From a virus: a DNA stretch of 38,416 nucleotides. The notes under the pieces were generated by a model. It saw only the letters and a list, made by a program, of their open reading frames with translations, was not told where the DNA came from and did not search any database. Position 1 is the first letter of the stretch. Each line of letters begins with the position of its first letter. This document shows, in pieces, positions 1 through 38,416 of this stretch. A program made the position numbers and the translations under genes. The stretch is taken from the IMG/VR virus record IMGVR_UViG_3300027963_000144, positions 1-38,416 of that record; one strand, 5' to 3'.

Positions 1-312
1 CCCCTGCAATTTCTGGTTGAGAACGTCTTACGTAACAACGTTTTTGTCGTAAGAATTCTGGTTTCGACATTGGGGCAAAATAGCTTGGGACTGTACAATG
101 TTAGACACCTGCGTCGATTATTACCGCCCCAGACGGGAATGATCGTCGTATTTGAGCTGTCGGCCGGTACTGACACGATAGATCCCGAGAACCGCGTTGC
201 CGAGACGATAACGACATTTACCGGCATGCAGCCAGAAAGTGATACAGTGCCCGAATCGTTTGTAAACGATATGGGCGCTACTGCCAGACTTGTATCAGGT
301 ACGTGCCAGTAA
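1..312 (+). CDS. C-terminal part of a virion-region protein (5' end outside window)
   Basis: The frame is open from base 1 with no stop before the TAA at 310-312, and the first possible internal start (TTG at 70) has no ribosome binding site, so this is most likely the last 103 codons of a gene that begins upstream. The visible part is mixed alpha/beta, without membrane segments or recognisable catalytic motifs; it has a hydrophobic stretch (VVRILVSTLG) followed by a Thr/Glu-rich tail. It ends 9 bases before the next gene, on the same strand as the fibre genes, so it probably belongs to the same late transcript. I do not recognise the family; a structural or baseplate role is inferred only from position. 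Confidence 0.6.
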   Translation, partial: PLQFLVENVLRNNVFVVRILVSTLGQNSLGLYNVRHLRRLLPPQTGMIVVFELSAGTDTIDPENRVAETITTFTGMQPESDTVPESFVNDMGATARLVSGTCQ

Positions 313-321
313 GGAAAAACC

Positions 322-948
322 ATGGCTGTCGACAAAATTAACCCCGTTTTTGGTGTTCGCGGGCACGTTACGGTGTGGCGCGTAGACGAAAAAACCGGGT
401 TGCGCACACCGGTTATCGACCAACACAACCAGATCCAGTATTCGTGGGGTTATATCGCGGCCAAGCAAATCGGCTTCAAACGGCAAGCGGATCGGCCAGA
501 TTACAGCATCTCGGCCATGTACATCGAGTTCGCTAACCAAGAAGATCCCGCCGTACCGATTTCTACCGGCACTTTCGGCCGCGATACAGATATCAATTAC
601 TACCACAGCCTAAGCCACACCAGCGGCAGCGACTTTTTACGCATCCCGCTGAGTATTGAGCCAGCGTTGAGTGTTTCGCCGGGCTATGAAGCAAACCTGC
701 CCGTGAACCAGCAAGGAAATCAGCTTACGTTTTTTGTTCAAACGTCCGGCACGGTCGGCGTCAACGGGCAGCCGTTTAGTTATTTGAACAACAGCAAAGT
801 GTTTTCAGCCGCTCTCGTCGCCGCGCCTGTGTTTAGCGACCGCTCCAAAGATGTTGTGTTTGCGCGGACTACGTTCTCGGCAGAAAACCAAGTTACCAAA
901 GAAGCGTCGTCTCAGATCGGTATCACTTGGGATATCGCATTCGAGTAG
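322..948 (+). CDS. Probable virion structural protein
   Basis: A 208-residue protein starting at ATG 322 behind an AAGGAAA ribosome binding site. The N-terminus reads like the opening of many phage structural proteins of the G-x-V-T-V-W-R-V-D-E-K-T-G type followed by an N-x-I-x-x-x-W-G segment, where a short strand pair precedes an asparagine-rich turn. The rest is beta-rich with many Ser/Thr/Asn residues and no cysteine pattern, signal peptide or membrane helix. It lies between a truncated upstream gene and the 624-residue protein and is probably co-transcribed with both. A role in the tail or baseplate is inferred from context; the exact part is unknown. Confidence 0.6.
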   Translation: MAVDKINPVFGVRGHVTVWRVDEKTGLRTPVIDQHNQIQYSWGYIAAKQIGFKRQADRPDYSISAMYIEFANQEDPAVPISTGTFGRDTDINYYHSLSHTSGSDFLRIPLSIEPALSVSPGYEANLPVNQQGNQLTFFVQTSGTVGVNGQPFSYLNNSKVFSAALVAAPVFSDRSKDVVFARTTFSAENQVTKEASSQIGITWDIAFE

Positions 949-959
949 TCATCTAATCG

Positions 960-980
960 CCGGAGGACAAGGATGTCCGG
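960..980 (+). promoter_or_regulatory. Putative CsrA-binding stem-loop over the start codon of the 973 gene
   Basis: Bases 960-964 (CCGGA) can pair with 976-980 (TCCGG), leaving the 11-base loop GGACAAGGATG. The loop and its closing base contain ACAAGGATGT (967-976), the exact core of the known CsrA consensus ACARGGAUGU. The Shine-Dalgarno GGAGG (962-966) and the ATG (973-975) lie within the structure. CsrA typically represses translation by binding GGA in such loops over a ribosome binding site. A csrA gene lies at 19913-20113. The match is seen directly; binding is inferred. Confidence 0.55.
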
Positions 981-2847
981 GAACTGGCTTAATAACATAA
1001 AGTACGTCAACCCCGGCGAGCCTGTGCAGGCAGGGGTTGTTAACCGCCCAGATCAAACGCTGGCCGCGCGTACCGACTATTTGAAGGATCGTCTGGACGC
1101 CGCCGCTGTCGGGCAGGCACTGTTCGATTCCGACGCCACAATTGCACCGTCCGTACTACCCGGGCAGCCCGTTTTTTGGAATTACACAACACACCGGTAC
1201 GAATCCGCGCTGGCGGCTGTTGCGGTCGATCAGACAACGCAGGCGCTCGTTGTACAGCCGTCATCAGACTGCGTTGGCATCTGCCTGCATAAAAAGTCTG
1301 AGACGCTCGGCGACATTGTGCTGCGCGGCATCGTCAGCATCCCAGAACTGACTAACGCTATTGTCGCGCCCATCTCGCCCGGCCGGTATTACCTGTCTGG
1401 TGTGGAGCCCGGTAAACTCGTCAAACAGCGCCCCGGCGTTAGCGTAGGCGTGTGCTACGTTCAGGGCCCAAAAGACAACTGCTCTGACGTCCCGCGTGTC
1501 ATTGTGATGCCGACACCGCGAGATTTTATTGCTGAGCACACACATTACCGATTTGAACTTGTAGCACGCCCGGCTGGCGCTGGCTTATCGACAACGCAGC
1601 GTTTTGGTAAAACGCACGCACAAATCGTATCCGAAAATCCAAACCTGCCCGGCTGGTTGCCCGCAAGTAACGCTATTTTTAACGGCAAAGCTCCTGCCGG
1701 CGCAGCATTTGGATACAACATCAAAAAGCATCAGGCGCTTGCCAACGTGTGGCCGCCGTTGCCAATCCAGTCCGTTGCCGTGCTATGGGATAGGGCTGAG
1801 TACCAACACGGCGCTGGTGAAGTGCCGCTCGGCCCGACAGGTCTTGTGATTTGTGACACCAACGGTATTTGGTGGATGTCCAGTTGCTTAGGTGAAACAC
1901 CGTGGCCGGAAAATATCAATCCTAGCGCGCCTGTTACACCGTTTGACCCTACTGCCTGCCCGCTCGATGAGCGCATGCGCATCTCGGTGGTGTTCTTGCG
2001 TATGCTGCTGGGCAATGATCGTAACGCCGTAACCAGCCTTGTGCCCGGCCCCGATAGCCCAATCACCATCTTGAATTGCAATGATCAGCCGGGATCTACG
2101 GGTGACTTAGCGCTTAATTTGAATCTGCAACGTGTTGCCGAAGAAGCCATCGGCGGCGAAGCAATCAAAGAAATTGTTGCGGGTAAAAAGCTTAAAGCTG
2201 GCTGGGTAACCGAGGGCGCGTTTACAACATCCGGCCAGATCAGCATTACTGGCACGCGCGGTGTAAAGCGCAATCTGACCGTAGCGGAGCTTGAAGACCT
2301 AAACATGCCCACGACGGCGGTAGTGCCGCTGCAACAAGGCATATTGAAAATCGACTACACAGACGCGCTGGTTGAACGAGAAGTAGCGCCGCAAATCATT
2401 CGGCTGAGCGACACGGTCGAGCGTCTGTATATGGACATTCCGTATCTTGGTTTCCCAGCTGGGCAGGGTTCGTTGCTGCGCGTGCGGCTCAACGTTGCCG
2501 ACAGCAATCTTGGCGATAATCTGCGGATGAAAATTCGTGTGCGTTTCTTCGGCCGCGGCGGCACACCGACACAGGCGGCGACTCTGCCTGCGCTATACAT
2601 GAGCTATCGCCGGCTGCCAAAGCCCGCCGCGGGCGGTTCGCCGCTGCCGACTACTGACACATCGCTTAGTTTTAATTCCGCCTTGGCGTTGCGACTTGAC
2701 ACGGTTGCGCAAGTAGACAGCGCTGAATTCCAAATCGAAGCTGGCGATACTGTGCTCGTAACGCTTGGCCGCGCAGAAAACACAGCCGACGTATACGCCG
2801 AAGTCGGCGTGTTAAGAATTAGCGGAATTGTTTACAGTGCCACATAA
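973..2847 (+). CDS. Large virion structural protein with N-terminal G-E-P-V / N-R-P motif
   Basis: A 624-residue protein with GGAGG 7-11 bases before ATG 973. Residues about 10-45 contain GEPVQAGVVNRP followed by a short helix (LAARTDYLKDRLD); this kind of segment occurs near the N-terminus of structural proteins in various large phages and may be an assembly or attachment helix. The remainder is beta-rich, with cysteines scattered through residues 95-170 and 295-375 and a Gly/Pro-rich middle. No transmembrane segment or enzymatic motif is visible. It directly precedes the five RYPL-motif paralogues and probably shares their transcript. Its start codon lies in a stem-loop that matches the CsrA consensus, so it may be translationally controlled. 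Exact virion location is unknown. Confidence 0.65.
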   Translation: MSGNWLNNIKYVNPGEPVQAGVVNRPDQTLAARTDYLKDRLDAAAVGQALFDSDATIAPSVLPGQPVFWNYTTHRYESALAAVAVDQTTQALVVQPSSDCVGICLHKKSETLGDIVLRGIVSIPELTNAIVAPISPGRYYLSGVEPGKLVKQRPGVSVGVCYVQGPKDNCSDVPRVIVMPTPRDFIAEHTHYRFELVARPAGAGLSTTQRFGKTHAQIVSENPNLPGWLPASNAIFNGKAPAGAAFGYNIKKHQALANVWPPLPIQSVAVLWDRAEYQHGAGEVPLGPTGLVICDTNGIWWMSSCLGETPWPENINPSAPVTPFDPTACPLDERMRISVVFLRMLLGNDRNAVTSLVPGPDSPITILNCNDQPGSTGDLALNLNLQRVAEEAIGGEAIKEIVAGKKLKAGWVTEGAFTTSGQISITGTRGVKRNLTVAELEDLNMPTTAVVPLQQGILKIDYTDALVEREVAPQIIRLSDTVERLYMDIPYLGFPAGQGSLLRVRLNVADSNLGDNLRMKIRVRFFGRGGTPTQAATLPALYMSYRRLPKPAAGGSPLPTTDTSLSFNSALALRLDTVAQVDSAEFQIEAGDTVLVTLGRAENTADVYAEVGVLRISGIVYSAT

Positions 2848-2865
2848 CTTGTCGCGTGAATTGTT

Positions 2866-3810
2866 ATGCCAATCGGAAACTGGAATCTACAGTGGCTTAA
2901 CCACAATTCTCAGCGGTCATACCCGCTGACAGAGAGCGCCACAAAAACTGATATCACAGGCACGATCAGACTGCCGGATAGCTTCATCGTTGGGCTTTAC
3001 CTGCCAATTCATTCTGGGCTGGCGTTCACGCCCAATAATTTTTTTATCAGCGGCGTACTTCTGTCGCCGGCTGGTTTCAATATTACAGTTAGCTATCAGG
3101 CCGACGATCAATCAGTTGAAGTCGCAACCGCCAATATTTCACGCGGGAGCTACACACAAAACCAGTCGTACGCACTTGGCGGCATCGGCTCATTTGACGA
3201 TATCGTCGGCCGTATCGTTTTAGGCGACGTTTCTGAGGTCGACACCCTGCCGCCCGGGCAGTACACGTTTGACATAGCCGGCGGTAACTTAGAGTCAGAC
3301 GCTATCAGGCCAATGATTCGCGCCGTCTCTCGGCTAGTAGTGGTTAATAATAACGAAACTAGTACGCCAATTTACGGCGACGTAGTGTTAGTTGCCGGGA
3401 CAAACATGCGTATCAATGTTGCTTCGCTCCCGTCAGGCGAAACAGAAATTACTCTCGATGCTATTGCTGGTACGGGGCTAAATCAAGATTGCGCTTGTAA
3501 CATTCCCGACACAGCAGAGTGCATTCGTTGCATCAACGGCGTCTGCAGCCCAGATGGTAATTTCACATTCGCGCAGGACGCGTGCGTTGAGATTGCGCCG
3601 ATTCTGGGTGGTCTGTCGTTCGCCGACACGTGTGCGTCACCGTGCTGCGGCTGCACAGAGTTGGACGCTATTACGCAACAAATCAATAGTTTTGGTACTG
3701 GTGTAGCCACGCTGCAAAACTTTGTAACGCGACTCGGGTCTGAAGTGACGCAAATGAATCTTGTCGTGCTTGGAAGCCAGTTGGGTGATTCCGGCTGCGC
3801 GACGGGGTGA
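2866..3810 (+). CDS. RYPL-family virion protein, paralogue 1
   Basis: A 314-residue protein, first of five neighbouring paralogues. The N-terminus carries NSQRSYPLTES (residues about 14-24), matching R-Y-P-L in the siblings. A central beta region (GDVVLVAGTNMRINV, then a G-T-G-L turn) leads to CINGVCSPDGNFTF, a form of the I-N-G-x-x-P-D-x-x-G-N motif common in phage tail fibre proteins. Next comes a cysteine cluster (CASPCCGC) and a C-terminal helical tail (ELDAITQQINSFGTGVATL). The gene follows its neighbour by 18 bases and has no strong ribosome binding site. Most likely a tail fibre or baseplate-decorating protein; the receptor is unknown. The cysteine cluster is shared with paralogue 2 and could bind metal or form disulfides. 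Confidence 0.6.
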   Translation: MPIGNWNLQWLNHNSQRSYPLTESATKTDITGTIRLPDSFIVGLYLPIHSGLAFTPNNFFISGVLLSPAGFNITVSYQADDQSVEVATANISRGSYTQNQSYALGGIGSFDDIVGRIVLGDVSEVDTLPPGQYTFDIAGGNLESDAIRPMIRAVSRLVVVNNNETSTPIYGDVVLVAGTNMRINVASLPSGETEITLDAIAGTGLNQDCACNIPDTAECIRCINGVCSPDGNFTFAQDACVEIAPILGGLSFADTCASPCCGCTELDAITQQINSFGTGVATLQNFVTRLGSEVTQMNLVVLGSQLGDSGCATG

Positions 3811-3813
3811 CAT

Positions 3814-5340
3814 ATGGCCTGCCCCGATTTTGTCACATCTCAGCACGGCCGCGCCGGCATCGGCGTCATTCAGCCGCAGAGCGGTTTAGATTACCCGCTT
3901 GTCGCGCCGTCTGATGATATTGATAGCCTCATCGCAGACTTCTACTTGGCGTATGACGATCCGGGTGATTACACGCATGCTCAGCCTGCCATGCGGCATC
4001 CGCTCCGCATCACTTACTTAGCAGGCGTTGGCTGCATCGAAAACTCACCGCCAACCGGGTTTCCGGCGCTCGTGCACGGCGCCGATATAACTGTAGTCGA
4101 CTCGGCAAACAAAGTTGTATTTAGTACGTTTAGCGGTGACGTCACGTTTGCGGTTGCCGACTGGAGCCGCGACTACAAAATTTACACGTGGAAAAAAACG
4201 AGCAGCATTTGTCGGCTTGTTGTTTACAGCACGTGGGCGCCAGACAATTTGGCGCGCAGAAACTACCCGCGCTATTTAACGCCGGTGAATGCGGTGCTTG
4301 ACGAGCGCGCAGTGTACAAAATGCCGAAACGGCTGTTATCGCTACGCGTCAAAAATAACAATATTGTTTCAGGGCCATACAGCGGGCAAATTAAGCTGCA
4401 CAACGGTTACAACACCGAGATTACGGCTACAGCGCAAACGAATCAAACGTTTAGAGCGGCCACAGATGTGGTTATCAATGCTGAGGCCGGTTCAGGACTG
4501 GGCAAGTACATTGATTGTCTGGATACTGAAGCAACAAAACCTATTACACGTATCAACGGTACTGCTGGTGTTAACGGCGACTTTTTATTGTCCGCAGCAG
4601 ACTGTATCTGGGCTCGACGACCAACAACGCATACTGGTACAAGCATTGTGTCGCCGCCGGGGCAATTAAAATTTGGCGCAGACTGCGCGCCGTGTTGCAG
4701 CTGCGGCGACTATGTTGACACAGCAAAATATCTAAACGAAACCGTAGACCAGTACAAGCTAATTGGCGTACGTGCTGAGAACGTACGGAATCAATTTGAG
4801 AGCAACATTTTACGCTGGAACGACCAACGGGCGTGCAGCGTGCAAAGACCGCTGCGTTTAATTCTTGTGCCGCAGCGCTGCCCGTATATGGACGTTGTAA
4901 TGATGGTATGTAATTCGTGCAGCACGTGCCTTGGCGCGAGTAAATTGCAAGTCGCCATTACCGCCGCGCCAACTATAACGCCGTCGTTGGAGTGTGGGTA
5001 CACTGCTATGTTTGCGCCGAATATTAGCGGCAAAGCTACAAGCGTTACCGCGAGCGCAGACGGACTCACGTATTCCGCGTTTTTTCCGCAGTTACCGCCG
5101 GGCGAGTCTGCGTATATCAAGTTTCGGTTGAAATTTACAGAAACAGATCCGATTACGCATATCAAGCATAAACCATTTGGACCGTATGCTATCTCTGGCG
5201 CGTTAACAGGCGTCATGCTCGACACAGGTGGGCCGCTATTGAATAATTGCGCCGATCCTGTAGACGGTGTACCGGTCACGGCTGAAACAACACAAGCGCT
5301 TTACTGTAGCGCTACTGGTTACACTGAACTACCGTGCTAA
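3814..5340 (+). CDS. RYPL-family virion protein, paralogue 2
   Basis: A 508-residue protein starting 3 bases after the previous stop. The N-terminal motif is looser here (GLDYPLVAPSDDIDSL), but the body keeps the sibling pattern: GQIKLHNGYNTEI, a G-S-G-L turn, then RINGTAGVNGDFLL in the position of the I-N-G-x-x-P-D-x-x-G-N motif. A cysteine cluster (CAPCCSC) matches the CASPCCGC of paralogue 1 and is followed by a helix. It is longer than paralogue 1 through a C-terminal addition of about 150 residues that is beta-rich and cysteine-bearing (from about residue 355), resembling an extra Ig-like or receptor-binding domain. Probably a virion fibre component; I cannot assign the added domain to a named family. 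Confidence 0.6.
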   Translation: MACPDFVTSQHGRAGIGVIQPQSGLDYPLVAPSDDIDSLIADFYLAYDDPGDYTHAQPAMRHPLRITYLAGVGCIENSPPTGFPALVHGADITVVDSANKVVFSTFSGDVTFAVADWSRDYKIYTWKKTSSICRLVVYSTWAPDNLARRNYPRYLTPVNAVLDERAVYKMPKRLLSLRVKNNNIVSGPYSGQIKLHNGYNTEITATAQTNQTFRAATDVVINAEAGSGLGKYIDCLDTEATKPITRINGTAGVNGDFLLSAADCIWARRPTTHTGTSIVSPPGQLKFGADCAPCCSCGDYVDTAKYLNETVDQYKLIGVRAENVRNQFESNILRWNDQRACSVQRPLRLILVPQRCPYMDVVMMVCNSCSTCLGASKLQVAITAAPTITPSLECGYTAMFAPNISGKATSVTASADGLTYSAFFPQLPPGESAYIKFRLKFTETDPITHIKHKPFGPYAISGALTGVMLDTGGPLLNNCADPVDGVPVTAETTQALYCSATGYTELPC

Positions 5341-5344
5341 TAAC

Positions 5345-7051
5345 ATGTCTATACGCAATAAAAATTGGTACAACCTCCAGTCAACGCGTCGATACCCGCT
5401 CGACGAGTCGTGTACCGGTATAGACGATGCTGGTAACTTTATTCGCGACGACATTATCGTTGACTGCAACATTCAATTTCCGAAAACAGCCGGGCAGTAT
5501 TTATACGTACAGGGTCTAAGCGTTTCGGCGGGTATCGTCACTGTCGTATTCGGCGCAGTAAATGACAGAAACGCGCCGTCAGGGCCAACAATAGCGGCGA
5601 TCTCACTGCCAAAACCTGTCACGCCGTATCTCAATTACAGCGTGACAGGACTTGTGCCGGGTGTTTCGGGCTGGGTGGTATTTGGACCCGGAATTGAAAC
5701 TGAGTTCAGCGGGCGGTACACGTATCCGGCGCAGACACTCGTACAACCTAGAAACGCGAAACCGTATAGACCGCTGCCTATTCCGACAATTGGCAAATTA
5801 AATCTGGCAACATCGCTACAAGGCGTCGTGTCGATTATTGGTTCAACACCTGTGACGGCAACGCACGAAAATATTAGTTACGCCGATACTGATTTTCCTG
5901 CGATAGTCTTCCGGCTAGACACAAAACAAATTACGAACACAATAAATCCGCTATCGGAGTTTCTCGGTCCATGCGGGCAACGACCAGAAAGCGGCACATG
6001 TCCCAAACAACCTATTGAATCGATCAACGGGATTGAACCCGACTGCGACGGGAACATCAACATTGTGTTCGACGGTTTTGACGCACGTAATTTTGCCGAA
6101 TGCGGCGGCATGGACGTTCTTACAGACGTCGGCCTTCCCGCTGTGTGCGCAAGCAATAAACAAAAGAAACCGCAAGAGTTCAAAGACGAATGCTGCGGCA
6201 CCGGCGGCGAGCTTTTAATTTTTAGCAGTCTTGGCGCGTTTCCGTCGCCGGGAGACAGCACAAAAATTTACGGCGCGCTAGACACAAATCAGACATATAA
6301 CTGGGTCGGGACAACTTATGTCACGACGGGAAACGTGATTGACGCGTATTGCTTGTCAGACCCAACGACACAAATTGATATCATTGTCGACGAGACACTT
6401 AACGCGCAAAACTATGCCTGCCTCACGTTGCCGCTATGTCATGATTTCACGCACTGCGACGCATCGCCGTTATTTGAAACACGGCTAGGTCGGTTTATTG
6501 TGACTGCTACGTCCGCCCCCGTAGGCTGCTGCGTCAGCACATTAACAGCGCTGACGCAGCACAATGTGTATGCGTCTGCCGGTATTGGCGGTACAAATAT
6601 CTGCACATTAAAAAACTGCGCTACAGACTGGGCCACCGGGCGGACAATGACTGTCGAATTTAAAATCGGCGTGGAGGGTATTGAACGAAACGGCGGCATT
6701 GTTTTGAATTACCGCCAAGAAAAAATAAACGGGCGCATCATTACAACATACGTTGCCGTGATGCTAGACGTCACTCGCGCCCGTGTCCGTGTATTGCGAT
6801 ACAACGGCAGTCAATTTGTAGAAGAAGCATCTGTAGCCTACGCGGCCGCGCTTGATAAGTGGTATCGCGTGAGTGTCTCGCCGGCATTGAATACTGTTGG
6901 CGTAAGCCTAAGTTTTGCCGTGGCTGAACTGTCTGGCACGCACGCCGTAACGGGAACGGCAGAGATCGCCAACTATGGCGATCCCGTCGGTTTCGCTGGT
7001 TTGTTTGCGCAGCGATCTTACACTTACTTCAACAAATTTACTGTGACATAA
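5345..7051 (+). CDS. RYPL-family virion protein, paralogue 3, with C-terminal lectin-like domain
   Basis: The reading frame is open from 5267, but ATG 5345 is preferred: it avoids a 74-base overlap with the previous gene and puts TRRYPLDES at residues about 13-21, as in the siblings. The protein is 568 residues long. SINGIEPDCDGNINIVF is a clear I-N-G-x-x-P-D-x-x-G-N motif. The last 140 residues look like a concanavalin/LamG-type jelly roll: MTVEFKIG, GGIVLNYR, YVAVMLDV, a WYRVSVS strand, VSLSFAV and a final FAGLFAQRSYTYFNKFTV strand. Such domains bind glycans, so this paralogue is a good candidate for host surface recognition. Cysteine pairs occur throughout the middle. No catalytic residues are evident. 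Confidence 0.62.
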   Translation: MSIRNKNWYNLQSTRRYPLDESCTGIDDAGNFIRDDIIVDCNIQFPKTAGQYLYVQGLSVSAGIVTVVFGAVNDRNAPSGPTIAAISLPKPVTPYLNYSVTGLVPGVSGWVVFGPGIETEFSGRYTYPAQTLVQPRNAKPYRPLPIPTIGKLNLATSLQGVVSIIGSTPVTATHENISYADTDFPAIVFRLDTKQITNTINPLSEFLGPCGQRPESGTCPKQPIESINGIEPDCDGNINIVFDGFDARNFAECGGMDVLTDVGLPAVCASNKQKKPQEFKDECCGTGGELLIFSSLGAFPSPGDSTKIYGALDTNQTYNWVGTTYVTTGNVIDAYCLSDPTTQIDIIVDETLNAQNYACLTLPLCHDFTHCDASPLFETRLGRFIVTATSAPVGCCVSTLTALTQHNVYASAGIGGTNICTLKNCATDWATGRTMTVEFKIGVEGIERNGGIVLNYRQEKINGRIITTYVAVMLDVTRARVRVLRYNGSQFVEEASVAYAAALDKWYRVSVSPALNTVGVSLSFAVAELSGTHAVTGTAEIANYGDPVGFAGLFAQRSYTYFNKFTVT

Positions 7052-7052
7052 C

Positions 7053-7826
7053 ATGACTGACGCGCGCATTCTTTATCCGCAGTTCCGCGACGAACAATCG
7101 AACTCTAGATATCCGTTTTCTGACAGCGCGTCTTTAAGTACCGCCGGTGGTTCATTCAATATTGGTAATGATACTTTTATTGACGCCGTGTTTTATCCGA
7201 TCGGCGCTGTTGGTTGCGTGTATATATCGGCTATTGAAATTACAGCGTGGACTGTAACGTTCAAGGTGGGCGATCAAAATACGTTGATTTTGCTAACAGG
7301 CAGCTTTGACCTACTCAGCCCACCAGTCAACGGACTTGTGTCTTTTTTTGATAGTTATGGGCGACCAGCCGGATCGCTGTTATCAACGCCACTTAAGCTG
7401 GCCACGTTTTCTGCGCTGCCTATAGGCACGTACGTGTTCAGTTCTACCGCCACCGAGTTCGTCGCCAGCGTTGTGCTGCCGGCTAATGAACCGGGTGTGC
7501 GTGGTTTGACAGCCGACACAGGCGAGCTGCTTACCGGCGACATCTGGCTTGTCGGCGACCAAGGCATTGTCGTGCGCCCGGATAGTGAACCCGGCGTAAT
7601 TCGTATTGATATTATTGGCGAACCGCTATTTAAACGGTTTGTGTGCGAGCCGCTCGGCAGTTTCAAGCCAAAAAAATTCTTGAAAACAATCAACGGCTGC
7701 GGCCCCGACGAATACGGCAATTTTACAATTACCGCGACCGATCAAAACGTTGATAATGCGGTGTTGCGCGTTTACCCGCAGAACGGGACAATTGTCGTCG
7801 ATACAATTGGCAGGAGTATCAAGTAA
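7053..7826 (+). CDS. RYPL-family virion protein, paralogue 4
   Basis: A 257-residue protein starting one base after the previous stop. It keeps the family plan in its shortest form: NSRYPFSDSASL at residues about 17-28, a beta-rich N-terminal domain, GDIWLVGDQGIVV with a following I-R-I-D strand, and TINGCGPDEYGNFTI near the C-terminus, after which the chain ends within about 35 residues. It lacks the cysteine cluster and helix of paralogues 1 and 2 and any extra C-terminal domain. Being close to the minimal family unit, it is a useful reference for defining the shared domain. A role as a fibre-base or adaptor protein is inferred. Confidence 0.6.
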   Translation: MTDARILYPQFRDEQSNSRYPFSDSASLSTAGGSFNIGNDTFIDAVFYPIGAVGCVYISAIEITAWTVTFKVGDQNTLILLTGSFDLLSPPVNGLVSFFDSYGRPAGSLLSTPLKLATFSALPIGTYVFSSTATEFVASVVLPANEPGVRGLTADTGELLTGDIWLVGDQGIVVRPDSEPGVIRIDIIGEPLFKRFVCEPLGSFKPKKFLKTINGCGPDEYGNFTITATDQNVDNAVLRVYPQNGTIVVDTIGRSIK

Positions 7827-8767
7827 TGCCTGAGCCCGGATTTTATAACGACAACGAATATCGTGCGTATCCGTTTATTTACTTGAAACTGCAGCGCGAT
7901 CCAATCCTGCCAAATAGCGCAATAGTAGACGCTGGTATCACGCTAGGTCTAACAGCGCTTGACGGCCGCGACGTAAACTACTCGGTGTGGCTCGCTACTG
8001 TTCAGCGCGTCGCGTCCGGGTTTACGTTTACATTCAAGTACGGCTATGACGATAGCGCTCCGGCCGCCCAAGCGCTTAATTTTTTTAGGCGAGATACAGA
8101 TGACGCGTGGGCAATCGAATACGCCGACTCAGCCTCCCCGACCAATGTTGGCGTAAATATGTGCAATACGTTGCCCACGTGGTCCGGTTTTATTGTTACC
8201 GGACCGTTAACAGATTTGCGCGCTGCAGTCGATGTAGGCGGCACGCTCACGTTTGAGCGCAACGCGTATCAGTTAGAACCGACGCGGATTCAAGATCTGC
8301 AAAAGTCGTATTTGCGCTCTATTACTTTGGGCAACTATGACCGTACGCGCATACCGGCTTGCGACAGTACAGCACCCGATATGCCTGTCCGTAACGTCAT
8401 TAAAACTGCAGCGTGCATGGCCGGCGACATCCGATTTAAAGCTGGCTATAATTGCGAAATTACTCAAACAGACCGGGACAATCAGATCGCTATTTCAGCT
8501 GTCGTTGGCGGCGGTACACCGGTTGATGCCGAGCTGTGCGCCAACGGCAGCGAAATACCGCTGTCGCCTAACGAGGTTTTGCCGAGCGGCAGTCAGTTTT
8601 TTAGCGGCGGTCCGGCCTGCGATGAGTTGATTGCCACAATTAACGGCGTAACCGGAACAAACATTAATTTTGTCGGCGGAAATGGTGTTACCATTAGCAC
8701 GGCTGACGGGCAGATAAAAATAACAAAGCGGACCAACTCCCAAACCAACTGCGCTGCGACAACATAG
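7826..8767 (+). CDS. RYPL-family virion protein, paralogue 5
   Basis: A 313-residue protein whose ATG overlaps the previous TAA by one base (TAATG), suggesting translational coupling. The N-terminus has EYRAYPFIYLK, the family motif in a variant form. Later segments follow the sibling order: GDIRFKAGYNCEI, an I-A-I-S strand, a Gly-rich turn, and ATINGVTGTNINFVGGNGVTIS in place of the I-N-G-x-x-P-D-x-x-G-N motif. Between them are several cysteines. It is the last of the five paralogues and lies 15 bases before the giant repeat/collagen gene. Likely a tail fibre or baseplate protein; individual function not determinable. Confidence 0.58.
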   Translation: MPEPGFYNDNEYRAYPFIYLKLQRDPILPNSAIVDAGITLGLTALDGRDVNYSVWLATVQRVASGFTFTFKYGYDDSAPAAQALNFFRRDTDDAWAIEYADSASPTNVGVNMCNTLPTWSGFIVTGPLTDLRAAVDVGGTLTFERNAYQLEPTRIQDLQKSYLRSITLGNYDRTRIPACDSTAPDMPVRNVIKTAACMAGDIRFKAGYNCEITQTDRDNQIAISAVVGGGTPVDAELCANGSEIPLSPNEVLPSGSQFFSGGPACDELIATINGVTGTNINFVGGNGVTISTADGQIKITKRTNSQTNCAATT

Positions 8768-8782
8768 CACGAGATAGCCGTT

Positions 8783-11700
8783 ATGTCTGAAAACCTGTTT
8801 AAAAATTCGCAGTGTCCGATTGAGCCCGTCCCAAAGGCGGATTTCGATTTTGTTAATGACGTCTGCACAGTGCCGAAAGCTCCGCCGCCTATTTATGGTT
8901 GCACAGCGCCGATCGTGCCACGTGAGCCGTTTACAGAAGTCGGCCCGTTCTGCCCAGAGTTCTCTACGGTATCGACTCTTGCCGTCGCTTACGGCGGCGA
9001 CACAGATTCTGGCTGTATCACCGCGCCAGTAATCAAGTTCAGCGTTGAAAAAACAGATGTCGATCCGTGTAAATACGATCTGGCGCTCGACCTTGCCATT
9101 CCAATCCCGAAGCCGCCCTGCACAACAATCACAGGTGGCAACTTCAACCTAGAAGTTGGATATCAGGATTGTATTACGGCAACAAACACAATTTCTGTCA
9201 CAAAAATTCTCACACCCGGAGACTGCAATACAGCAGACCAGTGCGAGTTTGTATTAGATCTAGATCTACGTATCCCGATTCCAAAACCAGTATGCCCGCA
9301 GATTTATGTCAATACGTTTAGTGTGAACTCTGGGTATTACAACGATACCTGCATGGTCGGCAAGCGAAACACGTTCACAATTACGCCGGCCACTGTTGTA
9401 GGCGATTGTGATACTGCAGATCAGTGCGCATTTGCGCTCGACGTAGAAATTGCCGTGCCGCTGCCGCGCCCCCCGTGCCCGCAAATCAACCTCAAAACAT
9501 TTGACGTCGCTACTGGGTTCGATACTGACTCCGCGGGCGACTCGTGCTTAGCCGGCAAAAGCAATTTTTTCTTAATCACGCCAAAGACTATTTCAAGCGA
9601 CGGCTGCAACGTTCCCGACAGCTGCTCGTTTGATCTAGAGGTTGGAATCGCAATCCCGATCCCGCGTACGCCTTGTCCAATTATTAACCGTAAAACGTTT
9701 GAAGTTAACTCCGGGTTTTCCGGTGATGCGTTTACTGGCGCGCTTGATTGTTTGAGCAGCAAAAGTAACTTTTTTGAAGTTACGCCGCGAGTCATCCCGG
9801 GCAACTGTAATACGGCAGATCAGTGCGAATTTGATATCGACTTGTCAATTGTCGTGCCAATCCCATTGCCGCCGTGCCCGATCATTAACACTTTCCCGTT
9901 TGTCGTAACAAGCGGCTACACGGGCTATAGCGATCAAAGCTATAACGATCAGAGTTGCCACACGGCTAACACCAAATTTGAAGTCACAACGAAGCACGTT
10001 CTGCCGACAAATTGCAACGACCCCGGCCAGTGCGAGTTCAATTTTGATTTACAACTTGACGTTCCAATTCCTCGCACTCCTTGCCCGATTATTACCGCGC
10101 GTAATTTTTCGGTCACCGTTGGATACAACGATACAGGATACGACGGTGTCGCTTGCCACACGACAAATAACACTTTTTTAATTACACCAGACCACACTAC
10201 GCCGACTAACTGTAATGATCCGGGGCAGTGCGAGTTTAATGTAGATCTGGTGCTTGATATCCCGATCCCGCGGCCGCCGTGCCCAACCATAAACGTTTCG
10301 GCGTTTAATGTATCAACGGTGTTGCTCGACCCAAATAACACAAACAACCACGTCAGCCCCACCATATCAGTCAACGCTATCGCCGATCGGCTTGCGATTT
10401 CAAATGCGCAACAAAGCGTTGGTATGATCGTACAAACGACTACGCCGCCAAAGTTATGGCGGCTGCGCAGCAAATTTCCTAACGGCACAGCTGACGACAC
10501 AATATTCTGGGACGAAATCACCTCTACCGACTGTTGTCGTTTTGATTTAGAAGTTGCTGATATAGCAGCGCGGCGCGCAATTCCACAAATATCGCGGTTT
10601 GTCGGAATGCGCGTGAAAACACTCAATCCAGCAAAGCGCTGGCAACTGCTTGTAAATTTCGCTGATGGTATCGCAGATGACACGCCGTACTGGGAAGAAG
10701 TGCAATGCGATACGAGCACGTTCACAATTACAGCAGCGCCAGTAGCCCCGGTTGATTGCAATGACCCGGGCGAGTGTAATTTTGACGTCGCTATGGTCTT
10801 GAGCATTCCGATCCCGGTGCCGCCGTGCCCGATCATTAACACAAGATCGTTTGAGGTCACGACAAGTTTTGCAAACGACCCTGTCGACGAAACGTGCCTC
10901 AATGATAAATACAATCGTTTTGATATCACGCCGACGACTATCCCCGGCGACTGTGATACCCCAAGTACGTGTCAGTACGACTTCGACGTGGCTGTGCTTG
11001 TGCCAATTCCGCGCACACCCTGCCCATTAATCAACACGAAAAATTTTGTCGTCACAACAGGTTTCGCAGACGACACTTGTTTCAATAACGCGAAGAACCT
11101 ATTCAGTATTGAGCCAAAGCACACTTTGCCCGTCGACTGCAATGATCCCGGACAATGCGAATTTGATGTTGCCTTAGAGGTAGCAATACCGATCCCGCGT
11201 ACACCCTGTCCCGACATTCGCGTCAAAGAGTTTAACGTCTCAAGCGGCTACGCAGGTAGCACGTGTGTAGCCGGCAAGCGTAACAAACTTGAAATCAAAC
11301 CAGATCACACTCCGCCTGTCGACTGCAACGATCCCGGTCAATGCGCTTTCGACGTTGTACTCGACATTGTTGTGCCGATTCCAAAGCCGCCATGTCCGAC
11401 TATTCGTCGGCGCAAATTCACGCAGCAGGTGCAATGGGCTGCGGAAGATTGCCCGCTGCCAGAAAGCACGTTTGTCATTGAGAGCGATCCAGTGCCGCGC
11501 GACGGCTGCACTACGCCGGATAACTGCAACTTCAACATCGACCTTGAACTTGTAATCCCGATCCCGATACCGCCGTGCCCGGAAATTAATGTCACAACAT
11601 TTGGTGTTATTGCCGGGTATGAGGATTCAACCTGCGTTACTCAAAACTCAAACGTTTTCACCATCACGCCAAAGCTTATACCGAACGACTGCGGGCCGCC

Positions 11701-14356
11701 GACGTGTTCGTTTGATGTAGAGCTTCAGGTCGTTGTGCCGATCCCGAGTCCGCCGTGTATCGAGATCAATAAGAAATCGTTTACCACAAGCGTCGGTTAT
11801 GTAGGCACTAGTTGCGTTACGGGTAAAACAAACAAACTAGAAATCAAGAAAACAATCGCGACCTCTCACGATTGCAACGTGCCAAAAGAAACATGCTCAT
11901 TCGATATCGAACTCGAAATTGTTGTGCCGCTCCCGGTGCCGCCGTGTCCGTCTATCGCGGGACAGCTTAACGCGCAGAATAGTTTTGTTGCTGCCAATCA
12001 GATTTCAAGCGTTAACACAAACAGCTACATAAATATCACGTCGTATCCCGCTACGCCAACGTGTTCAAGCCCCGGGCAGTGCGGTTTTTTCTTTGACTTG
12101 TTTATCGATATTCCAATCCCGATCATTGAGTGCGTTAGTATTGATTTTACTAGTAGGCAATTTGACACGCGGGCTGGCTATAACGATTTAATTTTTGAAA
12201 TTAGACCCGTTCACATCACAAATACGGGAGGTGAACCGCAGTGTCGCTTTGAAGTCGATTTTGATTTGCGCCTCAATATTATTCCACCTGTTTGCACGCC
12301 GACAGTGTTTGGGCCTGTGAACATTCAAAGGCTGCCGACCGGCTCAGTGCCATACGGTTATTTTGATACAAGCGGCTCATACTACAACGCCGAGCAGGGC
12401 TCGTGCATTACTGTTGCTAATCTGAATATTGCAATTCCGGTGCCGTGCGAACTCCAAATCAAAAAAGTAACAGGAAGTATTACAGCTGGCGTAAATAAAA
12501 CCGACTCGGCTGAATTGATAATTTGGCAAGAGTCAGAGTGTTTATGGCGTATTCAACCAGACTTTAAAGTCAAAGCCGTAAAAGAATGCCCGGTTTGGAA
12601 AGAAACCGAAGTAAATATCGTACCGAAACCGCGGACAAGTAGCATTGCCGCAGACGGATCATATTTACCGCTATACGCAGAAGACACGACGTTAAAAGTA
12701 GAAAAACAAACTACGTCGCAACAATATGACTGCGAATACAAATTAACGCTCGACGTTAAACAAACCGCGCTGTATGGCACAGAAGGCAGCGTCTCCGACA
12801 GGAGACTTGGTGGAACAGATCTCGGCAAAACATACACAAAAATTGAAAACGGCGATATTTATGTTGATGTCGTACTGAAAGTTACAGATTGTCCGAGCAG
12901 CTCCGGTAGCGGCGGCGGTGGAACACCCGGCGCGGACGGTGCCCGCGGGCCGTCTGGGCCAGCAGGTAAAGACGGCAAAGACGGCAAAGACGGTAAAGAT
13001 AGCACTGTAAGCGGACCAACTGGCGCAACGGGCCTTCAAGGTTTTCCGGGTCAAAACGGCGGGCCGGGACCGCAAGGATCGCAAGGTCCGCAGGGTGAGC
13101 AAGGCATTCAAGGCCGCCAAGGCGATAGAGGCGCCACAGGACAACCGGGCGCGCAAGGGCCACAAGGACCACAAGGCGAAATGGGTCCAACGGGTTGTAT
13201 TGGCATCACCGGCATGACGGGCGTGTCTGGCGTGTCTGGTGTGTCTGGTGTAACTGGCGCAACCGGAGTTACAGGCGCAACAGGTGCTGTAGGCGTAGCT
13301 GGCGCTACGGGTGCATCAGGCCCGAGTGGCCCAAGTGGCCCGCGTGGAAACGCCGGGCCGGCAGGCTCCGCAGGCGCTACAGGTGCTACGGGGCCGTCAG
13401 GCGTCGCAGGACCGTTAGGCCCATCAGGACCACAAGGCGATACAGGACCAACCGGCGCAAGCGGTATTCAAGGTATATCAGGAGTTAAAGGCGTAACAGG
13501 TCTGCGCGGCCCATCTGGCGCAAGTGGCGCTACCGGCCCCACTGGAGCAACAGGCGCAACGGGTGCGCAGGGTTTAACTGGTCCGCGCGGTATTACAGGC
13601 GTAACTGGCGCCACGGGCGCGACTGGTGTTACTGGGCCGTCTGGCGCTGTAGGCGCAACTGGCGCAAGCGGGCTACTAGGCGCTAGCGGCCCTGCCGGCC
13701 CATCAGGCCCGCAAGGCATAACAGGCGCAACTGGCGCCACCGGTGTGGCTGGCCCATCTGGCGCGCGTGGCGCATCAGGGCCCGTTGGCGATAAAGGCGC
13801 AACTGGCGCCACAGGATTTAGCGGCGCAGTTGGCCCAACCGGTAGCACGGGTGTTCAAGGACAAACGGGTGCAACTGGTGCAACAGGTCTGCAAGGAGCA
13901 ACCGGCGTCACGGGCGCGGTGGGGTTGCAGGGATCACGTGGTGTAACCGGCGCGACTGGCGTTATAGGCTTAACGGGCGGCACAGGCGCTACAGGTGCCA
14001 AGGGTGCAACGGGAGCAACGGGTGTTGCAGGGGCTTCCGGGCTCATCGGCGCAACTGGTCCATGCGGACTCAATGGCATTAACGGCGTTAACGGCGCTAC
14101 CGGAGCAACGGGACCAAAAGCAAACCTTAGCGGCGGCGCTATTACATCAACGCCGGCTGTTCTTAGCGGCAACATTAACGCGGCAAACGACACGCTTTCA
14201 GCGGCGATCAACGTTAATCTCTCGTTGCTTGCAACAAACGAAGAGTTTCAGGCTGCGTTTATTACAAAGTTCATTGAGATCCTTGGCCGCAATACGGCGC
14301 AGTCGCAGGCGTACAGAGCCAGCTTAACGCCCATCCTGCGAGAAATGTTAGGATAA
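8783..14356 (+). CDS. Giant cysteine-rich repeat and collagen-like fibre protein
   Basis: A 1857-residue protein with three regions. Residues about 60-1170 hold roughly 15 tandem units of about 65-70 residues. Each has a strand ending in a (T/S)GY-type turn, a cysteine followed by K-x-N, an I-T-P strand, D-C-N-x-x-x-Q-C-x-F-D, and a P-I-P-x-P-P-C-P linker. Between units 7 and 8 sit two copies of a small domain (residues about 533-582 and 593-642) of the x-R-x-A-I ... V-G-M-x-V-x-T ... A-D-D-T-x-x-W-x-E type. Residues 1380-1779 are Gly-X-Y collagen-like with short breaks; a C-terminal helical segment of about 75 residues may trimerise. No signal peptide. The layout suits a long receptor-binding whisker or fibre. 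The reading frame is continuous. Confidence 0.75.
8969..12297 (+). repeat. Tandem protein-coding repeats, about 15 cysteine-rich units
   Basis: Units of roughly 190-230 bases encode a repeated pattern with about four cysteines each and a P-I-P-x-P-P-C-P linker. Units have diverged at DNA level but keep the cysteines and the proline linker; the last two or three are degenerate. One block (about 10310-10715) is interrupted by the duplicated small domain. Confidence 0.8.
12920..14119 (+). repeat. Collagen-like Gly-X-Y coding repeat 1
   Basis: About 400 codons of Gly-X-Y triplets, rich in GAT, GPS, GPT and GVT, with a G-K-D run near the start (three K-D-G steps) and a few interruptions. Triplets of this kind form trimeric collagen helices in phage fibres. 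The antisense strand is also open over long stretches purely because of this composition. Confidence 0.9.
13556..13599 (+). repeat. 44-base exact repeat shared by the two collagen genes (copy 1)
   Basis: Bases 13556-13599 are identical to 14685-14728 in the second collagen-like gene, encoding the shared residues [14 protein letters not shown]. Flanking triplets differ in sequence and codon choice, so exact identity over 44 bases points to recent exchange rather than composition alone. Confidence 0.8.
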
Positions 14357-14360
14357 AACA

Positions 14361-15665
14361 ATGGAAACTAACAACGAATTGCCTGAGCCCACGCCGCCCA
14401 TCGTATATGAAACATACGACGGCCCACGTATGCAAGTGGCTGGCGGCTGCAACAGTAGTCCGCCCGGACCGCCCGGGCCGCAAGGTAGTCCCGGACCAGC
14501 AGGGCCGGCTGGACCAGCCGGCCCACGCGGCCAGCAAGGCTTGCAAGGACAGCAGGGTACAAGAGGCCTTACTGGTAACACCGGTAACGCGGGCCCAGTC
14601 GGTCCTTCAGGGCCGCAAGGCAATGAAGGACCGCAAGGCGACACCGGCGATCCCGGGCCGCAGGGCGAGACAGGTGTAACCGGTGCAACGGGTGCGCAGG
14701 GTTTAACTGGTCCGCGCGGTATTACAGGTGCAACTGGCGTTACGGGAACAACCGGACCAAAAGGCGCTAGCGGCCCAACCGGACCAAAAGGCCCTACAGG
14801 TGCGACCGGCGCTACCGGCGCCACCGGGATAAAAGGCGCTACGGGACCCAAGGGCCCCACAGGGGCTAAAGGGCCCACTGGGCCGTCTGGACCAACTGGG
14901 CCAACCGGTATTGGCGTAACCGGCGCAACGGGCCCTACAGGCGCTACAGGGGCGTCTGGCATCAAAGGCGCCACAGGGACAACTGGTGTAAAAGGCCCGA
15001 CAGGCGTTACAGGCGCGACGGGTATCCAAGGTAAAACTGGCGCATCTGGTCCCGCTGGCCCCGCCGGAGCTACGGGTCAACGCGGCTTACAGGGTATACG
15101 CGGCGAAATAGGTCCGCAGGGACTCGCCGGTCCGCAGGGTTCTGCCGGCGCGCAAGGCCCGCAAGGCGCGGTAGGGCAATCTGGCCCCAAAGGTGTAAAG
15201 GGGACTAAAGGCGATACAGGTAGTACGGGCGTCAAAGGAGCAACCGGAGTAAAGGGCAGTACGGGCGTTACAGGCTCTACGGGCGTCGCGGGAGCTACAG
15301 GCGCTACAGGTGTAGCGGGCGCCACGGGCCCTTGCGGCACAGATGGCGCGCCGGGTGTTAACGGCGCCGCAGGCCCAACAGGTCCCAGTGGACCTTTGGG
15401 CCCAGTCGGTCCAACAGGCGCCACAGGCGTAGCAGGGCCTTCTGGCCCAGCCGGTGTAGGGCATACCGGACTGTCAGGACCGGCGGGGCCAACTGGCGTA
15501 AAAGGCGCTACGGGCATAACAGGTCCAACAGGCGCAACCGGGCCATACGGCGTGCGCGGGGCGACCGGCGCTACCGGACCGGGACTAACAATTGATGACA
15601 TAATTGCCGCGGTGCAAACAAACGCCGCTCTTCGCGCTGCGATAAAAAATGCGGCAACGTCTTGA
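14361..15665 (+). CDS. Collagen-like fibre protein
   Basis: A 434-residue protein starting 4 bases after the giant fibre gene. The N-terminal 35 residues are acidic and Pro-rich with one cysteine near the start of the helix; residues about 36-407 are Gly-X-Y triplets (starting GPPGPQG, with many GPTGATG-type steps, Lys-rich G-x-K triplets and few interruptions); the final 27 residues ([20 protein letters not shown]) form an amphipathic helix that may cap or trimerise the stalk. It shares an exact 44-base segment with the upstream gene. Likely a trimeric fibre or capsid/tail decoration. No enzymatic motif. It probably works with the giant fibre, but direct interaction is an inference. Confidence 0.78.
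14466..15584 (+). repeat. Collagen-like Gly-X-Y coding repeat 2
   Basis: About 372 codons of Gly-X-Y triplets. Compared with the first collagen block it is richer in Gly-Pro-Lys and Gly-x-Lys triplets and opens with proline-rich triplets. Confidence 0.88.
14685..14728 (+). repeat. 44-base exact repeat shared by the two collagen genes (copy 2)
   Basis: Identical to 13556-13599. The bases on either side differ (C versus T before, C versus T after), which sets the ends of the shared block. Confidence 0.8.
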
Positions 15666-15716
15666 ATGCACGCTACACTATCGCTGTCACCCGTTACCCC
15701 CTAGCGCAGAGTAAAC

Positions 15717-16085
15717 ATGACGCAAAAAATTACGCGCATGATATCAATAAGCCGGGACAACATTTTGCACATGACGGCAGAACCGGCGTTCTTTGAGACA
15801 AACCCGGGGCTTTTAGAACTTAAGCCGCAACTTGATGACTGCCGTACTGCGTTTGATGTATCCGCGCGAAAAGCCGGCTGCCGTTGTCGCGCAGACACTC
15901 AACTCCTTGTAGGGTGCGTATCGGCTTTCCTTGAGTTGCTTGAAAACGCGCGCCAGACTAATCCAGAAATCGTGCAACAGTTCATTCGTTACGTAGCAAA
16001 GACAGATCAGATTGATACGACGGGTGTTACAATACATTACGTGCGGCCGGGCTCCACTGATGTCACCCGGTATTCATTCCCGTAA
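15717..16085 (+). CDS. Small cysteine-containing hypothetical protein
   Basis: A 122-residue protein of unknown family. ATG 15717 lies 51 bases after the collagen gene; a later ATG at 15738 is possible. The sequence has a central cysteine group (CRTAFDVSARKAGCRCRADTQLLVGC is the region, with four cysteines at residues about 43-68), then a helical segment (AFLELLENARQTNPEIVQQFIRYV) and a beta-rich end. The next two genes are also small and cysteine-bearing, with close spacing, suggesting one functional set. The cysteines could bind metal, but no known zinc-finger spacing is matched. Function not assigned. Confidence 0.5.
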   Translation: MTQKITRMISISRDNILHMTAEPAFFETNPGLLELKPQLDDCRTAFDVSARKAGCRCRADTQLLVGCVSAFLELLENARQTNPEIVQQFIRYVAKTDQIDTTGVTIHYVRPGSTDVTRYSFP

Positions 16086-16108
16086 GCGTTCATCAGATAG
16101 AGGTTGTC

Positions 16109-16618
16109 ATGTCAGATTGCTGCACGCCAAACCCGAGTGACGAAATCAAAGTCCCAGACACACTCGGACTGGATTTCTATTCGCCGCAGATTGAGCCTAT
16201 GGCGCTCACAAACAGCGATCGCCGCATCAAACTGACGTGGCAAGTAAGCCGATATAACTACCACGCGACAGACGGGATTCGTGTACGCATCACAGCAAGC
16301 AACGCTTATTTGATGCCCGACAAAATCTTCGCGTATCTCCTGTTACCGCTCAAGCCGGGCGCGGCTGAACCAGTCGGCGCATTTGACCACGTCTGCTCAC
16401 CGACTGATCTGGAAGAATATCCCGAAGATGATCCCATTCCAGAAGCGCGTCCCGAGTGGTTCAGGCTCAGCTATGTTGACGTCTTGCTGCGCTCGCGCGC
16501 CGAAGTTGAAGCGTTTATCAAAGACGTGGCTGAAGATGTGCAGCGCTTGAAAGCCACATTGGATTTGGCTGACACGTTGTTACCGGGCGGCGAGCTGTGG
16601 ATTGGCGACGCGCCGTAA
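16109..16618 (+). CDS. Hypothetical phage protein, possibly structural
   Basis: A 169-residue protein starting at ATG 16109 after a GAGG-type site. It opens with a CC pair (SDCCTPNPSDE), then a beta-rich central part (IKLTWQVSRYNYHATDGIRVRITAS), an acidic linker around residues 95-115 (DLEEYPEDDPIPEARPEWFRLSYVDVLL contains it) and a C-terminal helix (RAEVEAFIKDVAEDVQRL) that could form a coiled coil. The P-E-W-F-R ... D-V-L-x-R-S segment resembles a pattern I have seen in small hypothetical proteins of large phages. The stop is followed by GGAGG for the next gene, so the two are coupled. No firm function. Confidence 0.5.
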   Translation: MSDCCTPNPSDEIKVPDTLGLDFYSPQIEPMALTNSDRRIKLTWQVSRYNYHATDGIRVRITASNAYLMPDKIFAYLLLPLKPGAAEPVGAFDHVCSPTDLEEYPEDDPIPEARPEWFRLSYVDVLLRSRAEVEAFIKDVAEDVQRLKATLDLADTLLPGGELWIGDAP

Positions 16619-16627
16619 GGAGGCACT

Positions 16628-16927
16628 ATGGTAGAGCTAGTTGTTATTGAAGACAGCACTATCTTGTCGATGCTTCACGACGCCAAGTTTGCAGACATAC
16701 CGTGCCTGATGAATAAGCGTGATATCTTTAACACAGCCCGCGGCGGCTGCGGAACTTGCGCGCGTAAACAGCAAGAACGCCAGCGCACCGAAATGGCCAA
16801 GATCAAATCATGCCTCGCGGGCATGAGCAGCCAAAAAAAGGCTGACCTCAAGCAACTCATCGGCGCCGAGAAGGTGCGGATCGTTTACGTCAACGCCAGC
16901 AACAAAGTTGTGCAGTTGACCTTCTAA
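16628..16927 (+). CDS. Small Cys-motif hypothetical protein
   Basis: A 99-residue protein with AAGGAGG 5-11 bases before ATG 16628, the best ribosome binding site in the region. Residues 39-48 read GGCGTCARK, a C-x-x-C pair followed by a basic, helical stretch (KQQERQRTEMAKIKSCLAGM) with one more cysteine, then a beta-rich C-terminus. A single C-x-x-C with a third cysteine is too little for a classical zinc finger but could bind metal in a dimer. It closes the three-gene group 15717-16927 and is followed by a hairpin-rich gap. Unknown function. Confidence 0.5.
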   Translation: MVELVVIEDSTILSMLHDAKFADIPCLMNKRDIFNTARGGCGTCARKQQERQRTEMAKIKSCLAGMSSQKKADLKQLIGAEKVRIVYVNASNKVVQLTF

Positions 16928-16929
16928 TT

Positions 16930-17034
16930 TTCCAGTTTCGAATCTGGAACGCTGCTAAATTTCCCGCAAAAACGCGGCATATTAAATAGTCCATATGATT
17001 GTATCAGTGGACTGTCGTCGGCAGAGCCGTCGAC
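16930..17034 (+). promoter_or_regulatory. Hairpin cluster in the 147-base gap before the 17075 gene
   Basis: Three inverted repeats stand in a row. TTCCAG/CTGGAA at 16930-16935 and 16944-16949 has an 8-base loop. AGTCCA/TGGACT at 16988-16993 and 17008-17013 has an inner TGAT/ATCA stem. GTCGtCGGC/GCCGtCGAC at 17014-17022 and 17026-17034 has the loop AGA and one T-T mismatch. A T-run (17046-17052) follows 11 bases after the last stem. They could end the upstream transcript or structure the leader of the next gene; the sequence does not settle which. Confidence 0.5.
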
Positions 17035-17074
17035 CTTGTCGTTCGTTTTTCCGCGTTACAAGGGAGTTAACGCC

Positions 17075-17470
17075 ATGGCTGTTGCCACTGTTTCCGTGTC
17101 TGAGCGAGATATTGCCACCGTCAAGAAAGCGGTAGCGCGACGTCTCGACGGCCAAATCAAGCCGTCGAGCGTGAATATCATCGAGGAGCATGCTATTAGG
17201 TTCTTCGAAGACACGATGGAAGCCACGGCCCGCGTGGCTGACAAGCTTCCCTTCTGGGAGGCTGTCGCGTACCTAAAGGCTGCGGTGCTTAAAAAAACCG
17301 CGGCCAGTAAGCGCGGCCGCATGGCCGTGCTGTATCACGTGTGGCAGGCCGCCATGATGCGCGGCTTCCTTGCGGACGAGGACGGCAACGTCCGGCCGCT
17401 CGACGTGCCAAACGCTGAGCGTTTGGCTCAAGCGCACGCCTACATGGCGTGCTCAGCCAGTCTCTCGTAG
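17075..17470 (+). CDS. Hypothetical helical protein
   Basis: ATG 17075 is chosen because AGGGAG lies 8-13 bases upstream; the frame is open a little earlier but without a site. The 131-residue product is mostly helical: SERDIATVKKAVARRLDGQI, EEHAIRFFEDTMEATARVADKL, and KTAASKRGRMAVLYHVWQAAMM. It has no cysteine motif until the last residues, no signal and no membrane helix. It stands alone between two hairpin-rich gaps, so it may be a separately controlled or abundantly made protein. Its stop codon lies inside a perfect 8-base-pair hairpin (17456-17476). Function unknown. Confidence 0.5.
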   Translation: MAVATVSVSERDIATVKKAVARRLDGQIKPSSVNIIEEHAIRFFEDTMEATARVADKLPFWEAVAYLKAAVLKKTAASKRGRMAVLYHVWQAAMMRGFLADEDGNVRPLDVPNAERLAQAHAYMACSASLS

Positions 17471-17476
17471 ACTGGC
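17456..17476 (+). promoter_or_regulatory. Hairpin spanning the stop codon of the 17075 gene
   Basis: GCCAGTCT (17456-17463) pairs perfectly with AGACTGGC (17469-17476) around the loop CTCGT. The TAG stop (17468-17470) sits on the loop/stem border. No U-run follows, so it is not a classical intrinsic terminator; it could be a 3'-end or processing structure. Confidence 0.6.
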
Positions 17477-17478
17477 AC

Positions 17479-17513
17479 GTCTGCGCCGCTAGCTTTGTAG
17501 CTGGGGCGCAGAC
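17479..17513 (+). promoter_or_regulatory. Second hairpin in the 17471-17643 gap
   Basis: GTCTGCGCC (17479-17487) pairs with GGCGCAGAC (17505-17513), 9 base pairs, GC-rich, with an inner AGCT-ttgt-AGCT stem. It is followed by a loosely T-rich stretch (TTCGTTGTTGTTG), so it could act as a weak terminator. Confidence 0.6.
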
Positions 17514-17525
17514 TTCGTTGTTGTT

Positions 17526-17608
17526 GCTGGCTGCGTAGCCGGGGCACATTTCATCTCTCTGCTATTTACTTAGCGGAGAATGAGTGTGCCCCGGTTAACG
17601 CAGCCAGC
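17526..17608 (+). ncRNA. 83-base near-perfect long hairpin, candidate structured RNA element
   Basis: GCTGGCTGCGT (17526-17536) and CCGGGGCACA (17539-17548) pair with TGTGCCCCGG (17585-17594) and ACGCAGCCAGC (17598-17608), separated only by a small internal loop. Inside, TCTCTGCTA pairs with TAGCGGAGA (one G-U) around a 6-base loop. It does not code for a recognisable protein. It could be a phage small RNA, an RNase III-type processing site, or a terminator. Its right arm is also able to pair with 17614-17618 (CTGGC), giving an alternative small hairpin. Confidence 0.45.
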
Positions 17609-17643
17609 TCAAACTGGCGCAATTTTCCTTAGCTATTGGCAAC

Positions 17644-18117
17644 ATGAGCAAAACAAAACGCAAGATGACGCTCGACAAAGTAGAGCGCCCAAAGCCGGCA
17701 TACGTCATGCCGGAACCGAATGATGACATTGCAGCGTTTGGCTGGGATCTAGGCAAGCTGCGGTATCCGTCCGAAAGCAGCAAAAAGGGCGATGTCTGGC
17801 CCGGAGCGTCAATGTTCGAGTTGCCGTTTTCCAAAGAGCTGCAGCAAGCGTACGGTTTTGATATCACATTCGTGACGCCAAAGTACGTGCAGATCATGCT
17901 CGACAATGATCCCGAAGTCAGAGCCGGCGCGGAGAAAGTCAAAGCGGCGAGATACACACAGACAGCTTTAGACGAGTACAGCAAGACGATTATTAAAGCG
18001 TTTCAAGAGCGTGTCGTGCCCGACATGATTGAGCGGTTCAAAAACGTAGCTGGCCATGTCGCCGGATTCTACGCCGCCCGGTTAGCCCACATCACCAAGT
18101 TTGGAGTAGAGGAATAA
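17644..18117 (+). CDS. Hypothetical protein
   Basis: A 157-residue protein from ATG 17644; no clear ribosome binding site precedes it, and the start lies only 36 bases after the long hairpin, so RNA structure may affect translation. The N-terminus is basic (KTKRKMTLDKVERPKP), followed by a segment with aromatic and acidic residues (DDIAAFGWDLGKLRYPSES), a mixed central part and a helical C-terminal half (AEKVKAARYTQTALDEYSKTIIKAFQERVV). No cysteine, signal peptide or membrane helix. One base separates its stop from the next start, so the two are probably translated together. I do not recognise the family. Confidence 0.55.
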   Translation: MSKTKRKMTLDKVERPKPAYVMPEPNDDIAAFGWDLGKLRYPSESSKKGDVWPGASMFELPFSKELQQAYGFDITFVTPKYVQIMLDNDPEVRAGAEKVKAARYTQTALDEYSKTIIKAFQERVVPDMIERFKNVAGHVAGFYAARLAHITKFGVEE

Positions 18118-18118
18118 C

Positions 18119-18520
18119 ATGAAGAAGAAAGCGATCAAGAAAATTACAGCGGGGCGCTTGGCTATTGGTTTCCGAGAACAAGCGCGCCAATTGAAAGAAC
18201 TTATCCCAGAAAAAGCCGCGCCGCGTAAGAAACGCAGCGCGGCTTCTAACTCCGGTATGACAGGCTATCTAGTAGTTTGGCGGCACACGATGGACGACGT
18301 GCCGGTTGGACTTTTTGCCACCAGTGCCGAAGCGTTCAAGGTTGCAGAAACAATGAGCCGCGCTGCCGGGCGAAAAATCACCCGACTGCTCCATATCGAC
18401 TGCGATACGCCGATTTGTTTTACAGTCGTGGCGTTCGAAAACGGCAAGCCTGTAGACATTGTCGGCGTTGAACGCAAAGACGACTTTGAACCAGCAAAGC
18501 TTAGATCGAGGCTAAAATAA
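18119..18520 (+). CDS. Hypothetical basic protein
   Basis: A 133-residue protein starting one base after the previous stop. The N-terminal 45 residues are strongly basic (MKKKAIKKITAGR, then RKKRSAAS), which could contact nucleic acid. The C-terminal 80 residues form an alpha/beta domain (GYLVVWRHTMDDVPVGLFATSAEAFKVAETMSR, then PICFTVVAFENGKPVDIVGV). Its last 20 bases overlap the 3' end of the minus-strand gene 18501-18776, so the two transcripts are complementary there. No match to a named family. Confidence 0.55.
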   Translation: MKKKAIKKITAGRLAIGFREQARQLKELIPEKAAPRKKRSAASNSGMTGYLVVWRHTMDDVPVGLFATSAEAFKVAETMSRAAGRKITRLLHIDCDTPICFTVVAFENGKPVDIVGVERKDDFEPAKLRSRLK

Positions 18521-18776
18521 CAAAATCGCGGCGGTAGGCAGCGACCGGGCCTCGCTTGCCCATCATCAGCTCATCATCGGTCTTGCCTTCCGCGTCGACC
18601 GGATACGGGCCGCTAGCGCTCGAAACACCCGGGCGGTTGAGGCCTAGTTCAGCAGCCTTCTGCAGCACAGTGTTCGCCGTTGCCGAGGACAGCAATTCTT
18701 CGATACCATTACCGCTGACAACAAACTCAGCACGACCATTCGCAATGTGAGAAAGCGAGTCGACAATCGAGATCAT
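18501..18776 (-). CDS. Hypothetical protein embedded on the opposite strand
   Basis: A 91-residue minus-strand protein. The start at 18776 has GGAGG 5 bases upstream on its own strand, the strongest argument that it is real; a longer open frame extends to 18914 but would overlap the divergent gene heavily. The product begins MISIVDSLSHIANGRAEF and continues with a helical core and a Gly/Asp-rich part (GPYPVDAEGKTDDELMMGKRGPV). Its ATG shares a CATG with the plus-strand gene at 18775, and its 3' end overlaps the previous plus-strand gene by 20 bases. Such a lone reversed gene needs its own promoter. Family unknown; possibly a small virion or regulatory protein. Confidence 0.6.
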   Translation of the reverse strand: MISIVDSLSHIANGRAEFVVSGNGIEELLSSATANTVLQKAAELGLNRPGVSSASGPYPVDAEGKTDDELMMGKRGPVAAYRRDFVILASI

Positions 18777-19260
18777 GGAAACCTCCGTAGATAAAAAAGA
18801 CCTGCAGCTGGATATGGTAATGGCCGTGCTCAAATTGAGCAAGCTCCACGCCCGCACTGTTTTCACGACAGCGCTAAATAAACCATTTCCGCCCGGGGCT
18901 ACAGTTTTAGACAAGCAAGAAATTTACACGCTACTGGTCGCCGACATGCTTGAAAATCTGGCTTTTCTGCAGCCGGCCCAGCGGTCACTTATTTTGACCG
19001 AGCTTGCAGCCCGTGATATGCCAGACTGCGCAACCTGCGACCCGGATCTACTGGTATTCGCGGACGGCCAATATTGCACTTGGACGGGTAAAGATTGCTT
19101 TACAGACCTCCAAACGGGCGAGCCTGTTATGGAGTTACCCAGCCCGTTCATGGAGACAATTAGCTACAATTTAAGTGAACTGTACCGCCGGGGCGTACTG
19201 AAGGCTGAAAACAGAGCAGGGTTCCATGTCAAAAATAATGCAGGAAGCGTGGCGCAGTAA
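18775..19260 (+). CDS. Hypothetical protein
   Basis: A 161-residue protein from ATG 18775, which overlaps the minus-strand ATG in a CATG. Its ribosome binding site is weak (GAGATC), and later ATGs at residues 14 and 16 are alternatives. The N-terminal half is helical (DLQLDMVMAVLKLSKLHARTVF; LVADMLENLAFLQPAQRSLILTEL); the middle carries a cysteine pair (DCATCDPD) and another nearby (CTWTGKDC); the end is mixed. Any promoter would have to lie inside the reversed gene. It overlaps the next gene by 35 bases. No family recognised. Confidence 0.5.
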   Translation: METSVDKKDLQLDMVMAVLKLSKLHARTVFTTALNKPFPPGATVLDKQEIYTLLVADMLENLAFLQPAQRSLILTELAARDMPDCATCDPDLLVFADGQYCTWTGKDCFTDLQTGEPVMELPSPFMETISYNLSELYRRGVLKAENRAGFHVKNNAGSVAQ

Positions 19261-19897
19261 GGAAACATTCGCAACTGTACTGTTGACGATGTTTCTGGAC
19301 CGGTTCGGCACCGAGGCACTGACGTGGGAGCCGGCTACCATCGCTATGGAAGTCGAAGAAGAATTCGACGTCGATCTGCCGCAGCTGGCGCTCGACAAAC
19401 TCATCGTGGCGATCCAGCTCCTGACCACGGACAGGTTCTTCAAACAGCTGCCGGACTTCATCGCTTTCTGCAATGTCCTCGACGGCGACCCCTTCCAACC
19501 CGACACGTTCGACCCGGCTGACGCCGAAGAAGTGGCGTGGGGAATCACGGAATCCATGCTGATTTCGCCGCCGGAAGATGATGACCCAGAACCATTTACG
19601 GACGAAATCCGCGCCTACATCGGATCTGTGCTCGACGGCGAGGGTATCATTAATCCGCCGGACATCTTGAGGATCGCCCTGCGCGTGGCCAACGTGTCCA
19701 CGTCAATCAAAGACTTTTCAGACGATCCAGAGATGTTCAGTGCAATTTATGACGTCGAGGCTGGGAAGACCGAAGACATCAATCAGACCATCAAGTTCAG
19801 AACAGAATTGCTCGTTGCACAACTGGCTGCCTTGCACCTGAAAAATGGAAACACCCAGCACGTCGTTGATATGTTGCGACAGTCTTTGTCTAAATAA
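19226..19897 (+). CDS. Hypothetical acidic protein
   Basis: A 223-residue protein starting inside the last 35 bases of its neighbour, with GCAGGG about 6-11 bases before ATG 19226. It is acidic and mostly helical: a Leu/Phe-rich helix (ATVLLTMFLDRFG), an acidic segment (AMEVEEEFDVDLPQLALDKL), a further acidic linker (PPEDDDPEPFTDE) and a helical end (TELLVAQLAALHLKNGN). Its size and composition would suit a phage assembly or chaperone-type protein, but that is inference only. It sits directly upstream of csrA and, from the spacing, is probably co-transcribed with it. Confidence 0.58.
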   Translation: MSKIMQEAWRSKETFATVLLTMFLDRFGTEALTWEPATIAMEVEEEFDVDLPQLALDKLIVAIQLLTTDRFFKQLPDFIAFCNVLDGDPFQPDTFDPADAEEVAWGITESMLISPPEDDDPEPFTDEIRAYIGSVLDGEGIINPPDILRIALRVANVSTSIKDFSDDPEMFSAIYDVEAGKTEDINQTIKFRTELLVAQLAALHLKNGNTQHVVDMLRQSLSK

Positions 19898-19912
19898 TCA
19901 AAGAGGCGCAAG

Positions 19913-20113
19913 ATGCTCGTTTTATCACGGAAGATGGAAGAAGCGATCATGATCGGCGATAGCGTCACTGTACGCATCATTGAGATCAAAGGTGATCGTG
20001 TAAAGATCGGGCTCACAGCTCCCTCTGCAGTTTCCATCATGCGCGGTGAGTTAATCACCGGCGATAAAAAGAAAAAGAAGAACAATCATGGGCTGGAACG
20101 ACAGACTCCCTGA
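19913..20113 (+). CDS. csrA: CsrA-family translational regulator
   Basis: A 66-residue protein starting MLVLSRKMEEAIMIGD, a clear CsrA/RsmA homologue. CsrA binds GGA motifs in mRNA leaders as a dimer and blocks or alters translation. Leu4 and Arg44, key RNA-contact residues in the Escherichia coli protein, are present, as are G-D at 15-16 and A-P at 36-37. Differences are Glu at position 9 where Gly is usual, Gly45 in place of Glu, and a C-terminal Lys run (KKKKK) followed by a tail. AGAGG lies 8-12 bases before the ATG; the 3' end overlaps the next gene by 26 bases. A candidate phage target lies at 960-980. It could also act on host mRNAs. Confidence 0.93.
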   Translation: MLVLSRKMEEAIMIGDSVTVRIIEIKGDRVKIGLTAPSAVSIMRGELITGDKKKKKNNHGLERQTP

Positions 20114-20339
20114 AGATCCAAACATCCCGTATGAATCAGCGCAGGACCGAGACGATTACGACGCGTGGTCGGAATATGTTGAAACCTGCCGTATAGAAGC
20201 AGAAGCAGAAGTTGGCGGTCTAACTTCACAGACAGTGAATACGAGGCCGCCTAAGTTATCAAAATCTAATGCGTCGGAAGCTCTGCCGCGGTCGGCAATT
20301 GAGCTATTTATGGCCAAGTTCATAGGAAAAGAGAAATGA
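20088..20339 (+). CDS. Small hypothetical protein
   Basis: An 83-residue protein overlapping the end of csrA by 26 bases in a different frame, so translation of the two is probably linked. It is polar and acidic at the N-terminus (DRLPEDPNIPYESAQDRDDYDAWSEYVETC), with a Ser/Thr/Pro-rich middle and a basic end (AIELFMAKFIGKEK) that looks like a short amphipathic helix. There is one cysteine. Its stop overlaps the next start (ATGA). No family recognised; it is real by coding context and spacing rather than by homology. Confidence 0.5.
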   Translation: MGWNDRLPEDPNIPYESAQDRDDYDAWSEYVETCRIEAEAEVGGLTSQTVNTRPPKLSKSNASEALPRSAIELFMAKFIGKEK

Positions 20340-20521
20340 CCCCAGAAGAACAAGCAGTCATTGCTGAGCTGCGTAACCGCGGCTTTGCAGTCATTATCTG
20401 GACGCCGGAAGAACTAGCCGGCGCCAACAGACGCCATGTCGAAGACCGCAGCGTAGAGCTAGGCTGGCAGGTCATTGAAGACCTGAAAGACATGGGCCCC
20501 GATAGCAGCGACGACGACTAG
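20336..20521 (+). CDS. Small phage protein of the PEEL / GW-VI type
   Basis: A 61-residue protein starting in an ATGA overlap with its neighbour. The pattern RGFAVIIWTPEELAGAN, then VEDRSVELGWQVIEDL, matches a small orphan family I have seen in phages and related elements, in which a short strand is followed by P-E-E-L and a V-E-x-x-x-x-x-G-W-x-V-I helix. Function is unknown. The stop TAG lies in a CTAG that is also the stop of the minus-strand gene 20518-21693, giving a 4-base convergent overlap. Confidence 0.55.
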   Translation: MTPEEQAVIAELRNRGFAVIIWTPEELAGANRRHVEDRSVELGWQVIEDLKDMGPDSSDDD

Positions 20522-21693
20522 CGGTTAGCCAGTTCGTGCAGCTTTTCAAGCGACAGCAGCGTATCAACCGCGGCTGACTTAACAACCGCGCCTGCCTGTT
20601 TCTCGGACATGAGGCGGTCGAGGGTAGCCGCCATGCCGCGATCCAGCGTGGGGACGATCTCGGCCAGCTTCTCGCGGTCCATGTAAACGCCGCCGGCGCT
20701 TACCGCGTCAGCAAAGTCGTCGCCCATCCAGTCGCGGACGTCATCAACGGCCAGCTTCTCAAGGTCGTCGAGGGCGTAAACGTTACCAGTGGTCGTCTCG
20801 ACGTTCTGCCCAAGGAAGTCGCGAGCGACCTTCTCGGTGACGGCGAAGAGCACCTCTTCGGGGCGCGGCAGGCCACCGGCGTCATACATCCGGTAGAGCT
20901 TGGTATTCTTATCAAAACCGTCGACCACAGCCGCGAGCTTCAGGCGGGTTTCAGTTTCCCGTGCTTTTTCAGGGTTCTGGTCAACAACTGCAGCCAGCTT
21001 GACCAGCTCAGCGGCAAGGTCGGCGTGTTGGCGCTGTGCCAGACGGGCGCGCTCCTTGAGCATGTCGCTGGCCATCTTGGCGGCGCACATTCCATAGCCA
21101 GCAGCCAGTTCGAGCGAGTCATCAGCGTCGCTGGTGTCGGCTCCGTACTGGGCAGCCTTTTCGAGGATCTTGGTGGCAATCGTGTGCCGGTCTGTAAACA
21201 CAAACTCGTCGCGGTGCGACTTGAAGTGCGCAGCGGCAAACTTTACTTCTGCGGCGTTCCGCAGCGGCCAGTGGCGCTCGACAGCGCCCGAATCCGTCCG
21301 CCACACAATGGCGAAGTCCGAGTCGGGCAGGGCGTTCAAATCCAGCCCAGCGCTGGCGGCAATCTTCTCTTCCAGCTCGGTCACGGCGCCGGCAATACCG
21401 AAGTATTCGGCGGCCTTGTGAATACGAGTTTTAATGGTTGCGGCCTCAGTTTCGTTAAACTGGGCTTGCTTGTCAGAGAAGAACAGCGCCGACATCCATG
21501 TTGCGGGCGCGGTGTGACAAGGGTAAAGTTTATTGTGCTGATCAGCGTACATATGGCGCGGGAGAGTCTCGTTGCCATGGAGTCGCTCTTGACCTGCCGA
21601 CTTAACAAAGTCGGGTGTCGGGTACAGGGCGGTTAACCGGTGTGTCTCGCGACCACTGACGTCATGGGCCTGATCAAGCGGGATAGCTGTCAT
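20518..21693 (-). CDS. Probable virion or assembly-associated protein, opposite strand
   Basis: A 391-residue minus-strand protein whose start (21693) shares a CATG with the next plus-strand gene and whose stop shares a CTAG with the previous one. Upstream on its own strand there is an AGGTAGG-like site. Residues about 45-75 contain LYPCHTAPATWMSALFF, a pattern I have seen in proteins of large phages, next to a helical region. The rest is mostly helical (long Ala/Glu/Lys-rich stretches) with LEKLAVDDVRDWMGDDFADAV near the end. The size and helicity would fit a scaffold, portal-associated or internal virion protein; none of these is proven. Codons are strongly G/C-ending. Confidence 0.58.
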   Translation of the reverse strand: MTAIPLDQAHDVSGRETHRLTALYPTPDFVKSAGQERLHGNETLPRHMYADQHNKLYPCHTAPATWMSALFFSDKQAQFNETEAATIKTRIHKAAEYFGIAGAVTELEEKIAASAGLDLNALPDSDFAIVWRTDSGAVERHWPLRNAAEVKFAAAHFKSHRDEFVFTDRHTIATKILEKAAQYGADTSDADDSLELAAGYGMCAAKMASDMLKERARLAQRQHADLAAELVKLAAVVDQNPEKARETETRLKLAAVVDGFDKNTKLYRMYDAGGLPRPEEVLFAVTEKVARDFLGQNVETTTGNVYALDDLEKLAVDDVRDWMGDDFADAVSAGGVYMDREKLAEIVPTLDRGMAATLDRLMSEKQAGAVVKSAAVDTLLSLEKLHELANR

Positions 21694-24325
21694 GGGTTTG
21701 CCTACCTGTTTAATCCGCCGACATCATCATCTAACCGCCCTATCGGCATTGGGCGTTGCGCCGGAAATCCCTACGTTCCCGGCCGTGGTGAATTGTCCCT
21801 TATGTCAGCAAAATGCGCTACATTTATTTGATGACATCGTAACCGACGGTATCTGGATGCACTGTAATGCCTGTGCAGCTCATGGAGATATCATAACCTT
21901 TGGCGCGGCTGTATGGAATACAAGCCTCCCCGAAGCGTTAAACCGGTTTACAGACTTAGACATTATATCCAGTAGCGATTCCACATATGTAGCCGGGGAT
22001 TACGAGCGGGTCCAATCTCGGCGTGTGACAATGGAGAGTTTCTGGGCTGAAACAGCAGACCAGCTCTGGACTCACGGCGACGACATCGTAGCCTGCCAGC
22101 TCAATGATCTCGGCGTACAGGCGGAGATCAACGCCAAAGGATTAGTCGGCGTCGCGCATCCCGAGCAGATAAACCGGCTGTGCAATGCAATGTCGCGGCA
22201 AAAGCCCGCAAAACTACGCCCTAACGGCCCCAGCATTATCTTTCCGTTCTATGACCTGCCGGGAAGAATGACAGGCGTTCTAGCGGTGCAGTACGCTGAT
22301 AACTTCGAATCCAAAAGCCAGTTCATCCCGTTGGTTGCGAGCTACAACAGGCGAACGGAGGCAGGCTATTTTCTCTTGCACGCGACGTTACTGCCGCCGA
22401 TGGAGATATTTAAAAGCACGCAATTTATCATCGACGATCCGTTCTGGGTGCTTAACGCCCAGTGCCGCCAGCTCCGGCAGGGTCAGGCGTTGCTGCCGCT
22501 CATGGGCAGCTACAGCGGTTCGGAGGCGACTAGCCACGGAGTTAACTGGCAAGCGTTCCCACCCGCGACCCGGCTGTTTCAGGGCACTGTTATAACCCCC
22601 GAGATTATTAGTCGCGCGGAAGCAGCAAAAGGTTACGTCGCTGTATTACCCCCAGCAAAGACATACAGCTACAAACTGGCTAACCCCACGATGGCCCGGC
22701 TGTCGGATATCAGGCGTAACGCAGATACGTGGCAAACCCGGCTGCATCAAACGCTGTCGGGCATGAACGAGATTACAGCGCAGTCCTTCGCCCGCCGGCT
22801 GACCATTCCGCACGACAAGCTCAACGCGTTCTTTCGCAAGTTCGAGCCAAACTTCTCGCCCGGTTTCGCTGACCGTGTATTGTCTTCGTTGAAAAGCCCG
22901 CCGGGTGCGCCGGGACGTATCTACAAGAAGTGGACGATCATCGAACGCGAGAACGGCTGGTGGAATCAACTAGGCCAGCAGATCTGCTCCATCCGCCCAG
23001 TTATTTCCAAGGTTATTCACACAGATACCGGCGAGAAAAGCTACGCCGGAATAATCTATTTAAATGACGAGCAGTTTGAATTCTCAGACAGCGCAGGCCG
23101 GATCGAGCGCATGGGGTTGCTGGCCTACAGCGCGGCCCTACTAGCGCCACGAGGCAAGCTGGTCATTTTCGACCGCGCGTGGAATAAGCGCAGCCATATC
23201 CTAGCCCTGCAGCTTCACGCTCCAGAGATCGTAAACGTCTCCAGTAAACTAGGCTGGGACGAATACGCCAGCGTGTTTCGGTTTGGCCCGTACGAGATAA
23301 CAAACACGGGCGCCGTTGCTCAGACAGTCGTCCTGCCGCAGACCAAGAAACGCGACAGCTTTCCAGAGCCGACCCCGATTGCGCCGCCAGCCATTCATCA
23401 GTTCTTGGCGCCAAGTTATCAAAACGGGTTTATCTGGAATGTATTCAGCGCCGTGGCAGCCAACCTACTGGCGCCCGTCCTGCGGCAGGATTTTACGGCC
23501 GTCGGAATAATCGGTAATAATTTTGGTGCCGCAGCCCGGATTGGCGCGGCGCTTAACTGCGACCAAATCCAGTCGTCGCTCATGCAAAAGAACCACATGA
23601 GCCGGCAGCTATTCGACGCCACAAAACAAATCGACTGGCCGCTGTTTGCGTCCAGCGCTTTTGATGACACGCTGTTTAGCGCCGCTATTACAAAATGCCA
23701 TAACCACGCCGCGGTAGTGCGCCTGTCTCAACTGTGCGCTGCCTCCGCGCCCGGTTATGGCTGGAACGTCATTCAAGGCGAAGCGCCGCCGCCGGCCACG
23801 GATTTCTCGGCACTTCGGCACGTTTTGCCCGCCTATATCCAGCGGGCCTTGCAGAACCGCATGCGCCTTGCCACAACCGGCACGTCGCTCATGGCGTCGG
23901 TGCTGCTGGACCTGCATAAATGGCTGGATGAGGTATACGGCAAGACATTCAATCACGAGTACGCCGCCGGGCAGTTACTTACACCAGCCCACGCCCACGT
24001 CGCCCTGCTGCACGAGATTAATAACGGAATTCAGGCCGGAAAGCTCGATGTGCTGCCAAGACCACGCCGCAAAGACCAGCCTTACAATTACATTCTTCGG
24101 CAAAAAGAACATTGCTGGTTGAATCGTAAGGCCATAGATAGGTATTTTTATAACGGCAAAAGCGTGGTGCCGAACTGGTTGGCAATTGTAGATTTACTGA
24201 CCAACGCCGGCGTGTTTGCTGGTGAAGAGTTAATTCAAGATATGCCCGGCGTTCTTGTAGACGAGAAGTGGTGTAGGCAATTCTGGACCGACGATAATAA
24301 CTCAGCTGCGCGCGACATCGGATAA
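21692..24325 (+). CDS. CHC2-type primase-like protein with a degenerate C-terminal helicase-like domain
   Basis: An 877-residue protein. Cys35, Cys38, Cys58 and Cys61 (CPLC ... CNAC) followed by HGDIITFGAAVW match the DnaG/CHC2 zinc-ribbon that binds template in phage primases. The middle should hold the catalytic or TOPRIM-like part but I see no clear acidic signature. From about residue 390 the chain resembles DUF927-type helicase-like domains: KLGWDEYASVF, then NVFSAVAANLLAPVL, then a glycine loop at 608-616 reading GNNFGAAAR where a P-loop would have G-K-T. If that is the ATPase site, it has lost Lys and Thr. ATG 21692 is shared with the minus gene in a CATG. Likely a replication initiation or primase protein. 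Confidence 0.6.
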   Translation: MGLPTCLIRRHHHLTALSALGVAPEIPTFPAVVNCPLCQQNALHLFDDIVTDGIWMHCNACAAHGDIITFGAAVWNTSLPEALNRFTDLDIISSSDSTYVAGDYERVQSRRVTMESFWAETADQLWTHGDDIVACQLNDLGVQAEINAKGLVGVAHPEQINRLCNAMSRQKPAKLRPNGPSIIFPFYDLPGRMTGVLAVQYADNFESKSQFIPLVASYNRRTEAGYFLLHATLLPPMEIFKSTQFIIDDPFWVLNAQCRQLRQGQALLPLMGSYSGSEATSHGVNWQAFPPATRLFQGTVITPEIISRAEAAKGYVAVLPPAKTYSYKLANPTMARLSDIRRNADTWQTRLHQTLSGMNEITAQSFARRLTIPHDKLNAFFRKFEPNFSPGFADRVLSSLKSPPGAPGRIYKKWTIIERENGWWNQLGQQICSIRPVISKVIHTDTGEKSYAGIIYLNDEQFEFSDSAGRIERMGLLAYSAALLAPRGKLVIFDRAWNKRSHILALQLHAPEIVNVSSKLGWDEYASVFRFGPYEITNTGAVAQTVVLPQTKKRDSFPEPTPIAPPAIHQFLAPSYQNGFIWNVFSAVAANLLAPVLRQDFTAVGIIGNNFGAAARIGAALNCDQIQSSLMQKNHMSRQLFDATKQIDWPLFASSAFDDTLFSAAITKCHNHAAVVRLSQLCAASAPGYGWNVIQGEAPPPATDFSALRHVLPAYIQRALQNRMRLATTGTSLMASVLLDLHKWLDEVYGKTFNHEYAAGQLLTPAHAHVALLHEINNGIQAGKLDVLPRPRRKDQPYNYILRQKEHCWLNRKAIDRYFYNGKSVVPNWLAIVDLLTNAGVFAGEELIQDMPGVLVDEKWCRQFWTDDNNSAARDIG

Positions 24326-24328
24326 ATC

Positions 24329-24595
24329 ATGAACTATATGGATTCTCGGCACGACGACGGACTCGACGACGACTTCATTGAGGAAGAGTGGCAGTTCGTC
24401 AGCGGTGACGACGATGAAGACGATGACGATGAACCGCAGCAAAAGCCAAACTTCTTTATCCCGGAAGACGAGGATGAAGACGAGACAGACGACGAAGAAG
24501 AGTGGAAAGACGAAGACGAGGACGAGACATACGAAGATGACGAACCAGAGTACGAAGAGGATTTCGACTCGGAGGACTACCCAGACGACGAATAG
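24329..24595 (+). CDS. Extremely acidic small protein
   Basis: An 88-residue protein starting 3 bases after the primase-like gene. More than half of its residues are Asp or Glu, in runs such as DDDEDDDDE and EDEDEDE, with almost no hydrophobic core except around WQFVSG and PNFFIPE. It has no predicted fold. Acidic proteins of this sort can mimic nucleic acid or act as charge partners for basic proteins, for example as histone-like binders or anti-restriction factors, but that is speculation. Its frame and start are supported by tight spacing on both sides. Confidence 0.6.
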   Translation: MNYMDSRHDDGLDDDFIEEEWQFVSGDDDEDDDDEPQQKPNFFIPEDEDEDETDDEEEWKDEDEDETYEDDEPEYEEDFDSEDYPDDE

Positions 24596-24603
24596 AAGGA
24601 GCT

Positions 24604-25065
24604 ATGCAAACTTTCTTACCGAGCAGAAGCTTTCGAGTCTCAGCGCGGTGTTTAGATAACAAAAGGCTCGGCAAGCAACGAGTCGAATGCAAACAAATTC
24701 TCTTGGCGCTCGGCGTGGGTATCGGACAGCACGAACCCTATGTATCTCGCTGGCGCAACCATCCGGCCGTAAAGATGTGGGCCGGGCATGAGCTAGCACT
24801 AGTGGTTTATTCCGCCGTCGTTTGCCGTGAGTGGATCTCCCGCGGCTTCAACGACAACCTGCACCCGGAGTTCATGGCAGTCTATTCCCGGATGCGCCCG
24901 CTCGTGGTACACAATCATTACCCGCCGTGGATAGGCAGCCGTAGGTTCCACGCTTCTCACAGGAGCAACCTGCTGCGCAAAGACTACGCGTACTACTCAA
25001 AATTTGGGTGGCAAGAGCCTGTAGATCTGCCATACTATTGGCCGGAGGCTGCAGCTCTTACATAA
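24604..25065 (+). CDS. Pyrimidine dimer DNA glycosylase-like protein (MSMEG_6728-type family)
   Basis: A 153-residue protein with AAGGAG 5-10 bases before ATG 24604. It opens MQTFLPSRSFRVSARCLDNKRLGKQRVE and continues with WRNHPAVKMWAGHE and FHASHRSNLLRKDYAYYSKFGW, the hallmark segments of the MSMEG_6728 family, grouped with pyrimidine dimer DNA glycosylase / endonuclease V. Such proteins would excise UV photoproducts or act on damaged bases. In T4 endonuclease V the N-terminal Thr after Met removal is catalytic; here Gln follows Met and Thr is third, as usual in this branch, so the chemistry is uncertain. It precedes the Thr tRNA by 7 bases. Confidence 0.75.
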   Translation: MQTFLPSRSFRVSARCLDNKRLGKQRVECKQILLALGVGIGQHEPYVSRWRNHPAVKMWAGHELALVVYSAVVCREWISRGFNDNLHPEFMAVYSRMRPLVVHNHYPPWIGSRRFHASHRSNLLRKDYAYYSKFGWQEPVDLPYYWPEAAALT

Positions 25066-25072
25066 ATAGATT

Positions 25073-25145
25073 GCCAGTGTAGCTCAGTTGGTAGAGCGTC
25101 AGTTTTGTAAACTGAATGTCGCCGGATCGTTCCCGGCCACTGGCT
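25073..25145 (+). tRNA. tRNA-Thr (anticodon TGT)
   Basis: A full cloverleaf can be drawn: acceptor 7 bp (GCCAGTG/CACTGGC), D-stem GCTC/GAGC with loop AGTTGGTA, anticodon stem TCAGT/ACTGA around loop TTTGTAA (anticodon TGT, reads ACA-type Thr codons), 5-base variable loop, T-stem GCCGG/CCGGC with loop ATCGTTC. All stems are perfect. The T-loop is unusual (A54 and T58 where T54 and A58 are standard) and position 73 is T. CCA is not encoded. Confidence 0.93.
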
Positions 25146-25181
25146 TTGTTAAAATCTGTGTTAAGTCTTGGAGGATTTAAC

Positions 25182-25622
25182 ATGGACTTCTGGATCAAAA
25201 TTAAAGATATCAATGAGCTGCGTACGATTGACGTAACAGCTATCTACACGCGGCTGTCGTGGCCGGATTCAAAAAGCGACAGCTCGATTCGCAAAGAGCT
25301 GGAAAAGCGCTACATCAATCCAGAGCCCGGCCCGCACCCCGAGATGGCCATCGCCATCATCTGGTGCAACGCCGTGCTGGCGGGTTGGGTCGGCACACGC
25401 CCGTGGCCTGAAAAGCTCAACGGCGAGCCGGTCACAGCCCAAACCATCGAGTGCTTTGTCGATCCTGAGCTGCGAAACCGAGGTTTTGCCCAGCTCGGCC
25501 TGCAAGCCTTGATGAGCGCCGGCCACGTTGCTAGAGATAAACCTGTAGCTGTCTACCACAAATCCGTACTCAAGATCGCGGAGAGGGGAGGCTGCAAAAT
25601 CGTATTGCTATGCGAGCCATAG
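25182..25622 (+). CDS. GNAT-family N-acetyltransferase
   Basis: ATG 25182 is chosen because GGAGG lies 7-11 bases upstream; the frame extends further 5' into the tRNA and is not used. The 146-residue product has a GNAT-type core: a strand (MAIAIIWCNAVLAGWVGTR), then TIECFVDPELRNRGFAQLGLQAL, where RNRGFA fits the R/Q-x-x-G-x-A acetyl-CoA pyrophosphate loop, and a C-terminal strand. GNAT enzymes transfer acetyl groups to amines or proteins; the substrate cannot be read from the sequence. In phages they may modify host proteins or antibiotics, but nothing here decides that. Confidence 0.65.
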   Translation: MDFWIKIKDINELRTIDVTAIYTRLSWPDSKSDSSIRKELEKRYINPEPGPHPEMAIAIIWCNAVLAGWVGTRPWPEKLNGEPVTAQTIECFVDPELRNRGFAQLGLQALMSAGHVARDKPVAVYHKSVLKIAERGGCKIVLLCEP

Positions 25623-25637
25623 CTGAAAGGATGCTAA

Positions 25638-27236
25638 ATGCGGTTCCATGATTTTGAAAGTGCAAAAAGTCGAATAATTGCGGATTGTCAACAAAAATTA
25701 AAAGCAGCTGGGCGGCCTGAGTCTTTGTCCGTTCTTACCGGCAGCGTAATGTATACAACATCAATACAAAACGCGCGCAAACGTAGCAGCAAAGAAGTAC
25801 TTGAGCATGTCATAAAACAACCGCCGCTTGATATTAAAGGCGGTAAGTACGAAGCCAAGTGCCAAGGCGATAGCGAACGCGAACATATCTCAGCGCTATC
25901 AGAATACGAATGGCTTGAATCAGATCGGCCGTTTTACAACGTGTATCCAATTGTTGAAAAGTTAGTGCGGAATACAAAACTGCAAGTCTCTGCCGCCTTT
26001 TTAAACTTGCCATACCGAACAATGTTATTTCGTTTTCCGGCAGGTCATGAACCGTACGGCATCAAAACAATTCTGCTTACAGTAGGCCACCCGCACAATG
26101 TGCCAAAAAATACTGAGTATTTCAACTCTGCGGGCGAAGACATCATGCGCGGTGTTGCCGCAACAGCAACTGTGCAGTATGTGCATACACTCTCTGACGA
26201 GTCTAAGCACGACGTGTTTACGCTTGCGGCGCTATTTTCCCGCGTTGCTCACAACGCATTCCGCCCATACGAACCTAGATTTCCGTTAAATTTTGGCGAT
26301 CAAACAGGTTACACTGAGCGCGCTATGCAATATCAAGCGTTGCAGGCACCAGACCCATTGTCGCCAGACGAACAATTTGGGTTTTCACGCAATTTTGAAC
26401 GGATTCCCGGAAACACTAATGACTCAGCCGAGGGAGCGCAATGTATTTTACGCTCACTTGAAGAAACAATTTTGGCGCAGCGCGACATAGAAATATATCC
26501 GGGGAATAGAAAATCGCACCCAACCTATATGGGGTTTCAGTCGCAAGAAGTGCATGAATTTGTTTTTAAGTTGGCTATGCTCACGTCTATGCTCCATCGC
26601 GGCGATAACCTAATCGCGCCAATCGTGTTGGCTAAACATCAAGAACGCTACGACAAAGAAACAGACGCCGCCGCAAAAAAATGGCTTGAAGACAAAGCGG
26701 CACAAATCCAAGGTCGCGGCTTTTCTGTTGGCAAAGAGCTGCAGAAAAAAACAGAGATATCGCCACACATTCGCAACCCGCACATGGCGCTGTACTGGAC
26801 AGGCCCGGGCCGCAAAGAACCGGTGTTAATTTTTCGCGCTGGCGCCAAGGTTCTGCTTAAGAAACTGGAAAGTGTTCCTACTGGTTTCTTAGGTCCAGAA
26901 AAACCAGACGAGACAGCAGAAAACACACGAGAAGAATACGTTTACTTCTTGCGTGAGCCATATACCGGGTTTGTTAAAATAGGGCGTACAAGCCGCACAG
27001 TTGCTGAACGTAAGCGACAATTAGAGTGCGGGATTCATGGGCTGATACTTGTCGGTCATATTGTGACAGGAGACTGCGTAGCGCTGGAAACTCGCTTGCA
27101 TAGAGAACACGCAGCAAAACGACGGCGCCGCGATGACGGCCGGCAAAGCGAATTTTTCGAGCTGACAGACGCTGAAGTCCAGAATATTGTCGCCCAGCAC
27201 GGCGGCACGTTTCACCTTGACATGGAGACAGAATGA
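25638..27236 (+). CDS. Protein with C-terminal GIY-YIG-like (MUG113/T5orf172) nuclease domain
   Basis: A 532-residue protein with AAAGGATG 8-15 bases before ATG 25638. Residues about 434-525 match the T5orf172/MUG113 branch of GIY-YIG nucleases: EEYVYFLREPYTGFVKIGRTS, a following R-K-R-Q-L segment, ALETRLHREHAAKRRRRDD, and EFFEL. The N-terminal 330 residues are of unknown family. A segment at about residues 370-410 (ISPHIRNPHMALYWTGPGRKEPVLIF) resembles a motif widespread in phage and plasmid hypotheticals. The gene uses more A/T-ending codons than its neighbours, hinting at a different origin. Homing, restriction or repair are all possible roles. Confidence 0.6.
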   Translation: MRFHDFESAKSRIIADCQQKLKAAGRPESLSVLTGSVMYTTSIQNARKRSSKEVLEHVIKQPPLDIKGGKYEAKCQGDSEREHISALSEYEWLESDRPFYNVYPIVEKLVRNTKLQVSAAFLNLPYRTMLFRFPAGHEPYGIKTILLTVGHPHNVPKNTEYFNSAGEDIMRGVAATATVQYVHTLSDESKHDVFTLAALFSRVAHNAFRPYEPRFPLNFGDQTGYTERAMQYQALQAPDPLSPDEQFGFSRNFERIPGNTNDSAEGAQCILRSLEETILAQRDIEIYPGNRKSHPTYMGFQSQEVHEFVFKLAMLTSMLHRGDNLIAPIVLAKHQERYDKETDAAAKKWLEDKAAQIQGRGFSVGKELQKKTEISPHIRNPHMALYWTGPGRKEPVLIFRAGAKVLLKKLESVPTGFLGPEKPDETAENTREEYVYFLREPYTGFVKIGRTSRTVAERKRQLECGIHGLILVGHIVTGDCVALETRLHREHAAKRRRRDDGRQSEFFELTDAEVQNIVAQHGGTFHLDMETE

Positions 27237-27478
27237 AACGCTACCACGAAGAAAAGCATATCATTGAAAGTCGCGTGCAGATGTATAAGCGACTGGCAGG
27301 GTGTTTAGGGCCAGACGACAACAAGTACGTCCCAGCCGTGGGCCGCTTCCGTAAAACGATGCGCTGCTCAGGTTGCCGCCAGAGCCACTGTTACGTGTGC
27401 CACTCGGACAAGTTCCCCAAGCGCAAGCCGACGCGCCAAGAGCGGCAGGCCAATCAGGATCTCAGTAACCCGGAGTAA
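27233..27478 (+). CDS. Small zinc-ribbon-like protein
   Basis: An 81-residue protein starting in an ATGA overlap with the previous stop. CSGC (about residues 45-48) and CYVC (about 53-56) form two C-x-x-C pairs close together, flanked by basic residues (RKTMR and KFPKRKPTRQERQ). Paired C-x-x-C motifs with only four residues between them are tight for one zinc ribbon but could still bind metal. The basic tail suggests nucleic acid contact. The family is not recognised and the role is unknown. It begins a run of seven small plus-strand genes that reaches the terminase. Confidence 0.55.
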   Translation: MKRYHEEKHIIESRVQMYKRLAGCLGPDDNKYVPAVGRFRKTMRCSGCRQSHCYVCHSDKFPKRKPTRQERQANQDLSNPE

Positions 27479-27480
27479 CA

Positions 27481-28212
27481 ATGGGCGCGTGTTTTCACAC
27501 CGAAGTCTTTGACGGAAAGCTGACACCGAAAGAATTAGAGAAAGCATATAACAGCCGCGTAGAAAGCCTGCGCGATGAATACGGCAGCAACGCCTACAAC
27601 GGCACCTTCTCAACGCTGCGCGGAATCACGGTCGGTAACCGCGTGTTTGAGACGCAGCGCGAAGCAGACGACTATCTTGACGGAGTCTGTGAAAAGTGGG
27701 GCAACGCTGTTGCTGTCAAGTACAAAGACCGCCGCGAAGAGAAGACGAAAGAGCCGACGTTTGAAGGCAAGCCGAGCAGAGAACATAACTGCTCTGTCAT
27801 TATTACCGACGCGTCGGACTGTTCTTACGGCCTGCGTTGCGCAATTAGCGTATTAGTAGCTCCAGACTACAAACGCCGGATGATTATTGCTGACCAGCTT
27901 ACTGCGGCGCAAAAAACACAGTTTGCCAGAGCTTACGAAACGTGGCGCACAAAACACGATGCAGCGCGTGCGGCAGAAAACACATTTCGTGATGCGCTGA
28001 ATGTGATTGGCACCACGAAAGAGCTGATCACAACCGAGATGCTAAAGCCGTTAAAGGTTGTTGGCAATCAGCGGCACAAGTTGCGGAAAGCTGCTGACGC
28101 GGAGGTAAAGTGGCTGAAAGCCGTGGACGCAAAGTTTGCGGAAAAGCTCTACGCCACAAAGACAGTTGACCACGGCGAACAATGGCTCGTAGGCGGAGTA
28201 TGCGCTGAATGA
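27481..28212 (+). CDS. Conserved phage hypothetical protein
   Basis: A 243-residue protein starting 2 bases after its neighbour. The N-terminal 80 residues (MGACFHTEVFDGKLTPKELEKAYN, then YNGTFSTLRGITVGNRVFETQREADDYLDGVCEKWGNAVAVKYKD) have the look of an uncharacterised family I have seen in large tailed phages. After a charged linker comes a second domain with a basic helical middle (FARAYETWRTKHDAARAAENTF) and a Lys-rich C-terminus. Several cysteines occur but no standard metal motif. It overlaps the next gene by 4 bases. No biochemical function is known to me for this family. Confidence 0.6.
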   Translation: MGACFHTEVFDGKLTPKELEKAYNSRVESLRDEYGSNAYNGTFSTLRGITVGNRVFETQREADDYLDGVCEKWGNAVAVKYKDRREEKTKEPTFEGKPSREHNCSVIITDASDCSYGLRCAISVLVAPDYKRRMIIADQLTAAQKTQFARAYETWRTKHDAARAAENTFRDALNVIGTTKELITTEMLKPLKVVGNQRHKLRKAADAEVKWLKAVDAKFAEKLYATKTVDHGEQWLVGGVCAE

Positions 28213-28502
28213 ACGTCACACCTAAAGATATCTATGACGCGTATCCCGGGTCAGACCTGCTCGCGTTGGAACCGCCCGAAGAAAACGAAACCTTTGCCGC
28301 CTATAAAAAACGAATGGGCGGCAACAAAGGCGTTCTCGCTTGCGGCGATACGCTGTTCGCCTTTTTGTTATTTGAAGCAGAGGACGAGTCCGACGATCCT
28401 GACGAAGTAATCCGCCGCTTTGACACGGCGGTTTCCGATATAGAACAAGTTGTTACAGAAATAGCCCGCAAATACGACCTTGAGGAGAAAACCGATGAGT
28501 AA
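28209..28502 (+). CDS. Small phage hypothetical protein
   Basis: A 97-residue protein whose ATG overlaps the stop of the preceding gene (ATGA). The C-terminal half (GDTLFAFLLFEAEDESDDPDEVIRRFDTAVSDIEQVV) is a helix-turn-helix-like bundle with acidic loops; this G-D-T-L-F-x-F-L pattern is seen in uncharacterised phage and planctomycete proteins. The start of the next gene lies inside its last codons (8-base overlap), an efficient re-initiation layout. No enzymatic motif. It is probably translated with 28495-29242 as one unit; function unknown. Confidence 0.55.
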   Translation: MNVTPKDIYDAYPGSDLLALEPPEENETFAAYKKRMGGNKGVLACGDTLFAFLLFEAEDESDDPDEVIRRFDTAVSDIEQVVTEIARKYDLEEKTDE

Positions 28503-28809
28503 TTACGCAAACAAGATCGAACAGGCTGCAGTCGCTCTGGCTGACGCTGTAACCCGCGAGATGGAGCTGGAAGACAACCGGCACGTCGTCAAGCTGAACG
28601 CCGTCGAGCACATCATGGGTAGCGGCGACAACAAGCTGACCGGGAAGCCCCACAGCTTCTCCAGCGCCGAAGCGATGGTGAATACCGACGATGTCTACGC
28701 AGACCATCTGAAAAAGCTGCGCGAGGCTGCTCGCGAACGTATCATTGCCAAGGGGCGGTATGACGCCGTCGTTGCCGCTGCACGACTTCAGGAGAACCTC
28801 AATGTCTAA
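28495..28809 (+). CDS. Conserved phage hypothetical protein, GKPHSxSSAE type
   Basis: ATG 28495 follows GAGGAG at a good distance and overlaps the previous gene by 8 bases (ATGAGTAA); an earlier in-frame start gives an implausible extension. The 104-residue product is mostly helical, with TGKPHSFSSAEAMVNTDDVY around residues 44-65 followed by a long charged helix (KKLREAARERIIAKGRYDAVV). This layout is common in small hypothetical phage proteins and I have seen it next to recombination and replication genes, though not with a known role. It is followed by another 8-base overlap. Confidence 0.6.
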   Translation: MSNYANKIEQAAVALADAVTREMELEDNRHVVKLNAVEHIMGSGDNKLTGKPHSFSSAEAMVNTDDVYADHLKKLREAARERIIAKGRYDAVVAAARLQENLNV

Positions 28810-29242
28810 CGAAGAAAATGAAGACAGCAAGATCATGGGCGGCACTATCACTATGTTACGTGACTATGCGCTGACGCTATTCGCAAAGACTGTGGCTGAG
28901 ATGAACTACTGTATACCCAAAGAGATCTCAGAAGAGCAGCACGTTTTTCTGTCACTTGACGAGACGGAAGCCATCGTCAAAGAACACAGCGCGCTGAATG
29001 GTAACGGGTTTTACGCCATCGGTGGCGAGACAGAAGAAGAGTTCAATAATCAGATGCGCAAGATGTTCAAGGCGCTGATGACCCGTATTGAATCCAACGT
29101 AGTGCAGCTTGGCGTAAAGCTGGGGTATTTAGAATGCGCGTTTGATGGAGAAGCGAATGATTTCACTTTCTCTGTAACCGAGAAGGGTCGCGAAGAGGCG
29201 CTGGCGCACAAAAACAAGCGCACTGAGCCGTCTAATAACTAG
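28802..29242 (+). CDS. Hypothetical protein
   Basis: ATG 28802 lies in the last 8 bases of the previous gene (ATGTCTAA) with CAGGAG 9-14 bases upstream, and gives a 146-residue acidic protein. It is largely helical: DYALTLFAKTVAEMNYCIP, FNNQMRKMFKALMTRIESNVVQL and a charged C-terminal tail (EKGREEALAHKNKRTEPSNN). There is a short Gly/Asn turn (HSALNGNGFYAIGGETEEE). No cysteine motif or signal. Its frame is confirmed by the matching overlap. The family is not recognised. Confidence 0.55.
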   Translation: MSNEENEDSKIMGGTITMLRDYALTLFAKTVAEMNYCIPKEISEEQHVFLSLDETEAIVKEHSALNGNGFYAIGGETEEEFNNQMRKMFKALMTRIESNVVQLGVKLGYLECAFDGEANDFTFSVTEKGREEALAHKNKRTEPSNN

Positions 29243-29259
29243 CAAGGTAGTAAACGCCA

Positions 29260-29592
29260 ATGACAATGAACGTCCCACTGGAAGCAATCAAAGCGTTGAT
29301 CAAAGAGTTTGAAAAGACGCAGAGCAAGTACCGGGAGTTCGGCGCAAACGACACTGAACCAGACTCCGTATTTCAGGAGTTAATCGACGCCGCGGTTCAC
29401 GGTAAAGGGCCTTATGTTCCGAAGACTGGTACCACTTGGCAGCTGTACACGCAGAGCATGGACTGCACAGAAGCGGCACAGGCGCTTCATGACGCCGCGC
29501 TAATCGTCGTGCAGAATATCGAAGCCACGCCCGTCAGAGATCTGGAGCTGGTCAAAGAGTATCTGCGCGAAGTCTGTTGGCGGATCTACTAG
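29260..29592 (+). CDS. Hypothetical protein
   Basis: A 110-residue protein with AAGG 15-18 bases upstream of ATG 29260 and a second ATG at residue 3. It has a helical start (VPLEAIKALIKEFEKTQSKY), a Gly/Pro/Thr-rich middle (HGKGPYVPKTGTTWQLYTQS) and a helical end (ALHDAALIVVQNI, ELVKEYLREVCWRIY). The stop TAG is in a CTAG that is also the stop of the minus-strand terminase gene, so the two genes converge with a 4-base overlap. The function is unknown; a small terminase subunit was considered but nothing in the sequence shows it. Confidence 0.5.
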   Translation: MTMNVPLEAIKALIKEFEKTQSKYREFGANDTEPDSVFQELIDAAVHGKGPYVPKTGTTWQLYTQSMDCTEAAQALHDAALIVVQNIEATPVRDLELVKEYLREVCWRIY

Positions 29593-31502
29593 TAACCGCC
29601 AAAGAAATTGTTGCCGATGGCGTCGTCAGCCCAATCGTCGTCATCAATGCGTTCTGCCGCAGCTTGCCGTTCGGTTATTCGGGCAACGCCAGCAATAGCG
29701 GCGAAGTTGGGCCACGCGTCGTTGATATGCCAGAGGGCAGCGCAGCCCAGATTCACGGCCTGCGCAAAGTCGTCGGTCAGAAGCACATTCCGGGTAATGG
29801 TATAGATATCACTACTCGTGCGTGAGTCGGCCTTGTTTTCGACCAGCGCCAAGAAGTCAGAGATCAGGCCCGGCATTTCCTGCGAGATACGATCGTACTG
29901 GAAAAACCGGACCTGCTTCAGCTTGATAGCTTGGCACGTATACAAAAGCGATCTGGTCTTATCAAGACTGTAGTGCGCTCTGTGGTTAATCTCGGTCGGC
30001 GGCTTGTACACCAACAAGTCCTGCGCGGCCGAGCGAACTAACCGCATGGCCATTACACGGTCAAGGTTAAACCCGGCTTGAACCATAACTGTCTCACGCA
30101 CGGTGCCGGCGCCGGTATAGTCATGGGCTACGAAGTCGCACTTGAACAAGTTGGACCACTTCATGCACTCGACGGCTTCCGCAAGATGGTCGCCGCCAAT
30201 GAGCAAACGTTTGGCCCAGATAACATCAATTGTGCCGTCTGGTCGAAAGCCCATGACAGACAATACGGTAAAGCTGATACCTGCTTCACCGCCGCCGCCC
30301 CAGTCAATCGCCAGTATGCGATGTTTGTAGTCGCTTAAGTTTTTGAAACACGCCGGCTCAGGTTCTTTCTTGTTTTCCCAGTCAAGTAAACACGCAGCCT
30401 TCAAATCTGTTTCGCTGATGAGCTTTTGCCCGGTGTCGACGCTTTCGCCCATGACTTCGTTATAGAACTGGGCTTGGGTCATGTTTCCATAGCCCTCCCG
30501 TTTTAATAACAAAGTCGACCACTTTTCCGGGTCGGCAAAATGCAGCGGCAGAATAATCTGCGGAACGTGATAACCAGCAAATTGCCAACGGCGCTCGGGG
30601 AATCTGTGTACCCAGCGCCCGTGCCTAGGGTTAACTGGTTTGCGGCATTTCGCACAGACCGTGCCCGGTTGTTTCTCGCTGATGTGAATGTTGTAGTCAC
30701 CGATCATGGCGTCAAGATCATGCTCCAGCGCTGGAATGTTCCAGTGCTTGCAAGACTCACACGGTATAAACCACTCAGCCTGCGAGGAGCGTTTGTATAA
30801 TCCGTAAATTAAGTTGTCTAAAGTTTTTGGCGTCCCCGTGTAATAGCTGGTCCCCCAACGACTATACGACATTGTTTCTTGAATGATAGGTACATGGTCT
30901 GGGTCCATGTCCTGAACTTCGTCGATGCACACGCGGTCAGCAGACACACCGCGGACTCTATCAGCATCGAGCAGCGCAAAGCTGAACAACATCATCGAGT
31001 TGTTCTTGAACGAACGCTGCAATACAGAATTCTCCGTACTCGTACCGCTCCACTGCGATTTGATTGGAGACAGGTCAACGAACGGACGAACGTAGTTGTT
31101 ACTAAACCTTCGAACCTGCTCAAACCGAGGAGTGATATACAGTGTTTTAAAGAATGGCACCGCGTTAGAAAATACAACACCATGCGCCGCAAGCGATGTT
31201 GACTTCGATACCTGACGGCCCGTACACCACACCTGATTCTTGGGTGTTAATACCCTAAAAAGGGGGGAAAAAGCGAAGTGATCTTTTATGGTGTAAGGCT
31301 TACCGTTGAGGTTCAGAACGAGCGGTAACAAAGGCTCAAGGGACGGGAACGCGTGCCGCCCCGCTAGCTCTTTGAGTACCGCAGCTCTGGCATGCACCGA
31401 CGCTTGATCAGTAACGTCGATAGACAGTAGGTCATCCATAAGCGACCGTATACCCGCTGTGGGTATATTCGTCGCCTTATCAGCTTTATTAGGTTTGATC
31501 AT
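29589..31502 (-). CDS. terL: Terminase large subunit (TerL), GpA-like with zinc-binding insertion
   Basis: A 637-residue minus-strand protein that packages DNA into the capsid. The P-loop (residues 94-102) reads TGRQVSKST, a phage-terminase variant with Ser where the canonical loop has Gly; Walker B is VCIDE (191-195); SYYTGTPK (219-226) is the coupling motif. C248/C251 and C283/C286 form a Cys4 insertion as in GpA-type proteins. The nuclease domain starts at LAIDWGG (Asp400), with Asp461 (AHDYTG) a likely second metal ligand. ATG 31502 shares a CATG with the next plus-strand gene; ATG 31439 is an alternative start. No small subunit was identified nearby. Confidence 0.92.
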   Translation of the reverse strand: MIKPNKADKATNIPTAGIRSLMDDLLSIDVTDQASVHARAAVLKELAGRHAFPSLEPLLPLVLNLNGKPYTIKDHFAFSPLFRVLTPKNQVWCTGRQVSKSTSLAAHGVVFSNAVPFFKTLYITPRFEQVRRFSNNYVRPFVDLSPIKSQWSGTSTENSVLQRSFKNNSMMLFSFALLDADRVRGVSADRVCIDEVQDMDPDHVPIIQETMSYSRWGTSYYTGTPKTLDNLIYGLYKRSSQAEWFIPCESCKHWNIPALEHDLDAMIGDYNIHISEKQPGTVCAKCRKPVNPRHGRWVHRFPERRWQFAGYHVPQIILPLHFADPEKWSTLLLKREGYGNMTQAQFYNEVMGESVDTGQKLISETDLKAACLLDWENKKEPEPACFKNLSDYKHRILAIDWGGGGEAGISFTVLSVMGFRPDGTIDVIWAKRLLIGGDHLAEAVECMKWSNLFKCDFVAHDYTGAGTVRETVMVQAGFNLDRVMAMRLVRSAAQDLLVYKPPTEINHRAHYSLDKTRSLLYTCQAIKLKQVRFFQYDRISQEMPGLISDFLALVENKADSRTSSDIYTITRNVLLTDDFAQAVNLGCAALWHINDAWPNFAAIAGVARITERQAAAERIDDDDWADDAIGNNFFGGY

Positions 31503-31671
31503 GAACCACTATAACAATGACGATAACAACAACTGGGAATTTCAATGGGTCGAGGATAGCGTAAACTACACTGGGCAAGTATTTGTAGAAGGGCTGAAAG
31601 GCCTGTCGTACGTGCTCGGTAGCCTGTTTGCGGTAACCGCGGCAACCATCAAAGAAAAAACCAGAAAGTAA
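31501..31671 (+). CDS. Small hypothetical protein
   Basis: A 56-residue protein. ATG 31501 overlaps the terminase start in a CATG; TTAGG lies 8-12 bases upstream, and the longer open frame from 31459 is not favoured. The first half is polar and Asn/Asp-rich (NNDDNNNWEFQWVED), the second half is a hydrophobic stretch (GQVFVEGLKGLSYVLGSLFAVTAATI) that could be one membrane helix, with a basic tail (KEKTRK). A short single-span phage protein of this kind could be a spanin- or holin-like accessory, but this is only a possibility. Confidence 0.45.
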   Translation: MNHYNNDDNNNWEFQWVEDSVNYTGQVFVEGLKGLSYVLGSLFAVTAATIKEKTRK

Positions 31672-31730
31672 GCGGCAAGGTGACGGGTATACTAAACGGT
31701 GACCCGCCACACCGCCAAGAGGGACTAAAC

Positions 31731-31955
31731 ATGGCCACTGTTGGACGTTCCGCGAAACTTTATCAAGAACGGCGCCAATTGTACGTCGAAGGTACACGCC
31801 GAGGCCCCGGACCGCAAATTTACCTGCCGGACAACGCGGTCAATCATCTTAAACTTGAACCGCCGCTCCCGCTACCCAGTTTCTTAAATAACCCCAATGT
31901 CCCAGACACAACACGCACCGAGGTGTGGCCGTATGGCGACAATTACAGCTCGTAG
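31731..31955 (+). CDS. Small hypothetical protein
   Basis: ATG 31731 follows AGAGGG at 9-14 bases and gives a 74-residue product; a longer frame from 31680 is possible but lacks a site. The sequence starts ATVGRSAKLYQERRQLYVEG, is basic at the N-terminus and Pro/Leu-rich in the middle (KLEPPLPLPSFLNNPN), with no membrane helix or metal motif. It is probably disordered in part. It lies between the terminase-divergent small gene and the membrane protein at 31962. The family is unknown. Confidence 0.45.
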   Translation: MATVGRSAKLYQERRQLYVEGTRRGPGPQIYLPDNAVNHLKLEPPLPLPSFLNNPNVPDTTRTEVWPYGDNYSS

Positions 31956-31961
31956 GCGAAC

Positions 31962-32165
31962 ATGGCAAAACCAAACCCGAACGACACGTTTAGCGGCTAC
32001 GCGGCCATTCTGCTTTTAGGCGGATTGGTGGCGCTGCCAGAACTAGGCGTGATCGGGCTTTTCGCAGCAGGTGCAGCAATATACACTGGCGCATGTTTCA
32101 TGCGCGGTTACACAGCAGCACCTAAATCGAAAGCACGGAAGCAACATGGATCTAACGCCGTTTGA
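31962..32165 (+). CDS. Small membrane protein
   Basis: A 67-residue protein. Residues about 12-49 are hydrophobic (YAAILLLGGLVALPELGVIGLFAAGAAIYTGACF), enough for two short membrane helices joined by a P-E turn, followed by a basic tail (KSKARKQH). This topology is seen in phage lysis and membrane accessory proteins, and the neighbouring gene also codes for a membrane protein, so a lysis role is possible but not shown. The 3' end overlaps the next gene by 20 bases. Confidence 0.5.
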   Translation: MAKPNPNDTFSGYAAILLLGGLVALPELGVIGLFAAGAAIYTGACFMRGYTAAPKSKARKQHGSNAV

Positions 32166-32550
32166 TTTTTTTGCAGTAGTTTTTGCAGCCGGTGCCGTCA
32201 TTGAAGTCTGGCACAAGGGCTCGCTCTTCGATACGGCGCGGGCGTACGCGCAAGCGCTGCAGGACGTTACGCCGCGAGAATCGGTCAAAGGTCGGCTGCT
32301 AGAGCTGATCAATTGCCCGTTCTGCAAGTCCTATCACGTCCCGCTGTATCTGTTCCTGCTGTTGGTAGCGGGCAATTGGTGCGGCGGCATCTTGCACGTA
32401 ATCGTGCGAGTGGTAATCTACAGCCTCGCCGCGACGCGGCTGGGGAACATTATTGACAGCCTACTCCCCGAGGCAGCAAAGTACAGCCCCGATCTTTTTG
32501 GAGATTTTTTGCATGGAAGCGGCTCAGCAACCCGAGAATCAGACAAGTAA
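32146..32550 (+). CDS. DUF1360-like membrane protein
   Basis: ATG 32146 lies 20 bases inside the previous gene and gives a 134-residue protein. It has a hydrophobic N-terminal helix (FDFFAVVFAAGAVIEVW), a basic helical stretch, then ELINCPFCKSYHVPLYLFLLLVAGNW, where C-P-x-C-x-x-x-x-x-P before a membrane helix resembles the DUF1360 pattern, and a third hydrophobic segment (GGILHVIVRVVIYSLAATRL). The family is found in phages and bacteria without a known job. As a membrane protein next to another one, it could take part in lysis or superinfection exclusion; this is inference. Confidence 0.55.
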   Translation: MDLTPFDFFAVVFAAGAVIEVWHKGSLFDTARAYAQALQDVTPRESVKGRLLELINCPFCKSYHVPLYLFLLLVAGNWCGGILHVIVRVVIYSLAATRLGNIIDSLLPEAAKYSPDLFGDFLHGSGSATRESDK

Positions 32551-32911
32551 TCCAACCCGCTTGCCGTTTGACGCAGAATTCGTCAAACATGTCGAAGATT
32601 TCTGCAGTAATATCATAACCGCGGTGCCCGAGTTGCACGGCATCGCAATTGTTCCGATCTGGGAAAACCAGCCAGAGAACATGCCGGCCGGTTTGCTGCA
32701 TTTGAAAAATCAACAGCCGCCGTATGTTGCAAGTCTGCTGGCAACGCTCAAACGGCTTGCAGTTTTTAATGTCGACATCCACCGCGATTTGGTTGGACAG
32801 CTTGGCGCCTATGAGCGCTACGCTGCACAAATATCCGCGCAAGTACAAACACAACTAGAAGAACTCAACAAACTTGCACCTAATCCAACCAGCAGCAATG
32901 AGTCAGAATAA
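32513..32911 (+). CDS. Hypothetical protein
   Basis: ATG 32513 is preferred because GGAG lies 9-12 bases upstream; an earlier in-frame start would overlap the membrane protein more heavily. The 132-residue product has an N-terminal polar part, a core of alternating strands and helices (FVKHVEDFCSNIITAVPELHGIAIVPIWENQ), and a helical C-terminal half with coiled-coil character (QISAQVQTQLEELNKL). It overlaps the 3' end of the membrane gene by 38 bases and the next gene by 14. No family is recognised. Confidence 0.5.
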   Translation: MEAAQQPENQTSNPTRLPFDAEFVKHVEDFCSNIITAVPELHGIAIVPIWENQPENMPAGLLHLKNQQPPYVASLLATLKRLAVFNVDIHRDLVGQLGAYERYAAQISAQVQTQLEELNKLAPNPTSSNESE

Positions 32912-33209
32912 CGCCGAGATCCCCACAACGGGATTTGATATCAATCCACCGCATGACATCGTTGCGCAAATATTCAAAAATCAATTTGCGCATCTTGACA
33001 GCGGTGAATTGCGCGCCATCCTCGAAGACTACTACGGCGAAGGTCGCGTCTGGAATAGCGAAGAGCTGTTGCAGCATTTCGAGGTATCGCACTTTGAACC
33101 GCCCTACGTGCACGTAATTGACAAGATAACCAGCTTTCGTGGCACAGTCTTGTTCAATGATGAGCCGCGGCTCTATTTCTATTTTAGAGCGTCAAAAACA
33201 CACCCTTAG
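32898..33209 (+). CDS. Hypothetical protein
   Basis: ATG 32898 lies 14 bases inside the previous gene and gives 103 residues. It begins with a polar stretch and continues with HDIVAQIFKNQFAHLDSGELRAILEDYYGEGRVWNSEELLQHFEV, a small helical domain, then strand-rich residues (YVHVIDKITSFRGTVLF, RLYFYFRAS). The W-N-S-E-E-L-L-Q-H-F pattern is like the N-terminal part of small phage proteins that I cannot name. The stop is inside a weak hairpin (33205-33225) followed by a T-rich tract. Unknown function. Confidence 0.5.
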   Translation: MSQNNAEIPTTGFDINPPHDIVAQIFKNQFAHLDSGELRAILEDYYGEGRVWNSEELLQHFEVSHFEPPYVHVIDKITSFRGTVLFNDEPRLYFYFRASKTHP

Positions 33210-33242
33210 CGAATATTTTGCTAGGCGGTTGATTTTTGTTTT
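33205..33242 (+). terminator. Weak terminator-like hairpin with T-rich tract
   Basis: CTTAGC (33205-33210) pairs with GCTAGG (33220-33225), six pairs with one G-U, and is followed within three bases by a T-rich stretch up to about 33242. The stem is weak. In the same tract TTGATT (33229-33234) and TATCGT (33251-33256), 16 bases apart, make a poor sigma70-like match that could start the next gene. Confidence 0.35.
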
Positions 33243-33263
33243 CAGGCGCGTATCGTAAAGTTA

Positions 33264-33287
33264 GCCGGCACGGAATTAGCCGCCGGC
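33264..33287 (+). promoter_or_regulatory. GC-rich hairpin in the leader of the 33304 gene
   Basis: GCCGGC at 33264-33269 and again at 33282-33287 form a six-pair stem around a 12-base loop, ending 4 bases before AGGAGGA. It could modulate access to the ribosome binding site. Confidence 0.4.
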
Positions 33288-33303
33288 ACAGCAGGAGGAA
33301 CGT

Positions 33304-34155
33304 ATGGCAAAGAAGACAGAGGTTGGTGGATTCATCAGCCCTGCAAACTTGTGGGGAAAACCGCTGCCCAATCTGAGCGGCAGCAAACCAGCCCCAGTAA
33401 AAGAAGCGAAGAAGGAAGAAAGGACAAAACGGATGTTGGCCGACGAAGATGACGATACCGACTCGGACGTCGATGCTGAGCTTGAAGAGTCAGAAGTAGT
33501 TGCCGAAGACGGAACTGAACTTCTGGAAGAAGATGGTGATGACGAAGCGTATCTCGAAGATGAAGCTGAAGAAGCTGATGACGAAGAAGACGCCGAAGAA
33601 GAAGTTGATGGTTACGCACCCGAAGACGGCGACGTTGCCGAAGACGGTGAAGTCGAAGCCGAAGTGGCTGAAGACGAAGATTCCGCGCCAGCTCCCGTAA
33701 CCGCTGGCGCAAAAAAGAAGGTATCCAACATGTCCGAGAAGAAAAGCGGCGCTGACCACATCCGTGACGAGATTGCAAAGCGGAAGGCCTCTGGCGATTC
33801 CGTTCGTGGTGTCGATATTGTCGCCGCCCTTGCCAAGCGGAAGATCGAAGTCAGCCCGGCGCAAGTAAGCCAGCTGTTGAAGAAGGCCGGTTTGGGCGGC
33901 GCCTCGCGCGGCGGCAAGAAGCTCGTCGCTGCGGGCGAGGACAAGAGCCGCGTAGCCAACAAGGTCAAGAAGACCACGGCGGAGACGCAGCGTGTTGCGC
34001 CCAAGGCCCGTCCGGCAACCGGCACTGTGTCCGCGCTGCCCATGGATCAGTTGAAGGCCGCTTCCGCGTTCCTCGCGGCCTGCGGCGGCTGCTATGACTC
34101 GGCAGGCGAGATCCTGTCGGCCCATAAGCAGCTCGGCGCCATGATGGCGCACTGA
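33304..34155 (+). CDS. Acidic protein with planctomycete-type HTH-like domain
   Basis: A 283-residue protein with AGGAGGA 6-12 bases before ATG 33304. Residues about 47-127 are almost all Asp/Glu. Residues about 149-195 (DHIRDEIAKRKASG, then VRGVDIVAALAKRKIEVSPAQVSQLLKKAG) resemble a small helical domain I associate with Planctomycetes (the E-I-V-A-A-L-x-x-x-G-I-x-V-S-P-x-x-V-S pattern), probably DNA-binding, followed by a basic linker and a C-terminal helix (DQLKAASAFLAACGGCYDSAGEILSAHKQL) of the type that follows it in those proteins. It may bind DNA, with the acidic part acting as a charge partner. This is one of the best hints about the host. Confidence 0.6.
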   Translation: MAKKTEVGGFISPANLWGKPLPNLSGSKPAPVKEAKKEERTKRMLADEDDDTDSDVDAELEESEVVAEDGTELLEEDGDDEAYLEDEAEEADDEEDAEEEVDGYAPEDGDVAEDGEVEAEVAEDEDSAPAPVTAGAKKKVSNMSEKKSGADHIRDEIAKRKASGDSVRGVDIVAALAKRKIEVSPAQVSQLLKKAGLGGASRGGKKLVAAGEDKSRVANKVKKTTAETQRVAPKARPATGTVSALPMDQLKAASAFLAACGGCYDSAGEILSAHKQLGAMMAH

Positions 34156-34181
34156 GCGTAGTACCCACGTGTCCACTCGCT

Positions 34182-34239
34182 CGCCGCCCTTGGTCTTGCC
34201 CCGCACTGATAAAGCGGCAAGCATACCCCAAGGGCGGCG
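34182..34239 (+). promoter_or_regulatory. 12-base-pair inverted repeat after the 33304 gene
   Basis: CGCCGCCCTTGG (34182-34193) pairs perfectly with CCAAGGGCGGCG (34228-34239), and CTTGCC/GGCAAG can pair inside it. It lies 27 bases after the stop. The following bases are not a U-run, so a processing or protein-binding structure is as likely as a terminator. Confidence 0.6.
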
Positions 34240-34261
34240 GCGGGCCGGATATCTTTATCGC

Positions 34262-34280
34262 GTCGGACACGCTGTCCGAT
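34262..34280 (+). promoter_or_regulatory. Perfect short hairpin in the 34156-34317 gap
   Basis: TCGGACA (34263-34269) pairs with TGTCCGA (34273-34279) around the loop CGC, with one flanking G-U. The stem is GC-rich and compact. Confidence 0.6.
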
Positions 34281-34285
34281 AGCCC

Positions 34286-34305
34286 GCAATTCCAGCTGGA
34301 ATTGC
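34286..34305. promoter_or_regulatory. 20-base perfect palindrome before the 34318 gene
   Basis: GCAATTCCAG followed directly by CTGGAATTGC, a perfect palindrome with no spacer, three bases upstream of the AGGAG ribosome binding site (34309-34313). Perfect palindromes of this length are typical of operator sites for dimeric proteins; the bound protein is unknown. Confidence 0.55.
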
Positions 34306-34317
34306 TTAGGAGTTCCC

Positions 34318-34602
34318 ATGGCGACAGCCGTATGCCCCACCGGGTCGGCGGAAGCGTGTAACCGCGTTTTCCCGGCCGGCACTATCAAACGAATTCACGT
34401 TAATCAGCACATCATTCGCAGCAACAAAAAGACGGGCGCCAAAGAAGCAGTCACAACTATTCAGTGGCGCAACAAGTCATACCGCTGCGGCACAGTTGAA
34501 ATTCGTGGTCCGTCAAAAGTTTTTTACTCGCCAGACAAGCCGCTGAGTTGCGGCGCACATGTCTGGGTTGAAACAACTGCACTAGTTATAGGGTGCTCAT
34601 GA
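34318..34602 (+). CDS. Conserved small phage/plasmid hypothetical protein
   Basis: A 94-residue protein with AGGAG 5-9 bases before ATG 34318. The pattern IKRIHVNQHIIRSNKKTG, then CGTVEIRGPSKVFYSPDKPLSCGAHVWVET, matches an uncharacterised family I have seen in phages and plasmids, in which the x-V-N-Q-H-x-I-R-x-N-x-K-T-G and P-x-K-P-L-S-C-G-A-x-V-W-x-E-T segments are constant. Four cysteines occur. It is preceded by three inverted repeats and overlaps the next gene by 4 bases. Its function is unknown. Confidence 0.6.
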   Translation: MATAVCPTGSAEACNRVFPAGTIKRIHVNQHIIRSNKKTGAKEAVTTIQWRNKSYRCGTVEIRGPSKVFYSPDKPLSCGAHVWVETTALVIGCS

Positions 34603-34907
34603 AGTACACCGATGACGAACACGCAGCTGACAAAGAACGCATCTTGACAGCGCTCGACAAAATAAAAGAGCTGAGCGCAGAGTATGCAGACGTTATTGCT
34701 ATCCCGGAAGTGGTTACGCTCCACGATATTACTGAGTATCGGCTGGACACACCTGCCGGGCCGAAACAATTTAAAGTCGCTTATAACCGCGCAACAGCCG
34801 TAGATGTTTTGCAGTGTTTTACTAACAACGATTACATCACGCCAGAAGAGTTTGAATGCACTATCGTTTTTGGGCTTCAAGATCCCTTTAGAACAAAAAG
34901 AAGGTAA
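34599..34907 (+). CDS. Hypothetical protein
   Basis: ATG 34599 is chosen because it overlaps the preceding TGA as ATGA; the GTG two codons earlier is possible. The 102-residue product is acidic and mixed alpha/beta, with a helical N-terminus (DDEHAADKERILTALDKIKELSAEY) and a central IAIPEVVTLHDITEYRLDTPAGPK segment. One cysteine and no membrane helix. It ends 2 bases before the DUF1257 gene, so it is probably in the same operon as the AAA+ module, although I have no evidence that it works with it. Confidence 0.5.
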   Translation: MKYTDDEHAADKERILTALDKIKELSAEYADVIAIPEVVTLHDITEYRLDTPAGPKQFKVAYNRATAVDVLQCFTNNDYITPEEFECTIVFGLQDPFRTKRR

Positions 34908-34909
34908 CA

Positions 34910-35272
34910 ATGTCACATATTGCACAAATCAAGACAGAAGTTCGTGACGCTGAAGCCGTGGCGGCAGCATGCCGCCGGCTTGGGCTGGAGCAGCCCACCA
35001 TGGACACGTTCGGTGTCTACGTGGTCCAGCGTACCGGTCTGGGCGTGAAGCTCCCCGGCTGGAACTATCCGGTTGTCTGCAACCTCGAAACCGGCGCCGT
35101 CGATTTCGACAACTACAACGGCCACTGGGGCGACCAGAAGGAACTCGACAAGTTCCTGCAGGCGTATGCCGTCGAGAAGGCGATTCATGAAGCCCAGAAG
35201 GGCGGCTATTCGGTATACGAGCAGATTCTGGAAGACGGTTCGATCAAGCTTAACATAAATGTGGAGGGTTGA
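34910..35272 (+). CDS. DUF1257 family (Ycf35-like) protein
   Basis: A 120-residue protein with AAGG 5-8 bases before ATG 34910. MSHIAQIKTEVRDAEAVAAACRRLGL, then FGVYVVQRTG, VDFDNYNGHWGD, KELDKFLQAYAVEKA and the C-terminal YEQILEDGSIKLNINVEG match DUF1257, including M-S-H-x-x-x-I-x-T at the start and the E-D-G-S-I-K-L end. DUF1257 (Ycf35 in plastids and cyanobacteria) has no settled function. It is followed by DUF2997 and a Ycf46-like ATPase, the same combination I recall from Planctomycetes and cyanobacteria. Here it is in a phage genome and has high-GC codon use. Confidence 0.8.
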   Translation: MSHIAQIKTEVRDAEAVAAACRRLGLEQPTMDTFGVYVVQRTGLGVKLPGWNYPVVCNLETGAVDFDNYNGHWGDQKELDKFLQAYAVEKAIHEAQKGGYSVYEQILEDGSIKLNINVEG

Positions 35273-35277
35273 TACAC

Positions 35278-35469
35278 ATGAGCAAGACCATTCAGATCAC
35301 CATCTCGCCCAAGGGCGAAACGAAGATTGAGACTCAGGGTTTCACGGGCAGCTCGTGTCAGGACGCAACCCGCGCACTGGAAGCGGCGCTTGGCGCCAAG
35401 ACGAGCGACACCATGACTAGCGAATATTACACCGCTAGCAACGAGCAGACGAACGAGATCGAAAACTAA
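35278..35469 (+). CDS. DUF2997 family protein
   Basis: ATG 35278 follows GGAGGG at 11-16 bases; the frame is open a few codons earlier but that start lacks a site. The 63-residue product reads SKTIQITISPKGETKIETQGF, then GSSCQDATRALEAALGAKT, matching DUF2997: a short beta hairpin followed by the G-x-S-C-x-x-x-T-x-x-L-E-x-x-L-G helix. The protein is known only as a partner of DUF1257 and Ycf46-like ATPases. It lies between them here, in the usual order. Confidence 0.78.
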   Translation: MSKTIQITISPKGETKIETQGFTGSSCQDATRALEAALGAKTSDTMTSEYYTASNEQTNEIEN

Positions 35470-35485
35470 TTAACAAAGGAACCAC

Positions 35486-36973
35486 ATGTCGCTCGAAAAA
35501 GAAATCATGGAGTTGGTCTGCGCCGGCTTTTCCGGCATCTGGGTTGAGTCACAGGAGTGTGACGACGCCATCGACTCTATCCGCAAGCTTGCAGACGAAA
35601 AGGACTGGGGCTTTGATGTATGGGACATCGACCGCGAGCTGTATTCCGCCGCGGTAAAGGCGCCCGGTCCTGTCGAGGCGCTGAAATATCTGGATCAGCC
35701 GCCGCAGAAAAGCCAGACTATTTTTGTGCTCAAGAATTTCCATCGGTTCCTTGGCAATCCGCAGGTGCTGCAGACGCTGGCCAATCGGCTGGTGACGGGC
35801 AAGAGCAAGGGCCAGCATATTGTTATCATGGCCCCGGTGGTCGCCCTCCAGCCCGAGGTCGAGAAGCTGTTCACGGTTATTCACCATGAACTGCCTGACC
35901 GCGCGCAGCTGACGTCGCTGTGCGGCACGCTGTTCGGGCCTGACTCGGAGTTCAAGAAACCGGCTGACGCAGACGTGCAGGTCGTGGTCGACGCCGCCAA
36001 GGGTTTGACACGGCAGGAGGCCGAGGATGCGTTCGCCCTGTCGCTGGTGCGTAATAAGAAGCTCACCGCCGACACGATCTGGACGATCAAGGCACAGACG
36101 CTAGAGAAGAGCGGCACGCTGTCGCTTTATCGTGGCGACGCTGACTTTGAGAATCTGGGCGGCCTTGAGAACCTGAAGAAATTCTGCCTGCGCGCCATGC
36201 GTCGACAGGGTGAGACGAACGTCGACAAGCGACCCAAGGGCGTGCTCCTGCTGTCGCCTCCGGGCTGCGGCAAGTCCCAGTTCGCCAAGGCGCTGGGCAA
36301 CGAGGTGGGGCGTCCGACCGTCATGCTCGACTTCGGTAGCCTGATGGGTAAGTTCGTGGGCGAGTCCGAGGGCAACATGCGCCGGGCTCTCAAGCAAGTC
36401 GACGCCATGGCACCATGCGTGCTGTTCGTCGACGAGATCGAGAAGGGTCTGGCCGGCGTCGCTAGCGGCGGCGCGAATGACTCTGGCGTCTCTGCCCGGC
36501 TGTTCGGCACGCTGCTGACGTGGCTCAACGACCACACCAGCGACGTGTTCTTCATCGGCACCTGCAATGACGCCAGCCAGCTGCCGGCGCCGTTCGCACG
36601 CGCCGAGCGTTTCGACGGTGTGTTCTTCGTAGATCTGCCGGCCGCCGAGCAGCGGGCGGCAATCTGGGATATCTATCTCGACCACTTTGGTCTGGACAAG
36701 GGCCAAGCCAAGCCCGACGATTCCAACTGGACCGGTGCCGAGATCAAGTCGTGCTGCCGCTTGGCAGCGCTGCTTGAAATCCCACTCGTCGAGTCGGCCC
36801 AGAATGTCGTGCCGGTGTCTGTAACATCGGCCGAGCAGATCGAGCATCTGCGCAACTGGGCAGAAGGTCGTTGCCTGTCTGCCGACAACAAGGGTATTTA
36901 CACCCGAGTCGGCAAGCCGGTGCAGCAGCCGACCACCCGACGCCGGATGGTCAACGGTTCGTCCGCGAACTGA
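35486..36973 (+). CDS. Ycf46-like AAA+ ATPase
   Basis: A 495-residue AAA+ ATPase with AAAGGA 9-14 bases before ATG 35486. The N-terminal 140 residues have the Ycf46 layout (GIWVESQECDDAIDSI; IFVLKNFHRFLGNPQVLQTLANRL; IVIMAPVVALQPEVEKLF), and GLTRQEAEDAFALSL (173-187) is the typical linker. In the ATPase domain Walker A is PPGCGKS (258-264), Walker B FVDE (314-317), sensor 1 Asn361, and ARAERFD (371-377) has candidate arginine fingers. All catalytic residues are intact. Such ATPases remodel or unfold protein partners; DUF1257 and DUF2997 next door are likely co-factors. The substrate is unknown. Confidence 0.85.
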   Translation: MSLEKEIMELVCAGFSGIWVESQECDDAIDSIRKLADEKDWGFDVWDIDRELYSAAVKAPGPVEALKYLDQPPQKSQTIFVLKNFHRFLGNPQVLQTLANRLVTGKSKGQHIVIMAPVVALQPEVEKLFTVIHHELPDRAQLTSLCGTLFGPDSEFKKPADADVQVVVDAAKGLTRQEAEDAFALSLVRNKKLTADTIWTIKAQTLEKSGTLSLYRGDADFENLGGLENLKKFCLRAMRRQGETNVDKRPKGVLLLSPPGCGKSQFAKALGNEVGRPTVMLDFGSLMGKFVGESEGNMRRALKQVDAMAPCVLFVDEIEKGLAGVASGGANDSGVSARLFGTLLTWLNDHTSDVFFIGTCNDASQLPAPFARAERFDGVFFVDLPAAEQRAAIWDIYLDHFGLDKGQAKPDDSNWTGAEIKSCCRLAALLEIPLVESAQNVVPVSVTSAEQIEHLRNWAEGRCLSADNKGIYTRVGKPVQQPTTRRRMVNGSSAN

Positions 36974-36979
36974 TAGTTA

Positions 36980-37016
36980 CAGCGTTGGCAACTGTGCAGT
37001 TGCAGCGCTGAGTTTT
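36980..37016 (+). terminator. Intrinsic-terminator-like hairpin after the AAA+ gene
   Basis: CAGCG (36980-36984) pairs with CGCTG (37006-37010), with an inner perfect GCAACT/AGTTGC stem around GTGC, and is followed by AGTTTT. The T-run is short, so efficiency may be partial; the next gene begins 20 bases later. Confidence 0.55.
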
Positions 37017-37036
37017 AAATAACAAAAAGGGGAAAC

Positions 37037-37987
37037 ATGTCCACAGAGACTGAAACAACACAAACGCCCGCCGAAGCCAGCGTTAACGGCACAGCTCGTG
37101 AAATGCGCCAAAGCATGGGCGCCGTCAAGCTTGCGTTCTCGTGGCTGGGTACGCACCGCAAACTGTCGGATGCGCAGACCACGCAGGCAGCAAGTAGCTT
37201 CGACGCGGCGGCGGATCTCGTTTCGGCTTCAAAGAAGCTGATCGATACAAAGCACCCGGCCTACAAAGCCGTTACGGCTATCAAGCATCAGGCCTCAGCC
37301 TATTGGCGCGGCATGACCCTGCCCTATCCGCAGGAAGGCGTGCGGCTTATTCGACAGGCAGACGTCGAGGCGTTCGAAACCAAGATGCGAGAGTTCAAAG
37401 ATCAGCTCTCCGCGGCCGCTGCAAACCTGCAGCTGGAATACGAGGCTATCAAGGTTGCTGCCCGCGAAAAGCTGGGTCAGCTGTATAACCCGTCTGACTA
37501 TCCGGCGACTCTGGAAGGCATGTTTACCATTTCGTGGGAGTATCCGCCCGTCGAGCCGCCGCGGTATCTCATGAACTTCAACCCCGAGCTGTATGAGCAG
37601 GAGCAAAACCGGGTACAGCAGCGCTTCGAGAACGCTGTCACCATGGCCGAGGAAGCGTTTGCCGAGCAGCTGTCTGACATGGTGTCGCACCTAATCGAGC
37701 GGCTGGCCGATAACCCAGACGGGACGCAGAAGAAATTCCGCTCCACGGCTGTCGATAACTTCAAGGAGTTCTATGAGAACTTCCGCAAGATGAATGTGCG
37801 GTCGAACCCGCAGCTGGAATCGCTTATCTCGCAGGCCAGCAACCTCGTCAGCGGCGTCAGCGCTCAAGAGCTTCGCACCGATAAGTCGCTGCGGCAGAAC
37901 CTGACTGCGCAGATGTCAAATCTGCAAACTGCGCTGAACAGCGTAATTGTCGACGCGCCACGTCGTCGCATCATAAGCATGGAGTAA
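37037..37987 (+). CDS. DUF3150-like protein
   Basis: A 316-residue protein with AAGGGG 4-9 bases before ATG 37037. The segment VKLAFSWLGTHRKLSDAQ followed by LVSASKKLIDTKHPAYKAVTAIKHQASAYWRGM, then a long helical coil (EAFETKMREFKDQLSAAAANLQLEYEAIKVAA), resembles DUF3150 proteins, which often sit beside MoxR/CobS-type AAA+ ATPases. The C-terminal third (VQQRFENAVTMAEEAFAEQLSDMVSHLIERL and later helices) is also helical. With the ATPase directly upstream, it is a likely adaptor or substrate of the AAA+ machine; that link is inferred. Family assignment is from pattern memory and moderately sure. Confidence 0.5.
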   Translation: MSTETETTQTPAEASVNGTAREMRQSMGAVKLAFSWLGTHRKLSDAQTTQAASSFDAAADLVSASKKLIDTKHPAYKAVTAIKHQASAYWRGMTLPYPQEGVRLIRQADVEAFETKMREFKDQLSAAAANLQLEYEAIKVAAREKLGQLYNPSDYPATLEGMFTISWEYPPVEPPRYLMNFNPELYEQEQNRVQQRFENAVTMAEEAFAEQLSDMVSHLIERLADNPDGTQKKFRSTAVDNFKEFYENFRKMNVRSNPQLESLISQASNLVSGVSAQELRTDKSLRQNLTAQMSNLQTALNSVIVDAPRRRIISME

Positions 37988-37989
37988 AC

Positions 37990-38416
37990 ATGTCAGAAGT
38001 CGTTTCACCGGCGCCGGAGCTGGAGTCAGAAACTCCGGCGCCGGCGGCCAAGAAGCCCCGCAAAGTGCGGGCACCGAAACATGATTTCAAAGATGGCCGG
38101 GGCAAGGTATTCGCGCACCGGCATGTAAATGGCAACGGTTGGGTCGAGGACACGGCCAAGGTTTCTGATACGGTATTTGTAAGCAAGCTGGCGCAGGTAT
38201 ATCAAAACGCTGTGGTCGAGGGAAACGCCAGAATTAGAGATCGCGCAAATGTAGCCGGCAGTGCCTATGTTCGCGACGCTGCCGAAGTGCGTAACCTTGG
38301 TTTTGTTGGCGGCAACACCATGCTGTACGACGACTCCAAGGTTACTGAAAAAGCAGCGGTCTACGGCGGCACGATCTGCGGCACAAGCATGATCAAGGGT
38401 AACGCCACGATCCGCG
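37990..38416 (+). CDS. Hexapeptide-repeat (left-handed beta-helix) protein, 3' end outside window
   Basis: The frame opens at ATG 37990, 2 bases after the previous stop, and runs to the end of the window without a stop, so only the first 142 codons are seen. The first 35 residues are Pro/Ala/Lys-rich and disordered. From about residue 50 (WVEDTAKVSDTVFVSKLAQV) the chain shows hexad steps such as NAVVEGNARIRDRANVAGSA, then AYVRDAAEVRN, NTMLYDDSKV and KGNATI, typical of a left-handed beta-helix. Such helices form trimeric enzymes (acyltransferases) or structural rods; no catalytic His is visible in this part. It may be co-transcribed with the upstream DUF3150-like gene. Confidence 0.75.
   Translation, partial: MSEVVSPAPELESETPAPAAKKPRKVRAPKHDFKDGRGKVFAHRHVNGNGWVEDTAKVSDTVFVSKLAQVYQNAVVEGNARIRDRANVAGSAYVRDAAEVRNLGFVGGNTMLYDDSKVTEKAAVYGGTICGTSMIKGNATIR

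Follow-up and report, generated by a model that had tools for sequence, protein, structure and literature searches.

Candidate CsrA-type hairpins over the start sites of virion and other genes in a group of large phages

Phages commonly control translation through operators placed over start sites. T4 RegA, T4 gp32 and the MS2 coat protein read operators of this kind, and these readers are phage-specific and largely autoregulatory. The sites described here would likewise be protein-read RNA elements in the start regions of phage genes; unlike the T4 and MS2 operators, their candidate reader belongs to a family of bacterial global regulators and one loop is common to several genes.

In bacteria, the repression sites of CsrA, RsmA and RsmE (for instance in the glgC, hcnA and psl leaders) and the hairpins of RsmZ share the same ANGGAN hexaloop hairpin, which in mRNAs lies on the ribosome-binding site. 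Among the ligands selected by CsrA in SELEX, 44 of 55 had six-base loops with an upstream AC paired to a downstream GU (PMC7652899), and an AAGGAU loop is present in hairpin 2 of RsmZ, whose binding has been measured (PMC3791407); both the AC/GU closing and this loop recur in the phage site at position 973. The phage candidate sites differ from the bacterial ones in that they lie on tail sheath and probable capsid genes, usually one per leader. Mobile elements with a CsrA homologue are also known: csrA genes were surveyed in 30 phages in 2020, where a role for the element awaits loss-of-function tests (PMC7366521), and a plasmid homologue, RsmQ, has been described (PMC9928087). These studies describe the homologues or how they affect the host, whereas the phages analysed here carry conserved candidate targets on the phage itself.

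The window, that is, the whole stretch of DNA analysed, is a 38-kb virus record. The features of the site at 973 and the csrA gene of the window are the following:

960-964/976-980, plus strand: outer hairpin CCGGA/TCCGG with an 11-nt loop, the alternative fold
962-966, plus strand: Shine-Dalgarno GGAGG of the 973 gene
965-969/974-978, plus strand: inner hairpin GGACA/TGTCC with loop AGGA, the best-supported structure
973-2847, plus strand: target gene of 624 aa, starting at ATG 973
19913-20113, plus strand: phage csrA of 66 aa (PF02599)

The sequence ACAAGGATGT at 967-976 on the plus strand overlaps ATG 973 and is an exact ten-base SELEX core of a CsrA site, as the preliminary description had stated; it is the sole exact match to ACARGGATGT on either strand of the window. 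That description had also put the chance expectation below one per window, and dinucleotide shuffles actually give 0.06, with at least one match in six of 100 shuffles. Compared with the longer SELEX consensus RUACARGGAUGU, the core is exact and the leading RU is replaced by GG. Nevertheless, the number of one-mismatch matches in the window is unremarkable and therefore the single site, taken by itself, is suggestive and not proof.

Two mutually exclusive and near-isoenergetic hairpins can form at this start, which lies 24 nt past the stop of the preceding gene. In its hexaloop form the inner hairpin reads GGAC(AAGGAU)GUCC, an ANGGAN loop containing GGA, and this fold is the expected CsrA form because it combines the AC/GU pairing of the SELEX loops with the loop of RsmZ hairpin 2. 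Minimum-free-energy folding of the 973 gene and its relatives (n=12) gave the inner hairpin in eight cases and the outer one in four. The CCGGA/TCCGG hairpin proposed earlier can indeed form; however, the two outermost pairs of its stem are broken in several relatives, while neither the inner stem nor the GGA varies, and for this reason we rejected the outer hairpin as the main structure. As far as the sequence tells, the best-supported structure is thus the inner SELEX/RsmE-type hairpin and not the stem with the 11-nt loop. The site therefore shows a short hairpin with GGA in its loop, an ANGGAN hexaloop and an overlap with the start codon, as CsrA/RsmE sites do.

Regarding the gene itself, the 624-aa protein had no match in Pfam or PHROG, protein P0001 had none in the annotated phage collection, and the only Rfam family found in the window was a tRNA. 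Its neighbours suggest a virion gene, located in what appears to be a tail-fibre/baseplate-like cluster.

Protein searches of IMG/VR gave 11 and then 23 relatives of the 973 gene, on contigs of up to 205 kb. The start-site sequence GGAGGACA[A/C/-]GGATGTCC is kept in all 23 (54-68% amino acid identity), so that both site and hairpin are conserved in related phages, and the loop base preceding GGA is the sole variable base of the core; the sequence farther upstream diverges. Few of the remaining leaders in the window reach a comparable conservation. Among eleven sequences, 12 of the 263 invariant positions other than Met and Trp use a single codon, Ser2 (TCC, in the stem) and Asn4 being two of these 12, and the wobble position of codon 3, just beyond the stem, has three different bases. 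The 973 stem, for its part, is conserved rather than covarying. In the outer stem, pairs are compensated in L121 and L130 (TTGGA/TCCAA) and broken in L122/L133, L123/L135 and L128/L129. A clear second hairpin is present only in the subclade of L121, L122/L133 and L130, with its GGA 26 nt upstream of the first GGA, a CGGA or UGGA loop and a stem unlike the first one; by analogy, these paired hairpins resemble dual-site CsrA targets. A second site, for the opposite face of the dimer, is a frequent though not an obligatory feature of CsrA targets.

We surveyed 20 related phage records, about 2.8 Mb in all, omitting G002 from the counts as it is near-identical to G001 in the compared gene. In the start regions of 182 orthologue clusters, the AxGGAx hexaloop was inside a hairpin in 69 of its 690 occurrences. 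The control loops were in hairpins far less often: 0.8% for BxGGAx, 0.1% for GGAxxx, 0.4% for xGGAxx, 0.7% for xxxGGA, 0.3% for xxGAGx, 0.1% for xxAGGx and none for xxAAGx. Several of these have an equally good Shine-Dalgarno, and therefore the Shine-Dalgarno alone does not account for the AxGGAx signal. Genome-wide, ANGGA ranked first of 256 hexaloop classes by hairpin rate (1.16%, where the classes averaged 0.28% and the second-ranked one had 0.59%); in 1.05 Mb of unrelated IMG/VR contigs its rate was 0.41%, in sixth place, and the top class of that control, ANCCT, probably reflects the motif by which those contigs were chosen, read on the reverse strand. Since the records are related to each other, the independent units in these counts are about five to seven gene families and not the individual leaders.

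Several gene families contribute to this signal. In a gene of 308 aa, C(A[CT]GGAG)G is found in every distinct leader across 50 loci, on stems that include GGAAC, AGAAC, AAGAC, GGAC, AAAC, TTTC and GCAC with their complements. This hairpin persists down to relatives at 72-79% identity; L411 has a stem mismatch, and L440 and L442 have three pairs only. As to covariation, 21 cells of this hairpin changed on both sides, where shuffling gave 5.0 (0/500), with two of the five measures not extreme. The 308-aa protein is probably the major capsid protein, because two of its ten members match a PHROG major-head family weakly and because of an identity among relatives of 90-99%, most window proteins being at 40-80%. 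It had no credible match among solved structures, and the AF2 models of P0001 (pLDDT 41) and of the 308-aa protein (pLDDT 29) were unusable. The 205-kb contig G001 has copies of the start of this gene, differing slightly in sequence, at both ends (MPTQQEV and MPTQQEI); the genome may be circular with the two as tandem paralogues, or else the duplication comes from the assembly.

The tail sheath gene has GGC(A[CT]GGAG)GCC or a close form in 16 of 16 cases, a gene of about 250 aa (MKK) has a site in nine of ten and an HNH-like gene in six of six. One more target lies in the window:

25159-25182, plus strand: hairpin TGTTAAGTC(TTGGAG)GATTTAACA, covering the Shine-Dalgarno of the GNAT gene
25182-25622, plus strand: GNAT-family acetyltransferase gene of 146 aa (Pfam PF00583, at cut-off)

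The loop of the GNAT hairpin in the window, UUGGAG, has a leading U where most relatives have A. Covariation is clear: in 11 genomes, eight of the ten pairs changed on both sides with 93.6% of the cells paired, and none of 500 shuffles was comparable on any of the five measures. The candidate sites of the capsid, sheath and GNAT leaders overlap the Shine-Dalgarno. Judged by their sequences, the 973 site is thus one of a set of several candidate sites across the phage genes.

The surroundings of these genes showed some other features. Directly upstream of the GNAT hairpin there is a conserved TATACT-like element (TAAAAT in the window; 25146-25182), itself immediately behind a tRNA-Thr at 25073-25145, and the GNAT mRNA may therefore begin near the hairpin. 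At 25638-27236 lies a gene of 532 aa with a T5orf172/MUG113 domain, present in two of ten comparable relatives (G007 and G008) at other positions, which makes it a candidate mobile gene. The divergent genes at 20518-21693 (minus strand) and 21692-24325 (plus strand) overlap at their starts, and the region around these starts is among the most conserved leaders of the window; this region is perhaps one of shared control. On the minus strand of G001 near 99193, AAGTACAGGATGTACAA forms a perfect GTACA(GGA)TGTAC hairpin with a CsrA core and is conserved within a coding frame (K-Y-R-M-Y-K), likewise in six other records; this may be codon conservation only.

Some candidates were set aside. The hairpin ATAG(AAGGAG)CTAT on the window gene at 24604 was present in G000 and G020 only and was treated as chance. 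A hairpin cluster at the apparent start MDPDHVPIIQ belongs to a terminase fragment and probably marks an internal Met of the terminase gene. Cluster 115, the MSSIGYRQKG leader and a 77-aa leader were weak or partly conserved and were left out of the targets, and L239, a contig outside the group that has GGAGGACAAGGATGTCC where an ORF starts, is a 15-kb record without csrA.

The CsrA of the window matches PF02599 with 70.2 bits (cut-off 27; E 1.4e-19) as well as solved CsrA structures, and it has both Leu4 and Arg44, as noted before. Among its relatives Arg44 is present in all, and Leu4 is replaced only once, by Ile. The gene is syntenic, adjoining the same neighbour gene in 37 of the 41 loci covering that neighbour. 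Records G009 and G017 stop short of the csrA locus, as G013 probably does too; the absence of csrA from its locus looks real in the L477/L490/L499 lineage, in L504 and in record G046. In the 168-kb record G014 (the same as L490), an unfiltered HMM search found no csrA and the two genes flanking the locus almost abut. This record, the best covered of those lacking csrA, keeps the 973, capsid and sheath sites, with ANGGA still the top class, and in G046 the neighbour gene is present, csrA is absent and the capsid site is intact. Therefore, the sites are independent of a phage csrA copy at its locus, and the host CsrA probably also reads them. A host was sought through genome contigs and none was found. 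The distant relative G041 (the L440 record) has two CsrA matches, at 50261-50434 and 92645-92734, one of them strong and elsewhere and the other weak, diverged and beside the usual neighbour gene.

No such hairpin enrichment was seen near csrA in 52 other phage contigs, which means that the putative regulon is a feature of the present phage group and not of csrA phages generally. In one unrelated phage (IMGVR_UViG_3300037541_000871, 10360-10730 of L372), csrA is directly followed by a seemingly non-coding stretch with repeated GGACCG(ACGGAG)CGGTCC and GGACCG(TAGGAA or TGGGAA)CGGTCC hairpins, six of the hairpins with strong stems, and this array is possibly a CsrB/RsmZ-like sponge RNA.

We consider it probable that the virion genes and other genes of these phages are under CsrA-family translational control, most likely repression, by the phage CsrA, the host CsrA or both. 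The observations behind this are the sites themselves, the loop specificity, the conservation, the stem covariation, the position in the start region and the syntenic csrA. These phages of about 200 kb would carry a set of CsrA/RsmE-type mRNA sites, short hairpins whose ANGGAN hexaloop contains the Shine-Dalgarno; the loop of the 973 gene instead contains the GG preceding the start codon together with its A. A CsrA-family dimer would bind the loop, stabilise the hairpin and block 30S initiation, and the target would be well translated only when free CsrA is low. Besides the 973 gene, the probable major capsid gene, the tail sheath gene, the GNAT gene and a small number of further genes are predicted targets. 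In most lineages the phage's own CsrA would be the reader, with the host CsrA probably binding the same sites and probably being the sole reader where the phage lacks csrA. This sequence of binding, repression and release late in infection is drawn from CsrA biology, and activation instead of repression by the candidate sites is possible.

Alternatively, the host CsrA might be the sole reader and the phage CsrA might have another job, such as remodelling host mRNAs, in which case the translation of virion genes would track the Csr state of the host. The sites and the ANGGA rank retained in G014, together with the capsid site of G046, speak for this; nevertheless, we regard it as unlikely, given that 37 of 41 loci retain csrA at one position with its RNA-binding residues, which fits a use within the phage, and that the records lacking it are incomplete and could have the gene elsewhere. 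It is quite improbable that the hairpins are structural elements of start sites, or operators of some other phage protein, with CsrA uninvolved. Although such operators are frequent in phages and the 973 stem is conserved without covariation, unrelated genes share the A-N-GGA-N loop on stems that differ and covary, loops with other Shine-Dalgarno registers are hardly ever in hairpins, and the recurring loop is the known CsrA/RsmE signature (PMC7652899, PMC3791407).

Slightly less probable still is a sponge, in which abundant late mRNAs would titrate the host CsrA and alter host metabolism. The mRNAs of two of the targets, the sheath gene and the probable capsid gene, are likely to be abundant; however, there is a single site per leader, always on the ribosome-binding site, and in the 20 records there is no cluster of at least four such hairpins within 350 nt, nor the array of GGA-loop hairpins in a non-coding RNA that characterises CsrB/RsmZ-type sponges. 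Finally, that the match at 973 is due to chance has a negligible probability: 6% of the shuffled windows do hold an exact match, but all 23 relatives keep the site amid diverging flanks.

The observation at 973 thus stands and is stronger than the preliminary description thought. It had suggested a phage-internal switch on a virion gene, of which the conserved start-codon site in phages that mostly bear csrA holds good, whereas the purely internal character does not fit the csrA-less lineages that keep the sites. Returning to CsrA-family control, a more specific form of it can be put forward tentatively, as a phage-borne Csr network in which the phage CsrA and its own sites would restrain capsid, sheath and other genes until late, with the host CsrA also reading the sites so that assembly would track the carbon and growth state of the host. 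The CsrA site and phage csrA were each known already; the conserved set of sites on phage virion genes appears to be new, as we found no description of CsrA sites on such genes in the open literature, subscription journals lying largely outside the search.

Given the start-site hairpins and the presence of csrA in most of these phages, the production of virus particles is probably timed by CsrA, a regulator whose study has until now centred on bacteria. Candidate CsrA targets can thus be read from sequence in a whole group of large uncultivated phages, and it becomes directly testable whether a global regulator of bacteria times virion assembly post-transcriptionally. The candidate sites on its own genes also give the phage a reason for keeping csrA.
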